Shown here piece by piece: positions 1 through 54,356 of a stretch of 54,356 bases of DNA (position 1 is the first letter of the stretch; every line of letters begins with the position of its first letter). The position numbers and the translations under genes are program-made. The DNA is from a virus. The stretch is taken from IMG/VR virus record IMGVR_UViG_3300035670_000272, positions 1-54,356 of that record, one strand, 5' to 3'. Under the pieces are notes generated by a model, which did not search any database, was not told where the DNA came from, and saw only the letters and a list, made by a program, of their open reading frames with translations.

Positions 1-48
1 GCAGGCGCTAGCGGATCACACGGCATTGTGATTGTGAAGGCACTTTAA
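1..48 (+). CDS. Glycine-rich tail fibre, C-terminal end (duplicate copy)
   Basis: This is the last part of the fibre gene, ending in TAA at 46-48. The full gene is at 53009-54277, and this fragment is the same sequence repeated by the terminal overlap. It is not a separate gene. Confidence 0.9.
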   Translation, partial: AGASGSHGIVIVKAL

Positions 49-127
49 TCTACCTAATGGATGCATTATGAAAACCTTTGCGGCGCACGATGGAACGTCA
101 ATCGTGAACATCATTGTTGCGGATTCC
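1..127. repeat. Terminal direct repeat, left copy (assembly closure)
   Basis: These 127 bases are identical to the last 127 bases of the window. They hold the end of the glycine-rich fibre gene and the start of the next gene, so reading frames continue cleanly across the join. This is what a circular contig looks like when an assembler leaves a k-mer-sized overlap; 127 is a common largest k. A true 127-bp terminal repeat is possible but less likely, since it cuts through two genes. Confidence 0.9.
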
Positions 128-376
128 CTAGAGATAGCCAAGACGCACATTCCTAGCGATCTCAACGTTATTGAGGTAGACGAAACTGTAGGGATAGGTT
201 GGGAACTACATGACGGTTACTGGCGTCCCACGCAAACGTATCCTTCATGGGTGTGGAATGAGGACGCGCGGGAGTGGAACCCTCCGATTCCAGAGCCGGA
301 ACCTACCGAAACTACTGCGTACTATTGGGATGAAAGCACCGTGTCATGGGTTCCATTTGACCGCACCGTAGGCTAA
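68..376 (+). CDS. Small protein downstream of tail fibre
   Basis: The protein has 102 residues and I do not recognise a named domain. Its second half carries the pattern YPSWVWNEDAREWNPP followed by an acidic proline run. Similar W-x-x-PPxP proteins sit beside tail-fibre genes in aquatic phages, so a role in fibre assembly or as a fibre-associated structural protein is likely but unproven. It lies 19 bases after the glycine-rich fibre gene once the circle is closed, and it is partly repeated at the right end of the window. The ATG at 68 is the only good start. Confidence 0.6.
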   Translation: MKTFAAHDGTSIVNIIVADSLEIAKTHIPSDLNVIEVDETVGIGWELHDGYWRPTQTYPSWVWNEDAREWNPPIPEPEPTETTAYYWDESTVSWVPFDRTVG

Positions 377-386
377 TTTATGGGGC

Positions 387-1223
387 GTGCAGTTCTATTT
401 CATGGCAGGGTTGCCGCGAGCGGGAACGACGCTACTGGCCTCTGTACTTAACCAAAATCCGGCTATCTATTGCTCACCCAATAGCCCTCTGTATGAGCAT
501 CTACGCGATATCGACTTGTCTAACTATGAGACATATCGCCTAGGCGTGATGCAACAGAACAAGCAAGCACTATTGCGTAATGCTATTCGCGCTTTCTACA
601 TGGATACTGACGCAAAGGTCGTGATAGATAAGTCACGCGTATGGGGATTGCCATACTACATTAACGTACTGCGGTACGCCCTAGAGTCTGACCCTAAAAT
701 CATTTGCCCGGTGCGCCCATTAGCGGAAGTAGTGGCGTCTTTTATTGTCAAGTGCCGAAACAATGAGGACAACTTCATAGATAGAAATATGCGACAAGAG
801 GACTTTCTCCCGCTGTGGCATAAGCCTATTGACGATGCTCGCGTGGACTGGCTACTGAGTCCGAACTCAATGCTTGGAACAGCGATGTTAAGCGTGCATA
901 ATGCTTTGCATGAAGACACTAAGCATATGTTTCATGTTGTCGAATACGATGAATTGGTAGACAATCCACATCGAGTTATCTCAGGAATCTATGACTTCCT
1001 TGGAGTAGAAGCCCACGATCACGAGTATTCCAGAATCGCGAATACTGAGCCATACCGCGATGCGGAGGTATTTGGAATACCAGATTTCCACGCGGTGCAT
1101 TACAAAATCCGACGTAGCACGATAGAGCCTGAAGCGGTGTTGTCTGATTATGCGCTGACCCGCTGCCAGTTAGAGGACTTTTGGACCGTGCAAGTCCAGC
1201 AACAAACGCTTGGCAAGGGTTAG
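387..1223 (+). CDS. Sulfotransferase family protein
   Basis: The protein has 278 residues and resembles the P-loop-like sulfotransferases that move a sulfo group from PAPS to a sugar, lipid or other acceptor. The N-terminus shows the 5'-phosphosulfate loop, GLPRAGTTLLASVLNQNP at about residues 8-25. A later stretch, PVRPLAEVVASF near residues 103-114, fits the 3'-phosphate-binding strand and helix. The start is GTG at 387, 10 bases after the previous stop. Similar proteins are known in aquatic tailed phages near tail genes. Its neighbours are tail-fibre genes and glycosyltransferases, so it may decorate a virion or cell-surface glycan. The acceptor cannot be read from sequence. Confidence 0.75.
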   Translation: MQFYFMAGLPRAGTTLLASVLNQNPAIYCSPNSPLYEHLRDIDLSNYETYRLGVMQQNKQALLRNAIRAFYMDTDAKVVIDKSRVWGLPYYINVLRYALESDPKIICPVRPLAEVVASFIVKCRNNEDNFIDRNMRQEDFLPLWHKPIDDARVDWLLSPNSMLGTAMLSVHNALHEDTKHMFHVVEYDELVDNPHRVISGIYDFLGVEAHDHEYSRIANTEPYRDAEVFGIPDFHAVHYKIRRSTIEPEAVLSDYALTRCQLEDFWTVQVQQQTLGKG

Positions 1224-1231
1224 GTTTCTCT

Positions 1232-1909
1232 ATGAAGATTGCGCTAGTCACTTCTCTGTTCGGTGGGTATGACCCACTTGCCCCGCCGCCTGACGGTTTC
1301 GATGACGCCGTATGCGTGACTGATTCGCCGGATGATATCCCTGAAGGGTGGCGCGTCGTCATGGAGGCGCACCCTCTTGCCGACGATCCACGCCTGTTGA
1401 GTAAAGGCGCGAAGATGCAGCCGTGGCGTTACACGGACTGTGACGCGGCGATTTACCTTGACGCGAGCATCGAAGTAACGTCCCCAAATCTGCGCGCATG
1501 GGTAGAGCCACAACTAACCGCGAACGATCTCATGGTGTGGTCGCACCCGGAAGGCCGCACCTGTTACCGGGATGAGGCGGCGGTCTGTTGGGACTGGCCT
1601 AAGTATGCGCGGTACGACTTGCGCGGTCAGGTCGCAGCGTATGAAGCCGATGGGATGCCTAACGGTTGGGGGTTGTTCGCGTGCGGGATGATCGGCTGGC
1701 GGTTCACAGACGAGGCGCGTGCGTTCGGGGACATGTGGCTAGGGGAGCAATACAGGTGGTCGTGCCAGGATCAGGTCAGCCTCCCGTATCTGTTATGGCG
1801 TGAGGGTAAGTCGTTCGGTATCTGGCCTGCGAACCAGTACCAGAACCCGCACATCCGTATTCGTTGGGATCGGCGTGCCGTGGGCAACGGACCTACCGCA
1901 AGTCGCTAG
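1232..1909 (+). CDS. Glycosyltransferase-like protein (TOD1/DUF616-type)
   Basis: The start is ATG at 1232, behind a purine-rich stretch, rather than the longer frame from 1181, which overlaps the sulfotransferase. The 225-residue product begins MKIALVTSLFGGYDPL and has AIYLDASIEV near residue 80, which fits the nucleotide-sugar-binding strand of a GT-A enzyme with a D-x-S variant of the DxD motif. Later regions (GMPNGWGLFACGMIGWR, CQDQVSLPYLL) match the layout of the DUF616/TOD1 glycosyltransferase group. The sugar and acceptor are unknown. It lies next to the sulfotransferase and probably shares its transcript. Confidence 0.6.
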   Translation: MKIALVTSLFGGYDPLAPPPDGFDDAVCVTDSPDDIPEGWRVVMEAHPLADDPRLLSKGAKMQPWRYTDCDAAIYLDASIEVTSPNLRAWVEPQLTANDLMVWSHPEGRTCYRDEAAVCWDWPKYARYDLRGQVAAYEADGMPNGWGLFACGMIGWRFTDEARAFGDMWLGEQYRWSCQDQVSLPYLLWREGKSFGIWPANQYQNPHIRIRWDRRAVGNGPTASR

Positions 1910-1957
1910 GATCGGCTTTGCGAACCGCTGCTAGTAGCCGTTCGCACCGCCGCTGGT

Positions 1958-1976
1958 CCCCCGACTTGTGCGGGGG
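1958..1976. terminator. GC-only hairpin after glycosyltransferase
   Basis: CCCCCG at 1958-1963 pairs with CGGGGG at 1971-1976 around a 7-base loop. There is no T run, so it may be a weak terminator or an mRNA end-protecting hairpin. It sits in the 98-base gap between two plus-strand genes. Confidence 0.4.
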
Positions 1977-2007
1977 CTAGCGTGCAACATGCGAGGAGGA
2001 TGACGGC

Positions 2008-2283
2008 ATGACCCACGCCGAAGTAGCCGTCCATGTGGATACTCACGACTCCATGTGCCCCTACGGGGGTTTCATGTCCAAGCCTGACGACTGCCGCCTT
2101 CCTGGCGGCATGAGTCTGTGTGACCTCATCCGTAACGTCAGGGCCGAGGAGCACAACTACATCATCTCGATCATTGAGGAACTGCCCTGCAAGTGCGACG
2201 AGGGCAAGGACTACTGCGACGGGCATACGGATGTAATCAATGCCATTGACGAGATTGACCCTTCGGACAAGCAAAGACCATGA
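2008..2283 (+). CDS. Small cysteine-containing protein, CxLI-RVR type
   Basis: The protein has 91 residues, and a strong GAGGAGG ribosome site at about 1991 precedes ATG at 2008. It has cysteines in CPYG, LCDLIRNVRAEE and PCKCDEGKDYC. The C-x-LI-x-x-VR-x-E pattern is shared with the proteins at 2280-2462 and 33528-33800, so the three look like a small phage family, possibly metal binding. The stop overlaps the next start in ATGA, which implies coupled translation. The function is unknown. Confidence 0.65.
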   Translation: MTHAEVAVHVDTHDSMCPYGGFMSKPDDCRLPGGMSLCDLIRNVRAEEHNYIISIIEELPCKCDEGKDYCDGHTDVINAIDEIDPSDKQRP

Positions 2284-2462
2284 CCCACGACCCGCTGTGC
2301 AAAGGCGACAAGATCGAGTACGCCTGCATGTGTCCTCTGATCGCCAGGGTCAGGGCTGACACTAGACGGGGCATCGTAGACGGGCTTAAGGCTGGCCTAC
2401 CTGAGTCGGACACTCGTGATACTGCCGTGAGTATCGCCACGTTCGCCGTGTCTCGTTACTGA
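2280..2462 (+). CDS. Small HDPLC-family protein
   Basis: The protein has 60 residues, starting MTHDPLCKGDK and continuing CMCPLIARVRADTRRG. The HDPLC and C-x-C-x-LIARVR blocks also occur in the protein at 33528-33800. Three cysteines could bind a metal. The ATG overlaps the upstream stop by four bases. Short proteins of this kind are widespread in actinophages with no known function. Confidence 0.65.
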   Translation: MTHDPLCKGDKIEYACMCPLIARVRADTRRGIVDGLKAGLPESDTRDTAVSIATFAVSRY

Positions 2463-2466
2463 CTCA

Positions 2467-2488
2467 GGAATAGCGGTACTGCTATTCC
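2467..2488. terminator. Hairpin between convergent genes
   Basis: GGAATAGC (2467-2474) pairs perfectly with GCTATTCC (2481-2488) around a 6-base loop. It lies just after the end of the plus-strand block and faces the minus-strand glycosyltransferase gene ending at 2574. It could work in both directions, although no long T run follows. Confidence 0.6.
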
Positions 2489-2573
2489 GGGTAAAACGGC
2501 ATGATCCTGCCGGAAACCTGCAAACGACGTGGCAAATGTACGGCTAATAATCTAGTTCGGAATGATCTTGCCG

Positions 2574-3227
2574 CTATTGCCACAGCAGATGATCGGGGTG
2601 CTTGTGCCCCCAATGGTGAGCGCACAGACTTTCGGAGTGCGGTTCGCCCCACGGCGTATCAGTCCACGGATTACAGAACCTAGCGGGTAGCACAGGCGTA
2701 TCCGGGTACTGCTGTTCCTTAATCCGTGTCAGCAACTTTGGCCCGGTCTGCCAGTCAATCGAACGAGTTTCCCTAGCGATGTTGCCGGGGATCGCGTCAA
2801 TCACCGCACGGATAAGAGGATGCTGCGGGGCGCTCAGAATCCAAGCGTTAGAGATCAGCCAGTTATCTATCTCGTTCGCTAGAAGAATGTCCATCTGCAT
2901 GAACTCGTCAGGGATCGGGCGCAAAGGTTCCATATCGGTATTCACATACAAACCGCCGTAACGGTAAAGCAGTTCGTAACCCAACAAGTCTGCTTGCGCT
3001 ACCTGAATGATGCTTGTCTGCTTTGCCGCTCCCGCGATGGGCGTCCACTCCGTACCGCAGTTCACGAACAACGATTCGTTAATGAGTGGTGGGCGGTTGT
3101 CGTAACCCCATTCGATCAGTTGCCAGTCGGGGTTCAGTTCCTTCCAACGCTCGCCGTACTGAACGTATTCGTTGGGCATTTCGCGTGGCCCGAACCACGC
3201 GCGGTGAATCAGTTTGGGCGTCGCCAC
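2574..3227 (-). CDS. Glycosyltransferase, DXD sugar-binding type (GT32-like)
   Basis: I place the start at GTG 3227, with a GAGGG ribosome site just upstream, giving a product that begins ATPKLIHRAWFGP. The upstream ATG at 3254 would add nine unlikely residues. Family signs are the N-terminal P-K-L-I-H-R-x-W, the AQADLLGYELLYRYGG helix and the YVNTDMEPL motif, whose T-D-M-E stands where the DxD metal and nucleotide-sugar site lies. These match the Gly_transf_sug group of retaining glycosyltransferases. The gene overlaps the end of the epimerase gene by 19 bases and is the last gene of a four-gene minus-strand cluster. The sugar and acceptor are unknown. Confidence 0.8.
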   Translation of the reverse strand: MATPKLIHRAWFGPREMPNEYVQYGERWKELNPDWQLIEWGYDNRPPLINESLFVNCGTEWTPIAGAAKQTSIIQVAQADLLGYELLYRYGGLYVNTDMEPLRPIPDEFMQMDILLANEIDNWLISNAWILSAPQHPLIRAVIDAIPGNIARETRSIDWQTGPKLLTRIKEQQYPDTPVLPARFCNPWTDTPWGEPHSESLCAHHWGHKHPDHLLWQ

Positions 3228-4225
3228 GCGACACCCTCGTTCTCCCGATACCAATCGACAGTTCGCTTGATACCTTCCGGCAGAGGCACAAACTCCGTGT
3301 GGTTCATGCCGATCGCGAGCAGGGTAGTAACGTCAGCCGAGACTACGGTTCCCATCTGACGGACGGTGCGGCGAACGTCGATAGGCCGAAGGCCGGGGTT
3401 CGCGCGCGTAACAGCATCGACAACGACACGCAGGTCGTACTCCGTACTCATTGGGCCACCATGCGGTTCCCCTGCCCTCATAGGGACCGCTTCGATCGTT
3501 GCCCCAGGCACGTTCTTCTGGACCTCTTCGGCTACCTTCAGGACCGTCGTAGGCTCTGCGTTGCCCACATCGACAGGATGGTCCGGTACGACACCTTCGC
3601 TGGCCTTCTCCAATGCCCGCACGAACACCTTCGCGACATCGCCCACGAACACGCTATCGCTGATCTGAGTGCCGCCACCGTACAGGCGCATCGGGTCACC
3701 CGACAGCGCGGAGCACACGAACGACGGCACGATCTTCCTGACCTTGCTGCTGCCGTACGGAGCCGGGGTGGACTGGCGCGGACCGTATGCGTTCATGGGC
3801 CGGACGCTCGTAACGCGTAGGCCGCGATCCTCGCGGTACATATTCACGAACGCTTCTGCCGCTGACTTGGTAATGCAGTATGTGCCGCGAGCGATGTTGG
3901 CGTTACCGACTGCTGCGAACACGACGGGCAGATCGTAACGTGATGCTGACTCGAACACGTTGAGGGTGCCGATGATGTTGGTCTCTGCGGCTGGCCCTGG
4001 GTTGTCGATGGTCTCGACTGTCCCGAGTACGGCTGCCATGTGGATGATGCCGTCTACGTGCGCGGCGAGTTCCTGAACGATGGTGGCGTCCCGCACATCA
4101 CCGAGCATCGAATCGCCACCGCGACCCTTGTGGTCAAGCACGAGAGCCTCATGCCCTCGGCGCTGGATCTCTTCGACGATGTAACCGCCGATGAAGCCGT
4201 TACCGCCCGTGACTCCGATCTTCAC
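3209..4225 (-). CDS. NAD-dependent epimerase/dehydratase (extended SDR)
   Basis: The protein has 338 residues. The N-terminal GVTGGNGFIGGYI is the glycine-rich NAD(P)-binding loop, and the active-site pair appears as Y-C-I-T-K near residue 117. The residues around RPMNAYGPRQ and FVGDVAKVFV match nucleotide-sugar epimerases and dehydratases. Such enzymes change the sugar part of UDP-, GDP- or dTDP-sugars. It sits between two glycosyltransferase genes with overlapping ends, so it probably makes their donor. The exact reaction cannot be named from sequence. Confidence 0.85.
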   Translation of the reverse strand: MKIGVTGGNGFIGGYIVEEIQRRGHEALVLDHKGRGGDSMLGDVRDATIVQELAAHVDGIIHMAAVLGTVETIDNPGPAAETNIIGTLNVFESASRYDLPVVFAAVGNANIARGTYCITKSAAEAFVNMYREDRGLRVTSVRPMNAYGPRQSTPAPYGSSKVRKIVPSFVCSALSGDPMRLYGGGTQISDSVFVGDVAKVFVRALEKASEGVVPDHPVDVGNAEPTTVLKVAEEVQKNVPGATIEAVPMRAGEPHGGPMSTEYDLRVVVDAVTRANPGLRPIDVRRTVRQMGTVVSADVTTLLAIGMNHTEFVPLPEGIKRTVDWYRENEGVAWRRPN

Positions 4226-4869
4226 TTCATTCCCCTAACGTTGTTCTCGGCAACTGCCATATCGGTGTGTAGCGTGATGTTATCCCCATGAATGACGTAC
4301 TCGTAGTCGATGTTCGGTGAAGCCACGAAGCGCGCCCCGTTCTTTGCGGCATCTACCCAAAACATCCAGTCCTCGCAGATCATGTCGCGGAATGGGGACT
4401 TCTCCCATACCCAGCGTCGGAAAGGCGAACCGGAGAAGATCAGATTATGTGGCGACTTCAGCACATCAGCGCGGGTAACGTGATGCGCCGACATCTTCCG
4501 CTCATACAACTGGATACCGAACATGTAGACATCGGCATCGAGACGGCGGAGATTACTGAGCGCGTGAGGGAAGATCAGATCATCCATGTCCATCTTGCAG
4601 ACCCATTCGGTATCTGTGATCGCGATGGCTTCGTTGATGAGGTACTGAGGATGTCGGGAGAACTTTCCCTCCGCCTGCTTGAACGTTACGGGAGCGAGAT
4701 CGGTTCCCCCTAGCCTGCTAATGCAGTCGGGAACATCATCCGTTACGACTACGATCTTGTCAGGTGCCCGATCGAGTGCGCTAACGGCACGCATCCAGCG
4801 GGGCAGGAAGGCACGGTACGTCTTACCGTAGGCAACCGCCACGACGCTGACGCTCACAGCGCGTTCCAT
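4222..4869 (-). CDS. Family 2-type glycosyltransferase
   Basis: I chose ATG 4869, giving MERAVSVSVVAVAYGKTY and 215 residues. The longer frame to 5010 runs through the peptidoglycan-binding gene and is very arginine-rich. A GTG at 4857 that overlaps the upstream stop is another option. The GT-A fold is indicated by VVAVAYG at the start, KIVVVTDD, and the KMDMDDLIFP metal site, followed by CEDWMFWVDA late in the domain. The gene overlaps the epimerase start (ATGA) and the PG-binding gene end, so four genes are read as one unit. Confidence 0.8.
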   Translation of the reverse strand: MERAVSVSVVAVAYGKTYRAFLPRWMRAVSALDRAPDKIVVVTDDVPDCISRLGGTDLAPVTFKQAEGKFSRHPQYLINEAIAITDTEWVCKMDMDDLIFPHALSNLRRLDADVYMFGIQLYERKMSAHHVTRADVLKSPHNLIFSGSPFRRWVWEKSPFRDMICEDWMFWVDAAKNGARFVASPNIDYEYVIHGDNITLHTDMAVAENNVRGMK

Positions 4870-5126
4870 GTCTTGCGGTCGATAACTCCAGTCACCTTCA
4901 GCCCTTCGGCGTCTTGGAAGTGCCTGACGGCTTTGCTGACTTCGAGGTCGTATCGTCCATCGAGTGCGCCTGCGTAGTGTCCTCGTTCGGTCAGTTTGCT
5001 TTGCGCCCAAAGCACCAGCGCGCCACGGTCTCCTGTGTCGAGTGGGTGCCGGAACGGGAAGCGGTCAGCGACTTCACTTGTGCCTTGTTCGATTCGCTGC
5101 ATCTTCTTACGTTTCGCTCCTTCCAT
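4854..5126 (-). CDS. Stand-alone peptidoglycan-binding domain protein
   Basis: The protein has 90 residues, and nearly all of it is one PG_binding_1 domain: a leucine-rich three-helix pattern with GALDGRYDLEVSKAVRHFQ, then GLKVTGVIDRKTWNAL at the end. It has no catalytic domain and no signal peptide. A ribosome site (AGGAT) precedes ATG 5126. It is divergent from the holin-amidase cluster, whose amidase has no binding domain of its own. It may be a detached cell-wall anchor for the lysin or a virion component. Confidence 0.8.
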   Translation of the reverse strand: MEGAKRKKMQRIEQGTSEVADRFPFRHPLDTGDRGALVLWAQSKLTERGHYAGALDGRYDLEVSKAVRHFQDAEGLKVTGVIDRKTWNAL

Positions 5127-5182
5127 ATCCGGTATCCTAGAGGACTAATACGCTAGTTCGTGACGCGACACGGGAGTAGTCA
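5127..5182. promoter_or_regulatory. Divergent promoter region between lysis and sugar genes
   Basis: This 56-base gap separates the starts of two divergent blocks. It contains AT-rich boxes such as TATCCT and TAATAC on the plus strand and TAGGAT on the minus strand that could be -10 elements. No convincing -35 box is visible, so only the location is supported. Confidence 0.35.
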
Positions 5183-5476
5183 TTGGGTGCCGCTAAGCCT
5201 TCATGGAAACTGCGCCGTCGCGCGGTGTTCGGGTCGATGATGTTCGGCGTCCTAACCGTTATCTATGTGGCTATCCGTTGGGACGATACGGCTCTCGCGC
5301 AAACATTGGCGTTATCGGGGTTCGGTCTGATCGGCGCTGTCGTCGCCGCGTACATTGGTGGCGCGGCTTACGAGGATGTTCGTCTCCGACCGGATCATCA
5401 ACTCTTCTACAATATGACTAATAGCAGCGGGGATGATTACTCGCTGGAAGCAGACGAATACCAGGAGGGGAAATGA
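5183..5476 (+). CDS. Two-TM membrane protein of the lysis cassette
   Basis: The protein has 97 residues from a TTG start at 5183, with CGGGAG upstream. Residues about 14-32 and 41-62 are hydrophobic helices, and the tail is acidic. The gene overlaps the holin start by four bases and lies two genes before the amidase. It could be a second holin or an antiholin. I see no specific family match. Confidence 0.6.
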   Translation: MGAAKPSWKLRRRAVFGSMMFGVLTVIYVAIRWDDTALAQTLALSGFGLIGAVVAAYIGGAAYEDVRLRPDHQLFYNMTNSSGDDYSLEADEYQEGK

Positions 5477-5700
5477 TCTGGACTAAGGCTTTCTGGATGG
5501 ACGCGACCGAGCGAGCCATCAAGACATTCGCGCAGGTCATATTGGCGTTGGGGGTGGCGGGTGCGTTGAACGCTTTCGCTGTCGATTGGGTGACGGTCCT
5601 CGGCATCGGTATCGGCGCGGTCCTGCTGTCCTACGCCTCATCTATCGTTACTGCCGAGATCCGCAAGAGCGATACTGCCAGCCTCGTCAAGCCCGAGTAG
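5473..5700 (+). CDS. Holin, r1t-like
   Basis: The protein has 75 residues. The N-terminus MIWTKAFWMDATERAIKTFAQ closely follows the r1t-type holins of actinophages, and two hydrophobic segments follow (about 20-38 and 43-60) with a charged tail. Holins form membrane holes that let the endolysin reach the wall. The neighbours fit: another small membrane protein before it, and the amidase after. Confidence 0.85.
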   Translation: MIWTKAFWMDATERAIKTFAQVILALGVAGALNAFAVDWVTVLGIGIGAVLLSYASSIVTAEIRKSDTASLVKPE

Positions 5701-5736
5701 CACGAACACACAACTGAATAACGTTAGGAGCGGCGC

Positions 5737-6036
5737 GTGAACTTGCAGGAGCAGGCCGTCAGCATCGCAGCACTCGTCGCTGCCGTCACCGCTATCGCCA
5801 TCTTCATGTACAGGGTGTACAAGATCGCTCGCCGCATCGACGACACCCTCGGCGTGGACAAGGAAGGCCGAACCATTAGTGACCGGCTTCAGCGTGTCGA
5901 GCATCAGTTGTTCCCGAACGGCGGGGCTAGCCTGAGCGACAAGATCACCCGTGTCGAGAGTGAACAGAGGCTAATGAAGGGGAAACTGGACACGGTTGAG
6001 ACGATCGTGAACAGTCTACTGAGGGAGAACAAGTGA
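5737..6036 (+). CDS. Membrane-anchored coiled-coil protein
   Basis: The start is GTG 5737 with an AGGAG site before it. The 99-residue product has one N-terminal TM helix (about residues 7-24) followed by a long predicted helix rich in heptads (DRLQRVEHQLF, DKITRVESEQRLM, LDTVETIVNSLL). The layout resembles DUF2746-type actinophage proteins in lysis cassettes. It could regulate the holin or help span the envelope. Its stop overlaps the amidase start. Confidence 0.65.
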   Translation: MNLQEQAVSIAALVAAVTAIAIFMYRVYKIARRIDDTLGVDKEGRTISDRLQRVEHQLFPNGGASLSDKITRVESEQRLMKGKLDTVETIVNSLLRENK

Positions 6037-6797
6037 GCCTATGGCTGAAAGACCTGAATAAGATCCTGAAGGACGCCGGAGTCCCGGTCATTCAGGAGAA
6101 ATACACGCGCGGCCCATACGCCGGAAAGACCTGGAAGACCGTAGGGTTCAACGGCCAGGGCTATCGCGACTTCAAGTTCATTCTCTGGCATAACGACGCG
6201 TCACCGCAGGGGGACTCGCCGGGAGCGTTGGATTGGATGAAATACATGGAGATCGCCCCGGCTGGCGCTATTTGGGTGTGCTCCGGCTGTAACGGGAAGC
6301 ATGCGTCGGGCACCTGGCATTTGATCGCGAGTGGCCTATCGAATCACGCAGGCACCGGAGGCAACGACCCGCGCCGTAACGGGAACACTTGGGGCGTCCC
6401 GGTGAACGGGATGAACGCTGTCGCGCTCGGCATCGAGACAGACCACACATACGGGGAGCGCTGGACCGGCGCGAAGAAGCAGGCCCAATTGAACTCCCTC
6501 CGCAGGGGTTCGGCAGCGATCATGCTGGAGTACGGCATCAACCCGAAGCCCGGCCTCCTCCGGCACCTCGACTGGACGAACGGACTAATCGACCGAAACG
6601 GACGCTTCACCACGTATGGCCGTAAGAACGACATAGACGGCCTAGATCTCGCCGACGAGCGCAGGCGCGTCAAGCGCATCATGGCGGCTCTCAGTACCGC
6701 TCAGGACCCGGCAAAGGTCACCACAGAGGAAGCGATGGGTAAGCAGCCCCGCAGCATCCTTCGTCGCCTGTTCCGCCGAGCCGATGCCGAAGCCTAG
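6033..6797 (+). CDS. Endolysin, N-acetylmuramoyl-L-alanine amidase
   Basis: The protein has 254 residues from GTG 6033. It follows the zinc amidase plan: FILWHNDASPQG with the first metal histidine at 53, GTWHLIASGLSNHAG in the middle, ALGIETDH further on, and RHLDWTNGLIDRNGR near the end. It would cut the bond between muramic acid and the stem peptide. There is no recognisable cell-wall-binding domain; the last 45 residues are basic. The holin and two membrane proteins lie just upstream, and a lone peptidoglycan-binding domain is encoded divergently nearby. Confidence 0.85.
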   Translation: MSLWLKDLNKILKDAGVPVIQEKYTRGPYAGKTWKTVGFNGQGYRDFKFILWHNDASPQGDSPGALDWMKYMEIAPAGAIWVCSGCNGKHASGTWHLIASGLSNHAGTGGNDPRRNGNTWGVPVNGMNAVALGIETDHTYGERWTGAKKQAQLNSLRRGSAAIMLEYGINPKPGLLRHLDWTNGLIDRNGRFTTYGRKNDIDGLDLADERRRVKRIMAALSTAQDPAKVTTEEAMGKQPRSILRRLFRRADAEA

Positions 6798-7032
6798 CCT
6801 CGCCGACGCGTTAGCAGGACAACAGCCGCGTTACGGTGGACCATCCTGCCGAATCTGCGACATCATCCCGACGCTCCCCAAGGAAGACGCAGCAGCGCTC
6901 CAGGCCGCGTTCGACGACAGGCGTTACACAGGCACCATGATCGTGAACGCACTCAAAGATTACGGCGAGGAAGTATCCATCGCTACGGTACGCAGACACC
7001 GTCGCAAGGAATGTTCCGCCCAAAGGATGTAG
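6784..7032 (+). CDS. Small helix-turn-helix-like protein
   Basis: The protein has 82 residues. A C-R-I-C pair near residue 22 is followed by helices and the closing block VSIATVRRHRRKEC, which looks like the recognition helix of a small HTH and is typical of short actinophage proteins ending in V-x-RHRxxxC. It probably binds nucleic acid. Its start lies within the end of the amidase gene. The function is unknown. Confidence 0.6.
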   Translation: MPKPSLADALAGQQPRYGGPSCRICDIIPTLPKEDAAALQAAFDDRRYTGTMIVNALKDYGEEVSIATVRRHRRKECSAQRM

Positions 7033-7049
7033 GTCGAGCGCTCCCTACA

Positions 7050-7098
7050 CGGTGGGGAGGGGCAGCGATCCCCCTCTCGTTACCCCTCCCTACCACCG
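7050..7098 (+). promoter_or_regulatory. Two competing hairpins in the post-lysis leader
   Basis: CGGTGG plus GGAGGGG (7050-7062) can pair with CCCCTCC and CCACCG (7083-7098), giving 13 base pairs with a three-base bulge. The inner GAGGGG (7057-7062) can instead pair with CCCCTC (7071-7076). The two folds exclude each other. This fits either a terminator or an attenuator between the lysis genes and the next genes. The rest of the 152-base gap shows nothing else clear. Confidence 0.45.
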
Positions 7099-7184
7099 CG
7101 TAACGCGACAGGTTAGACACTAAACAAAGGGAACCGTTAGCGCGGTAACGGATATTCTTAGTGGTGGCGGAAGGCGGTGCGGGT

Positions 7185-7433
7185 ATGGCGGAGAGCGCTT
7201 CGACGGAGAGCCAGATCGACGATGCGGTCATGGCTTACCTTCGCGAGACTTATGAGGCTCCCGCGATCCTGACGGGATGGGTCGTTGTGGCTGAGTTCGT
7301 CGATACTGACGGGACACCTGACCTTGCCGCGTTCGCCTCGTCTGGTATGCCGTACTGGAAGATCAACGGCATGATCGAGGCCGCGCCGAACGAGATGGAG
7401 TACGCGTACGAGGATGAGGACGAGGATCTGTGA
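7185..7433 (+). CDS. Acidic hypothetical protein
   Basis: The start chosen is ATG 7185, which has a purine-rich site; GTG 7161 would add eight residues. The 82-residue protein has a tryptophan-containing core (TGWVVVAEFVDTDG) and an acidic end (YEDEDEDL). Actinophages carry similar short proteins without known function. The stop overlaps the next GTG start (GTGA). Confidence 0.6.
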   Translation: MAESASTESQIDDAVMAYLRETYEAPAILTGWVVVAEFVDTDGTPDLAAFASSGMPYWKINGMIEAAPNEMEYAYEDEDEDL

Positions 7434-7597
7434 GCGACCTCGCGAAGACGCTTGACGCGCACATCAACCGTGTCGGAGAGATGGACGATAACGAGTTGAT
7501 GGATAGTTCTCTGCATATCGAGCGCGCCCTAATCCACATGCTCGTTGAGCAGCAGATGCGCATGAACGCCAGCGTGTCGCCGCTCCGCTCTGTCTAA
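7430..7597 (+). CDS. Small helical protein (55 aa)
   Basis: This short frame starts at GTG 7430, overlapping the previous stop, and ends at TAA 7595-7597. The product starts VSDLAKTLDAHINRVGEM and continues helical and methionine-rich (HMLVEQQMRMNAS). The coupling to the upstream gene and the clean fit into the gap support it. The function is unknown. Confidence 0.55.
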   Translation: MSDLAKTLDAHINRVGEMDDNELMDSSLHIERALIHMLVEQQMRMNASVSPLRSV

Positions 7598-7616
7598 CTC
7601 ATGCCACGATGCGGTC

Positions 7617-8378
7617 ATGGCGTACTTCACGCAGAACAGAGAGATGAAGGCCGATGGTGTCTGGAACTTCACCCTGCCTGCCTGGGTCGTGGAGTTGCCG
7701 GACGGTAGCCACTTCAACGTCTGCCCCAACGCCGGTGCCTGCGCGAAGTTCTGTTACGCCAGGAACGGGACGTTCCTCTTCCCCAAGGTGCGCGGTAAGC
7801 ACCTGAGCAACCTGGAGTTGGTGCGTGACGATCCGTTGTGGACTGCGGCGCTCGCGGAGGAGTTGGCGCATAAGCGGTTCCTGCCGACCGGCGACCCGCG
7901 AACCGTCCCCGGCCTAACGGACGTAACGCATCTGTCGCCGCGCGTGCAGGCTTGGCTCCGTAACGGTGGCGCGGCTGTCCGCATCCACGATTCCGGCGAC
8001 TTCTTCTCGCGCGAATACCTGCTGGGATGGATCGGCCTAGCGAATATGTTCCCGGAGATCCTGTTCTACGCATACACGAAAGAGGTTGCGTTACTGAGGA
8101 CGGTCGATCTTCCCGACAACTTCCTCGTCATCTTCAGCATGGGCGGGAAGCAGGACCACCTAATCGACCCCGACATAGATAGGCATGCCGATGTGTTCCC
8201 GGATGTTCAGGCGATCGAGGATGCTGGCTACATGACTCAGCATCAGTCGGACCTCCTCGCCGTGCTGCTGCCGACGACGCGCGTCGGGATACCTCAGAAC
8301 AACATCCCCCACTTCAGGAAACGGCTCGCAGGCCGGACATTCGCGGAGGCGCAGCGGGAGCGGGTGAGGCACCGGTGA
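7617..8378 (+). CDS. GP88-family protein
   Basis: The protein has 253 residues. The CPNAGACAKFCYARNG block near residues 36-51 is the cysteine signature of the GP88 family first named from a mycobacteriophage gene, followed by VRIHDSGDFFSREYL and FYAYTKE. The cysteines suggest metal or iron-sulfur binding, and the middle part resembles radical-type or nucleotide-modifying phage proteins. The biochemical role is not established. It is coupled to the WhiB-like gene by a GTGA overlap. Confidence 0.75.
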   Translation: MAYFTQNREMKADGVWNFTLPAWVVELPDGSHFNVCPNAGACAKFCYARNGTFLFPKVRGKHLSNLELVRDDPLWTAALAEELAHKRFLPTGDPRTVPGLTDVTHLSPRVQAWLRNGGAAVRIHDSGDFFSREYLLGWIGLANMFPEILFYAYTKEVALLRTVDLPDNFLVIFSMGGKQDHLIDPDIDRHADVFPDVQAIEDAGYMTQHQSDLLAVLLPTTRVGIPQNNIPHFRKRLAGRTFAEAQRERVRHR

Positions 8379-8629
8379 AGGCTTGGATCGGGCTTCTCGC
8401 GGAGAAGGCGGCGTGCCGGGAGGCGGACCCTGGCCTGTTCGATGTCGTCGATGGGCCGCTCGTACATATGGCGTTATCGTACTGTCAGCGGTGTGAGGTG
8501 ACGCAGGAGTGCGACACGTTCGTGAGGCCGCGACGATCCTTGTATGACGGGGTTGTGGCTGGTCGGTTGTGGCGGAACGGTCGCATCGTCGATGCCGCTC
8601 AGGATTCCTTGTGGGACGCGGTAAACTAA
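8375..8629 (+). CDS. WhiB-family transcriptional regulator
   Basis: The protein has 84 residues from GTG 8375. The four cysteines C14, C37, C40 and C46 match the iron-sulfur-binding set of WhiB proteins (C, then CxxC, then C), and the CREADPGLFD block is typical. The family's GxWGG turn is changed here to DGVVAGRLW. WhiB proteins act with sigma factors and are nearly confined to Actinobacteria and their phages. A phage copy could redirect host transcription. Confidence 0.85.
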   Translation: MKAWIGLLAEKAACREADPGLFDVVDGPLVHMALSYCQRCEVTQECDTFVRPRRSLYDGVVAGRLWRNGRIVDAAQDSLWDAVN

Positions 8630-8633
8630 CGTG

Positions 8634-8780
8634 ATGAAGCAGCAAGCAGCGTTCACGCCACTTCAGGTCTTCGCTGTCTCGCTTCACGAGTTATTCTTGG
8701 CGTTTCGTGAGGCGGGATTCACGGAAGCGCAGGCGATGTTCCTTACGGCGCAGAGGATGAACGCAGATGCACGGAGATGA
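8634..8780 (+). CDS. Small protein upstream of portal (48 aa)
   Basis: ATG 8634 to TGA 8778-8780 gives a 48-residue helical protein (VSLHELFLAFREAGFTEAQAMFL). It fills the gap exactly and overlaps the portal start by 14 bases. No family is recognised. It resembles short actinophage proteins with an HELFxxFxxAGF motif of unknown role. Confidence 0.55.
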   Translation: MKQQAAFTPLQVFAVSLHELFLAFREAGFTEAQAMFLTAQRMNADARR

Positions 8781-10041
8781 CACAGGCTCAGGCCGGGACG
8801 AGTTCATTGAACTAGGTTCCTCGGGTCTGCGGCGTTCTGGCGGGATCATCAACGAGGAGTTCCTGCCTAACCTTCAGGGCGTCAAGGGCTTCAAGATCTA
8901 CCGCGAGATGCGGGATAACGACCCCGTTGTCGGGGCGATGCTGTACGCGATCGACAAGGTAATCACTCGCCTCGAATGGAAGGTCGAGGGGGAGGACGAG
9001 CGGACCGCGACGTTCGTGCAGGAATGTATCGACGATATGTCCGATTCCTGGGACGCGACCCTTCAGAACATCCTGTCGATGCTCGTCTACGGATGGTCGT
9101 TCCATGAGGTCGTTTACAAGATCCGTGGCGGTATGACGGACGACCCGAAGACAGATTCCCGCTTCAAGGATTACCGTATCGGCTGGCGGAAGTGGCCGGT
9201 GCGTGCGCAGGAGACTCTTCAGGAGTGGATGCTTGACGAGCGCGGCGGCATCCAGGGAATGATCCAGATGGACCCGTCCGGCGGCGGTCTTCACCGTATC
9301 CCGATCGAGAAGGCTCTCCTGTTCCGTACGACGACGAACCGGAACAACCCCGAGGGCTACTCCCTGCTGCGTAACGCTTACCGTCCGTGGTACTACAAGC
9401 GCAGGATCGAGGAGATCGAGGCTGTCGGTATCGAGCGCGATCTCGCTGGCCTGCCGATGGCGTATGTGCCGCCCGAGTATCTGATGAATACGGCGAACGC
9501 GGCGCAGAAGGCTGTCCTCAACACGATCACGGAGATCGTCCAGAACGTGAAGCGTAACGAGCAGGAAGGGATCGTGTTCCCTGCCGCCTACGATGAGCAG
9601 GGGAACCGCGTCTTCGACCTGACACTGCTCAGCGCTTCGGGTACGCGGCAGTTCGATACGGGCGCAGTCATCCAGCGTTACGACCAGCGCATCAGCATGT
9701 CGCTGCTCTCGGACTTCCTACTGCTGGGTAGCGATCGTGTCGGGTCGTTCGCGCTCGGCACGGCGAAGGTGGACCTGTGGACGCTGGCGGTTGATAGTAT
9801 CGCGAAGACGATCGCGGAGGTCGTGAATCAGTACGCGATCCCGCGTCTCCTGAAACTGAACGCGATGCGGACCGACAAGATGCCGGAACTGACGTACGGT
9901 CAGGTGTCGAGTGTCGAACTGAACGAGGTCGCGGATTACGTCTCGAAGTTGATGGGCGTCGGCGCGATCATGCCGGACCCGCAGTTGGAGACACACCTCC
10001 GTTCGCTGGGTGACTTGCCCGAGTCCGAGCCGTTAATCTAG
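8767..10041 (+). CDS. Portal protein (DUF935/Mu gp29-like)
   Basis: The protein has 424 residues, the usual length for compact portals. Signs are YREMRDNDPVVGAMLYAIDKVI at the start, YGWSFHEVVYK near 108-118, and an alpha-helical clip and stem region around NPEGYSLLRNAYRPWYYKRRIEE. The portal is the dodecameric ring through which DNA enters the head. The MuF-like gene follows four bases later, as is usual. Confidence 0.85.
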   Translation: MHGDDTGSGRDEFIELGSSGLRRSGGIINEEFLPNLQGVKGFKIYREMRDNDPVVGAMLYAIDKVITRLEWKVEGEDERTATFVQECIDDMSDSWDATLQNILSMLVYGWSFHEVVYKIRGGMTDDPKTDSRFKDYRIGWRKWPVRAQETLQEWMLDERGGIQGMIQMDPSGGGLHRIPIEKALLFRTTTNRNNPEGYSLLRNAYRPWYYKRRIEEIEAVGIERDLAGLPMAYVPPEYLMNTANAAQKAVLNTITEIVQNVKRNEQEGIVFPAAYDEQGNRVFDLTLLSASGTRQFDTGAVIQRYDQRISMSLLSDFLLLGSDRVGSFALGTAKVDLWTLAVDSIAKTIAEVVNQYAIPRLLKLNAMRTDKMPELTYGQVSSVELNEVADYVSKLMGVGAIMPDPQLETHLRSLGDLPESEPLI

Positions 10042-10045
10042 TCGC

Positions 10046-11914
10046 ATGCTGGTGTTCAAGGCGTGGCGGAAGTCGCCAGCGCTAACCCAGGAGACGACCC
10101 CGAGCCAGCGCAGGATCACGCGCATCCTGAGCGACGCGCAGCAGGCGGCAGCGCGGGAGTTCGGGGAGCGGCAGCGGGAGGTTGCTGATCTTCTGTCGCG
10201 GGGCCAGGTCGATCGTGTAGTGGCGATGTTGCCGACTGAGCCGTGGCTGGTCGCACAGGAGCAGTTGGCCGCCGAGTTGCTTGGTGAGTTGCTGGACGCG
10301 GGTTCTCGGGTGAAGTTGCCGACGATCGAGAAGGCGACGCTGGAGTTCTCGTTCGATAGGGGTAGGCCGGAGTCCGTGTCTTGGGCGCGGCAGGAGGCAG
10401 GGAACCTTATCTCTCAGATCACGGGTGAGCAGCGGAACGTCGTGCGTGACGTTGTTGCGCTCGCGGGGATGGGCGATGCGGATTGGGGTGATGTTTCCCG
10501 CGAGGTTCAGGGTTCTATCGGGCTCACGACGCAGCAAGCAGGCTGGGTATCTAACTATTACGATCGCGCGTTCTCGCAGCAGATACGGGCAGGCGCGAGC
10601 CCGAGCCAGGCAGCAGCCCGAGCGAGAGACGCATCGGCGCGTTACCAGACCAGCGTTCACCGTTACCGAGCCAACACGATCGCACGCACCGAGACCATGC
10701 GAGCCGCAAGCGAAGGGCGCATGCAGGCGTGGAATCAAGGCCTCACGGATGGGTTCATTTCTCCGTTGTGGGATAAGGAGTGGGTCGCGGAGGCTGACGC
10801 TTGCGACATCTGTCAGGGTCTCGACCGGAATCGCGTGAAGGTGAAGGAGTCGTTCTCGGTCGGTGACCCCCCTGCGCATCCGAACTGCCGATGCGACGTT
10901 ATTCTCGTGCCGCCGAACGTGAAGCCTCAGAGCGCGGGTGGCTTCGGGTTCACCCTGCCTGATGTGCTGTTCAATCTGCCGATCGACGATCTGCTGTTCA
11001 ATCTGCTGTTCAATCAGCCGCTCCCGAGGATTCCTGGCTGGGGACCGAGGCAGCCCGCACCGGAAGTTACTAGGCCGCCAGAGCCGCCTAAGTTCCGGCA
11101 ACCTGGCGAGAAGCCTTCATTCGATGACATCGTTGATAACGCTGAAGAGATTATTGACGAAATGATGGCGAGGGCGCAGGAGGCCATCGACGCTGGCGAT
11201 AGTGACACATCACTCGGTGACTCGATGCTGTCGGCGATCTACAGGAGGATGGGATACGAAGGGCTCCCGCAAGTCGTTGATGAAGATATCTTCGAGCAGT
11301 TAGCGCAAGAGCAGACGATCTGGTTCAGGGGCATGCAAGCGTTTGGGAGAGAGGCAGATGATTTCCTCGACATGCTGCGCTTCGGCGATTATTACGCCGG
11401 TTACGGCACCTTCGGTAACGGCACATATGCCAGCAACTACGAGCGAACAGCCGTTTCCTACGGCGCAGGAAGATTAGGCAACGTTATCCGCATCCTCCTG
11501 AGCCCTACGGCACGGGTCATCGAAAGCAACGACCTCATGGTCATGTATCGGGATTGGCATAGACAATTCGGCGCTACGGGTCCCGCGACCATGCTGATGG
11601 ACGATATGGGTCGCTTTGCCGCCGCGAAGGGATACGACGCCATTATGGTTACCGATATCGGCCTGGGCGGTCCGGGGGGAAAGGAAAGTTACATAGTCAT
11701 CCTCAACCGCAACCTCATGGTGCTGCCGAAAGCGAATGGCCTCGGCCCGAATGTTATCGAGCGAAACGTTCTGGAAAGGGCATGGAACGAGGCGGTCGCT
11801 AACGATCCGAGCATCCTACAAACTTTCGGCAGTATGTACAGTTACGCGAGAAGCAGAGGGTTCAAGTCCGTATGGGAAGGCAGCACCCTCTACGACTTGA
11901 CCATGTTCGATTAG
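10046..11914 (+). CDS. MuF-like head protein fused to ADP-ribosyltransferase-like domain
   Basis: The protein has 622 residues. The first half is a MuF-type head morphogenesis protein, with the block DACDICQGLDRNRVKV near 250 and HPNCRCDVILV near 279. A proline-rich linker follows (about 330-360). The C-terminal part has features of ADP-ribosyltransferases: IWFRGM near 424, FGNGTYASNYERTAVSYG near 455, GYDAIMVTD near 531 and ESYIVILN near 546, fitting an R, G-x-G-x-Y and E active-site set. MuF proteins are packaged in the head, so the toxin-like domain could be delivered with the DNA and modify a host protein early in infection. The target is unknown. Confidence 0.8.
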   Translation: MLVFKAWRKSPALTQETTPSQRRITRILSDAQQAAAREFGERQREVADLLSRGQVDRVVAMLPTEPWLVAQEQLAAELLGELLDAGSRVKLPTIEKATLEFSFDRGRPESVSWARQEAGNLISQITGEQRNVVRDVVALAGMGDADWGDVSREVQGSIGLTTQQAGWVSNYYDRAFSQQIRAGASPSQAAARARDASARYQTSVHRYRANTIARTETMRAASEGRMQAWNQGLTDGFISPLWDKEWVAEADACDICQGLDRNRVKVKESFSVGDPPAHPNCRCDVILVPPNVKPQSAGGFGFTLPDVLFNLPIDDLLFNLLFNQPLPRIPGWGPRQPAPEVTRPPEPPKFRQPGEKPSFDDIVDNAEEIIDEMMARAQEAIDAGDSDTSLGDSMLSAIYRRMGYEGLPQVVDEDIFEQLAQEQTIWFRGMQAFGREADDFLDMLRFGDYYAGYGTFGNGTYASNYERTAVSYGAGRLGNVIRILLSPTARVIESNDLMVMYRDWHRQFGATGPATMLMDDMGRFAAAKGYDAIMVTDIGLGGPGGKESYIVILNRNLMVLPKANGLGPNVIERNVLERAWNEAVANDPSILQTFGSMYSYARSRGFKSVWEGSTLYDLTMFD

Positions 11915-11928
11915 GGGAGATGAGTGAA

Positions 11929-12117
11929 ATGTCAGTAGCGACCGATCCCGAAGCCTCACGCCGGCTAGCCCTGGCGATGTTCCGGGCTGACCTCACGCCA
12001 GAGGAGCAGATCGACGCGGCTGATGCCTCGCGTCGCGCCGCCAGTTGGAAAGACCTGCCACAATGGTTACGCAACGTAGTCGCGGAGACGGAACGGGAAT
12101 ACGATGGATCTGCTTGA
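11929..12117 (+). CDS. Small hypothetical protein in head cluster
   Basis: The start ATG 11929 has GGGGAG eight to nine bases before it; ATG 11920 is too close to that site. The 62-residue product is charged and helical, with LTPEEQIDAADASRRAASWKDLP. It overlaps the start of the protease gene by 14 bases. No family is recognised. Confidence 0.55.
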   Translation: MSVATDPEASRRLALAMFRADLTPEEQIDAADASRRAASWKDLPQWLRNVVAETEREYDGSA

Positions 12118-14194
12118 TCGCGTGAACGCGCTAACTGACGACCAACTAAGGATGGTCGCCGAACGCGATGATGCTTCCGGTGTCCTTGCTGCATACCGGC
12201 TCGCCGAACTGCGTGGCCTGCCGTACCCCGATCGCGAGGCTGCGATCCTGGGTGACGGCTACGTTATCGTGGCGCAGAACGGTGAGATCCGTAAGGTGCC
12301 GATCGAGTCGGTCGAGAAGATCATTCGCGAAGAGGGCGGCGAATACTGCGTGTATTCGGAGGACGGCTCGCGTTCATTCGGTTGCTACCCGACGATGGCT
12401 GACGCCGAGAACCGGCTCCGCCAGATTCATGTGTTCCGCGCGGCTATGCGTGAGGGCTCGTTCGTTTCGTGGAACTCGTCGGGCGGTAGGGCGCGGGGCC
12501 AGATTGAGCACATCATGTACGAGGGAACGCTCGGCGTGCCGGATTCCGATTTCTCGATCAACGCGGAGCCGGACGACCCTGCGGTACTGATCCGTATTTG
12601 GCGACAGGGCTCTGACGGTTGGGCGGCGACCGAGACCCTAGTTGGTCACAAGATGTCTACCCTCACCAGCATCCAGTCGCTCGCTAAGGCGACGAAGCGC
12701 GAGGACGGGGAGGACTTCCCTCCCGAGGCGTTCGCGTACGTGCCGGACCCTGAATCACCGTCTACATGGAAGTTGCGGCTATGGGACTCGATGGAAGAGA
12801 AGGTAACCGCTGCTCAGGTGGGTCGTGCGCTCGCTGCGCTGGGACCGGGTGGCTTCCGAGGGAACCGGGTACAGATTCCGGCGGAGGACCTTCCTGCTGT
12901 GCGCCGCAAGATCCTTACTGCGTGGCGGAGCGTCCATGAAGGCGACGAGGAGATCCCCGAGGTTCTGAAGAAGGAGTCGTTCGTGCCACCGAAGGGTGTG
13001 CAGGAAGCCGCTCAACGCGCTCTCGATTGGATCGCGGAAGGTCACGCCGGTTCGGGGTTCACAGATGTTGGTCGGGCTCGGGCAGCGCAACTAGCGCGCG
13101 GTGACGCCGTTAGCGAGACCACGATCCGGCGTATGCGTTCGTTCCTGGCTAGGCACGGCGTAAACCGGGAGAAGCCGGGCTGGAACGCCGGTGATGAGGG
13201 CTTCCCTTCGGGCGGTCGGGTCGCTTGGGATGCGTGGGGCGGCGACGCTGCCGTGTCGTGGACTGAACGCATCATGGGACAGATCACGGATGAAGAGAAG
13301 CAGTACGACCCGGACGATCTTCTGACACCGCGCCAGAAGATGATGTACGAGAAGTACGAGTGGATCGCGGAAAGCATCGGCCCTTGGGACGGCGGCATCA
13401 GCGGTTCGGGCGCTCACTACATCCCCGCCTCAGATAACGTGTTCGCTGAGTCGGACATCAAGTGCGCTAACTGCGTCTTCTTCGAGGGCGGTGGCGGCTG
13501 CGAGATCCTTGACATGGCGGTCGAGCCGGAGGGTGCCTGCAAACTCTGGATCATCCCCGAGGGTCAAGTGAAGGAGACTGTGAAGTCCCTGTCGCGCGAC
13601 GATCGGTTCCTCCGTAAGCAGGCGGCGTCCCGCTTCACGCTCGGTCCTCTGTATGTGCCGGACTTCATGGACGCTCACGGTGAATGGACCGATAGCGAGG
13701 AGTTGCAGCAGGCGGTGTGGAAGTGGGTTCAGGGCGGCGACCGCACTATCTACCTTCAGCACGACCGGGAAGTACGGGCTGGCGAGTGGGTCGAGGTCAT
13801 GACGATGCCGCAACCCTGGACCGTCGATATGTTGAACGGGCAGGGCGAGTCGATCGGGAAGATCACGTACCCGAAGGGCACCGTCTTCCTCGGCGTTATT
13901 TGGGATGAGGGTCCCTGGAAGCAGATCCTGAACGGCGAACTGCGCGGATACAGCATCGGCGGCTTCTCTGACCGTGTGCTGGCTGATTTGCCGGAGGAGG
14001 CGGCTCGCGACGGTATCGAACTGGAGCAGGAACCGTCGCTGGCGAAGTCGATCGCTGACGCGGTGGCCGAGGCGATGAGACAATCGCAGCCTGTCGTGAA
14101 TGTCGTTATGCCGGAGCAGGGTAAGGCGAAGGTGCGGCGTATTGAACGGGACGAGCATGGCAACATCGCTCGCATTATCGAAGAGGATGAGTAA
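12104..14194 (+). CDS. Multi-domain XkdF-type prohead protease
   Basis: The protein has 696 residues. Residues about 117-190 form a TUDOR-like Hva1 domain (GSFVSWNSSGGRARGQIEHI, then WAATETLVGHK). Residues about 293-385 hold a domain often tied to phage proteases (ETTIRRMRSFLARHGVN, then GFPSGGRVAWDAWGG). A cysteine cluster lies near 453-480 (CANCVFFEGGGGC, GACKLW). Residues about 510-640 match XkdF-like serine peptidases, with YLQHDREVRAG and RGYSIGGFSDRV as likely catalytic histidine and serine regions. It would cut scaffold during head maturation. It sits between MuF and scaffold genes. Confidence 0.75.
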   Translation: MDLLDRVNALTDDQLRMVAERDDASGVLAAYRLAELRGLPYPDREAAILGDGYVIVAQNGEIRKVPIESVEKIIREEGGEYCVYSEDGSRSFGCYPTMADAENRLRQIHVFRAAMREGSFVSWNSSGGRARGQIEHIMYEGTLGVPDSDFSINAEPDDPAVLIRIWRQGSDGWAATETLVGHKMSTLTSIQSLAKATKREDGEDFPPEAFAYVPDPESPSTWKLRLWDSMEEKVTAAQVGRALAALGPGGFRGNRVQIPAEDLPAVRRKILTAWRSVHEGDEEIPEVLKKESFVPPKGVQEAAQRALDWIAEGHAGSGFTDVGRARAAQLARGDAVSETTIRRMRSFLARHGVNREKPGWNAGDEGFPSGGRVAWDAWGGDAAVSWTERIMGQITDEEKQYDPDDLLTPRQKMMYEKYEWIAESIGPWDGGISGSGAHYIPASDNVFAESDIKCANCVFFEGGGGCEILDMAVEPEGACKLWIIPEGQVKETVKSLSRDDRFLRKQAASRFTLGPLYVPDFMDAHGEWTDSEELQQAVWKWVQGGDRTIYLQHDREVRAGEWVEVMTMPQPWTVDMLNGQGESIGKITYPKGTVFLGVIWDEGPWKQILNGELRGYSIGGFSDRVLADLPEEAARDGIELEQEPSLAKSIADAVAEAMRQSQPVVNVVMPEQGKAKVRRIERDEHGNIARIIEEDE

Positions 14195-14550
14195 TGGCTG
14201 GTCTTGTTGATGCGGGCAAGAACCTTATGCTTGACGGGTTCGCAGGCTCGGTGACGTTTGTTTCGCTGCATACCGCTGACCCTTCGACGGGCGGCACGGA
14301 TGAGGTTTCTGCGTCGCCGTACACGCGGGAGGCTGTGTCGTGGGCGTCCGCCGCGAGCGGTAGCGTGTCGAGTGCGTCTGCGATCGTCTTCGATGTTCCG
14401 GGTTCGACGACGATCACACATCTCGGCTACTGGTCGGCATCAACGAGCGGCACATTCTATGGGTCACGTGCGCTTGATACTGCGCAGACGTTCGCTACTG
14501 CGGGAACGTACACGATCACGACCGGGAACATTACTGAATCCATATCGTAA
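14194..14550 (+). CDS. Small structural protein, tail-fibre or decoration type
   Basis: The protein has 118 residues, beta-rich. It starts MAGLVDAGKNLMLDG, continues FVSLHTADPSTGGTDEVS, and has a late ITHLGYWSASTSGTFYGS block. This pattern is common in actinophages, where it is called a tail-fibre or minor structural protein. The stop overlaps the next ATG (TAATG). The exact position in the virion is unknown. Confidence 0.65.
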   Translation: MAGLVDAGKNLMLDGFAGSVTFVSLHTADPSTGGTDEVSASPYTREAVSWASAASGSVSSASAIVFDVPGSTTITHLGYWSASTSGTFYGSRALDTAQTFATAGTYTITTGNITESIS

Positions 14551-15431
14551 TGTCCTTCCCGTATGACGATCCTAGAATCCCGTATTCTGTTGGAAAGATA
14601 CGATACGACGGTTCAGCAGATGGTCTGATCCAGGGGCTGAATGCTTTCACAGGCAGCACACAAAGCCAAAGCAATAATTCTAGTGGTTTAGTTTTCGGTG
14701 TTGTTGGCTACTCGGGATCGGTCGCAGGTTCCTCTCTTGCTGACGGCGCAACGGGCGGCGAAGTTGGCTACACGGGTTTCGCATTTGGGTCTGTTGCTAG
14801 TTCTGGTTCAGTATCAGGTATCTCCGGATTTATCGGGATTGCGTCGGCGGTCACGGTCGTCGCAGGGGTTGTCGGCGGTTTCCCTGCACTAAACGGCAAC
14901 ATCGCCGGGACGATTGCCATGCAAGGCGCGGCTGGTGGGTCTGCGAGACTCGCAGGGGCGGCGGCGGGAGCGTCTGGCACTACGGGCGTGGCTGCGGGTT
15001 CTGTCGGCTACACAGGTAGCGTTACGGGGGCTAGCGGGACTGTCGGGGCGGGTACTGGTTTTGTCGGCTTCACGGGTTTTATAGGCGGTTCGACGGGTGC
15101 GGCGGGTGTAGCGATTGGATCACCCAACAGCAGCGGCAGTATTGCCGGGAGCAGCGTCAGCACGGGTCGTATAACCCCGGTATCGCCATCTGCGCCACCG
15201 GATTTGCCTGCAAGCGGCGGTTACGTTTGGTCGTTCTCCGGCGACGCGACACTCATCGACCCGTCAGGACTCATCGACGGACTGACGCAATCAGTCGCAA
15301 GAGTCAGCGGCACAATCGGTCACACAGGCGGCACGATCGGACTCATCCCAACGTTGGGCAGCGCCACGGGCCAGGTTCGTATCCGCGAGGACGACGACAT
15401 GGAGATTCTGCAACTACTCGGCATCCTCTAA
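14550..15431 (+). CDS. Glycine-rich repeat structural protein
   Basis: The protein has 293 residues. Residues about 45-200 are built from repeated blocks such as GVVGYSGSVAG, GEVGYTGFAFG, GSVGYTGSVTG and GFVGFTGFIGG, with glycine at fixed spacing and alternating small and aliphatic residues. This suggests a stacked beta-solenoid or fibrous fold. Lower-GC codons near the start differ from the neighbours. It lies in the head gene cluster rather than the tail cluster. It may be a head fibre or a surface appendage. Confidence 0.6.
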   Translation: MSFPYDDPRIPYSVGKIRYDGSADGLIQGLNAFTGSTQSQSNNSSGLVFGVVGYSGSVAGSSLADGATGGEVGYTGFAFGSVASSGSVSGISGFIGIASAVTVVAGVVGGFPALNGNIAGTIAMQGAAGGSARLAGAAAGASGTTGVAAGSVGYTGSVTGASGTVGAGTGFVGFTGFIGGSTGAAGVAIGSPNSSGSIAGSSVSTGRITPVSPSAPPDLPASGGYVWSFSGDATLIDPSGLIDGLTQSVARVSGTIGHTGGTIGLIPTLGSATGQVRIREDDDMEILQLLGIL

Positions 15432-15441
15432 CATAGACGTT

Positions 15442-15645
15442 ATGGCTAAGACGATCCGGCCCGGCACCTACGTCAAGGTTGAGACAGACGCAGGCAGGAT
15501 TCGCCATGCGCGGGTCACGGCGGTCACGGACCAAGACAACATCACGGCGCGGCTCGGCACCGCCAAGACAAGCGCATCCGTGACGTTCGAGGCGGATCGC
15601 ATCGCATCGACAACGACCCGAGGCACCATCTTCCAGGAGGACTGA
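15442..15645 (+). CDS. Small basic hypothetical protein
   Basis: The protein has 67 residues with a beta-rich pattern (GTYVKVETDAGRIRHARVTAV), compatible with a small SH3-like barrel. Its stop abuts the GTG start of galE. No family is recognised. Confidence 0.55.
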   Translation: MAKTIRPGTYVKVETDAGRIRHARVTAVTDQDNITARLGTAKTSASVTFEADRIASTTTRGTIFQED

Positions 15646-16575
15646 GTGCGTTGGCTTGTTACTGGCGGTGCGGGCTACATCGGTTCTCACGTGCTGCGCT
15701 CGCTCATCGCGGCAGGCCACGATGCGGTCGTCATCGACAACCTATCGAACGGTAACAGGAGGCGCGTACCTCCGACTGTCAGGTTCGTCGACGGCGACAT
15801 ACGGGACGGCGACCTGCTGCTCGACGCTATCGAGGATGTCGATGGCGTTATTCATCTCGCGGGTCTGAAGTCGGTAGCCGAATCTGTAGATAAGCCGCTC
15901 GCCTATTACGACACGAACGTCACCGGGACACTCAGCGTCCTCCGCGCGATGCGTTACCGGAACGTGTGCCGCATCCTGTTCTCTAGCACCGCGTCCCTGT
16001 ACGCGCCAAGCGATCTCCCGATCAAGGAGATCAACGCGACCTACCTGTCGTCTCCGTATGCGGCAAGTAAGTTCATGGCGGAACGGCTCATCGCCGATAA
16101 TGCGCGAGCGACAGGTGGCGAGTACGCGATCCTGCGTTACTTCAACGTCGCTGGTGCCGTGTCACCCGATCTGCGCGACGACTCGCAAGACAACCTGCTG
16201 CCGCGACTGACGCGCGCGCTCCGCAACGGTGAAGCGCCGGAGATCTTCGGTGACGACTACCCGACGCGGGACGGGACATGCGTGAGGGATTACGTCCATG
16301 TGGCTGATATCGCCGACGCGCACGTTCTCGTCGCTGAACGGCTCGGCCAACTGGACGAGCAGGTCTACAACGTCGGCACAGGACGCGGCGTAACGGTTCG
16401 CGAGATGGTGTCTGCCGCGAGCCGCGCTGTCGGATGGCAGATCGCGCCCGTCATTCGGGACCGCAGGCCGGGAGATAGCGCTTCGACGATCGCGGACGTT
16501 ACGCGCATCGAGAAGGAACTAGGGTTCAAGGCAAAGTTCGACATCGAGCAGATCGTGGAGTGCGTGAAAGATTAG
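15646..16575 (+). CDS. galE: UDP-glucose 4-epimerase-like (GalE-type)
   Basis: The protein has 309 residues from GTG 15646. It shows TGGAGYIGSHVL for NAD binding, SSTASLYA, the YAASK active-site block, RYFNVAGA, and RDYVHVADIADAH, all hallmarks of GalE. It would interconvert UDP-glucose and UDP-galactose or their N-acetyl forms. It sits inside the head cluster, between unrelated structural genes, with no glycosyltransferase beside it, so its product probably feeds enzymes encoded elsewhere in this genome. Confidence 0.85.
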   Translation: MRWLVTGGAGYIGSHVLRSLIAAGHDAVVIDNLSNGNRRRVPPTVRFVDGDIRDGDLLLDAIEDVDGVIHLAGLKSVAESVDKPLAYYDTNVTGTLSVLRAMRYRNVCRILFSSTASLYAPSDLPIKEINATYLSSPYAASKFMAERLIADNARATGGEYAILRYFNVAGAVSPDLRDDSQDNLLPRLTRALRNGEAPEIFGDDYPTRDGTCVRDYVHVADIADAHVLVAERLGQLDEQVYNVGTGRGVTVREMVSAASRAVGWQIAPVIRDRRPGDSASTIADVTRIEKELGFKAKFDIEQIVECVKD

Positions 16576-16631
16576 CCTCTCAGGGCCTCTCGAAACTCAT
16601 GTATCATTATCCGTGAAGTAGGAGGTGCGGT

Positions 16632-17465
16632 TTGGCGCGCAAAGCCCCCAAGATGACTGAACTCGTCATTGAGGAAACGTCAGGCGTTGATCATCCGGCG
16701 CATTTGCACGAAGGCTGGCTCGTCATCAAGGCGTCTAATACTGAATCTGTGGCAGATGTGCTCGCCGCTCTGCCCGAACCGTTAGGAGAGAGCATGTCGG
16801 AAGAGGCCACAGAGGTCACGGCTGCTGAAGACGAGGTCACTCTCGCCGTTGAGGACGAGAAGGCCGACGGCATGGAGCCGGAGTCGAAGCAGATGGAAGA
16901 GGAACTGGCGATGGCGCAGGCGCGCATCGCTGAGTTGGAGGCTCGAATCTCGGAACTTGAGGGTTCTTCAGATGAGGAGATGGCGGTTGAGGAGGCGGCA
17001 GATGATGTCGTTGCGCTCGCGAAGTCCGCACCCGAGCCGATCCGCAAGGCTATGGAGGAGTTGGCTAAGGCTAAGGCCGAGGCTGAGACTGCTCTCGCGA
17101 AGGAGCGGGAGGATCGCGCTGACGCCGACGCCATCGTCAAGGCGCGCGACACCTTCAAGCACCTCACGCTCGACCCGGAGAAGGTTGGGCCTGCGCTGCG
17201 TCGCCTCGCGGCGATTGACGCCGATCTTGCGAAGAGCGTTGAGGATGCTCTCGCCTCGGCGGACGCGCAGAACGAGTCGGCTGACATCTTCACGGAGGTT
17301 GGCAAGGGCTTCGTCCCTGCGGGTGACGCAATCAACAAGATGACTTCCTTGGCTAAGGCAGCGGTAGCCGAGGGTAAGGCTGCGACCGTCGAGCAGGCAA
17401 TGGCTCAGGTCGCGGTGGAAAACCCTGCCCTCTACAACGATTACCTGAGTGAGAAGGGAGCCTGA
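16632..17465 (+). CDS. Capsid scaffold-like protein
   Basis: The start is TTG 16632 behind a perfect AGGAGG (16620-16625). The 277-residue protein begins with LVIEETSGVDHPAHLHEGWLV, a block seen after XkdF-type proteases. The middle is a long acidic coiled coil (about 75-190), and the end is helical. It lies between protease and decoration protein, where scaffolds are found. It may be cut by the protease. The 56-base gap before it may hold a promoter (TATCAT near 16603). Confidence 0.7.
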   Translation: MARKAPKMTELVIEETSGVDHPAHLHEGWLVIKASNTESVADVLAALPEPLGESMSEEATEVTAAEDEVTLAVEDEKADGMEPESKQMEEELAMAQARIAELEARISELEGSSDEEMAVEEAADDVVALAKSAPEPIRKAMEELAKAKAEAETALAKEREDRADADAIVKARDTFKHLTLDPEKVGPALRRLAAIDADLAKSVEDALASADAQNESADIFTEVGKGFVPAGDAINKMTSLAKAAVAEGKAATVEQAMAQVAVENPALYNDYLSEKGA

Positions 17466-17467
17466 GA

Positions 17468-17866
17468 ATGGCCTTCGAGTTCTCTAATGCCGCAGTCAAG
17501 ACCACGTTCGTCGCTGGCGAGGATCTGTCGGCGAAGCAGTTCCATTTCGTGAAGATCGACAATGGTGACGGTGAGGTCGTCGCTGTGTCGGCTGCCACGG
17601 ATCGTCCCATCGGTGTCCTTCAGAATGCCCCGACCGCTGGTCAGGCTGCTGAGGTCACCATCGTTGGCGGGACCAAGGTTGAGTGCGGTGGCTCCGCTTC
17701 GTTCGGTGAGCCGCTCTTCACTTCGGCTTCCGCTACTGCCGTCACCCTTGTGTTTGGCGGTTCCGCTTCAGCCAACTACGCCGTGGGCACGTTCATCGAG
17801 AACGCCGCTGCCGGTACGGTTGCCGCTGCCGTCATCGACTGCGCCAACGCTGCGCGTGGACTCTAA
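17468..17866 (+). CDS. Capsid decoration protein (DUF2190-like)
   Basis: The protein has 132 residues, rich in alanine, glycine and valine. It has the plan of DUF2190-type head decoration proteins, with DRPIGVLQNAPTAGQAAEV as the clearest block. It would stud the outside of the capsid. It directly follows the scaffold and precedes the major capsid gene. Confidence 0.75.
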   Translation: MAFEFSNAAVKTTFVAGEDLSAKQFHFVKIDNGDGEVVAVSAATDRPIGVLQNAPTAGQAAEVTIVGGTKVECGGSASFGEPLFTSASATAVTLVFGGSASANYAVGTFIENAAAGTVAAAVIDCANAARGL

Positions 17867-17879
17867 GGAGTAGTAACAA

Positions 17880-18857
17880 ATGCCTCAGCCCACTCAGAGT
17901 CAGGTCCATGTTGACGCAATCCTGACGAACATCAGCGTCGCTTACCTTCAGCGTGCAGAGAACTTCATCGCTGACAAGGTGTTCCCCGTTGTCCCGGTCG
18001 ACAAGCAGTCCGACAAGTACTTCGTTTACTCGAAGAACGACTGGCTGCGTGACGAGGCTCGCGTCCGCACGGACGGTACCGAGTCTGTCGGCTCCGGCTA
18101 CAACATCACGACCGAGACGTACTACGCCGACGTTTACGCGATCCACAAGGATATCGGCGACCAGACGCGCGCTAACGCTGACGCCCCGATCAACGTTGAT
18201 CGTGAGGCTGCGGAGTTCGTTACGCACCGCCTGCTCACTCGCCGCGAGATCCAGTTCGTGAACGACTTCATGACCACGAACAAGTGGGCCACGGACGTCA
18301 CCGGTGTTGCCGCTTCCCCCACCACGGGCCAGACGGTTCAGTGGTCGGACTACACCAACTCTGACCCGATCGAGGACATCGAGGCTGGCAAGGCTCAGAT
18401 CCTCAGCACGACGGGCCTGGAGGCTAACACCCTCGTCCTCGGTTACGACGTCTTCCGCAAGTTGAAGAATCACCCGGATCTCGTCGATCGCATCAAGTAC
18501 ACCAGCAGCCAGACGATCACGGAGGACATGCTTGCTCGCATGTTCGATATCGAGCGCGTGCTTGTGTCGAAGTCCGTGAAGGCGACGAACGCTGAGGGTG
18601 CTACTGGCGCTTACTCGTTCACGACGGGCAAGACGGCGCTTCTCGCGCACGTTGCCCCGACGCCGGGCATCCTTACCCCGTCCGCTGGCTACACGTTCTC
18701 GTGGACTGGCGTTTCGCAGGGCATGGGCCTCACGATCGGTACGTCATCGTTCCGGCTTGAGTCGCTGCGCGCGACCCGCGTCGAGGCTGAGTTGGCGTTC
18801 GACAACAAGGTCGTCGCTTCGGATCTCGGCTACTTCTGGAACACCATCGTTGCCTGA
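17880..18857 (+). CDS. Major capsid protein
   Basis: The protein has 325 residues. It begins with an HVDAILTNISVAYLQ segment, has a long E-loop-like part (DWLRDEARVRTDGTES), and an axial-domain-like end (TRVEAELAFDNKVVASDLGYFW), as in phage capsid proteins of HK97 fold. A good GGAG site precedes it and a hairpin terminator follows. It is the expected most abundant virion protein. Confidence 0.85.
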   Translation: MPQPTQSQVHVDAILTNISVAYLQRAENFIADKVFPVVPVDKQSDKYFVYSKNDWLRDEARVRTDGTESVGSGYNITTETYYADVYAIHKDIGDQTRANADAPINVDREAAEFVTHRLLTRREIQFVNDFMTTNKWATDVTGVAASPTTGQTVQWSDYTNSDPIEDIEAGKAQILSTTGLEANTLVLGYDVFRKLKNHPDLVDRIKYTSSQTITEDMLARMFDIERVLVSKSVKATNAEGATGAYSFTTGKTALLAHVAPTPGILTPSAGYTFSWTGVSQGMGLTIGTSSFRLESLRATRVEAELAFDNKVVASDLGYFWNTIVA

Positions 18858-18887
18858 TCCGGATACTGACAACTGAATAGCGCGGAG

Positions 18888-18920
18888 CGGGGTCATCCAC
18901 AAAGTTGGGTGGCCCCGTTT
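18888..18920 (+). terminator. Intrinsic terminator after major capsid gene
   Basis: CGGGG (18888-18892) pairs with CCCCG (18913-18917), and CCAC (18897-18900) with GTGG (18909-18912), with a four-base bulge. TTT follows. A terminator just after the capsid gene is common and sets capsid mRNA levels. Confidence 0.65.
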
Positions 18921-18970
18921 CGGCACATTAGGGGCAATCGCGATTACACTTGGGGACGGGAGGTTGCCGC

Positions 18971-19384
18971 ATGACTTGGAGTTATTCGGGTGACCCTGGC
19001 GCATCGGACCTGGACCATATCCGGTTTCTGATCCAGGACACTGACACAACTGAGCAACTGTTCAGTAACGAGGAATTGACGTTCCTGTTCAATCAGTACG
19101 GGGATGCCTATTCTGCCGCTATCGCTGCCGTGACGACGCTGATCGCTAAGGGTTCGCGCGTTGCTGAGGAGTCGAAGACTGTCGGCGACCTGTCCCTGTC
19201 GGTGAAGTCGGGCGCTCTCGTCACGCAATGGGAAGCCCTGCTGAAGTACCTGAAGGCGGAACGGTTCCGTTACGCTCCTGCGTCGCCGATCATTAACACG
19301 AACGCGATCGTGCCTACTGTCGAACGGGTCGAGGAGGATGAGTCCACAGACTTCGTGATCGGGCAGATGGATAACCGCACATGA
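18971..19384 (+). CDS. Head-tail connector protein
   Basis: I start at ATG 18971, eight bases after GGGAGG, not the frame opening at 18950. The product has 137 residues, begins MTWSYSGDPGASDLDHIRFLIQD and has FSNEELTFLFNQYGD. This matches the small helical head-completion proteins found right after capsid genes. It overlaps the next gene by four bases. Confidence 0.75.
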   Translation: MTWSYSGDPGASDLDHIRFLIQDTDTTEQLFSNEELTFLFNQYGDAYSAAIAAVTTLIAKGSRVAEESKTVGDLSLSVKSGALVTQWEALLKYLKAERFRYAPASPIINTNAIVPTVERVEEDESTDFVIGQMDNRT

Positions 19385-19728
19385 GTATCGAGCGGAACTT
19401 CCGCGAACTGTTCTCGCAGACCGTGACGCTGTTCGCTCCACCGGCCTCGGGTTCGATCGACAAGTACGGTAAGCGTTCATTCACCGCGTCGGCGTCGGTA
19501 TCGGCTTGCGCCCATTACGTGAGCGAGACCATGTTGCGGCGCACCGCTGATGGCCGCGAGGTTGTCGAGGACGGGCGCTTCTACCTGTACGGGATCTATC
19601 CGGTCACGACGGACTACAAGATCCGGCTCGACGACGGCTCGGAGCCGATCATCGTCGCGGTCGATACGCCATACGATCAGAACGGCGCGCACCATACAGT
19701 CGTTCACGTGGGAGGTCAGGTCCGATGA
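19381..19728 (+). CDS. Head closure / stopper protein
   Basis: The protein has 115 residues, beta-rich. It has FSQTVTLFAPPASGSIDKYGKR at the start and RFYLYGIYPVTTDYKIRLDDG in the middle, matching phage head-tail stoppers. It is the second of four overlapping connector genes. Confidence 0.7.
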   Translation: MSIERNFRELFSQTVTLFAPPASGSIDKYGKRSFTASASVSACAHYVSETMLRRTADGREVVEDGRFYLYGIYPVTTDYKIRLDDGSEPIIVAVDTPYDQNGAHHTVVHVGGQVR

Positions 19729-20141
19729 AGGGCGGCATCGAACTCAAAGGCATGAAGAAACTCATCGAGATAACGGAACGTGTCGATGGTGGCGAGCAGA
19801 TCCTCGCGCAAGCGATGTACGCCGAGGCGACGACAATCCTGAACGAGTCGAAGAAGATCGTGCCTGTCGCGACCGGCAACTTGCGCGCTTCCGGCAGGGT
19901 CGAGCGCCCCGTCACCGGGAAGGGTCGCGCGTCTGTCGAGATCACTTACGGAGGCGCTGCCGCCCCGTACGCGCTCATTGTGCATGAGGTACCGCCGAAT
20001 AGCGGTGGCCGCTGGGGTACTGGCCTGACGCACGCCGCCGGGAAGTCCTACAAGTATCTGGAGATCCCGGTGATGGCGCACAAGGACAAGTTCGTCGATG
20101 GCGTGCGTGGCCGCGTGAACGACATGCTAGAAGGTGAATGA
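19725..20141 (+). CDS. HK97 gp10-like neck/tail completion protein
   Basis: The protein has 138 residues. KIVPVATGNLRASGRV and AAPYALIVHE are the family signature of HK97 gp10-type proteins that join tail and connector. It overlaps both neighbours by four bases. Confidence 0.85.
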   Translation: MKGGIELKGMKKLIEITERVDGGEQILAQAMYAEATTILNESKKIVPVATGNLRASGRVERPVTGKGRASVEITYGGAAAPYALIVHEVPPNSGGRWGTGLTHAAGKSYKYLEIPVMAHKDKFVDGVRGRVNDMLEGE

Positions 20142-20533
20142 TGCTGGAAGCGTTAGCGGATAAGTTGCAGGCTGCGAGCATCGCGACCGCAGGCGTCGAT
20201 ATGTTCATCGGGCTCATGCCGAGTTCCCCCGATGTGTGCGTTGCCCTGTATGAGTATGCGGGTGAGCAGCCTCTCGAAGTGCTGCGCGATAACGACGCGA
20301 CGCTGGAGCGGCCTAGCGTTCAGGTGATGGCTCGCGCTTCCCGCAACGATTATCCGACCGCGCGCGCGCTCATCGAGAGTGTTCGCGACAGTCTTACGGA
20401 CATAACGGATGAGACTATTTCCGGTGTCCGGTTCCTGCGGGTCAACCAGAACTCCTCGATCAACGCTGTTGGTACGGACGAGAACGACAGGCCACTATTC
20501 ACGCTGTCTCTCTTGACGGTTGTGGAGCGTTGA
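20138..20533 (+). CDS. Tail terminator / minor capsid-type protein
   Basis: The protein has 131 residues. The EYAGEQPLEVL and VQVMARASRNDYPTARALIESVRDSL blocks match the phage minor capsid and tail-terminator group that closes the tail tube at its head end. It starts with two ATG codons at 20138 and 20141. Confidence 0.75.
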   Translation: MMLEALADKLQAASIATAGVDMFIGLMPSSPDVCVALYEYAGEQPLEVLRDNDATLERPSVQVMARASRNDYPTARALIESVRDSLTDITDETISGVRFLRVNQNSSINAVGTDENDRPLFTLSLLTVVER

Positions 20534-20670
20534 TGGACCCGTACGGGCGTGGCGCTGTTACGATTGAGCGTCCGAGGTGCTGGAGGTGCAACAAGTTACT
20601 CGCTGAACAGGTGACCGCTCCGTGGCGGATCACATGCCCCCGCTGCAAGGCGGCGAACCAGCAGGAGTGA
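20533..20670 (+). CDS. Com-like zinc-finger protein (45 aa)
   Basis: ATG 20533 to TGA 20668-20670 gives 45 residues. The four cysteines C16, C19, C35 and C38 in RCWRCNKLLAE and ITCPRCKAAN match Mu Com, a zinc protein that binds mom mRNA and allows translation of the Mom DNA-modification enzyme. No Mom-like gene is recognisable nearby. It may act on another mRNA here. It overlaps the previous stop by one base and the next gene begins one base later. Confidence 0.75.
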   Translation: MDPYGRGAVTIERPRCWRCNKLLAEQVTAPWRITCPRCKAANQQE

Positions 20671-20671
20671 G

Positions 20672-21838
20672 ATGAGCCTGAAGGACGAGTTCACGAAACA
20701 GATCCAGGCGGCAGAAGAACTAACGGCAAGGAAGCGCAAGTGGGTACCGGGTGTCGAATGGCTCGGTTCCGAGGGGACCGTCACTACTGACGCTGTTCAA
20801 GGCGAACCGGAATGGGACCATATCCTCCGGGCTTGGGACCTTGATCCAAACGAGTTTCAGATCGTTGAGCCTGTCCTGTTCAACTCTTGGGGCGGCGAAG
20901 ACGGCCTAACGAACCGCCAGTTCAAGGCGAAGGTGATTCGGCGCGTTCACGCTATCGCCGATATCGAACCGCTGATAGCAGATGCCATGAAGCATAAGCC
21001 AAAGCGTAAGACATACGACGGGACCGCAACGTTCAACGCGGTTCTCGCGGACTGGCAGATCGGTAAGGCTGACGGCGACGGGCTGGAAGGTACGATCCGG
21101 CGAGTCATCGACTGCCGTGATGCCCTCGTTCAGCGGGTGAAGGAACTACGGAAGATCGGTCGCCCCGTCGCGCACCTGAACGTCCTCTGGACTGGCGACA
21201 GCATCGAGGGTTGCTTCGGGCATTACGCATCGCAGACTTTCTCTGTCGAGTTGAACCGTAGAGACCAAGTGAAGGTCACCCGTCGCCTACTCACGGACAC
21301 GCTTCAGGCTTGGGCACCGCACTTCGAGAGCATCACGGTCGCGGCGGTCGGCGGTAACCACGGCGAGCACCGTAATGGCAAGGGCAAGATGTTCACCGGC
21401 ATCGACGACAACGATGATCTGGCTATCGTCGAACAGGTGTCCGAGATCCTCGCCGCGAACGAGGCAGCATACGGGCATATCCGTTTCGTTATAGCGCGGG
21501 ACACCCTCACTTGTACTATCCCATCTGCAGGTTGGATATTGGGCATCACGCATGGTCACGTGTCGCGCAACGGCGCGAACGCTGAAGGTAAGTTGCGTTC
21601 GTGGTGGGAGAAGCAGGCAGCGGGTAAGCAGCCGATCGGTGACGCGGACATCCTCATCTCCGGTCACTATCATCATTTCCGCGTCGCTGACTGGGGCGGG
21701 TGTGTCTGGATGCAGTCTCCTGCGTTGGACGGTGGTAGTGATTGGTGGCGGACGTATGCCGGTGAGGTCTCGGAACCGGGTATGCTCACTTTCGTAACGA
21801 CAGAAGAGCAGAGGGTCGGGGACATAGCGATACTGTGA
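20672..21838 (+). CDS. Calcineurin-like metallophosphoesterase
   Basis: The protein has 388 residues. The five metal motifs can be seen: LADWQIGK near 129 (with Q in place of H, as is usual in this phage group), WTGDSIEG near 174, VGGNHGEH near 228, THGHVS near 292 and SGHYHHF near 330. Such proteins cut phosphodiester bonds and phage copies are often called Mre11-like nucleases. The substrate is not known. It lies among structural and modification genes, not with the replication genes. Confidence 0.8.
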   Translation: MSLKDEFTKQIQAAEELTARKRKWVPGVEWLGSEGTVTTDAVQGEPEWDHILRAWDLDPNEFQIVEPVLFNSWGGEDGLTNRQFKAKVIRRVHAIADIEPLIADAMKHKPKRKTYDGTATFNAVLADWQIGKADGDGLEGTIRRVIDCRDALVQRVKELRKIGRPVAHLNVLWTGDSIEGCFGHYASQTFSVELNRRDQVKVTRRLLTDTLQAWAPHFESITVAAVGGNHGEHRNGKGKMFTGIDDNDDLAIVEQVSEILAANEAAYGHIRFVIARDTLTCTIPSAGWILGITHGHVSRNGANAEGKLRSWWEKQAAGKQPIGDADILISGHYHHFRVADWGGCVWMQSPALDGGSDWWRTYAGEVSEPGMLTFVTTEEQRVGDIAIL

Positions 21839-21847
21839 GGGGACCGC

Positions 21848-22123
21848 ATGGACATCGTTGAGGAACGCGCCAAGAGTTACGGCGACCCTGCCGAGAACAT
21901 CACGCGCATCGCGGCGCTCTGGTCTGCCTATTTGGGTGTCGAGATCTACGCGCACGATGTGGCCTGGATGATGGTGATGCTGAAGGCTAGCCGGTCGAAG
22001 AATGATCCCGCGAACTTGGACAATTACGAGGACGGGCACGGCTATGTCGAGATCGCCGAGCGTCTGCGCTTCCACGAGAAGTTGCAGATGATCGCGCACC
22101 GGAGGAAGGACACGTTGCTGTGA
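21848..22123 (+). CDS. DUF6378 protein
   Basis: The protein has 91 residues. It shows RAKSYGDPAENITRIAALWSAYLG, then MMVMLKASRSKNDPANLDNYEDGHGY, the conserved blocks of DUF6378, a short helical family common in actinophages. The function is unknown. The stop overlaps the next GTG start. Confidence 0.8.
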   Translation: MDIVEERAKSYGDPAENITRIAALWSAYLGVEIYAHDVAWMMVMLKASRSKNDPANLDNYEDGHGYVEIAERLRFHEKLQMIAHRRKDTLL

Positions 22124-22269
22124 TCTGCCCATCGTGCAAACTCGGCGGAGAGATCAACCGCGAAGGCAACCCCGAACTCGCGACGCGTTACCACGAGAAG
22201 TGTCAATGGCCGAATAAGGGCTGTTTCTGCCAGCATGCGGTAGGCGATCACGGGTATGTCGGATCTTAG
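22120..22269 (+). CDS. Small zinc-ribbon-like protein (49 aa)
   Basis: GTG 22120 to TAG 22267-22269 gives 49 residues. CPSC at the start and HEKCQWPNKGCFCQH later give five cysteines and two histidines, enough for a small zinc fold. It overlaps both neighbours, which supports it as real. The function is unknown. Confidence 0.65.
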   Translation: MICPSCKLGGEINREGNPELATRYHEKCQWPNKGCFCQHAVGDHGYVGS

Positions 22270-23311
22270 CGTCGCGTTCATCAGCGGTGACTGGAACAAT
22301 CAGTCAGATCCGCCAGAACCTAACGGATGCGCCTACTATCGCCAGGTGCTCCCCTGCCAACTGCTTCAGGAGCAGGGTATCGACGCGCTGGTGGGGCAGC
22401 CGCGACCGCACGAACCGATGGGCATTGGTCTCGCCAAGGACGACGGCGCGTTATTCGGGTTCGACATTAACGTCTACAAACTCATGATGCACGCGAGCGT
22501 CCCACAACTGTTCCGTACGATGCAGTCGAAAGGCCAGACGGTCGCTATCGACATTGACGACTTTCATTTCGATCTGCATGAAGAGAACATCGCGTATGCG
22601 GCGACGAACCCACACACCAACCCGACTAATAACAGGATGTGGTACGAGATCGGGATTCGGCAGGCCGACTTCATCACCGTATCGACCGCGTTCCTAGCAG
22701 ACTTCTATGGTCGGCGCTGCCGCGATGTACGCCTCGTCAGGAACGCCGTCGAGACTGACCGCTTCATGCCGGTCGAGCAGCCAGAGTCGCCGACGTTCGG
22801 GTGGCTCGGCGGGACACTCTGGCGTTCTGGCGATATCGAGTTGCTGAACGAGTGGCTGCCGGGCTTCGTGAAACAACACAAGATCAAGGTCCAGCACGCC
22901 GGGCACATCCCCGGCGACCCTAAGCACTTCGCCGTACGCGCGGGGTTGAAGCGTGTCGAGACGACGCCGATGCAGACGATCAGTAACGTGCCGAAGATGA
23001 TGACGTTCCATGTCGGGCTAGTCCCGCTCGCCCGTAACGGCTTCAATGAGGCTAAGAGTTACCTGAAGGGTCTGGAGTACGCGGCTGCTGGCATCCCGTT
23101 CATTGCTACCCCGACAGAGGAATACAGGGTCCTAGCGGCTGCGGGAGTCGGGAGGCTGGCGTCGTCCCCGGATGAGTGGATTGACCACGCTACGGCGCTC
23201 CTAGACCCGTCTACGCGCATCGCAGAGGCCGAACGGAACCGGGCCATCGTCAAGGAGCAGTTCGATATCTCGGGAATGGGGCAGGTATGGGCTACCGCGA
23301 TCACTTCCTGA
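22256..23311 (+). CDS. GT-B glycosyltransferase (group 1/4 type)
   Basis: The protein has 351 residues. It has an N-terminal Rossmann-like part (VAFISGDWNN, VAIDIDDFHFDLHEE), then STAFLADFYG and VRNAVETDRF, and a C-terminal donor domain with FGWLGGTLWRSG and GLEYAAAGIPFIATP, matching GT1/GT4 enzymes. It would move a sugar from a nucleotide donor. It overlaps the methyltransferase start by 25 bases, so the two may act in series. Confidence 0.8.
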   Translation: MSDLSVAFISGDWNNQSDPPEPNGCAYYRQVLPCQLLQEQGIDALVGQPRPHEPMGIGLAKDDGALFGFDINVYKLMMHASVPQLFRTMQSKGQTVAIDIDDFHFDLHEENIAYAATNPHTNPTNNRMWYEIGIRQADFITVSTAFLADFYGRRCRDVRLVRNAVETDRFMPVEQPESPTFGWLGGTLWRSGDIELLNEWLPGFVKQHKIKVQHAGHIPGDPKHFAVRAGLKRVETTPMQTISNVPKMMTFHVGLVPLARNGFNEAKSYLKGLEYAAAGIPFIATPTEEYRVLAAAGVGRLASSPDEWIDHATALLDPSTRIAEAERNRAIVKEQFDISGMGQVWATAITS

Positions 23312-23892
23312 ATCACGCAGGCTGCATAGCCGCGCAGAACGAAGCGACCCTGCACGCGTTCGACCGCACTATCCCGCCGCGACCAATCGCCATGTTACTC
23401 ATCGGTATCGGTAACGGTGGCGTTGTAGAGATCTGGCGCAACACACTCACCGAAGGATCGACCGTTACGGCACTCGACAGTAACCCGGATGCCGTCGCGG
23501 TCCCCGGCCTAGGCGTTATCGGATGCGATACGACAAACCGTGACGAGGTTCGGGAGACGCTGAAGGGCCAATGGTACGACGCAGTCATTGACAGCACCGG
23601 CACGATGCAGCCTTATGCGTGGCCTTTCCTCCGACCAGGCGGAGTTCTCATTTATGAATCCTACAATCCTGAAATGATAATGATGCTGGCTCGCGATCTC
23701 GCGTTAGGTGATGATTCGTGGCTGCCTATCGAAGAGGTCATGCGCATCGACATCTACCAGTCCTGCGCCGTTATCGAGAAGCGGAACCCTCGCGTCGTCC
23801 CATACCTGAACGTACTGACGGGTAACTTCGCTGAGGTCGTGCCGGAATCGGAACTGATCGCGGCTGGCTGCAAGCGCGTCATACCCGCGTAA
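23287..23892 (+). CDS. SAM-dependent methyltransferase-like protein
   Basis: The protein has 201 residues. LLIGIGNGGVVEIWRNTL near 37 is a motif I for SAM binding, followed by VTALDSNPDAV, DAVIDSTGTMQPYAWPFLRPGG and YESYNP. It lacks the PCQ and ENV motifs of C5-cytosine methyltransferases, so it more likely methylates a sugar or small molecule. It overlaps the GT-B gene, which fits sugar decoration. Confidence 0.65.
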   Translation: MGYRDHFLNHAGCIAAQNEATLHAFDRTIPPRPIAMLLIGIGNGGVVEIWRNTLTEGSTVTALDSNPDAVAVPGLGVIGCDTTNRDEVRETLKGQWYDAVIDSTGTMQPYAWPFLRPGGVLIYESYNPEMIMMLARDLALGDDSWLPIEEVMRIDIYQSCAVIEKRNPRVVPYLNVLTGNFAEVVPESELIAAGCKRVIPA

Positions 23893-23901
23893 ACTAGAGC
23901 C

Positions 23902-24441
23902 ATGGCGAACTACTGGCGTAAGCGTGCCTATCAGGAATCTGCGACGGATGCTGATGGGTTGGCGAAGCGTGGCCTCGTCTTCCTTATGTCGGAGTTCTTC
24001 AACATCGCCGGCAACGGCTCCGTGTATTTCGCTCTCGACACTAACGGTAAGGAAGTTGAGTTTCAGTTCTACGACATATCTACAGACCAGGCCGAGGTTC
24101 AGGCTACGTTGATTGAGGCTCCCGCCAGCGTTACACAGTTCAATTACATTACGCCGAGGAATCTGAACCGGAACTTCCCCGACAACGCGACCGCTTCTCT
24201 GTCGGCTGCGAGTGCGGTCTCTGGCGGCACCGCGATCGCGACAGAACTGATCGGTAACACATCGAAGGCTGGTGGTGATGTGTCGTCGCGGAAGGTGCAC
24301 ACCCTGAAGAATGGCACCGTGTATGTGATGCAGTTCGTGAACGTTATCAACCAGGCTGGTATCTGCCACATGAACCTGGGATGGTCGGAGGCGGACCCGC
24401 AGCCTTACCGCCTCGTCGATCCGGTCGACCCTACCGGCTAG
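23902..24441 (+). CDS. Hypothetical, probably structural protein
   Basis: The protein has 179 residues, beta-rich, with EFFNIAGNGSVYFALDTNGKEVEF and a GTVYVMQFVNV strand near the end. I do not recognise a family. The amino-acid make-up and the place at the end of the structural block suggest a virion protein. Its end overlaps the end of the convergent lipoprotein gene by 11 bases, so no terminator can fit between them. Confidence 0.5.
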   Translation: MANYWRKRAYQESATDADGLAKRGLVFLMSEFFNIAGNGSVYFALDTNGKEVEFQFYDISTDQAEVQATLIEAPASVTQFNYITPRNLNRNFPDNATASLSAASAVSGGTAIATELIGNTSKAGGDVSSRKVHTLKNGTVYVMQFVNVINQAGICHMNLGWSEADPQPYRLVDPVDPTG

Positions 24442-24811
24442 TAATCTTGGACTCGTTCCAAGGGCAGTAGGTCAGGATAGCGGCGGCGATGATCGCGGCT
24501 GCCTCCTCCTGCGTGAAGCCGGAGTCGATGGCGACGCTCATGATCGTGATGACATCGTAGCCTTGATCGAGCGTTGAGCAGACAGTCTTCCCTACCTCGA
24601 TACTGGTCTCGTCAGTAGCGTAGATCCCCTTCGAGCGAAGGAACTCCAGGTAGGTCTGGTCGTCCCCGCGCGGCGGCTCCGCTCGCGTCGGCTCTGGGCG
24701 CGGCTCTGGGGCTTCCTGCGTGACCGTGACGGTCGTTTCCGGGGCGGCGGCAGGAACGGCACACCCCGCCAGGAATAACGCGGCACAGGCCGCGACAGCG
24801 ATTCTCTTCAT
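24431..24811 (-). CDS. DUF732-type lipoprotein
   Basis: The start is ATG 24811 with a GGGGGA site. The 126-residue product has a signal peptide and lipobox LFLAGC with the acylated cysteine at 17, then a proline-rich linker, then a DUF732 domain (YLEFLRSKGIY, VGKTVCSTLDQGYD, GFTQEEAAAIIAAAI) with two cysteines. DUF732 proteins are typical of mycobacteria and relatives. A phage copy on the cell surface could block superinfection. This role is inferred. Confidence 0.8.
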   Translation of the reverse strand: MKRIAVAACAALFLAGCAVPAAAPETTVTVTQEAPEPRPEPTRAEPPRGDDQTYLEFLRSKGIYATDETSIEVGKTVCSTLDQGYDVITIMSVAIDSGFTQEEAAAIIAAAILTYCPWNESKITSR

Positions 24812-24825
24812 TGTTCCCCCATTCA

Positions 24826-25839
24826 TTAGATAGCCAGCCACTCGGGATGAGCCAGCGTCCACTTGATCGTTCTCTCCAAAGACTCTTCCAGCGACAGCGG
24901 GGCCGACCACCCAGCGGCGGCAATCTTCGACCCATCCAGCGCGTAACGCAGATCGTGTCCCGGGCGCGACGAGTGAAAGTCCACCAGTTCGTAACGCAGA
25001 GGCTTACCGATGTAGGCGGCGATCAACTCCGCCATCTCTAGGTTGCTCATCTCCCGTTCCCCCACGACATGCCACTTCGCGGGAGCACGCCGCTCCGCAT
25101 ACGTCGGCGCATCCTCACCCAACGCGAACAGCAACGCGTCCGCTTGATTCCGCGCGTGCAGGTAGAACCGGGAACCAACATGACCCGTAGCCGAAGCATG
25201 AATCGGGACAGTCTCCCCAGCGAGAATCCGCTTCATCACCATCGGCACAAACTTCTCAGGGTCCTGCGACTCCCCAATAATGTTCATCGTGTTCGTGATA
25301 ATCACCGGCACCCCATAGGTACGCCAGTACGAGTAAGCGATCGACTCCTGAGCAGCCTTACTAGCCGAATAAGGATTCGACGGGTAATACTGATCGACCC
25401 ATTCCCGGTGAGCAGTACCCGCAGGAGCAGGCCCATACACCTCATCCGTCGAAACATGCAGGAACCGCTCAACCGGGTAAGACCGCGCATAGTCCAGCAT
25501 GTTCGTCACAAGAGCAACGTTATTCTGGATGAACGCGGCAGGCTCCGCGATACTCCGATCCACGTGCGACTCAGATGCCACATTCAGGACGTAGTCGATA
25601 CCGCCTATCTCCGATGCCAGGACAGGGGACACAGGAGCGGTCAAGTCGTGAGTGATAACACGCGTCCGCGTGTAGGACCCATCCACGCCACCAACCGCCA
25701 GCCGAATCCGGTCCGTAAGCCCACGGTGGCGGAAACTCACGAGGCAGACTACCTCGTAGTCTGTCGTGGTGAGTAGGTGCCGCAGGACATGGGAGCCTAC
25801 GAAGCCGCTCGCCCCGGTGAGGAGGACACGCTTGCTCAT
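24826..25839 (-). CDS. dTDP-glucose 4,6-dehydratase-like SDR (RmlB-type)
   Basis: The start ATG 25839 lies two bases after the terminase stop and gives MSKRVLLTGASGFVGSHVL. The 337-residue product shows the NAD loop, ASESHVDRSI, HVSTDEVYG and YSASKAAQE, which are hallmarks of RmlB-type dehydratases that make 4-keto-6-deoxy sugars. NTMNIIGESQDPEKFVP and a PGHDLRYALD region also fit. It would supply deoxysugar nucleotides, probably for the many glycosyltransferases. No RmlA, C or D gene is seen. Confidence 0.8.
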   Translation of the reverse strand: MSKRVLLTGASGFVGSHVLRHLLTTTDYEVVCLVSFRHRGLTDRIRLAVGGVDGSYTRTRVITHDLTAPVSPVLASEIGGIDYVLNVASESHVDRSIAEPAAFIQNNVALVTNMLDYARSYPVERFLHVSTDEVYGPAPAGTAHREWVDQYYPSNPYSASKAAQESIAYSYWRTYGVPVIITNTMNIIGESQDPEKFVPMVMKRILAGETVPIHASATGHVGSRFYLHARNQADALLFALGEDAPTYAERRAPAKWHVVGEREMSNLEMAELIAAYIGKPLRYELVDFHSSRPGHDLRYALDGSKIAAAGWSAPLSLEESLERTIKWTLAHPEWLAI

Positions 25840-25840
25840 G

Positions 25841-27409
25841 TCAGATCCATCCACTCGTCTGAGTAATGCTCAGCGGAGGCGCGAGCATCGGTTCTTTACT
25901 TGGTGGCTCGAATAACGCCAACAGTATCGCCTCGGCACGGTCAGGGCTGCTAACGCCACGCCGCTTCATATCGGCTTTCGCTTCGATCTGGATGCGTCCG
26001 CTGCTGTTGGAACGGTACGTGGGTGCCGTCAGTTGCGCGATCTCCTTCTTGCCTACCGCGAGCGACAACTCTTGCCTGCCGTCTTCGTCTGGCTGGATGA
26101 GCGTGCGCATGTTCCACCACATCTCGGCACGCTGATTAGCGAACTTGCCGTTATCGTACGCGCGTTCGGCCACGTTCACGGCGACGATCTCTGCGTTATG
26201 CCGGGACTCCTTGCCCCATTCGTCGAGGATGCTGGCGACGCCCCAGCCGACGCCGATGCTGTCGATCTTCACACGTACGGCTTCCTGTACGCCGTGGAGC
26301 GCGTGGTACTCCTGCGCTTTGTGGATCTCGCTGAGTACCTGACCGGCGACCGTGACCGCGTTATCGTTATGGCTGGATGCGTGTTGCACATACGCGCACA
26401 TGCCGTCTGCTCGCGCGATCACGAACTCGTCTCCGCCATCTGCCGCGACATCGACCCCGATACGGACGCGCCCGACCCCTGCCGGTTCTGCGACTACGGC
26501 GGATTCCAGCCAGTCGATAGGCAGCGTGACGTTCGTGGTGGTGCGCGGGAAGCGCGCGTGAACGCGTGCCTGAACGAACGGGGACTCCGCACCGAACTCG
26601 CGGATAACGTCCCGCACCCAGGTCTCGTCAACCAGGTTCTTGGCCCAATCCCCCACGGGCTCGCCTGTGAAGTTGGGTGTGGAGTAGGCGTCGATGGGGA
26701 TGGTGTTGTAGAGATCGCTGTTGCAGGCTCTCTCGAACCATGACCCGACGTTATCTGTCGGAGGGTTACCGAGCAGTAGCAGACGAGTGTGCCCACCGGT
26801 CATCAGCGCTTCGAGAGCGTTACCGATGATGGGGCTGATGCCTCCGGCTTCATCGACGACGATGAGCAGATTGTCTGAGTGGATACCCTGAACCGCTGTC
26901 TCATTATGGTCAGCCGGGGAGAACCCATCGGCGACAACGATGTCGTTGATCTTCCATTCGGTCGTGAGGACTTCGCCGGGAAGATGGTGGGCCGTATGCA
27001 GCCTGCGGATATGGGGCCAGAGGATTCCCCGCACCTGACGGAACGTGGTCGCTGTCGTCACGACACGGACCTTCTCGGCGGGGTGTACGGCGCACCACCA
27101 AGCGATAGCGCGTGCCGCGATGTGTGACTTTCCGGGCGCGTGGCATGCGGGGACGGCTGTGCGCTTATTGTCGCGCACCGAGTTCAGGATCTCTACCTGC
27201 TTGCTCCATACGTCTTCGCCGAGGCCATCGGTCACGAAAGCGACGGGATCGTTGCGGTAGCGCGCCCACTTAGGGTCCACGCCTTCGCGCAGTTCGTTCA
27301 CTAACGCCAGCAGTCCTGCTTCGGACATACGTTCGAGTGTCGCTAACGCTTTCTCCGCTGGTGCGTCACGGAGAATCTGCTCAGGCGTCATCCTCGTCAT
27401 CCGTGTCAT
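25841..27409 (-). CDS. Terminase large subunit
   Basis: The protein has 522 residues. The ATPase has a Walker A-like CHAPGKSH near 90 and Walker B LLIVVDEAGG near 186, then a LLLLGNPP coupling motif. The nuclease part shows GVDVAADGGDE near 324, DSIGVGWG near 396 and PDRAEA near 502. It packages DNA into the head with the portal. It lies on the opposite strand from the portal and 17 kb away, which is unusual. The start at 27409 overlaps the small subunit gene. Confidence 0.9.
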   Translation of the reverse strand: MTRMTRMTPEQILRDAPAEKALATLERMSEAGLLALVNELREGVDPKWARYRNDPVAFVTDGLGEDVWSKQVEILNSVRDNKRTAVPACHAPGKSHIAARAIAWWCAVHPAEKVRVVTTATTFRQVRGILWPHIRRLHTAHHLPGEVLTTEWKINDIVVADGFSPADHNETAVQGIHSDNLLIVVDEAGGISPIIGNALEALMTGGHTRLLLLGNPPTDNVGSWFERACNSDLYNTIPIDAYSTPNFTGEPVGDWAKNLVDETWVRDVIREFGAESPFVQARVHARFPRTTTNVTLPIDWLESAVVAEPAGVGRVRIGVDVAADGGDEFVIARADGMCAYVQHASSHNDNAVTVAGQVLSEIHKAQEYHALHGVQEAVRVKIDSIGVGWGVASILDEWGKESRHNAEIVAVNVAERAYDNGKFANQRAEMWWNMRTLIQPDEDGRQELSLAVGKKEIAQLTAPTYRSNSSGRIQIEAKADMKRRGVSSPDRAEAILLALFEPPSKEPMLAPPLSITQTSGWI

Positions 27410-27857
27410 TGAACCCTAGGAGACTGCTGATCTCCTCGATCAGTTCGTCGCGTGTCACCTCGACCTGAATCGGTCCGCTGTTCGGTCCCGACAGTTCGGT
27501 TCTGATCTGCCTGCCGAAGTGCTGCGGCGCGGTCCTTTCAAGGAACCATCCTGCGGCCTGCCAGTTCGTCTGCGCGGCCTGCTGAATGATGCCGACGTTA
27601 CGGACGATCGCCGCTGCCCTGGCGGTATCGACCTCTTCGCTGAAGTGCGCGTAACGCTGTTCGGTCTCGTCGAGATCTTCCCCGGCTTCCCGCTTCTGCC
27701 TCGCGGCATCGCCCTTCTTCAACCAGTTGTAGAGCGTCGCCCGTGAGATACCTGCGTAGGTAGCGGCGTGTTCCACGTAGTTGCCGAGACGTAACGCGCC
27801 GATGATCCGGTCGTGTGTCTCGTCGGTGAGCAGAAGCGAAGTACGCTTGCCCGGCAT
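27381..27857 (-). CDS. Terminase small subunit
   Basis: The protein has 158 residues. The N-terminus has a helix-turn-helix (YAGISRATLYNWLKKG), then a helical oligomerisation part (YAHFSEEVDTARAAAI, NWQAAGWFLERTAPQHFG), typical of small terminases that recognise phage DNA. A strong AGGAGAGG site precedes ATG 27857. It overlaps the large subunit gene by 29 bases. Confidence 0.85.
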   Translation of the reverse strand: MPGKRTSLLLTDETHDRIIGALRLGNYVEHAATYAGISRATLYNWLKKGDAARQKREAGEDLDETEQRYAHFSEEVDTARAAAIVRNVGIIQQAAQTNWQAAGWFLERTAPQHFGRQIRTELSGPNSGPIQVEVTRDELIEEISSLLGFNDTDDEDDA

Positions 27858-27903
27858 GACCTCTCCTTGTTCTACGGTTATCGTGAGAGCATAACGTGGA
27901 TCG

Positions 27904-28131
27904 TCACGTATCGCCGCGCGCTACACCGATGGCGTGCGTCGCGGAGATCCAACGATCGGGTCGCTCCCGCTGACCGTCTTCATAGTTGAGCCAGTCCGTC
28001 CTGACGTAACGGCACTCGTCACGCAAGGCCAGATCGTGTATCGCATTAGCGGAATCCTCGCGGCCACGCCGGTAGCCTTCGATCGCTCCGCGCTGGTACG
28101 CCTCGTCTACGAGGTCGTTTATCTCTGTCAT
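27904..28131 (-). CDS. Hypothetical protein (75 aa)
   Basis: The start chosen is ATG 28131, with an AGAGGGG site; the longer frame to 28296 is basic and overlaps other coding sequence. The product has VDEAYQRGAIEGYRRGREDS and ends with WISATHAIGV. It is helical and charged. No family is recognised. Confidence 0.55.
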   Translation of the reverse strand: MTEINDLVDEAYQRGAIEGYRRGREDSANAIHDLALRDECRYVRTDWLNYEDGQRERPDRWISATHAIGVARGDT

Positions 28132-28289
28132 GCTGCCCCTCTTCCAATGAACTCCCGCAGACAGGTCTTGTTGCAGAAGTCGAAGATCTCCCCTGTGCCC
28201 TTCATGATTCTCATGGTGCCGACGCTTGCGGTGACGACGTTGTTGCAGGACGCCGCGTGACATCTCAGCGCGGTCTCTTCTCCTGCCAC
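28128..28289 (-). CDS. Small zinc-finger-like protein (53 aa)
   Basis: GTG 28289 to TGA 28128 gives 53 residues. Cysteines lie in RCHAASCNN and FDFCNKTCLREF, a CxxxxC and CxxxC pair set suited to zinc binding. It overlaps the upstream gene's end and its stop overlaps the next start in ATGA. Similar actinophage proteins end in CLREF. The start is uncertain. Confidence 0.5.
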   Translation of the reverse strand: MAGEETALRCHAASCNNVVTASVGTMRIMKGTGEIFDFCNKTCLREFIGRGAA

Positions 28290-28489
28290 TCCACAATGAT
28301 TACCCATAGGTAGTCCGCGATCTCCTGGGAACCGGATCGTTCCGTTATCGGAGAGTGTAACGCATACTGTGTTAGTTCTGCGAGTAGTTCGTCCCAGGCT
28401 TCTTTCCGGCCTGCCGCATACGCCGACATACGAACGATGTCGTACTGCGTCGGCGCGCCACTAACGGATGCACTTTCCGGGGAAGGCAT
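28265..28489 (-). CDS. Hypothetical protein (74 aa)
   Basis: The start is uncertain; ATG 28489 gives MPSPESASVSGAPTQY, and ATG 28429 is another choice. The product has YAAGRKEAWDELLAELTQYA and ends IIVEWQEKRPR, a helical pattern. No family is recognised. Confidence 0.45.
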   Translation of the reverse strand: MPSPESASVSGAPTQYDIVRMSAYAAGRKEAWDELLAELTQYALHSPITERSGSQEIADYLWVIIVEWQEKRPR

Positions 28490-28946
28490 TGTAATAACGG
28501 ATGTAGGGATTCCAGATCCAGTTCTGGTGCTGCCAGGAAGACCACGATCCATAATGCGAAGTATCCAGTCCACGACCATCACTTGTCAGCCCCCAAGGAC
28601 GCCAGTAAGTACCCCTCTTGCTCATGTATTTGTAGACGATCTCGGACTGCCGCACGGGTGTCAGCATCGCGGCACGCGACCACCATCTGTTATGCGAGTG
28701 AGCCGATGTCTGGATCTGCCAAATACCTAACGCTCCGCTGAACCACGGACTGCTTTCGGTAAGGTTCTGGCCTTTGCTTTCCCGCATGACGATCCCGTAT
28801 GCGATACGCAGATTGTTTCCCGTGAAACCTGCCTTTTGAAGTACCTTCACGGTGCGGCACTCCCCGGCTTGCGATGCTGGCGCGAGAACGAACCAGCCGA
28901 ACATGAAACCTAACGTGAACGTGATAACGAGTATCGCGCGCTTCAC
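28461..28946 (-). CDS. Secreted lysozyme-like (SLT-type) protein
   Basis: The protein has 161 residues. Residues 1-27 form a signal peptide (KRAILVITFTLGFMFGWFV, then ASQA), so the protein is exported. IAYGIVMRESKGQN with E56 and the SGALGIWQIQTSAHS block fit a lytic transglycosylase or lysozyme fold with its catalytic glutamate. It could open the wall from outside or act on the virion. It lies 2 bases after the DNA-glycosyltransferase gene and probably shares its transcript. Confidence 0.7.
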   Translation of the reverse strand: MKRAILVITFTLGFMFGWFVLAPASQAGECRTVKVLQKAGFTGNNLRIAYGIVMRESKGQNLTESSPWFSGALGIWQIQTSAHSHNRWWSRAAMLTPVRQSEIVYKYMSKRGTYWRPWGLTSDGRGLDTSHYGSWSSWQHQNWIWNPYIRYYNAFPGKCIR

Positions 28947-28948
28947 GG

Positions 28949-29692
28949 TTACCTCCTAGGGTTCAGCAACTTCACTTCGAGATAACCGTCCGGTCTGCGC
29001 TTGCTGATACGCACGTACTGAGGCCATTCGCTCAGCAGATAGTGGACATCTCGCTCGTTCTCCTCTGTTCTGTCGTGATTCTGCGAACCTCCTGACCCGC
29101 TACGCATCGGAGCGGCTTTGGCGCACATCATGTCGAACCGGATTACTTCACCATCGGCGACATAACGCATGAGTGACTTCTCGTAGTCTTGCTTGTAGTT
29201 GAGGCGCATGGTCTCTGAACGCCGGTTCAGGAAACCGTGGAGGTGCCCGATGCAGAAGAGCAGTCCGCTGTTGATGCGGGGCTTCATGAAGTAAGCGTTA
29301 GCGACCGGGTAGACGCCCCACATCGTGGCACTCCCGCGAGCCATGATCCTGAACGTGTCGGCGAATGTCTTGTCGAGATCGCTGACCGTCGCTAGGTCAG
29401 ATCCGTTGAGCATCTGAACGGCGAGAATGTCGTCGTCTAGTTCCACGATGGGAGTGTTCTCGTCGTAGTAACGGTTGATGGCGTTGCGGTTATTGGCGAG
29501 CCCCGTGCCGCCTGTCTCGATCGCGCCGTACAGAGAATCGTCCACTTGGTCGCGGTACTGCTGTTCCTGCCCTGGCGTGACGAACACGCGAATCTTCTCG
29601 GCGGGTACGCCCCCATCGCGCAGGCACTTCAGCGTCCGCTCGGTTAACTGTTGTGGCCGCGCGTGGCTGACGATCGCTACCTCGTAGGTCAC
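28949..29692 (-). CDS. TET/JBP-associated glycosyltransferase-like protein
   Basis: The protein has 247 residues. VAIVSHARPQQLTERTLKCL begins a GT-A Rossmann part, and GLANNRNAINRYYDE leads to VELDDDI with the metal-binding aspartates at 86-88. This matches the glycosyltransferases found beside TET/JBP dioxygenases (TAGT group), which are thought to put a sugar on the hydroxymethyl base made by the dioxygenase. Its start overlaps the dioxygenase stop by four bases, which strongly links the two. The sugar donor may come from the SDR enzymes encoded elsewhere in this genome. Confidence 0.75.
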   Translation of the reverse strand: MTYEVAIVSHARPQQLTERTLKCLRDGGVPAEKIRVFVTPGQEQQYRDQVDDSLYGAIETGGTGLANNRNAINRYYDENTPIVELDDDILAVQMLNGSDLATVSDLDKTFADTFRIMARGSATMWGVYPVANAYFMKPRINSGLLFCIGHLHGFLNRRSETMRLNYKQDYEKSLMRYVADGEVIRFDMMCAKAAPMRSGSGGSQNHDRTEENERDVHYLLSEWPQYVRISKRRPDGYLEVKLLNPRR

Positions 29693-30594
29693 TTCGCCTT
29701 TCCCGTCATTCCCTTCATCTTGCTAATGCTCTTCGCCATCTCCTCCGTAACGAACGGGCGCTCTCCGCGAATCGCAGAAGCCATGTTGTCCTCGCGCTCG
29801 GTCCGCGTCTCCTGAGCCCTGGCTGTCTCGATCGCGTAAGTGAAGCAGTCCTTCATCCCGCGCAACGCGTAATACACGACGCTGTAACGGTAGCCGTCCT
29901 TCGCGGTCTGCGTCATGGGAGTGACGCCATGAACGAGGCGGTAGCCGCAGAAGTAGAGCGCGTAACCGTCACGGGCGGCGCAAGTGACATCGTATTCGGG
30001 GATGTGCAGATACCCGCCAGTAACATTCCTGCGGAGGACCGGCATCGCCGACCATGTATCGAAGTTGAATCCGTCGCGGTGATACGGGAGGGTGCTTGTC
30101 TTGTTGATGACGCCGCTAGTCCAGAGCGCATCTTTCGCCATACGCCAGTCGTCCGCGACCTCGATAATGGTGCGCTCGTCGCGGTCGTGAACCTCCGGGA
30201 ACACCTCACGCAACTGGTCCGCCAACGCGTACGCTGTCGTGACGATAACGGTATGTGCCTCGGGCTCTTCCTGAGCGAGCGTGTAGGGGCGGCAGGAATC
30301 CCGCTGTGCGAGCGGCTTACGCGGCGACATGCCGAACGTCCGCGACACGTTAGTCATACCGCTGCCGGTGCGGACAGTCTTCCCGTACTTCACCTTCAGA
30401 ACGGCGCGACGCAGGTGACTGATCGTGTCCCGCTCCAACGGCAGATAAGCGAACACCGGCTCGTTTGTTTCCGCGTCGGCGATAACGCACGCTTCCGTTA
30501 TGTTCGGTTCGATTTCCGGTACGGTCTCGCCTAGGTACTTGTCGGCTTCTTGCTTGTCGAGTACCCGTTCACGCTTCAGGATTCGATATTCCAT
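29689..30594 (-). CDS. TET/JBP-family 2OG-Fe(II) dioxygenase
   Basis: The protein has 301 residues. The iron facial triad is visible as H172-x-D174 in LPYHRDGFN and H222 in YRLVHGVTPM, and R236 in DGYRYSVVYY is placed to bind 2-oxoglutarate. GGYLHIPEYD between them fits the TET/JBP double-stranded beta-helix. Family members oxidise the methyl group of 5-methylcytosine or thymine in DNA. Tight coupling to ParB and glycosyltransferase genes is the known layout of phage base-hypermodification operons. Which base is oxidised cannot be read from the sequence. Confidence 0.85.
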   Translation of the reverse strand: MEYRILKRERVLDKQEADKYLGETVPEIEPNITEACVIADAETNEPVFAYLPLERDTISHLRRAVLKVKYGKTVRTGSGMTNVSRTFGMSPRKPLAQRDSCRPYTLAQEEPEAHTVIVTTAYALADQLREVFPEVHDRDERTIIEVADDWRMAKDALWTSGVINKTSTLPYHRDGFNFDTWSAMPVLRRNVTGGYLHIPEYDVTCAARDGYALYFCGYRLVHGVTPMTQTAKDGYRYSVVYYALRGMKDCFTYAIETARAQETRTEREDNMASAIRGERPFVTEEMAKSISKMKGMTGKAK

Positions 30595-31229
30595 TCAGGA
30601 GCCTTCTCTCCGCACCAATTCTCGACTAGTAGGACGATCGCGCGGCTGTTGCTTTCGAGGTCCTGCTCCAACCGCAAGCGACCTAGCCGCTCGACCAGCC
30701 ACACGAATACGTGATTCGGGTAGTCGCTGACGAGTTGCCGCGTCGCCCTATTAGCGTAACGCTCCGCGAGGTCATCCAGCGTGAGCGAAGTTGTGACATT
30801 CGTCGGGTGCGTGATGTCTGGCTCCGCCTCCTCAACGATCGCGCGAAGGTCGTCGATCTCTGTGTCGGTGAATCCCGCTGCTTCCAGCAGGTCGTACTCG
30901 CTCAGGTCAGCGAGAATGTCGAGAAGGACTTCCTCGTCCCAAGCCGCGAGATCGCTAGTGCGGTTATCGGCGACCGCGTATGCCGCGATCTGGTCAGCCG
31001 TCCAGTCGTCAGGTACGCGCGTGATCTCAACGTCGGTCCAGCCGAGCGCGATCGCAGCCTGCAACGTTCCGTTACCAGCGATCACCGTGTCTTGATGAAC
31101 GACAAGAGGCTTCCGCTGACCAAACTGCGTGAGCGACTTCTGGATCGTTTCCAGATTCCGCTGATTGTGCTGCCGCGCGTTAGCAGGGTCCTGCTTCAGC
31201 GCCGACACCTTGATCTTCTCGATCTTCAC
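30576..31229 (-). CDS. ParB-like nuclease domain protein
   Basis: The protein has 217 residues. KIKVSALKQDPANARQHNQRNLETI, then SLTQFGQRKPLVVHQDTVIAGNG, is a ParB/Srx domain (residues about 4-60), followed by AYAVADNRTSDLA. Such domains often occur with DNA-modifying enzymes and may guide or license them. The C-terminal part has no family I recognise. It overlaps both neighbours (19 and 4 bases). Confidence 0.85.
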   Translation of the reverse strand: MKIEKIKVSALKQDPANARQHNQRNLETIQKSLTQFGQRKPLVVHQDTVIAGNGTLQAAIALGWTDVEITRVPDDWTADQIAAYAVADNRTSDLAAWDEEVLLDILADLSEYDLLEAAGFTDTEIDDLRAIVEEAEPDITHPTNVTTSLTLDDLAERYANRATRQLVSDYPNHVFVWLVERLGRLRLEQDLESNSRAIVLLVENWCGEKAPEWNIES

Positions 31230-31483
31230 GACTTCTCCTTACGCGCTGCCGCGAGCGCTTCGACATCTGCGCGGCGGAAGATTGTCCTGCGACCCGCTTT
31301 ACCGACAGGAATAAGTTGCTTCTTATGGACGATCTGGCGGAGATTATTCGGCGTCACCCCGAGGATGCCAGCCGCAAGGAGGCTGTCCACCGTATCGCTG
31401 ACCGCGATCGTCGGCGGTGCCGGTGGCTCGGGGAAACTGCTCGCCCCGACAGTCACGAAAGCGTTAGTAGGAAACTCGTTCAC
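31226..31483 (-). CDS. Helix-turn-helix protein
   Basis: The start is GTG 31483 with AAGGAGAT before it and overlaps the SSB stop (GTGA). The 85-residue product has LGVTPNNLRQIVHKKQLIPVGK and FRRADVEALAAARK, which is an excisionase or MerR-like HTH. It may bind DNA to control the SSB-ParB-TET operon or help recombination. Confidence 0.7.
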   Translation of the reverse strand: MNEFPTNAFVTVGASSFPEPPAPPTIAVSDTVDSLLAAGILGVTPNNLRQIVHKKQLIPVGKAGRRTIFRRADVEALAAARKEKS

Positions 31484-31860
31484 CAGGGATCTCCTTGATC
31501 GTCGTTCTGCTTCTTTGTGCTTGGCTTGTCGAGAGGCTTGGGGATAACGCCGATCGCCTCGGCGGTGACCTCGGGGATGGACCGCTTCACGCCGTCTTTC
31601 TCGAACGAGGTCATCTCGATACTGCCTGCGACGAGGACTCGCATGTCGGCGCGGATATGTTCCGCCGCTGCCTCGGCAGCCTGACGCCAGAGCGCGACGC
31701 GATACCACGACGGTTCGCCCTTGCCCCACTCGCCGTTCTTCTTCTTGCGCGGCGTGACCTTCACGGTCAGGTTGCAGACGGCATCACCGTTCGGCATGAT
31801 CCGCACCTCGGGATCTTTCTGCACGTATCCCACGAACCAGATTGTTGCTTCACCAGCCAT
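31480..31860 (-). CDS. ssb: Single-stranded DNA-binding protein
   Basis: The protein has 126 residues with an OB-fold pattern (VGYVQKDPEVRIMPNGDAVCNLTVKV, WYRVALWRQAAE) and an acidic tail ending QGDPW, like the protein-contact tip of SSB. It coats single-stranded DNA in replication and recombination. It lies between HNH and HTH genes and overlaps both. Confidence 0.85.
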   Translation of the reverse strand: MAGEATIWFVGYVQKDPEVRIMPNGDAVCNLTVKVTPRKKKNGEWGKGEPSWYRVALWRQAAEAAAEHIRADMRVLVAGSIEMTSFEKDGVKRSIPEVTAEAIGVIPKPLDKPSTKKQNDDQGDPW

Positions 31861-32197
31861 GATCTCTGTCCTCTGTTATTTGGTACTCGCCCTCTGTGGT
31901 GAGAATGACGCGCGTCCCATTGGCGAGCGTAACGGGGCACGCGGCTGGGTCGTCCCATGAATGAACGAGCCAACCGTTGTCGTAACTGATGCGAGGGTTC
32001 TGGTGTACGGAGCCGGGAGCGATGTTGTGGCAGGGGGAGCAGAGCGCGATGAGGTTAGTGATCTCATCCTTGCCGCCGTGCTTACGCAGTTTCCTGTGAT
32101 GAACGGCGACGGGTTCGCTGAGAGGCTTCCCGCATTTCACGCAGTGGCGGTCGCGTGTGAATACGGCCTCCCTCAATGCCTGGTCCATTACCGTCAC
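31850..32197 (-). CDS. HNH endonuclease
   Basis: The protein has 115 residues from GTG 32197 (ATG 32188 is an alternative). DRHCVKCGKPL, VHHRKLRKHGG, TNLIALCSPCHN gives the two CxxC zinc pairs and the HH-N-H active site. Phage HNH proteins nick or cut DNA and some work with the terminase. Here it sits between RusA and SSB. Confidence 0.85.
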   Translation of the reverse strand: MTVMDQALREAVFTRDRHCVKCGKPLSEPVAVHHRKLRKHGGKDEITNLIALCSPCHNIAPGSVHQNPRISYDNGWLVHSWDDPAACPVTLANGTRVILTTEGEYQITEDRDHGW

Positions 32198-32271
32198 TTA
32201 CCCCTATCGAGGAGCCAGAAGAGAGGCGTAAAGAGCAGCCGATCAACGAGGATGATCAAACATTCCCTCAT
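32194..32271 (-). CDS. Possible 25-aa membrane peptide
   Basis: ATG 32271 to TGA 32194-32196 encodes a short hydrophobic peptide (CLIILVDRLLFTPLFWLLDRGK). It starts inside the RusA gene end and its stop overlaps the HNH GTG, the same coupling seen between real genes here. It may be a tiny membrane protein or only a coupling leader. Confidence 0.35.
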   Translation of the reverse strand: MRECLIILVDRLLFTPLFWLLDRGK

Positions 32272-32650
32272 CGCGGTTCCCCTCTATCACGAACACCGCT
32301 CCCGGTGCCCCATACACTTTCCTCGCCGTTAGCGTAACCACTTGCGCGTCGTCCGCGAACGCCGCACCAGTCAGACCATCTAGCGCTGCTCGCGCCAGTT
32401 TGTCTACATCCGGCCTCACGTGCGGTAGTGCTCGCGGCGCACTCCTAGGCGACTGGAGCCTGAACGTCACATCGACCGTAACGGGTCCCTCTAACGGTTC
32501 CATGATCGCACGGCAGGCTTCATGGATAGCGTTACGCCACGCCGTTAGTTCCTTCGATTTCTGGTGCACGATGCGACCGCGAAAGACACTCATACTGCCT
32601 TGCGTGATCGGGGTGCCAGCGACCGAGAAACTGTAACTCGCCGCAGCCAT
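32243..32650 (-). CDS. RusA-like Holliday junction resolvase
   Basis: The protein has 135 residues. SFSVAGTPITQGSM begins the fold, and RPDVDKLARAALDGLTGAAFADDAQV carries the aspartates that bind metal in RusA enzymes. It resolves branched DNA before packaging. It lies in the recombination block with SSB, HNH and Cas4-like genes. Confidence 0.9.
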   Translation of the reverse strand: MAAASYSFSVAGTPITQGSMSVFRGRIVHQKSKELTAWRNAIHEACRAIMEPLEGPVTVDVTFRLQSPRSAPRALPHVRPDVDKLARAALDGLTGAAFADDAQVVTLTARKVYGAPGAVFVIEGNRDEGMFDHPR

Positions 32651-32664
32651 AGCGATATGTTACG

Positions 32665-32763
32665 TTATCCTGCGCGGCGCATCAACACCAGGCACGTGAC
32701 GCATGCTCGCGCGCGGTGAACCCAGCCGCCGCAACCGGGGCACCGGGAGACCGCGCTATCCAT
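32665..32763 (-). CDS. Small zinc-ribbon protein (32 aa)
   Basis: ATG 32763 to TAA 32665 gives 32 residues. CPGCGGWVHRARACVTC has two CxxC pairs spaced for one zinc ion. It overlaps the end of the upstream gene by eight bases and fills the gap before RusA. Its small size makes the call moderate. Confidence 0.55.
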   Translation of the reverse strand: MDSAVSRCPGCGGWVHRARACVTCLVLMRRAG

Positions 32764-33229
32764 CTTCGCTCATATGCCGGTGGCGGATAACGCTGAAGTC
32801 GCTCTCGGTCCTGCTGCCTGGTGGCCCGACCTTGGCGAGAACGTTCGCGAGGCTACTGCGGCATACCGGGCAGGGGCTCGTCTCGTAATCGCTGTCGAAC
32901 CAGCCCTTGAAGCACGGTTCGCTGTGGGTGCATAGGCAACCTGTTCTGCCGCAATGCCGCTCGGGTGATTGCTGCTCTCGCGCCATGCGCGCTTCGGCGG
33001 CGACGCGGCGTGCCTGCTTCCATGCGGTAACGAGTACGGCGGGAGTGACCATCGCATCGACCAGACCGTAATGCTTCTTGATCTGATCCTTCGCGAACTG
33101 GACCGTCATGCCAGGTGCCCCGGCTTCCAGTACCTCCTGCCATGCGTAGACCTTGGCTTCGTTGGGTGAGTGCCTGCCGTCTAGTTCGTTGGCGTAGATC
33201 AGCAGTCCCAGGATCTCGTCGTCTGTCAT
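32756..33229 (-). CDS. Replication-associated protein with zinc cluster (putative)
   Basis: The protein has 157 residues. The N-terminal helical half (YANELDGRHSPNEAKVYAWQEVL) is of a type found near phage replication genes, and the second half has CGRTGCLCTHSEPC and PCPVCRS, enough cysteines for two zinc sites. It may be a loader or accessory protein. The function is inferred from place only. Confidence 0.5.
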   Translation of the reverse strand: MTDDEILGLLIYANELDGRHSPNEAKVYAWQEVLEAGAPGMTVQFAKDQIKKHYGLVDAMVTPAVLVTAWKQARRVAAEARMAREQQSPERHCGRTGCLCTHSEPCFKGWFDSDYETSPCPVCRSSLANVLAKVGPPGSRTESDFSVIRHRHMSEDG

Positions 33230-33531
33230 GCCCTCACCCGCGCTAACGCATCACGGAGCATCTGACTGTAACGCTCGCACTCTGAGTAATTCCCGGCGTA
33301 GGGCACCACGATAGATCCGCCAGGGTTGGATGTATGCGCGGTGGCCTTCTCGTAGGCGGCATCCGCGCTGACGCAACCAGTCGCGTAAGCCCAAGTCTGG
33401 AAGGATGAGTAGTCGTACTCCACATCCCACTCCTCATCCCCATCAGGATCCACCCATGCCACGTTGTAGAACGCCATATTCCACGTTCCATCAGCGCTCT
33501 GCCACGTTACGTTCTCTCGGTTGAAACTCAT
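33226..33531 (-). CDS. Hypothetical actinophage protein
   Basis: I use ATG 33531, which overlaps the upstream stop (ATGA). The 101-residue product is rich in aromatic and acidic residues (NRENVTWQSADGTW, WDVEYDYSSF, TSNPGGSIVVPY). This short family is common in actinophages with no known role. Confidence 0.6.
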   Translation of the reverse strand: MSFNRENVTWQSADGTWNMAFYNVAWVDPDGDEEWDVEYDYSSFQTWAYATGCVSADAAYEKATAHTSNPGGSIVVPYAGNYSECERYSQMLRDALARVRA

Positions 33532-33800
33532 CGGCTGCACCCCTGTCCTACGTAGCAGACGCGGTAATCGAAATGAACCCCGGTCTCGCACTTGAACTGA
33601 TCTTCGCCACAGCACTCGGCTAGGGTCTTCTCACATGAGTCCCCGCAAGGGCACATCGCTTTGGCCCTCTCATCTTCCCGCACTCGGGCGATCAGTTCGC
33701 AGGCGCAGATCGCCTGGTCGAAATGCGTATCAAGTCCGTACAGTTTCGCTGGCATGCTGCTGACGCGGCATAGCGGATCATGGTCCTCTTGTTTGTTCAT
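33528..33800 (-). CDS. Cysteine-rich HDPLC-family protein
   Basis: I use ATG 33800, behind GAAGGGTATTC. The 90-residue product has HDPLCR, ICACELIARVREDE, then CPCGDSC, ECCGEDQFKC and CYVGQGC. The first part matches the two small proteins at 2008-2462, and the rest adds a cysteine-rich tail. It probably binds metal. The function is unknown. Confidence 0.6.
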   Translation of the reverse strand: MNKQEDHDPLCRVSSMPAKLYGLDTHFDQAICACELIARVREDERAKAMCPCGDSCEKTLAECCGEDQFKCETGVHFDYRVCYVGQGCSR

Positions 33801-34651
33801 GGCTGAATACCCTTCTTCGTTTGTTGGATTCGTGCGTGTATCTCGGCGTACTGATCCATGCGCCGCTGGCCCCCGACTTTCTGACCGGATCGCGACGGCA
33901 GGGGTTCGTCCTCCCATCTTCCTTGCCGCAGCCAGGTCGTCGGGTGCGGCGTGAACTGATCTTCGCGGTTCGGGTCGGCGGCGAATCGCTTGGCTGCCGC
34001 GAGCAGGGTCTCCGCATCTACGCTGGATAAGGCTTCCTTGTAGGCGGTCGCCGCTGCACGCTTCCCGACCTTGCGTGGGTAGGCCCTCCAGAAGTCCTCG
34101 AAGGTGGCGCTGTAAGCGATTCTGGCGGGTCCGGCAGGGCTGGTGAGGGGAACCGGGAGGGGCTGGTCCTCGGGCGCTTCTGAGGGCGACTCAGGGCTCC
34201 CGCTCTCGGTATCTGTTATCTCGCCGGAATCGGTCAATAGTTCTTGATCTTTAGTACTTAAGTGGGTCTTAGTTAGTGAGTCGGTTTCGTTGCATGCATA
34301 GAACGATTCGTTCCTAGGGGCATGGAACATTTCGTTCCTACCCCGAGGCTCCCAATGAACGCGGTAAAGCGAAGTCAGCCAACGGTCATCTGATGATCTC
34401 CGCTGACGCACCTCGATAGCCCCGACATCCACCAACTGCTTCCTCGCGCGATCGACGGTCGGAACCCCGACGCCGAGCAGATCAGCGAGCCGCTGACGCG
34501 ACGGGAAACAGTCACCCCGAGCGTCCGCATGTTTCCGCAGTATGAGGTAAAGCCGTATCGCTAACGCGCTCACGCGCCGATCCATGAGAAGCCAATGCGG
34601 ACACATCTCGAATGGCCCCCGATGGACTTCTACTGTGCTATCGTCTGTCAT
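33797..34651 (-). CDS. Replication initiator-like winged-helix protein
   Basis: The protein has 284 residues. The N-terminus is a winged helix (ALAIRLYLILRKHADARGDCFPSRQRLADLLGVGVPTVDRARKQL), and the C-terminus (ATFEDFWRAYPRKVGKRAAATAYKEAL) is a block seen in phage replication proteins of the DnaD/DnaT-like kind. The middle is a low-complexity linker that holds two repeated DNA motifs. It may bind the origin and load host helicase, as the phage has none of its own. Confidence 0.65.
   Translation of the reverse strand: MTDDSTVEVHRGPFEMCPHWLLMDRRVSALAIRLYLILRKHADARGDCFPSRQRLADLLGVGVPTVDRARKQLVDVGAIEVRQRRSSDDRWLTSLYRVHWEPRGRNEMFHAPRNESFYACNETDSLTKTHLSTKDQELLTDSGEITDTESGSPESPSEAPEDQPLPVPLTSPAGPARIAYSATFEDFWRAYPRKVGKRAAATAYKEALSSVDAETLLAAAKRFAADPNREDQFTPHPTTWLRQGRWEDEPLPSRSGQKVGGQRRMDQYAEIHARIQQTKKGIQP
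34301..34340. repeat. Two iteron-like repeats inside the initiator gene
   Basis: GAACGATTCGTTCCTA (34301-34316) and GAACATTTCGTTCCTA (34325-34340) repeat with a 24-base period. They lie in an AT-richer stretch (about 34220-34340) beside ATGCATGCAT. Initiator genes often hold the origin, so these may be binding sites. Only two copies are clear. Confidence 0.35.
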
Positions 34652-34669
34652 GCGAATACCCTTTCGTTC

Positions 34670-34711
34670 GCGTGAGCCGTCTGGAATCCCCCCGATCCGG
34701 ACGGCTCACGC
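34670..34711. terminator. Long perfect hairpin upstream of initiator gene
   Basis: GCGTGAGCCGTC (34670-34681) pairs perfectly with GACGGCTCACGC (34700-34711), with further partial pairing inside the loop. It lies between two minus-strand genes, so it may end transcription after the HTH gene or protect the mRNA. No T run follows. Confidence 0.6.
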
Positions 34712-34724
34712 ATGTCTCGGGCGG

Positions 34725-35198
34725 TCATTCTGCCTTGAAGAGCGCGTCAGCGCCGTTCATCGTGATCCGTAAGACACGTTGCTGCCTGCCGGACGTACCA
34801 GCGCGTGTCAGCAACTCGCCATCGGCCTCGATCGGTTCGATGAGACCGGCGTTCAGGAGATCGCTGACGCGTTTGCTCGCGGCCCACGGGTCAAGGTTGG
34901 CGCGCGTCGCGGCTTCCTCGCCCGTCAGATCCGCCTTAGCGAACTCCCTCAGCAACGCATGTAGCATGGAGGACCGCTCCAGGGTCCGCGCTGCCGCCTT
35001 ACTCGTCGCTGGATCGCCCTTACGCGCGAGTTTCCCGGCATCGGGCACCCCGCTATCGGTGATCCAGCCGCGCTCCCTATCGAGCCGACAGACCTGACAG
35101 GCCGCACCGCCGCAAGCATGCGGTCGCGTGTCGATACTGGAGGTCGTGAAGAGGCCATTGAACATGCCCCCATCGCTGTTCATCCTGCGCTCGGGCAT
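34725..35198 (-). CDS. Winged-helix DNA-binding protein with cysteine pair
   Basis: The protein has 157 residues from ATG 35198, which has a GGGGGA site; ATG 35183 overlapping the upstream stop is an alternative. The N-terminus has HACGGAACQVC, and the C-terminal half is a winged helix (LTGEEAATRANLDPWAASKRVSDLLNAGLIEP). It could regulate the early block. Confidence 0.55.
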   Translation of the reverse strand: MPERRMNSDGGMFNGLFTTSSIDTRPHACGGAACQVCRLDRERGWITDSGVPDAGKLARKGDPATSKAAARTLERSSMLHALLREFAKADLTGEEAATRANLDPWAASKRVSDLLNAGLIEPIEADGELLTRAGTSGRQQRVLRITMNGADALFKAE

Positions 35199-35830
35199 CC
35201 GACATCCCCCGTCCCGTCGTAATACTGGCAGTAGTCACGGCAGAACCGCTTCGGCATCTCCGGCTCGGGGATCACATCAAGGTTCTGCTCGATATCCCGT
35301 AGCCACTTCAAGCCATCTAGCGCGATACCTGCATCGTATGGCTCGCTGTGAATCTTGATGTCGAGTTCATTACCGTCTCGGGGGAGACCGACAAGGCTGA
35401 CGGTATCGACACGACGACCCGTATTCTCTAGCAGATACCCATAGATCTGTACCTGGGTGCGCTGCTGAGATGACGGGAACGCCGATGTCTTCTTCTTCGT
35501 GATCGTCTTCCAATCCACGACCTCGAAGTTCTGCGTGTCGTAGCAGTCCACGTGACCACGCATACCGCCGTACTCCACCTCCAACTCCAGCAGGTAGCGA
35601 GGGTTGAACGGGTCGTCCTTCCGCTTCAGGTTCTTCTCGATAGCGGCATGGATCGCGGTACCCATCCACGCGGCCATCCCCAACGTGTCGTGATTTGTCG
35701 GCTGAGAGCCGATGAGCCTATGCCAGATACGGCGACGGCAGCCCCCGATCTCGCTCGGGCCTACGGCTTTCTGAAGCGAACGCTTACTGCCCTTGTCGTT
35801 CACAAGGGACATAACGAATTCCTTATCCAT
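35180..35830 (-). CDS. Cas4-like RecB-family exonuclease
   Basis: The protein has 216 residues. GPSEIGGCRRRIWHRL, GTAIHAAIEKNL, RGHVDCYD, EVVDWKTI and QVQIYGYLL give the PD-(D/E)xK nuclease core, and cysteines in GGC and FCRDYCQYY, VGCP could hold an iron-sulfur cluster as in Cas4. It would resect DNA ends for the annealing protein encoded nearby. Confidence 0.85.
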   Translation of the reverse strand: MDKEFVMSLVNDKGSKRSLQKAVGPSEIGGCRRRIWHRLIGSQPTNHDTLGMAAWMGTAIHAAIEKNLKRKDDPFNPRYLLELEVEYGGMRGHVDCYDTQNFEVVDWKTITKKKTSAFPSSQQRTQVQIYGYLLENTGRRVDTVSLVGLPRDGNELDIKIHSEPYDAGIALDGLKWLRDIEQNLDVIPEPEMPKRFCRDYCQYYDGTGDVGCPSAG

Positions 35831-35834
35831 AGCG

Positions 35835-35924
35835 TTACCCTTTCCTGTTGTTGTCGCCGGTCATGCCTAGCCAGTAGCCAAGCGCGAACACTAGGAGCAG
35901 AAGGATGATCTCGACGAGGTTCAT
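35835..35924 (-). CDS. Small single-TM protein (29 aa)
   Basis: ATG 35924 to TAA 35835 gives one hydrophobic helix (LVEIILLLLVFALGYWLG) and a short polar tail. It fills the gap between two genes and starts after GGTGATGGG. Short membrane proteins of this kind are common in actinophages. Confidence 0.55.
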   Translation of the reverse strand: MNLVEIILLLLVFALGYWLGMTGDNNRKG

Positions 35925-35928
35925 CCCA

Positions 35929-36297
35929 TCACCCCATATCCATCGCGGCACGAACCGCAGTACCGACGCTGCGAGCAATGTCGATCTGCACCTTGATCCG
36001 GTTCACGTTACTGCGAGCGACCCGCACCATCGCGTCCGCAGCGCAGAACGCGACGTACTGCAACTCGCAGAGGATCAAAGCCTCGTCCTCGATCTCCTGA
36101 ACAGTCATCTTCCTGCCGGACTCGTTCGCCCTAGCCCGAACGGAGAAGCGCGTCTTCGCCACCTCCAGATCCCATTCGGGCTTCGTCTTGCCGTAGTCAG
36201 TCTCGGCTGTCTCCAGTTTGGCGTGCGCTTCATCTAGTTCCTTGCTGAGCGAGATCAGTTTGTTCTCGACATCGGCAGGGGTCACCAACTTGTTCAT
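35929..36297 (-). CDS. Helical recombination-cluster protein
   Basis: The protein has 122 residues. It is nearly all helix (VENKLISLSKELDEAHAKLETAE, then VARSNVNRIKVQIDIARSVGTAVRA). Actinophages often have it between the annealing protein and exonuclease genes. It overlaps the upstream gene in ATGA. Its role is unknown, though a part in recombination is likely. Confidence 0.6.
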   Translation of the reverse strand: MNKLVTPADVENKLISLSKELDEAHAKLETAETDYGKTKPEWDLEVAKTRFSVRARANESGRKMTVQEIEDEALILCELQYVAFCAADAMVRVARSNVNRIKVQIDIARSVGTAVRAAMDMG

Positions 36298-36725
36298 ACC
36301 GTTACCTTTCCGGGCCAGTAGTACGGAAGATCGTCGGGCACATCGGGCCAGATCGGACCGTAGTAGTGAGGCATCTTCCGAATCAGATTGCTGCGATGGC
36401 TGCGGATAAGGTCATCCCCTGAGTCGCCGTACAGCCAGTCAGGACGCGGCGCTAACTTCTCCTTGTGGTAATTGAACTGCATGAGGAGCGTGTCCTTGTA
36501 GCCACGCGACCGCCACTCACGGCACATCGCGATACCGTAATCGACGAGCGAGGCTTCGTAGCCTGCCCACATCTTCACGGCGGGATGATGCCGCCAGCCG
36601 TCCGTGATACCAACGAGCGTGCGATAGATCTGCCACGCTTCGACGCGTTGCTTCCCGAGCCGCTGCCGGTCCAGGCTCAACGCGCACTTCCAGTAGTCAG
36701 CCCCGTAGGGCAGGAACGTTTGCAT
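36294..36725 (-). CDS. Pyrimidine dimer DNA glycosylase-like protein
   Basis: I use ATG 36725, behind GAAGGGTATC. The 143-residue product has QTFLPY, LDRQRLGKQRVEAWQI, GWRHHPAVKMWAGYEASL and REWRSRGYKD, matching the MSMEG_6728-type family related to T4 endonuclease V. Such proteins may remove damaged bases. The product may guard phage DNA or act on host DNA. Confidence 0.7.
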   Translation of the reverse strand: MQTFLPYGADYWKCALSLDRQRLGKQRVEAWQIYRTLVGITDGWRHHPAVKMWAGYEASLVDYGIAMCREWRSRGYKDTLLMQFNYHKEKLAPRPDWLYGDSGDDLIRSHRSNLIRKMPHYYGPIWPDVPDDLPYYWPGKVTV

Positions 36726-36744
36726 AGCGATACCCTTCTGTCGG

Positions 36745-37455
36745 TTACTCAGTCTCTCCGTCGATGATGGAGAGGCGATCAAGGATGATGAGGCGGAGTG
36801 TTGCCCCGGCATCGGCGCTCTCGACTGGATCGTCGAGACAGCCTGCATCTGTGGCCGTATCCCAGATGCTCTTCAACTCGTCGCGGTCAAGCGAAACGGA
36901 AGCGGCCTCAACCCATTGGGACAGGATCTCTTGCCGCGCGGCGTCGGGCTGCGTTGCCGCAGGCTCTTTCTCGTCCTCGTAATCCAGCGGAGGTACGAGC
37001 GTAGCCTTCACGACATCGTTACGGTTCCCGTCGTCGTACAGCGAGAGCCCGAACTGCGTACCCAGGTTGATCGCGGCACGCTTCAACGCGTCAGACTCGG
37101 CAGTCTTCACGGCCATATCGTGCGCCTCTCCACGGGACGGCTGAGTTGATGAACCGATAGCCGCTTCCGTGTAGGTCGTGTCCCCAAGGAAGTCGTCGAA
37201 CGCGTGGATGCGTAGCCGCATGATGACCTTGTAGCCAACATTCCAGCGACCGTTCTCATCCTTCTCCTCGAACATGAGATCCGCAGAGATAACGTCGGCG
37301 GACCAATTCCCGAATCCGAAGATACGGATGAGGTGAGCCTTCACATCCCAAGCCTCCAGATAGGAGAGGCTGATGCCGGACTGCTTCCGGCTCTGGATGC
37401 GCGAGACATTGAGCGGCTTCAGTAGTTGCGCGTACTGCTCGGCCGTCAGTTTCAT
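36745..37455 (-). CDS. Single-strand annealing protein (Rad52/ERF-like)
   Basis: The protein has 236 residues. LLKPLNVSRIQSRKQSGISLSYLEAWDV, then GFGNWSADVIS and RGEAHDMAVKTAESDALKRAAINLG, match phage Rad52-like annealing proteins. It pairs complementary single strands, working with the Cas4-like exonuclease and SSB. Leader GAAGGGTAACGC precedes the ATG. Confidence 0.8.
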   Translation of the reverse strand: MKLTAEQYAQLLKPLNVSRIQSRKQSGISLSYLEAWDVKAHLIRIFGFGNWSADVISADLMFEEKDENGRWNVGYKVIMRLRIHAFDDFLGDTTYTEAAIGSSTQPSRGEAHDMAVKTAESDALKRAAINLGTQFGLSLYDDGNRNDVVKATLVPPLDYEDEKEPAATQPDAARQEILSQWVEAASVSLDRDELKSIWDTATDAGCLDDPVESADAGATLRLIILDRLSIIDGETE

Positions 37456-37461
37456 GGTGCG

Positions 37462-37653
37462 TTACCCTTCCTTCGTCCGGTGACCGGGGATCGGTCGCCA
37501 TGCGTTGAGCGTGCTGAACTTCCAGACCGGCGTTCTGCCGACCTGAAGATCGGGCGGCGGCATCTGACCCCTCGCCTTGTATGAAGTGATCGTCTTCTCC
37601 GTGATCCCGTAGGCACGGGCGATATCGCTGATCGTGAAGAAGTCCTCGCTCAC
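37462..37653 (-). CDS. Small HTH protein (MerR/excisionase-like)
   Basis: The protein has 63 residues. FFTISDIARAYGITEKTITSYKARGQMPPPDL is a helix-turn-helix with wing of the excisionase type, followed by TPVWKFSTLNAW. It may control early genes. It overlaps the upstream stop. Confidence 0.75.
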   Translation of the reverse strand: MSEDFFTISDIARAYGITEKTITSYKARGQMPPPDLQVGRTPVWKFSTLNAWRPIPGHRTKEG

Positions 37654-38105
37654 GTTCTCTCCTTACTCGCGTAGTTGCAGTTCTGAATGAAGTTCACTAC
37701 CTCGTCCGGTGTCTCGGCGGATATCTCGTCGAGCATCAGCGGCTCCGGTGGCTCGTTGCGTTCGCGCGACCCTGGCTTCATGCGCCAATGTGAAGCGACG
37801 AACTTGTCGCCCCAGCGCGATACCTCGCACCACTCTTCGCTGTTCGGTATGAGTAGTTCGAGGCTGCACACGACTCGCTTGCCCCAGCCCTCTTCGGTGG
37901 CCCATCCCCAACTCAGGTCCTCGTCGTTGAGGGCTTTCGTTAGGGGCGCGTAGAAACGCCACGCAGCGGCAGCGAGATCGCGCTCTACCGCATCGTAGCG
38001 GGCAGGCCACCAGCAGGCCGGGCAGATGCAGTCATCGCTGCACTTGTCAGGCTCGTGGCAGGATAGGCAGTCGAGTCCTAGGTCTAGCGTCAGGTTGAAT
38101 GGCAT
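37650..38105 (-). CDS. Cysteine-rich hypothetical protein
   Basis: I use ATG 38105, behind AAGGGGAAAG. The 151-residue product has CLSCHEPDKCSDDCICPAC near residue 12, able to bind one or two zinc ions, and a tryptophan-rich rest (DLSWGWATEEGWGK). No family is recognised. Confidence 0.55.
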   Translation of the reverse strand: MPFNLTLDLGLDCLSCHEPDKCSDDCICPACWWPARYDAVERDLAAAAWRFYAPLTKALNDEDLSWGWATEEGWGKRVVCSLELLIPNSEEWCEVSRWGDKFVASHWRMKPGSRERNEPPEPLMLDEISAETPDEVVNFIQNCNYASKERT

Positions 38106-38118
38106 TACTTTCCCCTCC

Positions 38119-38271
38119 TTATGGCTTGACGTAATCGGTGATGTCCCAACCGCGCGGAACACAGGACAGGCAGAAGTACCCTGCCCATCCTCCAGCGCAA
38201 CGGTCCATCGCGTAGACACTCGCGGTCCTTCCGCATTGGCACTTCGCTTCGTACATACGGGGTCCGGTCAC
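38119..38271 (-). CDS. Small zinc-ribbon protein (50 aa)
   Basis: GTG 38271 overlaps the upstream stop (GTGA) and is preceded by GGAAGAG; ATG 38256 is an alternative. CQCGRTASVYAMDRCAGGW and YFCLSC give paired cysteines for zinc. The function is unknown. Confidence 0.55.
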   Translation of the reverse strand: MTGPRMYEAKCQCGRTASVYAMDRCAGGWAGYFCLSCVPRGWDITDYVKP

Positions 38272-38612
38272 GACAGGATCTCTTCCTGCTCGATCGCGGA
38301 CTCGCACAGATTGCAGCCGAACCACCAGCGCGGGTACGCCAGGAGATCCTGCCGCGAGATACCGCACCAGCGGCAGTCGCCGAAGTCGTCGAAGACGGGC
38401 GACGCGGCATCCTGCTTGATGTATTCCAGAGCCGCGCTGAGTGTCGGCTCGGTGCGGAGCGGAGAGTAGTACGTCCCGCCGTACTTACGAACGTGGATGC
38501 TGAAGGCATTTACCTGTAAGCCCTCGCGCAGCCACGGGTCGCGGTCGATGTAAACCGTGTAGCGATCGTCGCTGCACTCCCAGCGGTCCTCGCTCACTCG
38601 TCGTAGTTCCAT
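38268..38612 (-). CDS. Hypothetical protein with CxxC pairs
   Basis: I use ATG 38612, behind AGAAGGGTATTCGC. The 114-residue product has a beta-rich first part (DRYTVYIDRDPW, NAFSIHVRKYGG) and two CxxC pairs near the end (CRWCGIS, FGCNLCES). The function is unknown. Confidence 0.55.
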   Translation of the reverse strand: MELRRVSEDRWECSDDRYTVYIDRDPWLREGLQVNAFSIHVRKYGGTYYSPLRTEPTLSAALEYIKQDAASPVFDDFGDCRWCGISRQDLLAYPRWWFGCNLCESAIEQEEILS

Positions 38613-38657
38613 GCGAATACCCTTCTCTCGTAGGCTAACGATCGCTAGCCAAGGCGA

Positions 38658-38690
38658 GGCAGGAGGGAAAGGGAAGGGAACCCTCCTGCC
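38658..38690 (-). terminator. Hairpin after DUF932 gene
   Basis: GGCAGGAGGG (38658-38667) pairs with CCCTCCTGCC (38681-38690) around a purine-rich 13-base loop. On the coding strand the loop is pyrimidine-rich. It lies just after the DUF932 stop and probably ends or slows transcription there. Confidence 0.65.
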
Positions 38691-38706
38691 CCACGTTGGT
38701 GAGCGA

Positions 38707-39705
38707 TCACGCAGATAGCAGCGAGTACGCCTTCTGCTTGATCGGTTCGACAGCGCCCAGGAAGACGCGCTCGGCGCGCGCAACATCAGCGTCGCGCTTG
38801 CCTGCCTTCACGGGCTTCACCCAGTCAGCCCACTCGGTGATGGCGTTGAACGCTGCCCAGCGAGTTCCGGCGACGTTATGCTGGGTCGGGGCGAGCCAAA
38901 GACCGGCAACCTGCTCGCGGGTCTCCTCGACGCGCATCATCTGGAGGCTGCTCATGTCCTTACGCATCGGGAACAACTTCTCCGTGAACGTGTCGAACTC
39001 ACGGCGCGACATCTCCTGCGACACGAGTTCATCAACCGCAGTCTGGAACGCGTCGGCGTAATCGACGACGAGCCCCATCGCCTCGCGCGCCTGCTGGATC
39101 TTGCCGCGAATGTTGGTCGTGTGCTTCATCGACCACTTGCTGACCGCGCTCTGCAGACCGAACTGAACGGTGTTCGCGCAGACAGGCCGGACCGCAGTGA
39201 CGAACGCGGTGAAAGCCTTGCTCCCGTCGTGGCTAGTTGAGCAGACGAGGTACAGGTCTACGGTGTCCTGCCCTCCGGCGATGCTGATGTGCTGCGGCAT
39301 CTTCATGGATACGAACACCTGAGTCCCGCCGCGCAGGGAACCGGCAGTCTCGAAGACCGCGCCGGACTCGTCAACGAGAGTGTTCAGGAAGTCGAACGCT
39401 TCCTTGTTCTGGATGACGGTGTATTGCGATCCGACGACACCGAGACCTTGGAGTCCCAACTTCGGGTGGTCGCGGTAAGTCATGAAGCGATCGGGCGCGC
39501 TCACCATAACGACGCCGTTCTCGGTGAGTACCGGGGTCTGGACCGGATCGTCGGACTTCACGACCTCCCAATCCAACTGCGAGAGCCGGAGCGCGTCCTC
39601 AACTGTCTGCGCGCCGTCCGTGATAACGCCTAGGTGATGCCAGGGAACCTCGCGGTTGCTGAAGAACGCGGCGCTCCCGTCTTTGAATGTCTCTACTGCG
39701 TGCAT
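38707..39705 (-). CDS. DUF932 phage/plasmid-like protein
   Basis: I use ATG 39705, behind GGAAGGGTACGC. The 332-residue product has VETFKDGSAAFFSNREVPWHHLG, then QYTVIQNKEAFDFLNTLVDE and RPVCANTVQFGLQSA, typical of the DUF932 family found on phages and plasmids. The function is unknown; it is often expressed early. It lies after the eighth ribozyme element. Confidence 0.8.
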   Translation of the reverse strand: MHAVETFKDGSAAFFSNREVPWHHLGVITDGAQTVEDALRLSQLDWEVVKSDDPVQTPVLTENGVVMVSAPDRFMTYRDHPKLGLQGLGVVGSQYTVIQNKEAFDFLNTLVDESGAVFETAGSLRGGTQVFVSMKMPQHISIAGGQDTVDLYLVCSTSHDGSKAFTAFVTAVRPVCANTVQFGLQSAVSKWSMKHTTNIRGKIQQAREAMGLVVDYADAFQTAVDELVSQEMSRREFDTFTEKLFPMRKDMSSLQMMRVEETREQVAGLWLAPTQHNVAGTRWAAFNAITEWADWVKPVKAGKRDADVARAERVFLGAVEPIKQKAYSLLSA

Positions 39706-39727
39706 GTGCGTACCCTTCCGGTTAGGT

Positions 39728-39784
39728 CTGACGATCTCGTCAGCGGCACTATTCAGCACCGGACCCCTCTCGGGGTTTCGATCT
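39728..39784 (-). ncRNA. Type II hammerhead ribozyme, copy 8 (variant)
   Basis: The core is complete on the minus strand: GAAA, stem III ACCCC-GAGA-GGGGU, UC, stem I, CUGACGA. Cleavage is predicted between 39762 and 39761. Stem II here is GAUC with GAUC, four pairs, where the other copies have GAC with GUC. Stem I (CGGUGCU with AGUGCCG) has two wobble pairs. In place of the six-base pseudoknot, CTGACG and CGTCAG (39728-39743) form a local hairpin that could compete with the fold. The TAG stop of the upstream gene lies next to stem II. Confidence 0.75.
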
Positions 39785-39959
39785 AGTCAGTACGTTGATC
39801 GCAAGCGTGGCGAACCTTGAAGATCGGTCCGTCAGCCGCGAGTTCTGCGAGGCGTCGCATCCCCTCTTCGGTCGCGATGTTGATTGCCTCATATTCGGCA
39901 ATCGTTATTGGCTTGTATTTCTCAGCAGAAGACGTAGACAGTTCCGTCGAAGTCTCCAT
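39783..39959 (-). CDS. Small acidic protein (58 aa)
   Basis: ATG 39959 has AGGAGG six bases before it; ATG 39965 is too close. The product has a serine/threonine-rich start (ETSTELSTSSAEKYK) and a helix (IAEYEAINIATEEGMRRLAELA). No family is recognised. Its TAG stop is part of the ribozyme that follows. Confidence 0.55.
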   Translation of the reverse strand: METSTELSTSSAEKYKPITIAEYEAINIATEEGMRRLAELAADGPIFKVRHACDQRTD

Positions 39960-40194
39960 CGTCATCCTCCTCGGGGTCGTGAATCTGATACTCGTCGTGG
40001 TAGTCGTCCCACTTAGCGGTCATTTCGTGAACGTTGTTCTCAATGAAGCGGTATCCGAGCCGCGTCTGCCAGTAATCAGCAGAGGCAGCGCTGAACAGGA
40101 TCGGCTTGTCGAGATCCGGCAGCGCATAAAGCGCGTCGATAAGTTCCCGAACCGTGAGTGTTGCCTTGTTCGCTTCGACATTCGTCGTTGCCAT
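39922..40194 (-). CDS. Acidic hypothetical protein (90 aa)
   Basis: The product has TLTVRELIDALYALPDLDKPI, a helix and strand block found in short actinophage proteins, and an acidic tail (DPEEDDDGDFDG). It overlaps the genes on both sides, so no ribozyme fits at those junctions. The function is unknown. Confidence 0.6.
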   Translation of the reverse strand: MATTNVEANKATLTVRELIDALYALPDLDKPILFSAASADYWQTRLGYRFIENNVHEMTAKWDDYHDEYQIHDPEEDDDGDFDGTVYVFC

Positions 40195-40298
40195 TACCGC
40201 ATACCTCCCTCAACCCATCCCGCGATCCCCATGAACGCGAGCATTACTAGTGTGAAGAGTGTTGCTGCGGCGATCTCGCCGCGTTGCGTGAGCCTCAC
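40194..40298 (-). CDS. Small membrane protein (34 aa)
   Basis: GTG 40298 overlaps the upstream stop (GTGA) and TAA at 40194-40196 overlaps the next ATG (TAATG). LTQRGEIAAATLFTLVMLAFMGIAGWVEGG is a basic start and one TM helix, a form very common in actinophages. The function is unknown. Confidence 0.7.
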   Translation of the reverse strand: MRLTQRGEIAAATLFTLVMLAFMGIAGWVEGGMR

Positions 40299-40504
40299 GA
40301 TGCCTCCTCTGTCGGCGTGATCGGTGCCCCGAGCCATTCCTCAACGGCTTTGATGTGGAATAACTCGGGTGCGTTACTGAACTGCGTGATCTGAATGTGC
40401 TGAAGCGGGTCCCACCCGATCCGTTCCAACTCGTTCAGGGTGTTCCTGAGCGAGAAGATCGTCGGTCGGCGCAGGATGTAACCCGTCTGCAATCTTTCGA
40501 TCAT
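40295..40504 (-). CDS. Hypothetical protein (69 aa)
   Basis: The product has RRPTIFSLRNTLNELERIGWDPLQHIQI, alpha-beta, with no family recognised. It follows ribozyme copy 7 and uses the leader GGAAGGGGAAGCGC. It starts a group of four overlapping genes. Confidence 0.6.
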   Translation of the reverse strand: MIERLQTGYILRRPTIFSLRNTLNELERIGWDPLQHIQITQFSNAPELFHIKAVEEWLGAPITPTEEAS

Positions 40505-40520
40505 GCGCTTCCCCTTCCGT

Positions 40521-40584
40521 TAGCCTGTCTCTTCAGGCGTAGGAGGCTATCCCTACGCGACCCCGGCGAACCGGGGTTTCGACT
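40521..40584 (-). ncRNA. Type II hammerhead ribozyme, copy 7
   Basis: Stem III is ACCCCGG-UUCG-CCGGGGU, then UC with cleavage predicted between 40559 and 40558. Stem I is GCGUAGG with CCUACGC, seven perfect pairs. The core is CUGAAGA and GAAA; stem II is GAC with GUC. The loop of stem I (UAGCCU) pairs with AGGCUA just after stem II, six pairs, making a pseudoknot. The TAG stop of the upstream gene (40583-40585) supplies part of stem II. Confidence 0.9.
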
Positions 40585-40867
40585 AGAACGGCGGAGCGGA
40601 CTTTTCTCTGGCGGATTCCTCTCCGGCCTCCCAACCTTTCGACCAGCCGCGATCGAACTCGGCGAACTCGGCGTCCCAAATGAGTTCACGGATCTTCTGA
40701 AGGCTCTCCTTGTCTACCCCCAACTCGCGGAAGTAGTGGATGAGCGCGTGGTACATGACGCGGCTCTCGTTCGAGGCACCCTTGGTCGGGTACTGCTCAA
40801 CGAAGCGCCACGCGCCAGCGATAGCCATGTCGATCGTCTCGGTCAGCGGCGTGCGTGTCTCTGTCAT
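40583..40867 (-). CDS. Hypothetical helical protein (94 aa)
   Basis: I use ATG 40867, behind CGAAAGGGAAG; the longer frame to 41185 runs through the next gene and ribozyme. The product has TPLTETIDMAIAGAWRFVEQYP and YHALIHYFRELGVDKESLQKIREL, mostly helix. No family is recognised. It lies between ribozymes 6 and 7. Confidence 0.6.
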   Translation of the reverse strand: MTETRTPLTETIDMAIAGAWRFVEQYPTKGASNESRVMYHALIHYFRELGVDKESLQKIRELIWDAEFAEFDRGWSKGWEAGEESAREKSAPPF

Positions 40868-40883
40868 TGGCTTCCCTTTCGTC

Positions 40884-40943
40884 TCGCCTGTCTCTTCAGC
40901 GCCAGGAGGCGAACCCTGACGGACCCCTCTCGGGGTTTCGACT
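40884..40943 (-). ncRNA. Type II hammerhead ribozyme, copy 6
   Basis: Stem III is ACCCC-GAGA-GGGGU, then UC with cleavage predicted between 40922 and 40921. Stem I is CGUCAGG with CCUGGCG, seven pairs with one U-G wobble. The core is CUGAAGA and GAAA; stem II is GAC with GUC. Loop I UCGCCU pairs with AGGCGA, six pairs. The upstream TAG stop overlaps stem II. Confidence 0.9.
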
Positions 40944-41244
40944 AGTCGCGCGTCGCGTAGATACGGATGACGCGGCGCTCGCCGTACTCGTTCTCGTTGC
41001 CGTACTCGTAGGACCAGATCTCCGTGTCGCCGAAGTGGTCTACCTCGACTGCCTCGGGGTTGCTCTCTAGTGCCTTCAGGATCTTGTTGAGCCGGATCTT
41101 GACGGTGCGGTCGCTCACCGGCGTGTAGTGATTGACTTCGCCGTGCTCTGGCGCGGCGTAGGTGCCGCCGCAACCGCAGGCGCATCCGGTCTTGCCGCAG
41201 TACGTCTTCTGGATGTTCTTGAATGAGATACCGATGGTGGTCAT
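40942..41244 (-). CDS. Small protein with YEY-NEYG motif (100 aa)
   Basis: The product has a cysteine-rich start (TYCGKTGCACGCGGTY) and an end with SYEYGNENEYGERRVIRIY. The last block resembles EYRNEYGAWVRVIT in the gene at 41681-41884 and FEYRYEFSRDSGEKFVIR at 42243-42494, so these may be paralogs. It ends in a TAG stop inside ribozyme 6. The function is unknown. Confidence 0.6.
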   Translation of the reverse strand: MTTIGISFKNIQKTYCGKTGCACGCGGTYAAPEHGEVNHYTPVSDRTVKIRLNKILKALESNPEAVEVDHFGDTEIWSYEYGNENEYGERRVIRIYATRD

Positions 41245-41260
41245 GTGCTTCCCTTTCGTC

Positions 41261-41323
41261 TGGCCCTGTCTCGTCAGCGGTAGGCGGGCAGTTCTACCGG
41301 ACCCCGTTTCCGGGGTTTCGACT
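41261..41323 (-). ncRNA. Type II hammerhead ribozyme, copy 5
   Basis: Stem III is ACCCCG-GAAA-CGGGGU, then UC with cleavage predicted between 41300 and 41299. Stem I is CGGUAG with CUACCG. The core is CUGACGA and GAAA; stem II is GAC with GUC. The pseudoknot is shorter here, GCCC with GGGC. The upstream TAG stop overlaps stem II. Confidence 0.85.
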
Positions 41324-41606
41324 AATAGCCGAGTCGCTTCAGGTCAGCGTTCGCATACTTGCCGAGAACGCGCGACGTTGCCGCGACGTAGGTGTGTCCG
41401 TGAATGTCGGTCTTGATAACCGGGTCGGTGTACACGACCTGAGCGTTGATCGCGTTCACGAGTCGCTGCGCGGTTCGCTTGTTACGCAGGACGTAGCCGT
41501 GGGTGCTTGGCCTATCGACTGGCGCATCCCAGGTTGAGTAGACGCGCCACTCGCCACCGGGATCGTCGTCTGTCTCGCACTCGTACATATCGGCTCGGAC
41601 CTTCAT
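41322..41606 (-). CDS. Hypothetical protein (94 aa)
   Basis: The product is alpha-beta with WRVYSTWDAPVDRPSTHGY and RTAQRLVNAINAQVV. No family is recognised. It stands alone between ribozymes 4 and 5, with the leader CGAAAGGGAAGCAC. The function is unknown. Confidence 0.6.
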   Translation of the reverse strand: MKVRADMYECETDDDPGGEWRVYSTWDAPVDRPSTHGYVLRNKRTAQRLVNAINAQVVYTDPVIKTDIHGHTYVAATSRVLGKYANADLKRLGY

Positions 41607-41622
41607 GTGCTTCCCTTTCGTT

Positions 41623-41682
41623 ACACCTGTCTCGTCAGCACGGGTCGGTGATTTCCCGTGGACCCCTCTCGGGGTTTCGACT
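41623..41682 (-). ncRNA. Type II hammerhead ribozyme, copy 4
   Basis: Stem III is ACCCC-GAGA-GGGGU, then UC with cleavage predicted between 41661 and 41660. Stem I is CACGGG with CCCGUG. The core is CUGACGA and GAAA; stem II is GAC with GUC. The pseudoknot is CACC with GGUG. The upstream TAG stop overlaps stem II. Confidence 0.85.
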
Positions 41683-41884
41683 ATTCAGCACCGCACTCGC
41701 AGCCTCGCTTGTTGCAGCGGTTGGGCGCGGCCTGCCGGAAGACCCGCTCGCCGCAGAGCGAGCAGCAGGTCATCGCGGCGATGCAGGACTTCTGTTCGGT
41801 CGGGCAAGTGATGACCCGTACCCATGCGCCGTACTCGTTGCGGTACTCGAAGTCCAGCGTATGCAGGTTGGTCGCGGTCATCAT
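41681..41884 (-). CDS. Small cysteine-rich protein (67 aa)
   Basis: ATG 41884 or 41881; both overlap the upstream stop (ATGATGA). The product has LDFEYRNEYGAWVRVIT, then CPTEQKSC, CCSLCGERVF and NRCNKRGCECG, a set of cysteines that suggests zinc binding. It is coupled to the upstream gene, and no ribozyme lies between them. Confidence 0.6.
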   Translation of the reverse strand: MMTATNLHTLDFEYRNEYGAWVRVITCPTEQKSCIAAMTCCSLCGERVFRQAAPNRCNKRGCECGAE

Positions 41885-42165
41885 GCCGTCACCGACCGTG
41901 TATCGAACGCGAACATGACCGCGTACTGGGCATCTGTCTTCGTTCGGCAAGTCGCTATCACGGCACCGTTGATGATCGCGTCCCAGGAGCCGACATCGTT
42001 CGGCTGGACCGATGCCGCGATGGGTCGGTTGTCGCGACCAATGACGTCGTAGCCGTACACGGCGATCAGTCGCTTGCCACGACGCTCGGTGCGCATCAGG
42101 TAGCCGCGCCAGATCAGGTCGCCGTACTTGTCGGTCTTCGGCTGAAGTTCAGCAAGAAGGCTCAT
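41881..42165 (-). CDS. Hypothetical protein (94 aa)
   Basis: I use ATG 42165, behind CGAAAGGGAAG. The product has LIWRGYLMRTERRGKRLIAVYGYDVI and TCRTKTDAQYAVMFAFD, beta strands followed by a helix, like its neighbours. The function is unknown. Confidence 0.6.
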   Translation of the reverse strand: MSLLAELQPKTDKYGDLIWRGYLMRTERRGKRLIAVYGYDVIGRDNRPIAASVQPNDVGSWDAIINGAVIATCRTKTDAQYAVMFAFDTRSVTA

Positions 42166-42184
42166 TGTTCTTCCCTTTCGTTGG

Positions 42185-42244
42185 TCGCCTGTCTCTTCAG
42201 GTGCGGGAGGCGATCTCCGCACGACCCCTCGCGGGGTTTCGACT
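42185..42244 (-). ncRNA. Type II hammerhead ribozyme, copy 3
   Basis: Stem III is ACCCC-GCGA-GGGGU, then UC with cleavage predicted between 42223 and 42222. Stem I is GUGCGG with CCGCAC. The core is CUGAAGA and GAAA; stem II is GAC with GUC. Loop I UCGCCU pairs with AGGCGA, six pairs. The upstream TAG stop overlaps stem II. Confidence 0.9.
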
Positions 42245-42494
42245 AGGAGTTGCTTCGGATAGGCTCGGCCATCTCCGGGTAGATCATCGCGGCGTACTCC
42301 TTCGCTTGCCGCAGCGTCGCGAACTGCTCTCCCAGCGGCTGCTCGTGCCAGTAGCCGCGACCGTCGCGGTACTGCGACACAAGCGCGTAGCCGGAGCGAC
42401 CATCGCGGTGGTCCATTCGGATGACGAACTTCTCTCCGCTATCACGTGAGAACTCGTAGCGGTACTCGAAGCCGTTCTTGATCCACATGTCCAT
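42243..42494 (-). CDS. Small protein with FEY motif (83 aa)
   Basis: The product has FEYRYEFSRDSGEKFVIRMDHRDG and a helix ATLRQAKEYAAMIYPEM. The FEY block resembles those at 40942-41244 and 41681-41884. It lies between ribozymes 2 and 3. The function is unknown. Confidence 0.6.
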   Translation of the reverse strand: MDMWIKNGFEYRYEFSRDSGEKFVIRMDHRDGRSGYALVSQYRDGRGYWHEQPLGEQFATLRQAKEYAAMIYPEMAEPIRSNS

Positions 42495-42512
42495 CGTTCT
42501 TCCCTTTCTTCT

Positions 42513-42574
42513 TGACCTGTCTCTTCAGGCACGGTAGGTCAGTTCCGCGCGACCCGCCGAAGCGGGTTTCGACT
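42513..42574 (-). ncRNA. Type II hammerhead ribozyme, copy 2
   Basis: Stem III is ACCCGC-UUCG-GCGGGU, then UC with cleavage predicted between 42551 and 42550. Stem I is GCGCGG with CCGUGC, six pairs with one G-U. The core is CUGAAGA and GAAA; stem II is GAC with GUC. Loop I UGACCU pairs with AGGUCA, six pairs. The upstream TAG stop overlaps stem II. Confidence 0.9.
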
Positions 42575-42848
42575 AACGCACGATCGACGCGTCGGCCCAA
42601 GTAGCGCTCTCCGTGATGCGCCCGGTGGCGTTACCGATGGAATTCTGGATGCCGAGGCGGATCTCGTGGATCGTCTCGCCGTCCGCCTTTGAGTAGTCGT
42701 AGCAGCGGTCGGTGCGGAACTCCATGTTGATCTCGTCTGACTCGGCGATAGCGTCCGCGAGCAGACGCACAAGCCGAGCGGCTTCCTTGCGGTTCATCGT
42801 GAAGTAAGCGACGTTCCGGTCGGTCATGGCGGTGTATGTCGTGGCCAT
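42573..42848 (-). CDS. Hypothetical protein (91 aa)
   Basis: The product has AYFTMNRKEAARLVRLLADAIAESDEI and IHEIRLGIQNSIG, a helix then strands. No family is recognised. The leader is CGAAAGGGAAGGAAACAC. It lies between ribozymes 1 and 2. Confidence 0.6.
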   Translation of the reverse strand: MATTYTAMTDRNVAYFTMNRKEAARLVRLLADAIAESDEINMEFRTDRCYDYSKADGETIHEIRLGIQNSIGNATGRITESATWADASIVR

Positions 42849-42864
42849 TGTGTTTCCTTCCCTT

Positions 42865-42930
42865 TCGCGTGTCTCTTCAGCGTTAGGACGCGACCCCTAA
42901 CGGACCTCCCCCGAAGGGGAGGTTTCGACT
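42865..42930 (-). ncRNA. Type II hammerhead ribozyme, copy 1
   Basis: Stem III is ACCUCCCC-UUCG-GGGGAGGU, the longest of the set, then UC with cleavage predicted between 42903 and 42902. Stem I is CGUUAGG with CCUAACG, seven perfect pairs. The core is CUGAAGA and GAAA; stem II is GAC with GUC. Loop I UCGCGU pairs with ACGCGA, six pairs. It is the only copy not joined to a stop codon. Confidence 0.9.
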
Positions 42931-42953
42931 GGGAAGTCAACTGTCGCTTAGGG

Positions 42954-43133
42954 TTACTGCGGCTCGTCTTGCCCCACTTCCCGCCCTGCCGCTTGCTCTG
43001 ACGCGTTACGCGGTGATCGCATCGCAACATCGGGCGCTGGTGAGGTAGGTCCCTTCCGGGTCTCCCCTCGCACGGATCGGGCTGGTTCACTAGGCGGTTC
43101 CGGTCGCGCGCTGGCCCTTCTCTGCTCAGCCAT
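42954..43133 (-). CDS. Possible first gene of the small-gene operon (59 aa)
   Basis: ATG 43133 to TAA 42954. The product is polar, rich in arginine, proline and glutamate (AEQRRASARPEPPSEPARS), with no family recognised. It lies upstream of ribozyme 1. The odd composition makes it a weak call; the region could be an untranslated leader instead. Confidence 0.35.
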   Translation of the reverse strand: MAEQRRASARPEPPSEPARSVRGETRKGPTSPAPDVAMRSPRNASEQAAGREVGQDEPQ

Positions 43134-43455
43134 TCGCCGGAGGCGGTGCCCCGATCCGCTCTTCAGTTGTAGCACGATCTTACCGTGTCAGACGGTAGTT
43201 CGGGGACTTTTGAGGAAACTAATTTGGGCGAGTTTCCGGGGTCAGAATCCAGGCCCCCACCAGGCCCCCGCCCAAGGGTCCTAGACGCTTACAGGTCGAT
43301 ACAGGTCGATCCAGGGGCAGCCCTACGCGGGTCGGCTCCGGGAAGCCCGATCGCGTGTAGAATGGTGGGAGCAACGTGTCCATCCGTGACCCCGCTCTCG
43401 CCGTGGCTCGCGTGGCCCCAGGGAAGCCGGGGTTGCCGTGCGCCCAGGGAGCGGA
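43134..43455. promoter_or_regulatory. Divergent control region between early and tail blocks
   Basis: About 320 bases separate minus-strand and plus-strand starts. On the minus strand TAAGAT (near 43178) and on the plus strand TAGAAT (near 43354) could be -10 boxes, with no good -35 partner. A tandem direct repeat ACAGGTCGAT lies at 43291-43310, a possible operator. A G/C-rich inverted repeat (CCCC with GGGG) lies near 43415-43435. The frame at 43185-43508 looks like a shadow. Confidence 0.45.
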
Positions 43456-43668
43456 ATGGCTTCGTACCGAGTCCTCGTAGGAATCGACTACGCAGGGAAG
43501 CGCGCTGAGGCTGGCGCTATCGTTAATGACCTACCCGCGAAGAGCGTTACTTGGCTGCTCGCGCAGAACCTCATCGAGACCGTAGATAACGCTTCAGACG
43601 ATCAGCCTGTAACACCAAAGACTACTGCTGCGCGTGAGCCAAAGTCTCCCAGCAAGGGAGGCGAATGA
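43456..43668 (+). CDS. Hypothetical protein before tail tube genes
   Basis: I use ATG 43456, behind AGGGAGCGGA. The 70-residue product has SYRVLVGIDYAGKRAEAGAIVNDLP and SVTWLLAQNLIE, then a lysine- and proline-rich tail. Its stop overlaps the next ATG. It may be a small tail or head-tail joining protein. Confidence 0.55.
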   Translation: MASYRVLVGIDYAGKRAEAGAIVNDLPAKSVTWLLAQNLIETVDNASDDQPVTPKTTAAREPKSPSKGGE

Positions 43669-44387
43669 TGCCCACATTCCGTCACGGTAAGCGCACCGTA
43701 GTTCTGCTGAACGGGACCGACATGTCCCCGTTCTTGAATGAGGCTACGCAGACCCAGGAGATCGAGACTGCGGAGACTACGACCTTCGCGGATACGGACA
43801 AGACGTACATTACGGGACTAGGCGACGGGACGATCTCTACGAGCGGCCTCTTCGACGGAACCGCTAACGCTTCTAACGATGTCCTCACGGGCGCTATCGG
43901 GCAGGAAGATAACACCTTCACGGTGCTGCCGGAGGGCGCTACTGCCGGCGCGAGAAGCATCATCGCTAACGGCCAACTCACCTCCTACGAGGTCTCCTCA
44001 CCGGTCGGCGATGTTGTCGCTATCTCGGCAGAAGTTCAGGCCGATGGAGGGCTGTTCTCCGGGCGCGCTCTGAACGCTCTCACCAACACCGGAACTTCGG
44101 CATCGCTGACCGCTATCAACGACGGCGCAGCGACCGATGGTGGAGGCCTCTTCAACCTTCACGTTACGGCGAATACGCGCGACGGCGCATCCACCGTCAA
44201 GGTCCAGCACTCAGCGGATAACGCAACCTGGGCGGACCTCGTCATATTCTCTTCCGTTAGCGCGAGCAGCACGGCGGGAGAGAGCATCACCAGCACGGGC
44301 ACGGTGAATCAGTATCTCCGTGCAACGCACACCCTCGCCGGATCGTCCGGCTCCATCACCTACCACGTTTCGGCAGCAAGGAGATAA
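43665..44387 (+). CDS. Major tail protein paralog with extra C-terminal domain
   Basis: The protein has 240 residues. TFRHGKRTVVLLNGTDMSPFLNEA, EIETAETTTFADTDKTYITGLGD and SYEVSSPVGDVV are shared block by block with the next gene, so the two are duplicates. After residue about 140 it has an added beta-rich domain (TANTRDGASTVKVQHSADNATW), likely Ig-like and displayed on the tail surface. It may be the long form of the tube protein or a decorated variant. Confidence 0.75.
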   Translation: MMPTFRHGKRTVVLLNGTDMSPFLNEATQTQEIETAETTTFADTDKTYITGLGDGTISTSGLFDGTANASNDVLTGAIGQEDNTFTVLPEGATAGARSIIANGQLTSYEVSSPVGDVVAISAEVQADGGLFSGRALNALTNTGTSASLTAINDGAATDGGGLFNLHVTANTRDGASTVKVQHSADNATWADLVIFSSVSASSTAGESITSTGTVNQYLRATHTLAGSSGSITYHVSAARR

Positions 44388-44389
44388 CT

Positions 44390-44818
44390 GTGCCTACCTT
44401 CAAGCATGGCAAGAACGCCTACTTCGCGCTCGACGGCACCGCCGCGAGCCTCGTGAACATCAGCGACACCCTGAACGAGATCTCGATGCCGCGTGAGATC
44501 GAGACGGCAGAGACGACCGCGTTCGGTCAGAACGACAAGACCTACATCACGGGCCTCGGCGACGCCACGATCTCGCTCTCCGGCATGTTCGACGCCACGG
44601 TCGATACGCAGATTGCCGGAAATATCGCCAACCTGAAGTCCGGTTCGGTGTCCAGCCTCTCGTTCGAGTACGGTCCTGCCGGTTCCGCGTCGGCCCAGCC
44701 GAAGTTCACGGGCGAGGCGCTCATCACTTCGTACGAGGTGTCGTCCCCGGTCGGTGATGTCGTCACCTACTCGCTCGAACTTCAGGTCACGGGCGGCGTT
44801 ACCGGCACCACGTTCTGA
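44390..44818 (+). CDS. Major tail protein (tail tube)
   Basis: The protein has 142 residues from GTG 44390, behind AAGGAG. TFKHGKNAYFALDGTAASLVNIS, EIETAETTAFGQNDKTYITGLGDATI and SYEVSSPVGDVVTYSLELQ match phage tube proteins of the TP901-1 or lambda V-like group. It lies before the tail chaperones. The paralog upstream carries an extra domain. Confidence 0.75.
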   Translation: MPTFKHGKNAYFALDGTAASLVNISDTLNEISMPREIETAETTAFGQNDKTYITGLGDATISLSGMFDATVDTQIAGNIANLKSGSVSSLSFEYGPAGSASAQPKFTGEALITSYEVSSPVGDVVTYSLELQVTGGVTGTTF

Positions 44819-44836
44819 CGCACGGTTCAGTAACTT

Positions 44837-44852
44837 CCACGTTCCCTCGTGG
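44837..44852 (+). terminator. Small hairpin after tail tube gene
   Basis: CCACG (44837-44841) pairs with CGTGG (44848-44852) around a 6-base loop. No T run follows. It may be a weak attenuator that sets tube against chaperone expression. Confidence 0.35.
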
Positions 44853-44874
44853 ACCAACCCAAGGAGTAACGGTA

Positions 44875-45264
44875 ATGGCTAGTTTGCGTGACAAGATCTT
44901 CGCAGCACAGGACATCCCGACCGAGGTAGTGACCATCCCCGAGTGGGGAGTCGATGTTCTCGTTCGTGGCATGAGCGCAGGCGACCGCATCACCCTGATG
45001 CAGAACGCCTTCGACCAGACCACGCAGCAAGTGAACATGAGCATCGTCTACCCGGACGTTGTCGTGTCGTGCACGTTCGACCCGGAGAGCAACGAGCCGG
45101 TGTTCACGACCGCTGACAAGGACGCGATCCTGGCGAAGTCAAGCGCAGCAGTCGAGCGCCTAGCGAATGTCGGCCTTCGACTGTCCGGTATCGGCAAGGA
45201 AGAGCAGGACGCGGCGGGAAAAGATTCCTCCAAGTCCCCGAACGACGATTCATCTTCGAAATAG
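44875..45264 (+). CDS. Tail assembly chaperone, upstream frame
   Basis: The protein has 129 residues. It has SLRDKIFAAQDIPTEVV, VLVRGMSAGDRI and an acidic serine-rich end (KDSSKSPNDDSSSK). It is the short chaperone product that ends normally at TAG. A GGGAAAA slip site near its end lets some ribosomes go on into the -1 frame. Chaperones wrap the tape measure during tail building, and the tape measure gene follows. Confidence 0.85.
   Translation: MASLRDKIFAAQDIPTEVVTIPEWGVDVLVRGMSAGDRITLMQNAFDQTTQQVNMSIVYPDVVVSCTFDPESNEPVFTTADKDAILAKSSAAVERLANVGLRLSGIGKEEQDAAGKDSSKSPNDDSSSK
45216..45222 (+). other. Programmed -1 frameshift site GGGAAAA
   Basis: The heptamer sits as G GGA AAA in the chaperone frame, a canonical X XXY YYZ site. 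The -1 frame beyond it is open to TGA 45408-45410. Frameshifting here is the rule in siphovirus tail chaperones. Confidence 0.85.
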
Positions 45265-45410
45265 CACAGCGGTTGGGGAGGACGGTGGATGAACTCCTAC
45301 TTGGAGGCCCAGGCCACCGTCCTCTCACTTCCGCAGAACTGACGGAGTGGATCGCGCTAGAGCACTTGCGGGTCTGGGAGCAGGAACAGGCCTCGAAGAA
45401 GAAGAGGTGA
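45222..45410 (+). CDS. Tail assembly chaperone, -1 frameshift extension
   Basis: This part is read only after the -1 shift, joined to the upstream frame from 44875. It encodes FIFEIAQRLGRTVDELLLGGPGHRP, then LTEWIALEHLRVWEQEQASKKKR, the typical second chaperone part. The long product would have about 178 residues. The tape measure ATG follows at 45415. Confidence 0.85.
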   Translation, partial: RFLQVPERRFIFEIAQRLGRTVDELLLGGPGHRPLTSAELTEWIALEHLRVWEQEQASKKKR

Positions 45411-45414
45411 ACGC

Positions 45415-48400
45415 ATGGCGGTAGCAACACAGGTCGTCGCCAAGTTCACCGCCGACATCAGCGATGTCCAGAGCAAGATGGCGCTCGCTCGCGGAGCCTT
45501 TGGCACCGTATCCGAGGCCGCGTCGTTCTCTAGCAAGCGTATCGCCGAGGTCGGCGACGCTATGGCTAACGTCGGCAAGAAGATGACGGTCGGCATCACC
45601 CTACCTTTGGGTGGTGTAGCGGCTGCCGCGAGTACGGCAGCGATCTCGTTCGAGCAAAGCATGAACAAGATCATCGGCCTGGTCGGTATCGCGTCTGAGG
45701 AAGTCGCCATGATGGGCGACGAGGTCCTGCAAATGGCGACCAACGTCGGAAAGTCACCCGACGAACTCGCTAACGGCCTGTTCGTTGTGACCTCCGCGGG
45801 CCTGCGCGGGTCCGAAGCGATGGCTGCCTTGGCTAATGCGTCGAAGGCTGGCGCGGCTGGACTCGGCGAAACGAACGATATCGCTCGCGCTGTCGCCGGA
45901 ACCCTGTCTGCTTACGGCTCGGAAGTGATCTCCGCGTCGGAAGCGACCGACGCTATCGTCGCTACGGCTCGCGCAGGTAACTTTGAGACGAGCCAGTTCG
46001 CTGCCGCGATCGGTCGGGTGCTGCCTTTCGCGAAGCAGGCAGGCGCTTCATTCCAAGATATGGGCGGCGCTGTCGCGCTTCTGACCCGTGTGAACGGCGA
46101 TGCGGCGCAATCTGTGACTCAGATGCAGGCATTGTTCCGCGCTTTCGTCGTCCCGACCGAGGAAGCGAAGACTGCGCTCGATGAGGTTGGCCTGAGCGCT
46201 CAGGATCTCCGCGACTCGATCGCCGCGAAGGGACTCCCGGCTACCCTGACGATGCTAGATAAGGCTCTCGGTGGCAACCGGGAGCAGTTGGGTAGGCTGC
46301 TTGGCTCGTCTGAGGCTGCGTCAGCAGCGTTCCAGATCCTCGACTCTGACGCTAAAACGATCAACGAGACCTTCGGGGTCGTCGCTGGCAGCGCTGGAAT
46401 GACGGCAGAGGCGTTCCTTGCCGCCTCTCAGACGACGCAGTTCCAGATGAATCAGGCGATGATGCAGTTGAAGGCGACTCTCATCGGCCTGGGTGAGCAG
46501 TTCCTACCGATTATCAAGAGTGTCGCTGACTTCGCAGCCGCAAACATGAGAGCCTTCAGTTCGCTGCCGGGTCCGATCAAGACGTTCATTACGGCGTTCG
46601 CGGGTATTCTCGCTGTGATTGGTCCACTTCTGTTCATTGTCGGCAAGTTGATCGTCGTCTTCTCCGGCCTGCTGTCCGTGATGCTGAAGATGAAGGCCAT
46701 TGGCGCGATGCGACTCGCGTTCGCGCAGTTGCGCGGAGAAATGGCCGCGACCAGGGCCAGCATGAAGCAGACCCAGACATCTATCGGGATGCTCGGGACC
46801 GCCGCTAATCAGGCAAAGGTGACTGTCGTAGCGTCGTTCAAGGCTATTGGTATTGCCGCAAAGGGTCTTCTAGGGAGTCTTGGGCCTATCGGCATCGCGA
46901 TGATCGCTGTTGGCGCGGCGTTCGAGATCTTTGTCGGTCAGGCAGCAGGGGCGCAGCATCACATCGCTAATTTGCGGGACGAGATCGACCTCACCACGGG
47001 CAAGATGACTGAGGCTGCGAAGATCTTTATCGCCTCAGAACTCCGTACCAACATCAGCCAGGAAGATCTGGCGATGATGGAGAACTACGGTATCTCTATC
47101 TCTGGCTTTATCGCGGCGTTGGAGCAGGGCGGCCCCGCGCTTGATGCGTACCGAGACAAGTTCGCGCAAATGCAGCAGGCCCAATCGGAGATGGGCGGTC
47201 TGTTCGGGACCGGATTTGCCAACGTAGGAACCGTCAACTCCGTCAATACGATCGTTGAGACTCTTGACGGCATGATCGGATACTACGATCAGGCGAAGCA
47301 GGCTGCCGCCGATGCAGCCGCAGCACAAGTGGACGGTGCTGTTGCCGCTTCTGACGCACAGCGCGGCATGATGGAGTCGTACAGGGCTACGGCGCAGGAG
47401 CAGCGAGCGATCGCGGCAGGGACCGCGTCTGACGGCACCCTCATGCAGAACGTCATCGACACGACTGCGGCTGCCGTGCGTGGCCTACGCGATGCCTTCT
47501 CCGAACTGAATGACATAGTGAGTGACATTCGCGCGGAGGACGCCGCAAAGGATGCCTACGCTGCCCTAACTGCCAGTATCAAGGAGAACGGGGACGGTTT
47601 CCGCCGAACAACCGAGGAGCAGCGTGCCAACCGCGACGCACTCCTCGACTACATCGACGCACAGGTCGCGTTCGCTGAGTCTCTTGATGAGCCGCAGAAG
47701 CAGTTGGCTGCCTTGCAGCAGTTGGAGAAGGATACGAAGGCCGCGCTGAAGGCCGGTGGCGTCAAGGCTAAGGACTCCGCGATCTATCAGAGCGTCCGTG
47801 ACGCGGTTGATGAAGCCGAGAAGAAGGTCGGCGACATGAAGACCGCCGTGAAGGATGCGGAGAAGAAGGGTCTGGACGTATCCGAGGCGATCGCTACGGG
47901 TATTGAGCAGGGCATGAGCCAGCAGGAGGCCACCCTGAACGCTGCCGGTGCCGCCGCTGGCGACTTCACCGCAGAGGGACTGAACACCGCTCTCGGCATC
48001 TCCTCACCCTCCCGTGTCGCCATGGACGCCGGACGCAACACGGGCCTTGGCTTGATCCAAGGCTTGAATCAGATGCGTGCCGCTGCCGAGGGCGCTGGCA
48101 TGAACGTCGGCGCGAACGTGGTGCGCGGTATGCTGACCTCTCTGAATAACGGACAGGGTCCGGTTGCTTCTGCCGCGCGTGCGATCGTCGCCGCCGCGAT
48201 CGCCGCAGCACGAGACGAGTCGCAGGAAGGCTCCCCCTCTAAGGTGTTCATGGGTATCGGACGCAACATGGTCCTCGGCCTCGCAAGAGGCATCACCTAT
48301 GAGATCCCACTTGCCAAGGGCGCGGGAAGCAAACTCGCCAACTCCCTCATCACGGCCTTCCGCGAGGCGATGGAAGACAACTCAGGCTCCGTCGCTGGCG

Positions 48401-50190
48401 CGATCAATCAGGTGTTCGGGTCGATCCCGACCAAGACCCCGCTCGAAATGCAGTTGGGTGTCAAGGGTGCCGAGAAGTTCATCAAGGACAACAAGAAGGC
48501 ACTCATGGCGCTCGTCGAACTCGGCGAAGCGATCGACCTCATTAACGCGAAGGTGCAGTATGCGGGGCAGGCTTTCGCGTCGCTCGGCGAGTTGGTCGCT
48601 CGCCCGTTCGGACGCGAGTCGGCGATCTCGGAAATGTTCGGCAGCGAAGCCGACATCGACAGGGTCATTGACGGTTTCCTGTCTATCCGGGATCAGGTCA
48701 AGCAGGCATACTCGGTCCTGACTGATGCTTCTATCGTTGGGGCGAAGGCTGCTGCGCGTAACCGCGCAGAGATGTACAAGACAATCGGCGCTCTGCGTAG
48801 CCTGACGGATCAGGCAATCGGACTCCGTGAGCAGTACGACACCGTTATGTCGGAACTAGATGCGCTAGAGAAGGGCTATCAGAAGTCTGTAGCCGACACA
48901 AACAAGTTCTATGACGACGCTGACAAGGCTGCACAGGAGAACATCAAGGCGATTGAGGAGCGCTGGGCCAAGGCTATCCCCGGCCTAGAGGCTGCGCTCA
49001 AGACCGCGACAGAGGCATTCGATAAGGAGAACGCTGTTCTGCAGAGGCTCATCGGGGAGCGCGACCAGTTCGTCGATCAAATCAAATCCGGGTTCCGCTC
49101 ATTCGTCAATAGCCTGTCCTTCGAGTCTCGTTCGGCATCTAAGCAGATTGTGAAGGAAACAAAGCGCCTGGCAGACGGCATAACGGTAACGCTAGAGCGT
49201 GAGTTGGAGATTGGCGGTGGCCCTGCGTCTATCCGGCAGACGCTGGAAGAGCGACTTGCTGCCGTGCGTGACTTCTCGCGCAACATTCGTACCCTCATGC
49301 AGCGTGGCCTTGATCCTTCTCTGGTTCAGGATTTCGTTTCGGCAGGTGTGTCCGGTGCTGGTGACGCTGCTGCCGCGCTCGCAGCCGGCTCGCAGGACGA
49401 CATCTCCGCGATCAACACGGTTCAGTCGCAACTGCTGGCAGAGTCCGAGGACTTCGGGAAGTACGCTGCTGCTCAATGGCATGACATCGGGATCGCCCAG
49501 CAGCAGGCTCTCGTTACTCCGCTGCAGATCGCTAAGGATGCCGCGCAGACAGCGCTCAATGAAGCAAATAAGTTGCGTGATGAGGAACTAGCCGCAGCGC
49601 GTAAGCAGTTGGAGACGTTGCAGACTCAGCGCACCGAGGCCTTGGCAAAGTTGGAGTCCGACTATAACGCGAAGAAGGCGGAACTTCAGGCTCGGGCTAA
49701 CGAGTTGCAGACGCAGATGGATACTGTCGCTGCGCAGATCGAAGAGAAGATCCTGACGATCCTGAACACGACCGCTGTGAAGAGCGCAGAAGCCGGGATG
49801 AAGGCAGGTCAGCAACTCCTCGAAGGTTTCCGTAAGGAGTATCCGAAGGTCTATGACCAACTGAACCGGCTTATGAATCAGTTGGCGGCCTCTCTAACGA
49901 GGACGGCGACAGTCACGGTGAAGGCTGTGTATGACGCTACTGTGCCTGTCCAGGCAGCGGGTAGGGGTTCTGTTCGCACACGGGCGGCGTTCACACCTGA
50001 TCCGACTCGGGTGAATGTGGGTACGGTTTCGGTGCCCGTCTCGTCCCCGGCTGCTACGGGCGGCACGAATAACGTGTACCAGATTACGGTGAACGCGGGT
50101 GTGGGTGATCCGCGCGAGATCGGCAGGGTGACGGTCGAAGCGATCAAGGCTTACGAACGTTCTAACGGTCGCGTGTTTGCGAGCGCCTAA
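45415..50190 (+). CDS. Tape measure protein
   Basis: The protein has 1591 residues. The N-terminus follows the phage tape-measure family (VVAKFTADISDVQSKM, GKKMTVGITLPL, AAAISFEQSMNKIIGLVG). Two hydrophobic stretches lie near 390-425 and 480-505. Long coiled coils run near 1110-1300 and 1370-1470. The length sets the tail: at about 0.15 nm per residue this means roughly 240 nm (inference). Some TMPs carry enzymes; none is obvious here. Confidence 0.9.
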   Translation: MAVATQVVAKFTADISDVQSKMALARGAFGTVSEAASFSSKRIAEVGDAMANVGKKMTVGITLPLGGVAAAASTAAISFEQSMNKIIGLVGIASEEVAMMGDEVLQMATNVGKSPDELANGLFVVTSAGLRGSEAMAALANASKAGAAGLGETNDIARAVAGTLSAYGSEVISASEATDAIVATARAGNFETSQFAAAIGRVLPFAKQAGASFQDMGGAVALLTRVNGDAAQSVTQMQALFRAFVVPTEEAKTALDEVGLSAQDLRDSIAAKGLPATLTMLDKALGGNREQLGRLLGSSEAASAAFQILDSDAKTINETFGVVAGSAGMTAEAFLAASQTTQFQMNQAMMQLKATLIGLGEQFLPIIKSVADFAAANMRAFSSLPGPIKTFITAFAGILAVIGPLLFIVGKLIVVFSGLLSVMLKMKAIGAMRLAFAQLRGEMAATRASMKQTQTSIGMLGTAANQAKVTVVASFKAIGIAAKGLLGSLGPIGIAMIAVGAAFEIFVGQAAGAQHHIANLRDEIDLTTGKMTEAAKIFIASELRTNISQEDLAMMENYGISISGFIAALEQGGPALDAYRDKFAQMQQAQSEMGGLFGTGFANVGTVNSVNTIVETLDGMIGYYDQAKQAAADAAAAQVDGAVAASDAQRGMMESYRATAQEQRAIAAGTASDGTLMQNVIDTTAAAVRGLRDAFSELNDIVSDIRAEDAAKDAYAALTASIKENGDGFRRTTEEQRANRDALLDYIDAQVAFAESLDEPQKQLAALQQLEKDTKAALKAGGVKAKDSAIYQSVRDAVDEAEKKVGDMKTAVKDAEKKGLDVSEAIATGIEQGMSQQEATLNAAGAAAGDFTAEGLNTALGISSPSRVAMDAGRNTGLGLIQGLNQMRAAAEGAGMNVGANVVRGMLTSLNNGQGPVASAARAIVAAAIAAARDESQEGSPSKVFMGIGRNMVLGLARGITYEIPLAKGAGSKLANSLITAFREAMEDNSGSVAGAINQVFGSIPTKTPLEMQLGVKGAEKFIKDNKKALMALVELGEAIDLINAKVQYAGQAFASLGELVARPFGRESAISEMFGSEADIDRVIDGFLSIRDQVKQAYSVLTDASIVGAKAAARNRAEMYKTIGALRSLTDQAIGLREQYDTVMSELDALEKGYQKSVADTNKFYDDADKAAQENIKAIEERWAKAIPGLEAALKTATEAFDKENAVLQRLIGERDQFVDQIKSGFRSFVNSLSFESRSASKQIVKETKRLADGITVTLERELEIGGGPASIRQTLEERLAAVRDFSRNIRTLMQRGLDPSLVQDFVSAGVSGAGDAAAALAAGSQDDISAINTVQSQLLAESEDFGKYAAAQWHDIGIAQQQALVTPLQIAKDAAQTALNEANKLRDEELAAARKQLETLQTQRTEALAKLESDYNAKKAELQARANELQTQMDTVAAQIEEKILTILNTTAVKSAEAGMKAGQQLLEGFRKEYPKVYDQLNRLMNQLAASLTRTATVTVKAVYDATVPVQAAGRGSVRTRAAFTPDPTRVNVGTVSVPVSSPAATGGTNNVYQITVNAGVGDPREIGRVTVEAIKAYERSNGRVFASA

Positions 50191-51488
50191 TGTCTCTGAC
50201 TGTCCGTATCGGTTTCGACCTTTCCGCTATCGGTGACCCGACGCTGTTCACGTTGGATGACCCGGTACAGGGCGAGTTGGATTCGGCGTATGTGTTGGGC
50301 GGGACTCTATTCCAAGATGTTACGTCGTATGTGCGTGGGTTGAGTGTGCGGCGTGGTAGGTCACGCAGGTTGGACAAGTTCCAGACAGGAACCGCCACAG
50401 TCACACTAGACAACACAGGCAGAGTGTTCGACCCGGAGTATTCCGGTTCACCCTATGCTGGGCAGATTCAGCCACGCCGCCCGATACAGATAACTGACGG
50501 GGTTAACTTCCTGTTCGTTGGGCTGATCGAAGATTGGAACCTTGACTATTCGCTGAACCGTGACAGCATCGCTACCGCTCTGTGCGTGGATGGGTTCACT
50601 CTGCTGGCGTCGTCGGAACTGGCAGGGTTTACCGCGTCGGCTACGTTGCCGGGTGCGCGTATCTCTGAGGTTTTGGACCGCCCAGAAGTATCGTGGCCTG
50701 CGGGTTCTCGCGATATCGCGTCGGGTACGCAGCAGTTGCAGACCGATACGGTTAATGAGGGCACCGGGGTTCTCAACTACTTGCAGATCGTGGAGGAAAC
50801 GGAAGCGGGTGCCCTGTTTGTGGGATCGGACGGGGTGCTTACGTTTAAGGGTAGCAACACTCCGGCTGCTGCTTACACAGAGTACGTATTCACTAACACT
50901 AACGAAGGCGTGGATACTCCGTACGATTCGGCATCCGTCAGTTATGACAGTCTCACTACCGCCTACGCCTTTGACGCTATCGACGGAACGTACATTCCGT
51001 TTAATGACATAGGTGTCGAGTATGGTACTGAGACTTTGCATAACCGTGTTGTGGTAGGGCGTGTGAATAGCGCGACAGTCGCGACCGCTGACGACACGAC
51101 AAGTCAAGCAGCGTTCGGTGTATCTACTTTGTCGCGCACAGGTTTGTTGTTCTCGTCGGATGATCAGTTGTCTCCTATGGCTGAATACCTAGTGAACCGT
51201 TACGGCACTCCGCAGGTTCGCATCCGTAGCGTCGGCGTAGACGTAGGCAACAGCGTCTATAAGTCTGAATTGTTGGGTTTGGATTTCGGTGATGTTGTAC
51301 GCGTCCGGTTCACGCCTAACGGCATAGGCGACCCGATAGATCAGTTCCTAACGATTGAGGGTGTATCGCACGAGATCACCCCGTCACGGCATCAGATGAC
51401 GTTCCAGTTTGAGCGCATCACATACTTCCCGTTCGAACTGGACTCAAGCGATTACGGTATCCTTGACACTAATGTTTTGGGATTGTGA
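50190..51488 (+). CDS. Minor tail protein (distal tail / baseplate)
   Basis: The protein has 432 residues, beta-rich. SYVRGLSVRRGRSRRLDKFQTGTATVTLDNTGRVF and a late FLTIEGVSHEITPSRHQMTFQFE match actinophage minor tail proteins that follow the tape measure. It is likely part of the tail tip. The start overlaps the tape measure stop. Confidence 0.75.
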   Translation: MSLTVRIGFDLSAIGDPTLFTLDDPVQGELDSAYVLGGTLFQDVTSYVRGLSVRRGRSRRLDKFQTGTATVTLDNTGRVFDPEYSGSPYAGQIQPRRPIQITDGVNFLFVGLIEDWNLDYSLNRDSIATALCVDGFTLLASSELAGFTASATLPGARISEVLDRPEVSWPAGSRDIASGTQQLQTDTVNEGTGVLNYLQIVEETEAGALFVGSDGVLTFKGSNTPAAAYTEYVFTNTNEGVDTPYDSASVSYDSLTTAYAFDAIDGTYIPFNDIGVEYGTETLHNRVVVGRVNSATVATADDTTSQAAFGVSTLSRTGLLFSSDDQLSPMAEYLVNRYGTPQVRIRSVGVDVGNSVYKSELLGLDFGDVVRVRFTPNGIGDPIDQFLTIEGVSHEITPSRHQMTFQFERITYFPFELDSSDYGILDTNVLGL

Positions 51489-51494
51489 GGGCTA

Positions 51495-52019
51495 ATGGCT
51501 GGCGCAGGCAAAAAGACTTTCGTTGCAGGTGATGTGCTCACCGCATCGGACGTTAATTCCTATCTGATGGATCAGAGTGTGATGCGTTTTGCCACGGCAT
51601 CGGCTAGGTCTAGTGCGCTGCCCTCGCCATCTGAGGGAATGGTCACATACCTTGACGATACAAACGTCGTAGAGGTCTATGATGGTTCATCATGGGTTAG
51701 CGTTGCGGGTGACGAAATCCCATACGCACAGTATGCGACACGCGTTATTGCGCCGCTTGGATTCTCGTTAGGTCCGGGTGATGGGATTACTACGGCGGCT
51801 ACCATTACTTTCCCCACCGGACGGTTTAGCGTTGCGCCTATTTGTTTCACCACTCCGGTTAGCAATGGCGCTGGATCGTATCGTTTGATGTATACACCGG
51901 ACCCTAGCGCGTCGGCGGTCACGGTGTATGTATCGAACGCTAACATTTCGGCGTCAGTTGCAAGCGTGGCGTTCGCGCTCACGGCGATTCAGATGACCTC
52001 AGGGAGTGCGGCAGGATGA
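51495..52019 (+). CDS. Minor tail protein
   Basis: The protein has 174 residues. GKKTFVAGDVLTASDVNSYLMDQSVMRF is a block very common in actinophage tail-tip and fibre proteins, followed by a beta-rich part. It is likely a tail-fibre or adaptor protein. Confidence 0.7.
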   Translation: MAGAGKKTFVAGDVLTASDVNSYLMDQSVMRFATASARSSALPSPSEGMVTYLDDTNVVEVYDGSSWVSVAGDEIPYAQYATRVIAPLGFSLGPGDGITTAATITFPTGRFSVAPICFTTPVSNGAGSYRLMYTPDPSASAVTVYVSNANISASVASVAFALTAIQMTSGSAAG

Positions 52020-52195
52020 GCGAACCTACACCTTCATATGATCATGTAGCAGAGTGCTCTAGTTTGTGCTTGCGTCCACCATGCCCGAATGAAGGAATTG
52101 TCTACGATGTTCCATCATTGGACGGGCGTATCTCGCAGATGATTTGCGGAACATGCGGCGTAAACTTCACGGCTAACGTCGTCCCGAAGGAGTAG
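52016..52195 (+). CDS. Small zinc-binding protein (59 aa)
   Basis: ATG 52016 overlaps the upstream stop, and TAG is at 52193-52195. The product has ECSSLCLRPPCPNEG and MICGTCGVNF, giving paired cysteines for zinc. It lies within the tail-tip genes and may be a small structural or assembly protein. Confidence 0.6.
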   Translation: MSEPTPSYDHVAECSSLCLRPPCPNEGIVYDVPSLDGRISQMICGTCGVNFTANVVPKE

Positions 52196-52199
52196 GCAA

Positions 52200-52676
52200 A
52201 TGGGCAGCAGCGTTTATCCTAACTCTCTTGATGACTTTGCCGAGGCATCACCTACTAATTTGGGTGACGCCGATTCTACGGGCAGAACTCATAGCGAGCG
52301 GCACGACGATATCGAATCCGCTATGGAAGCCGTACAGGGCGAGTTGGGCACGAATCCCGCAGGTTCCGCGTCTACCGTTTCTGCTCGCTTGGATAATGTT
52401 GACACTACCGTTAGCAACTTGATTTCCGCATCAGCGGTCACGGCTTCTCTCTCTGCAATTCAGTCAGATGTGGACTCTAAGATCGCCGCTTCCGCTTTCA
52501 CGGCAGCAGGCGATTTGCTGGTAGGCGCTGGTTCCGCATCTGTGGGTACGCTAGCAATTGGCAGTAACTCTACGGTTCTCACGGTAGACACAAATGAACC
52601 GTTTAAGGTGAAGTGGGCACCCCCGGCAACGGTGGAAGATACTACAATTAACCCGTTTCTGTTGATGGGAGCATGA
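52200..52676 (+). CDS. Minor tail / fibre protein
   Basis: The protein has 158 residues. SERHDDIESAMEAVQGELGTNPAGS is a block found in many phage fibre and minor tail proteins, followed by helices and beta strands. It is likely a fibre or adaptor subunit. Confidence 0.7.
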   Translation: MGSSVYPNSLDDFAEASPTNLGDADSTGRTHSERHDDIESAMEAVQGELGTNPAGSASTVSARLDNVDTTVSNLISASAVTASLSAIQSDVDSKIAASAFTAAGDLLVGAGSASVGTLAIGSNSTVLTVDTNEPFKVKWAPPATVEDTTINPFLLMGA

Positions 52677-52679
52677 CTC

Positions 52680-53009
52680 ATGGCTATTAACTACAAAGTG
52701 TTGGGCCAGTCTGCCCCATCCGCGACAACGCCTACCGCTCTTTACACGGTTCCTTCCGCGACTGAAACTGTCGTTTCGACATTGTTCGTGTGTAATCGTG
52801 GGGTAACTGCTGGAACGTTCCGTATCTCTGTGCGACCGGACGGCGCTACGCAAGCCGATGAGCATTACATCGCTTACGATATTTCTATCGACGCTAACGC
52901 CACTATCCCGTTCACTACTGGTATCACTATCGACGCGTCAGATGTTTTGACTGTGTATGCGTCCACGGGTGATATGTCGTTCTCTGCGTTCGGATCGGAG
53001 ATCACCTGA
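52680..53009 (+). CDS. Small structural protein
   Basis: The protein has 109 residues, beta-rich. SVRPDGATQADEHYIAYDISIDANATIPF and TVYASTGDMSFSAFG are seen in short phage tail-associated proteins. It overlaps the next ATG. The place among fibre genes supports a virion role. Confidence 0.65.
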   Translation: MAINYKVLGQSAPSATTPTALYTVPSATETVVSTLFVCNRGVTAGTFRISVRPDGATQADEHYIAYDISIDANATIPFTTGITIDASDVLTVYASTGDMSFSAFGSEIT

Positions 53010-54277
53010 TGAGTATTGAGCAGATTCCTGCGCGTCAGGCGGCTGCTGGCGGTGCGGTTGTTTCGTGGAATCCTGTTCCCGCTACTGGAACTTACGCGTT
53101 GCAGGATTCTCTTGACGCTGGACTCTATCGTGTCGTAACGGATACTACGCAGAGCATTGCATCAGCGAGCGTAAAGATTCTAGGATCATCCGGTTATCAG
53201 TTCGGTAGTATCGCTATTCGCGGTGGATTGGGTTATGTGGCGGTTGGGGATACGGCTGCTTCATTCACGGTGAGCGCAGGAACATTCCCGCTGCTGATTG
53301 GGTTTGAGAAGTTGGATACATACGCGCTGCGTAGTGCCCCGACGAATGTGTCTGTCGATTACACAAGCGCGTCAGCGCCGTACACCTTCACCGCGACCTA
53401 CACTCCCCCTGCTGGCGCGGCGAGCATCGGCATCTACTGGCCCAATGGCACGTTCACGAACTATGGTGCGGCTAGCGGATCGTTCTCCGGTTCACTTGTT
53501 GGCATTACTCCGGTTAGTGGTTCTACCGTGTCGTTCATTATTGCCGCTAGTGACGCTAATGGAATCTTTGGTATCGGCGCTTCCGCGTCTGACCCTTATC
53601 CGTATTATGTGTTCACAACATCGGGCACGTACACTCCTCCTGTTGGTAGCAGTTACGCAGATGTTTGGGTTGCTGGCGGCGGTGGCGCAGGGGGTGGCGC
53701 AACAAGTAGTTACACTAAGGGCGGTGGCGGCGCAGCCGGAACCCTAGTCTATTCAGCCTCAGTTTCCACTAGCGGTTCTGTATCTGTGACTATTGGCTCC
53801 GGTGGAACTCCTAACGCAAGTGGCAATGGTGGGGCTGGTGGATCGTCAAGTTTCGGTGGCGTGTCGGCAGGCGGTGGCCTAGGCGGTGGAGTTAGCGGCG
53901 CTAACGGTCAAAACGGTGAAGTTGGCAGCGGCGCAGGATCACCTAACAAGACTGGTGGAACGGCAACTATTGGCTTTGCTGGCGGTAACTCTACATACAA
54001 CGCTGGCGGCGGCGGTGGAATGTCGGCGTCTGGCGGCACAGGCGGGAACGGCACCCAAAATGGGTTCACCCCTGGCGGCAGCGGCTCTGTTACCCTTGGC
54101 TATTTGATTTCACAAGGTGGTAGCGGCGGCGCGCGTTTCGGTGGCACAGGAACTAACTATTCGTCACAAGCGCCTACGTCCGTTGCTGGTGGCGGCGGTG
54201 GCGCGAGCAAGACAACAGGCGCGAACGTAGCAGGCGCTAGCGGATCACACGGCATTGTGATTGTGAAGGCACTTTAA
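53009..54277 (+). CDS. Glycine-rich tail fibre / receptor-binding protein
   Basis: The protein has 422 residues. The first part is beta-rich with a fibronectin-like stretch (about 110-180). The last 230 residues are glycine-rich (GGGGAGGG, GGAGGSSSFGG, GGGGGMSASGG) and begin after YYVFTTSGTYTPP, the mark of glycine-rich phage fibre ends that form polyglycine bundles and bind receptors. It ends HGIVIVKAL. The gene runs up to the window end and is repeated in part at 1-48. Confidence 0.8.
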   Translation: MSIEQIPARQAAAGGAVVSWNPVPATGTYALQDSLDAGLYRVVTDTTQSIASASVKILGSSGYQFGSIAIRGGLGYVAVGDTAASFTVSAGTFPLLIGFEKLDTYALRSAPTNVSVDYTSASAPYTFTATYTPPAGAASIGIYWPNGTFTNYGAASGSFSGSLVGITPVSGSTVSFIIAASDANGIFGIGASASDPYPYYVFTTSGTYTPPVGSSYADVWVAGGGGAGGGATSSYTKGGGGAAGTLVYSASVSTSGSVSVTIGSGGTPNASGNGGAGGSSSFGGVSAGGGLGGGVSGANGQNGEVGSGAGSPNKTGGTATIGFAGGNSTYNAGGGGGMSASGGTGGNGTQNGFTPGGSGSVTLGYLISQGGSGGARFGGTGTNYSSQAPTSVAGGGGGASKTTGANVAGASGSHGIVIVKAL

Positions 54278-54356
54278 TCTACCTAATGGATGCATTATGA
54301 AAACCTTTGCGGCGCACGATGGAACGTCAATCGTGAACATCATTGTTGCGGATTCC
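54230..54356. repeat. Terminal direct repeat, right copy
   Basis: This is identical to bases 1-127 and marks the closing overlap of a circular sequence. See the left copy. Confidence 0.9.
54297..54356 (+). CDS. Start of small protein downstream of tail fibre (partial)
   Basis: These are the first 20 codons of the gene found whole at 68-376, cut by the window end. It is the same gene, not a second copy. Confidence 0.85.
   Translation, partial: MKTFAAHDGTSIVNIIVADS

Follow-up and report, generated by a model that had tools for sequence, protein, structure and literature searches.

The window analyzed here is a whole uncultured virus record of 54,356 nucleotides (54 kb, 59% GC), which carries tailed-phage genes for a portal, a MuF-like protein, a terminase and a tape-measure protein. 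Its minus strand contains a leftward operon of small genes. Genes A (42573..42848, 91 aa), B (42243..42494, 83 aa), E (41322..41606, 94 aa) and G (40583..40867, 94 aa) were each assigned from an open reading frame and a ribosome site, and gene A had no match in PHROG or Pfam. Gene C (41881..42165, 94 aa) overlaps the cysteine-rich gene D (41681..41884, ~66 aa), gene F (40942..41244, 100 aa) has relatives in 25 viral loci, the most divergent at 33% identity, and genes H, I, J and K (69, 34, 90 and 60 aa) form an overlapping block at 39783..40504. The last gene to follow a ribozyme is gene L (38707..39705, 332 aa), a DUF932 gene (Pfam PF06067, 2.6e-63; PHROG phrog_1221, 5.7e-99) that is closest to actinophage genes. 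Elsewhere in the window, a queuine tRNA-ribosyltransferase-like gene (phrog_6059; 29689-30594, minus strand) suggests 7-deazaguanine DNA modification. A BLASTN comparison with phages returned no phage DNA matching the array described below.

To locate hammerhead ribozymes, both strands were scanned with a descriptor that consists, in order, of the stem II 3' strand, GAAA, the stem III hairpin, U-H, the stem I hairpin, CUGANGA and the stem II 5' strand. The 54-kb record proved to contain exactly 8 complete type II hammerheads, every one of them on the minus strand within 42929-39733. Dinucleotide-shuffled windows yielded 2 matches (n = 2,278), so that ~0.001 would be expected per window. In coordinates that run from stem II to stem II, the elements are E1 (42871..42929), in the 5' leader that precedes gene A; E2 (42519..42573), between genes A and B; E3 (42191..42243), between B and C; E4 (41629..41681), between D and E; E5 (41268..41322), between E and F; E6 (40890..40942), between F and G; E7 (40527..40583), between G and H; and E8 (39733..39783), between K and L. 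The Rfam type II model (RF02276, Hammerhead_II; gathering cut-off 37 bits) scored E1 (44.8 bits), E7 (43.7 bits) and E6 (39.8 bits) above the cut-off, and E2 (31.6 bits), E3 (31.0 bits) and E4 (30.8 bits) below it, with single-genome E-values of ~4-6e-6. E5 and E8 were not reported by this model and rest on their exact cores and stems, so that E2-E5 and E8 all fall short of the Rfam cut-off. E5 is nevertheless conserved in three relatives (L351, L354 and L355), and E8 is near-identical and in the same position in three (L351, L352 and L354). Minimum free energy folding of the elements (z-scores of -0.4 to -4.0) was not discriminating, and is weak evidence by itself.

In all eight elements the invariant core is present (C3 U4 G5 A6 N7 G8 A9, G12 A13 A14 and the A15.1-U16.1 pair), H17 is a C, stems I and III are closed by loops, stem II is open, and the pairs next to the core are intact. 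Stem II measures 3-4 bp, stem III 4-7 bp and stem I 6-8 bp. E1-E7 share a stem I unit of 22 nt and a GUC/GAC stem II, and E8 has a 4-bp stem II (GAUC/GAUC) and a shorter stem I unit of 18 nt. A pseudoknot between loop I and the tail, a feature of the majority of type II hammerheads, was not required by the scan. In five elements, six bases of loop I are exactly complementary to six bases 3' of stem II (E1, UCGCGU/ACGCGA; E2, UGACCU/AGGUCA; E3, UCGCCU/AGGCGA; E6, UCGCCU/AGGCGA; E7, UAGCCU/AGGCUA); the pairing comes to 4 bp in E4 and E5, and E8 is able to form CUGA/UCAG. Counting the window's own elements only, 38 of the 42 cells are paired, a value equaled by only 2 of 5,040 partner permutations. 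The fraction of paired cells is 86% in the window lineage and 82% in register among 152 elements of other phages and genomes, and a shift of the register by 1-3 bases lowers it to 21-46%. Of 612 pairs, 485 form, compared with a mean of 385 (maximum 406) after partner shuffling. The pseudoknot is thus supported by covariation. Compensatory changes are also seen between matching junctions of the relatives, for example in stem I of the G>H element, with GCGUAGG/CCUACGC in the window and GCACAGG..CCUGUGC in the relative L352. The original prediction of eight minus-strand elements holding every core base, with stem II open, is therefore confirmed by the descriptor scan, and their identity as type II hammerheads is supported by Rfam, the exact core, the stems and the covarying pseudoknot; in the comparison with the Rfam model that had been suggested along with it, E1, E6 and E7 scored above threshold and E2-E4 below it, and E5 and E8 were unreported.

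E2-E8 fill all seven gap junctions from gene A (42848) to gene L (39705), and the overlapping pairs C/D, H/I, I/J and J/K have no ribozymes between them. Downstream of 38,707, where gene calls are crude, no ribozymes were found in gaps. This bears out the expectation that ribozymes are absent where genes overlap, and the broader claim that they occupy every non-overlapping junction from 43133 to 39705 holds for the gaps between genes A and L, but not for E1, which lies in a 5' leader and is not intergenic. In E2-E8 the preceding gene's UAG stop codon reaches into stem II, and at six junctions the ribosome-site motif CGAAAGGGAAG is present. We found no intrinsic terminators (a GC hairpin followed by a T run) on the coding strand at any junction, and no useful sigma-70-type promoters.

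Upstream of E1, an open reading frame at 43133-42954 was considered as a coding gene and rejected, since its frame is not maintained throughout in the relatives. The region (42935..43205, minus strand) is strongly conserved, and an alignment and consensus fold of five relatives indicate that it is probably a structured leader. Its counterparts lie at 3615-3930 in L351, 5955-6270 in L352, 6095-6410 in L354 and 3575-3880 in L355. The predicted fold is branched, and for 8 of the 88 pairs in it, at least one relative has both bases replaced with pairing preserved (for example, GGAUCGGGG/CCCGAUCC to GGAGAGGGG/CCCUCUCC). No Rfam family matched the leader. Cleavage of E1 would free it as a separate RNA of ~300 nt.

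Comparison with the four relatives showed how the array behaves when gene content changes. L351, L352 and L354 have eight hammerheads each, and L355 has six up to its contig end. All four keep one ribozyme per gap despite genes that were gained, lost or reordered: genes E and F are in inverted order in L355, additional genes lie between the leader and gene D in several relatives, and in L352 gene E is missing together with one ribozyme, and the D>F junction consists of the D>E ribozyme joined to the ribosome site of gene F. Every core base is kept in every element of the window and its relatives, and a gap with a ribozyme in one of these phages has an intact ribozyme in the others. A ribozyme in each gap, set at a constant place relative to the stop and start codons, in a pattern that survives this gene turnover, points to selection for processing at each junction. 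We also considered that each ribozyme might travel with its downstream gene, and rejected this because ribozyme sequences sometimes track the gene before them and sometimes the one after, with the leader ribozyme fixed; joints therefore occur on either side. Among the loci with gene F relatives (L351-L375), the more distant phages often lack hammerheads, and those at 33-54% identity mostly do, so these genes can do without ribozymes. L356 and L371 nevertheless carry arrays, with a different stem II, and the ribozymes thus come and go around the gene F family.

For the wider distribution, viral and genome contigs were searched with a pattern for the GUC/GAC stem II, and the counts refer to the matches listed, so that they are lower bounds. 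Among these, in 106 pseudoknot-bearing viral elements that were not selected for a stop codon, an open reading frame stops 4-14 nt before GAAA in 79 and exactly at -5 in 24 (23 of them UAG), and the stop lies within or beyond the element in one. In a pool of at least 394 elements, partly selected for UAG, start codons peak 17-31 nt 3' of the element. Arrays of five to eight elements were seen among the matches listed in L013, L055, L052, L250 and L346, and a further contig with eight elements (L103) is Streptomyces phage Hank144. Rfam type II hammerheads number 9 in Streptomyces phage R4, 8 in Hank144 and 12 in Salutena; there were none in 14 control genomes, and none in the regions examined around the DUF932 relatives of the actinophages Sting, Sonali, LuckyBarnes and Jace. 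Three annotated mini-genes of R4 (L384), gp60.1 (5763-5846), gp67.1 (8126-8218) and gp75.1 (11074-11175), overlie Rfam hammerheads and are probably not genes, and a further three R4 hammerheads extend into the 5' ends of gp72, gp76 and gp81 as annotated, suggesting that these starts are placed too far upstream. Type II hammerheads were also observed on several contigs of the Bathymodiolus japonicus gill symbiont (L133, L163, L235, L224 and L237), and the four on L133 have identical loop/tail pairing.

Hammerheads clustered around single genes were described in prophages by Perreault et al. in 2011 (PMC3088659), who proposed processing into single-gene mRNAs. Like those clusters, which include the Agrobacterium tumefaciens triple around ardA, the window has multiple hammerheads on the coding strand on either side of single genes or short gene blocks, and it has the pseudoknot; as far as those clusters are described, the window differs in having eight elements that occupy every gap junction, stop codons within stem II, and conservation of the layout across relatives. 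The statement that hammerheads occur singly or in small numbers in bacteria and phages has therefore been overtaken by these clusters and the 8-12 elements of R4, Hank144 and Salutena, and the novelty suggested for an operon cut at each junction goes too far, as clustering in phages had already been described and transcript processing proposed. These Streptomyces phages (Arquatrovirinae) resemble the window in carrying 8-12 type II hammerheads on one strand of a small-gene region, but their stem II is mostly GGC/GCC and their array DNA is unrelated. Repeats in gaps before the starts of small actinophage genes are also known, as SAS and ESAS, from mycobacteriophages of cluster K and Microbacterium phages of cluster EF (PMC3203893, PMC7302621). 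ESAS are described there as 17-bp inverted repeats or a GTAGAG-centered motif, not as hammerheads, and these descriptions set them apart from the window elements; an identity with SAS was rejected, as the 13-bp GGGATAGGAGCCC gave 0 matches in the window with up to 2 mismatches allowed.

Taken together, the best explanation, and in our judgment the most likely function of the array, is that the transcript cuts itself at each gap junction. We prefer self-cleavage because of the known activity of the family, the conserved core and the covarying pseudoknot. On this reading the operon, which runs leftward through small phage genes, has type II hammerheads built in between stop and start codons, and each of the eight would fold as the polycistronic RNA emerges and cut after C17. 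From the sequence, cleavage is predicted with good confidence at 42903/42902 (E1), 42551/42550 (E2), 42223/42222 (E3), 41661/41660 (E4), 41300/41299 (E5), 40922/40921 (E6), 40559/40558 (E7) and 39762/39761 (E8), so that every start codon would be preceded by 54-57 nt and every stop codon followed by 20-24 nt. The products would be the leader RNA, the messages A, B, C-D, E, F, G and H-I-J-K, and the remainder of the operon from gene L. The stem III hairpin, bearing a 2',3'-cyclic phosphate, would thus form the 3' end of each upstream message. Each downstream message would open with the stem I hairpin, which would carry the 5'-OH and whose loop can pair with the tail, with the ribosome site just beyond. 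One transcript could thereby yield short messages that have protected ends and decay independently of one another, with no need for a host nuclease; protection of the ends, judged from the position of the hairpins, is about as likely to hold as to fail. Since stem II of E2-E8 takes in part of the upstream gene's stop region, a ribosome that terminates at this point should keep the hammerhead from folding and so tune cutting to translation of that gene, which we put forward tentatively, and with some doubt, from the same positional evidence. Points against this explanation are the scores of E2-E5 and E8 short of the Rfam cut-off, the frequent lack of hammerheads in distant phages with a relative of gene F, and alternative folds of some elements in which a CCUG...CAGG hairpin would sequester the core. 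The hairpin CCUG AAGAGA CAGG, which can form in E2 (42573-42519), E3 (42243-42191), E7 (40583-40527) and others, would hide CUGANGA, and it could represent an off-state or a product fold; the first base of the tail is an A in 86 of 92 elements.

Three other readings were weighed against self-cleavage for message processing. The repeats of ribozyme and ribosome site might act at the DNA level as homology patches for gene swapping, with cleavage secondary, in keeping with the reordering, gain and loss of genes that leaves one ribozyme per gap, with the fused junction of L352 that lacks gene E and one ribozyme, and with the motif shared by six junctions; homology patches would, however, need neither an exact core nor compensatory stem changes nor a covarying pseudoknot, and we consider this reading unlikely. 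Slightly less probable still is catalysis that serves mainly to make circular RNAs, in which stem II would bring together the 5'-OH and cyclic-phosphate ends for ligation by the ribozyme or RtcB. Each excised gene would bear half a hammerhead at either end, and the identical GUC/GAC stem II of E1-E7 means that neighboring halves can pair. Elsewhere, 78 of 103 adjacent pairs among the matches listed are complementary over 3 bp, a figure partly fixed by the search pattern, but the other 25 are not, E8 has GAUC, and the 2011 study looked for circular and spliced products and found none (PMC3088659).

The least probable reading, to which we give very little weight, is that the elements are non-catalytic in the phage, serving as hammerhead-like hairpins that stabilize mRNA 3' or 5' ends or terminate transcription. 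The stem III hairpins do look like stabilizing 3' hairpins, and minimum free energy folds at times favor inactive structures. Yet no element, in the window or in the relatives, has lost a core base, U-tract terminators are absent at the junctions, and comparable clustered elements cleave: clustered phage hammerheads do so in vitro, the Agrobacterium triple does so in E. coli, and the pseudoknot is needed for fast cleavage at 0.5 mM Mg2+ (PMC3088659).

The hammerhead family and the idea of processing are thus already known. What the present analysis adds is the saturation of all gap junctions, the overlap with stop codons, the uniform predicted ends, the persistence through gene shuffling, and the cultured phages with 8-12 elements; in a literature in which subscription journals were sparsely covered, we found no prior reports of these features, and none on larger hammerhead arrays or on hammerheads of Streptomyces phages. 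As the saturated layout occurs in cultured Streptomyces phages, it is testable there, and the recorded host of R4 is S. coelicolor. The role of hammerheads in bacteria and phages has been described as an open question (PMC6155905), and the fixed position of one hammerhead per gap, relative to the stop and start codons, bears on that role. It is conceivable, although we hold it as somewhat less than probable, that this is a general design of phage operons, in which one translation-sensitive hammerhead per stop-to-start gap provides standard message ends and a swappable gene boundary. Each message would then have a 5'-OH pseudoknot leader of fixed length and a 3' hairpin just past its stop codon, and genes could be added, lost or reordered without loss of processing.
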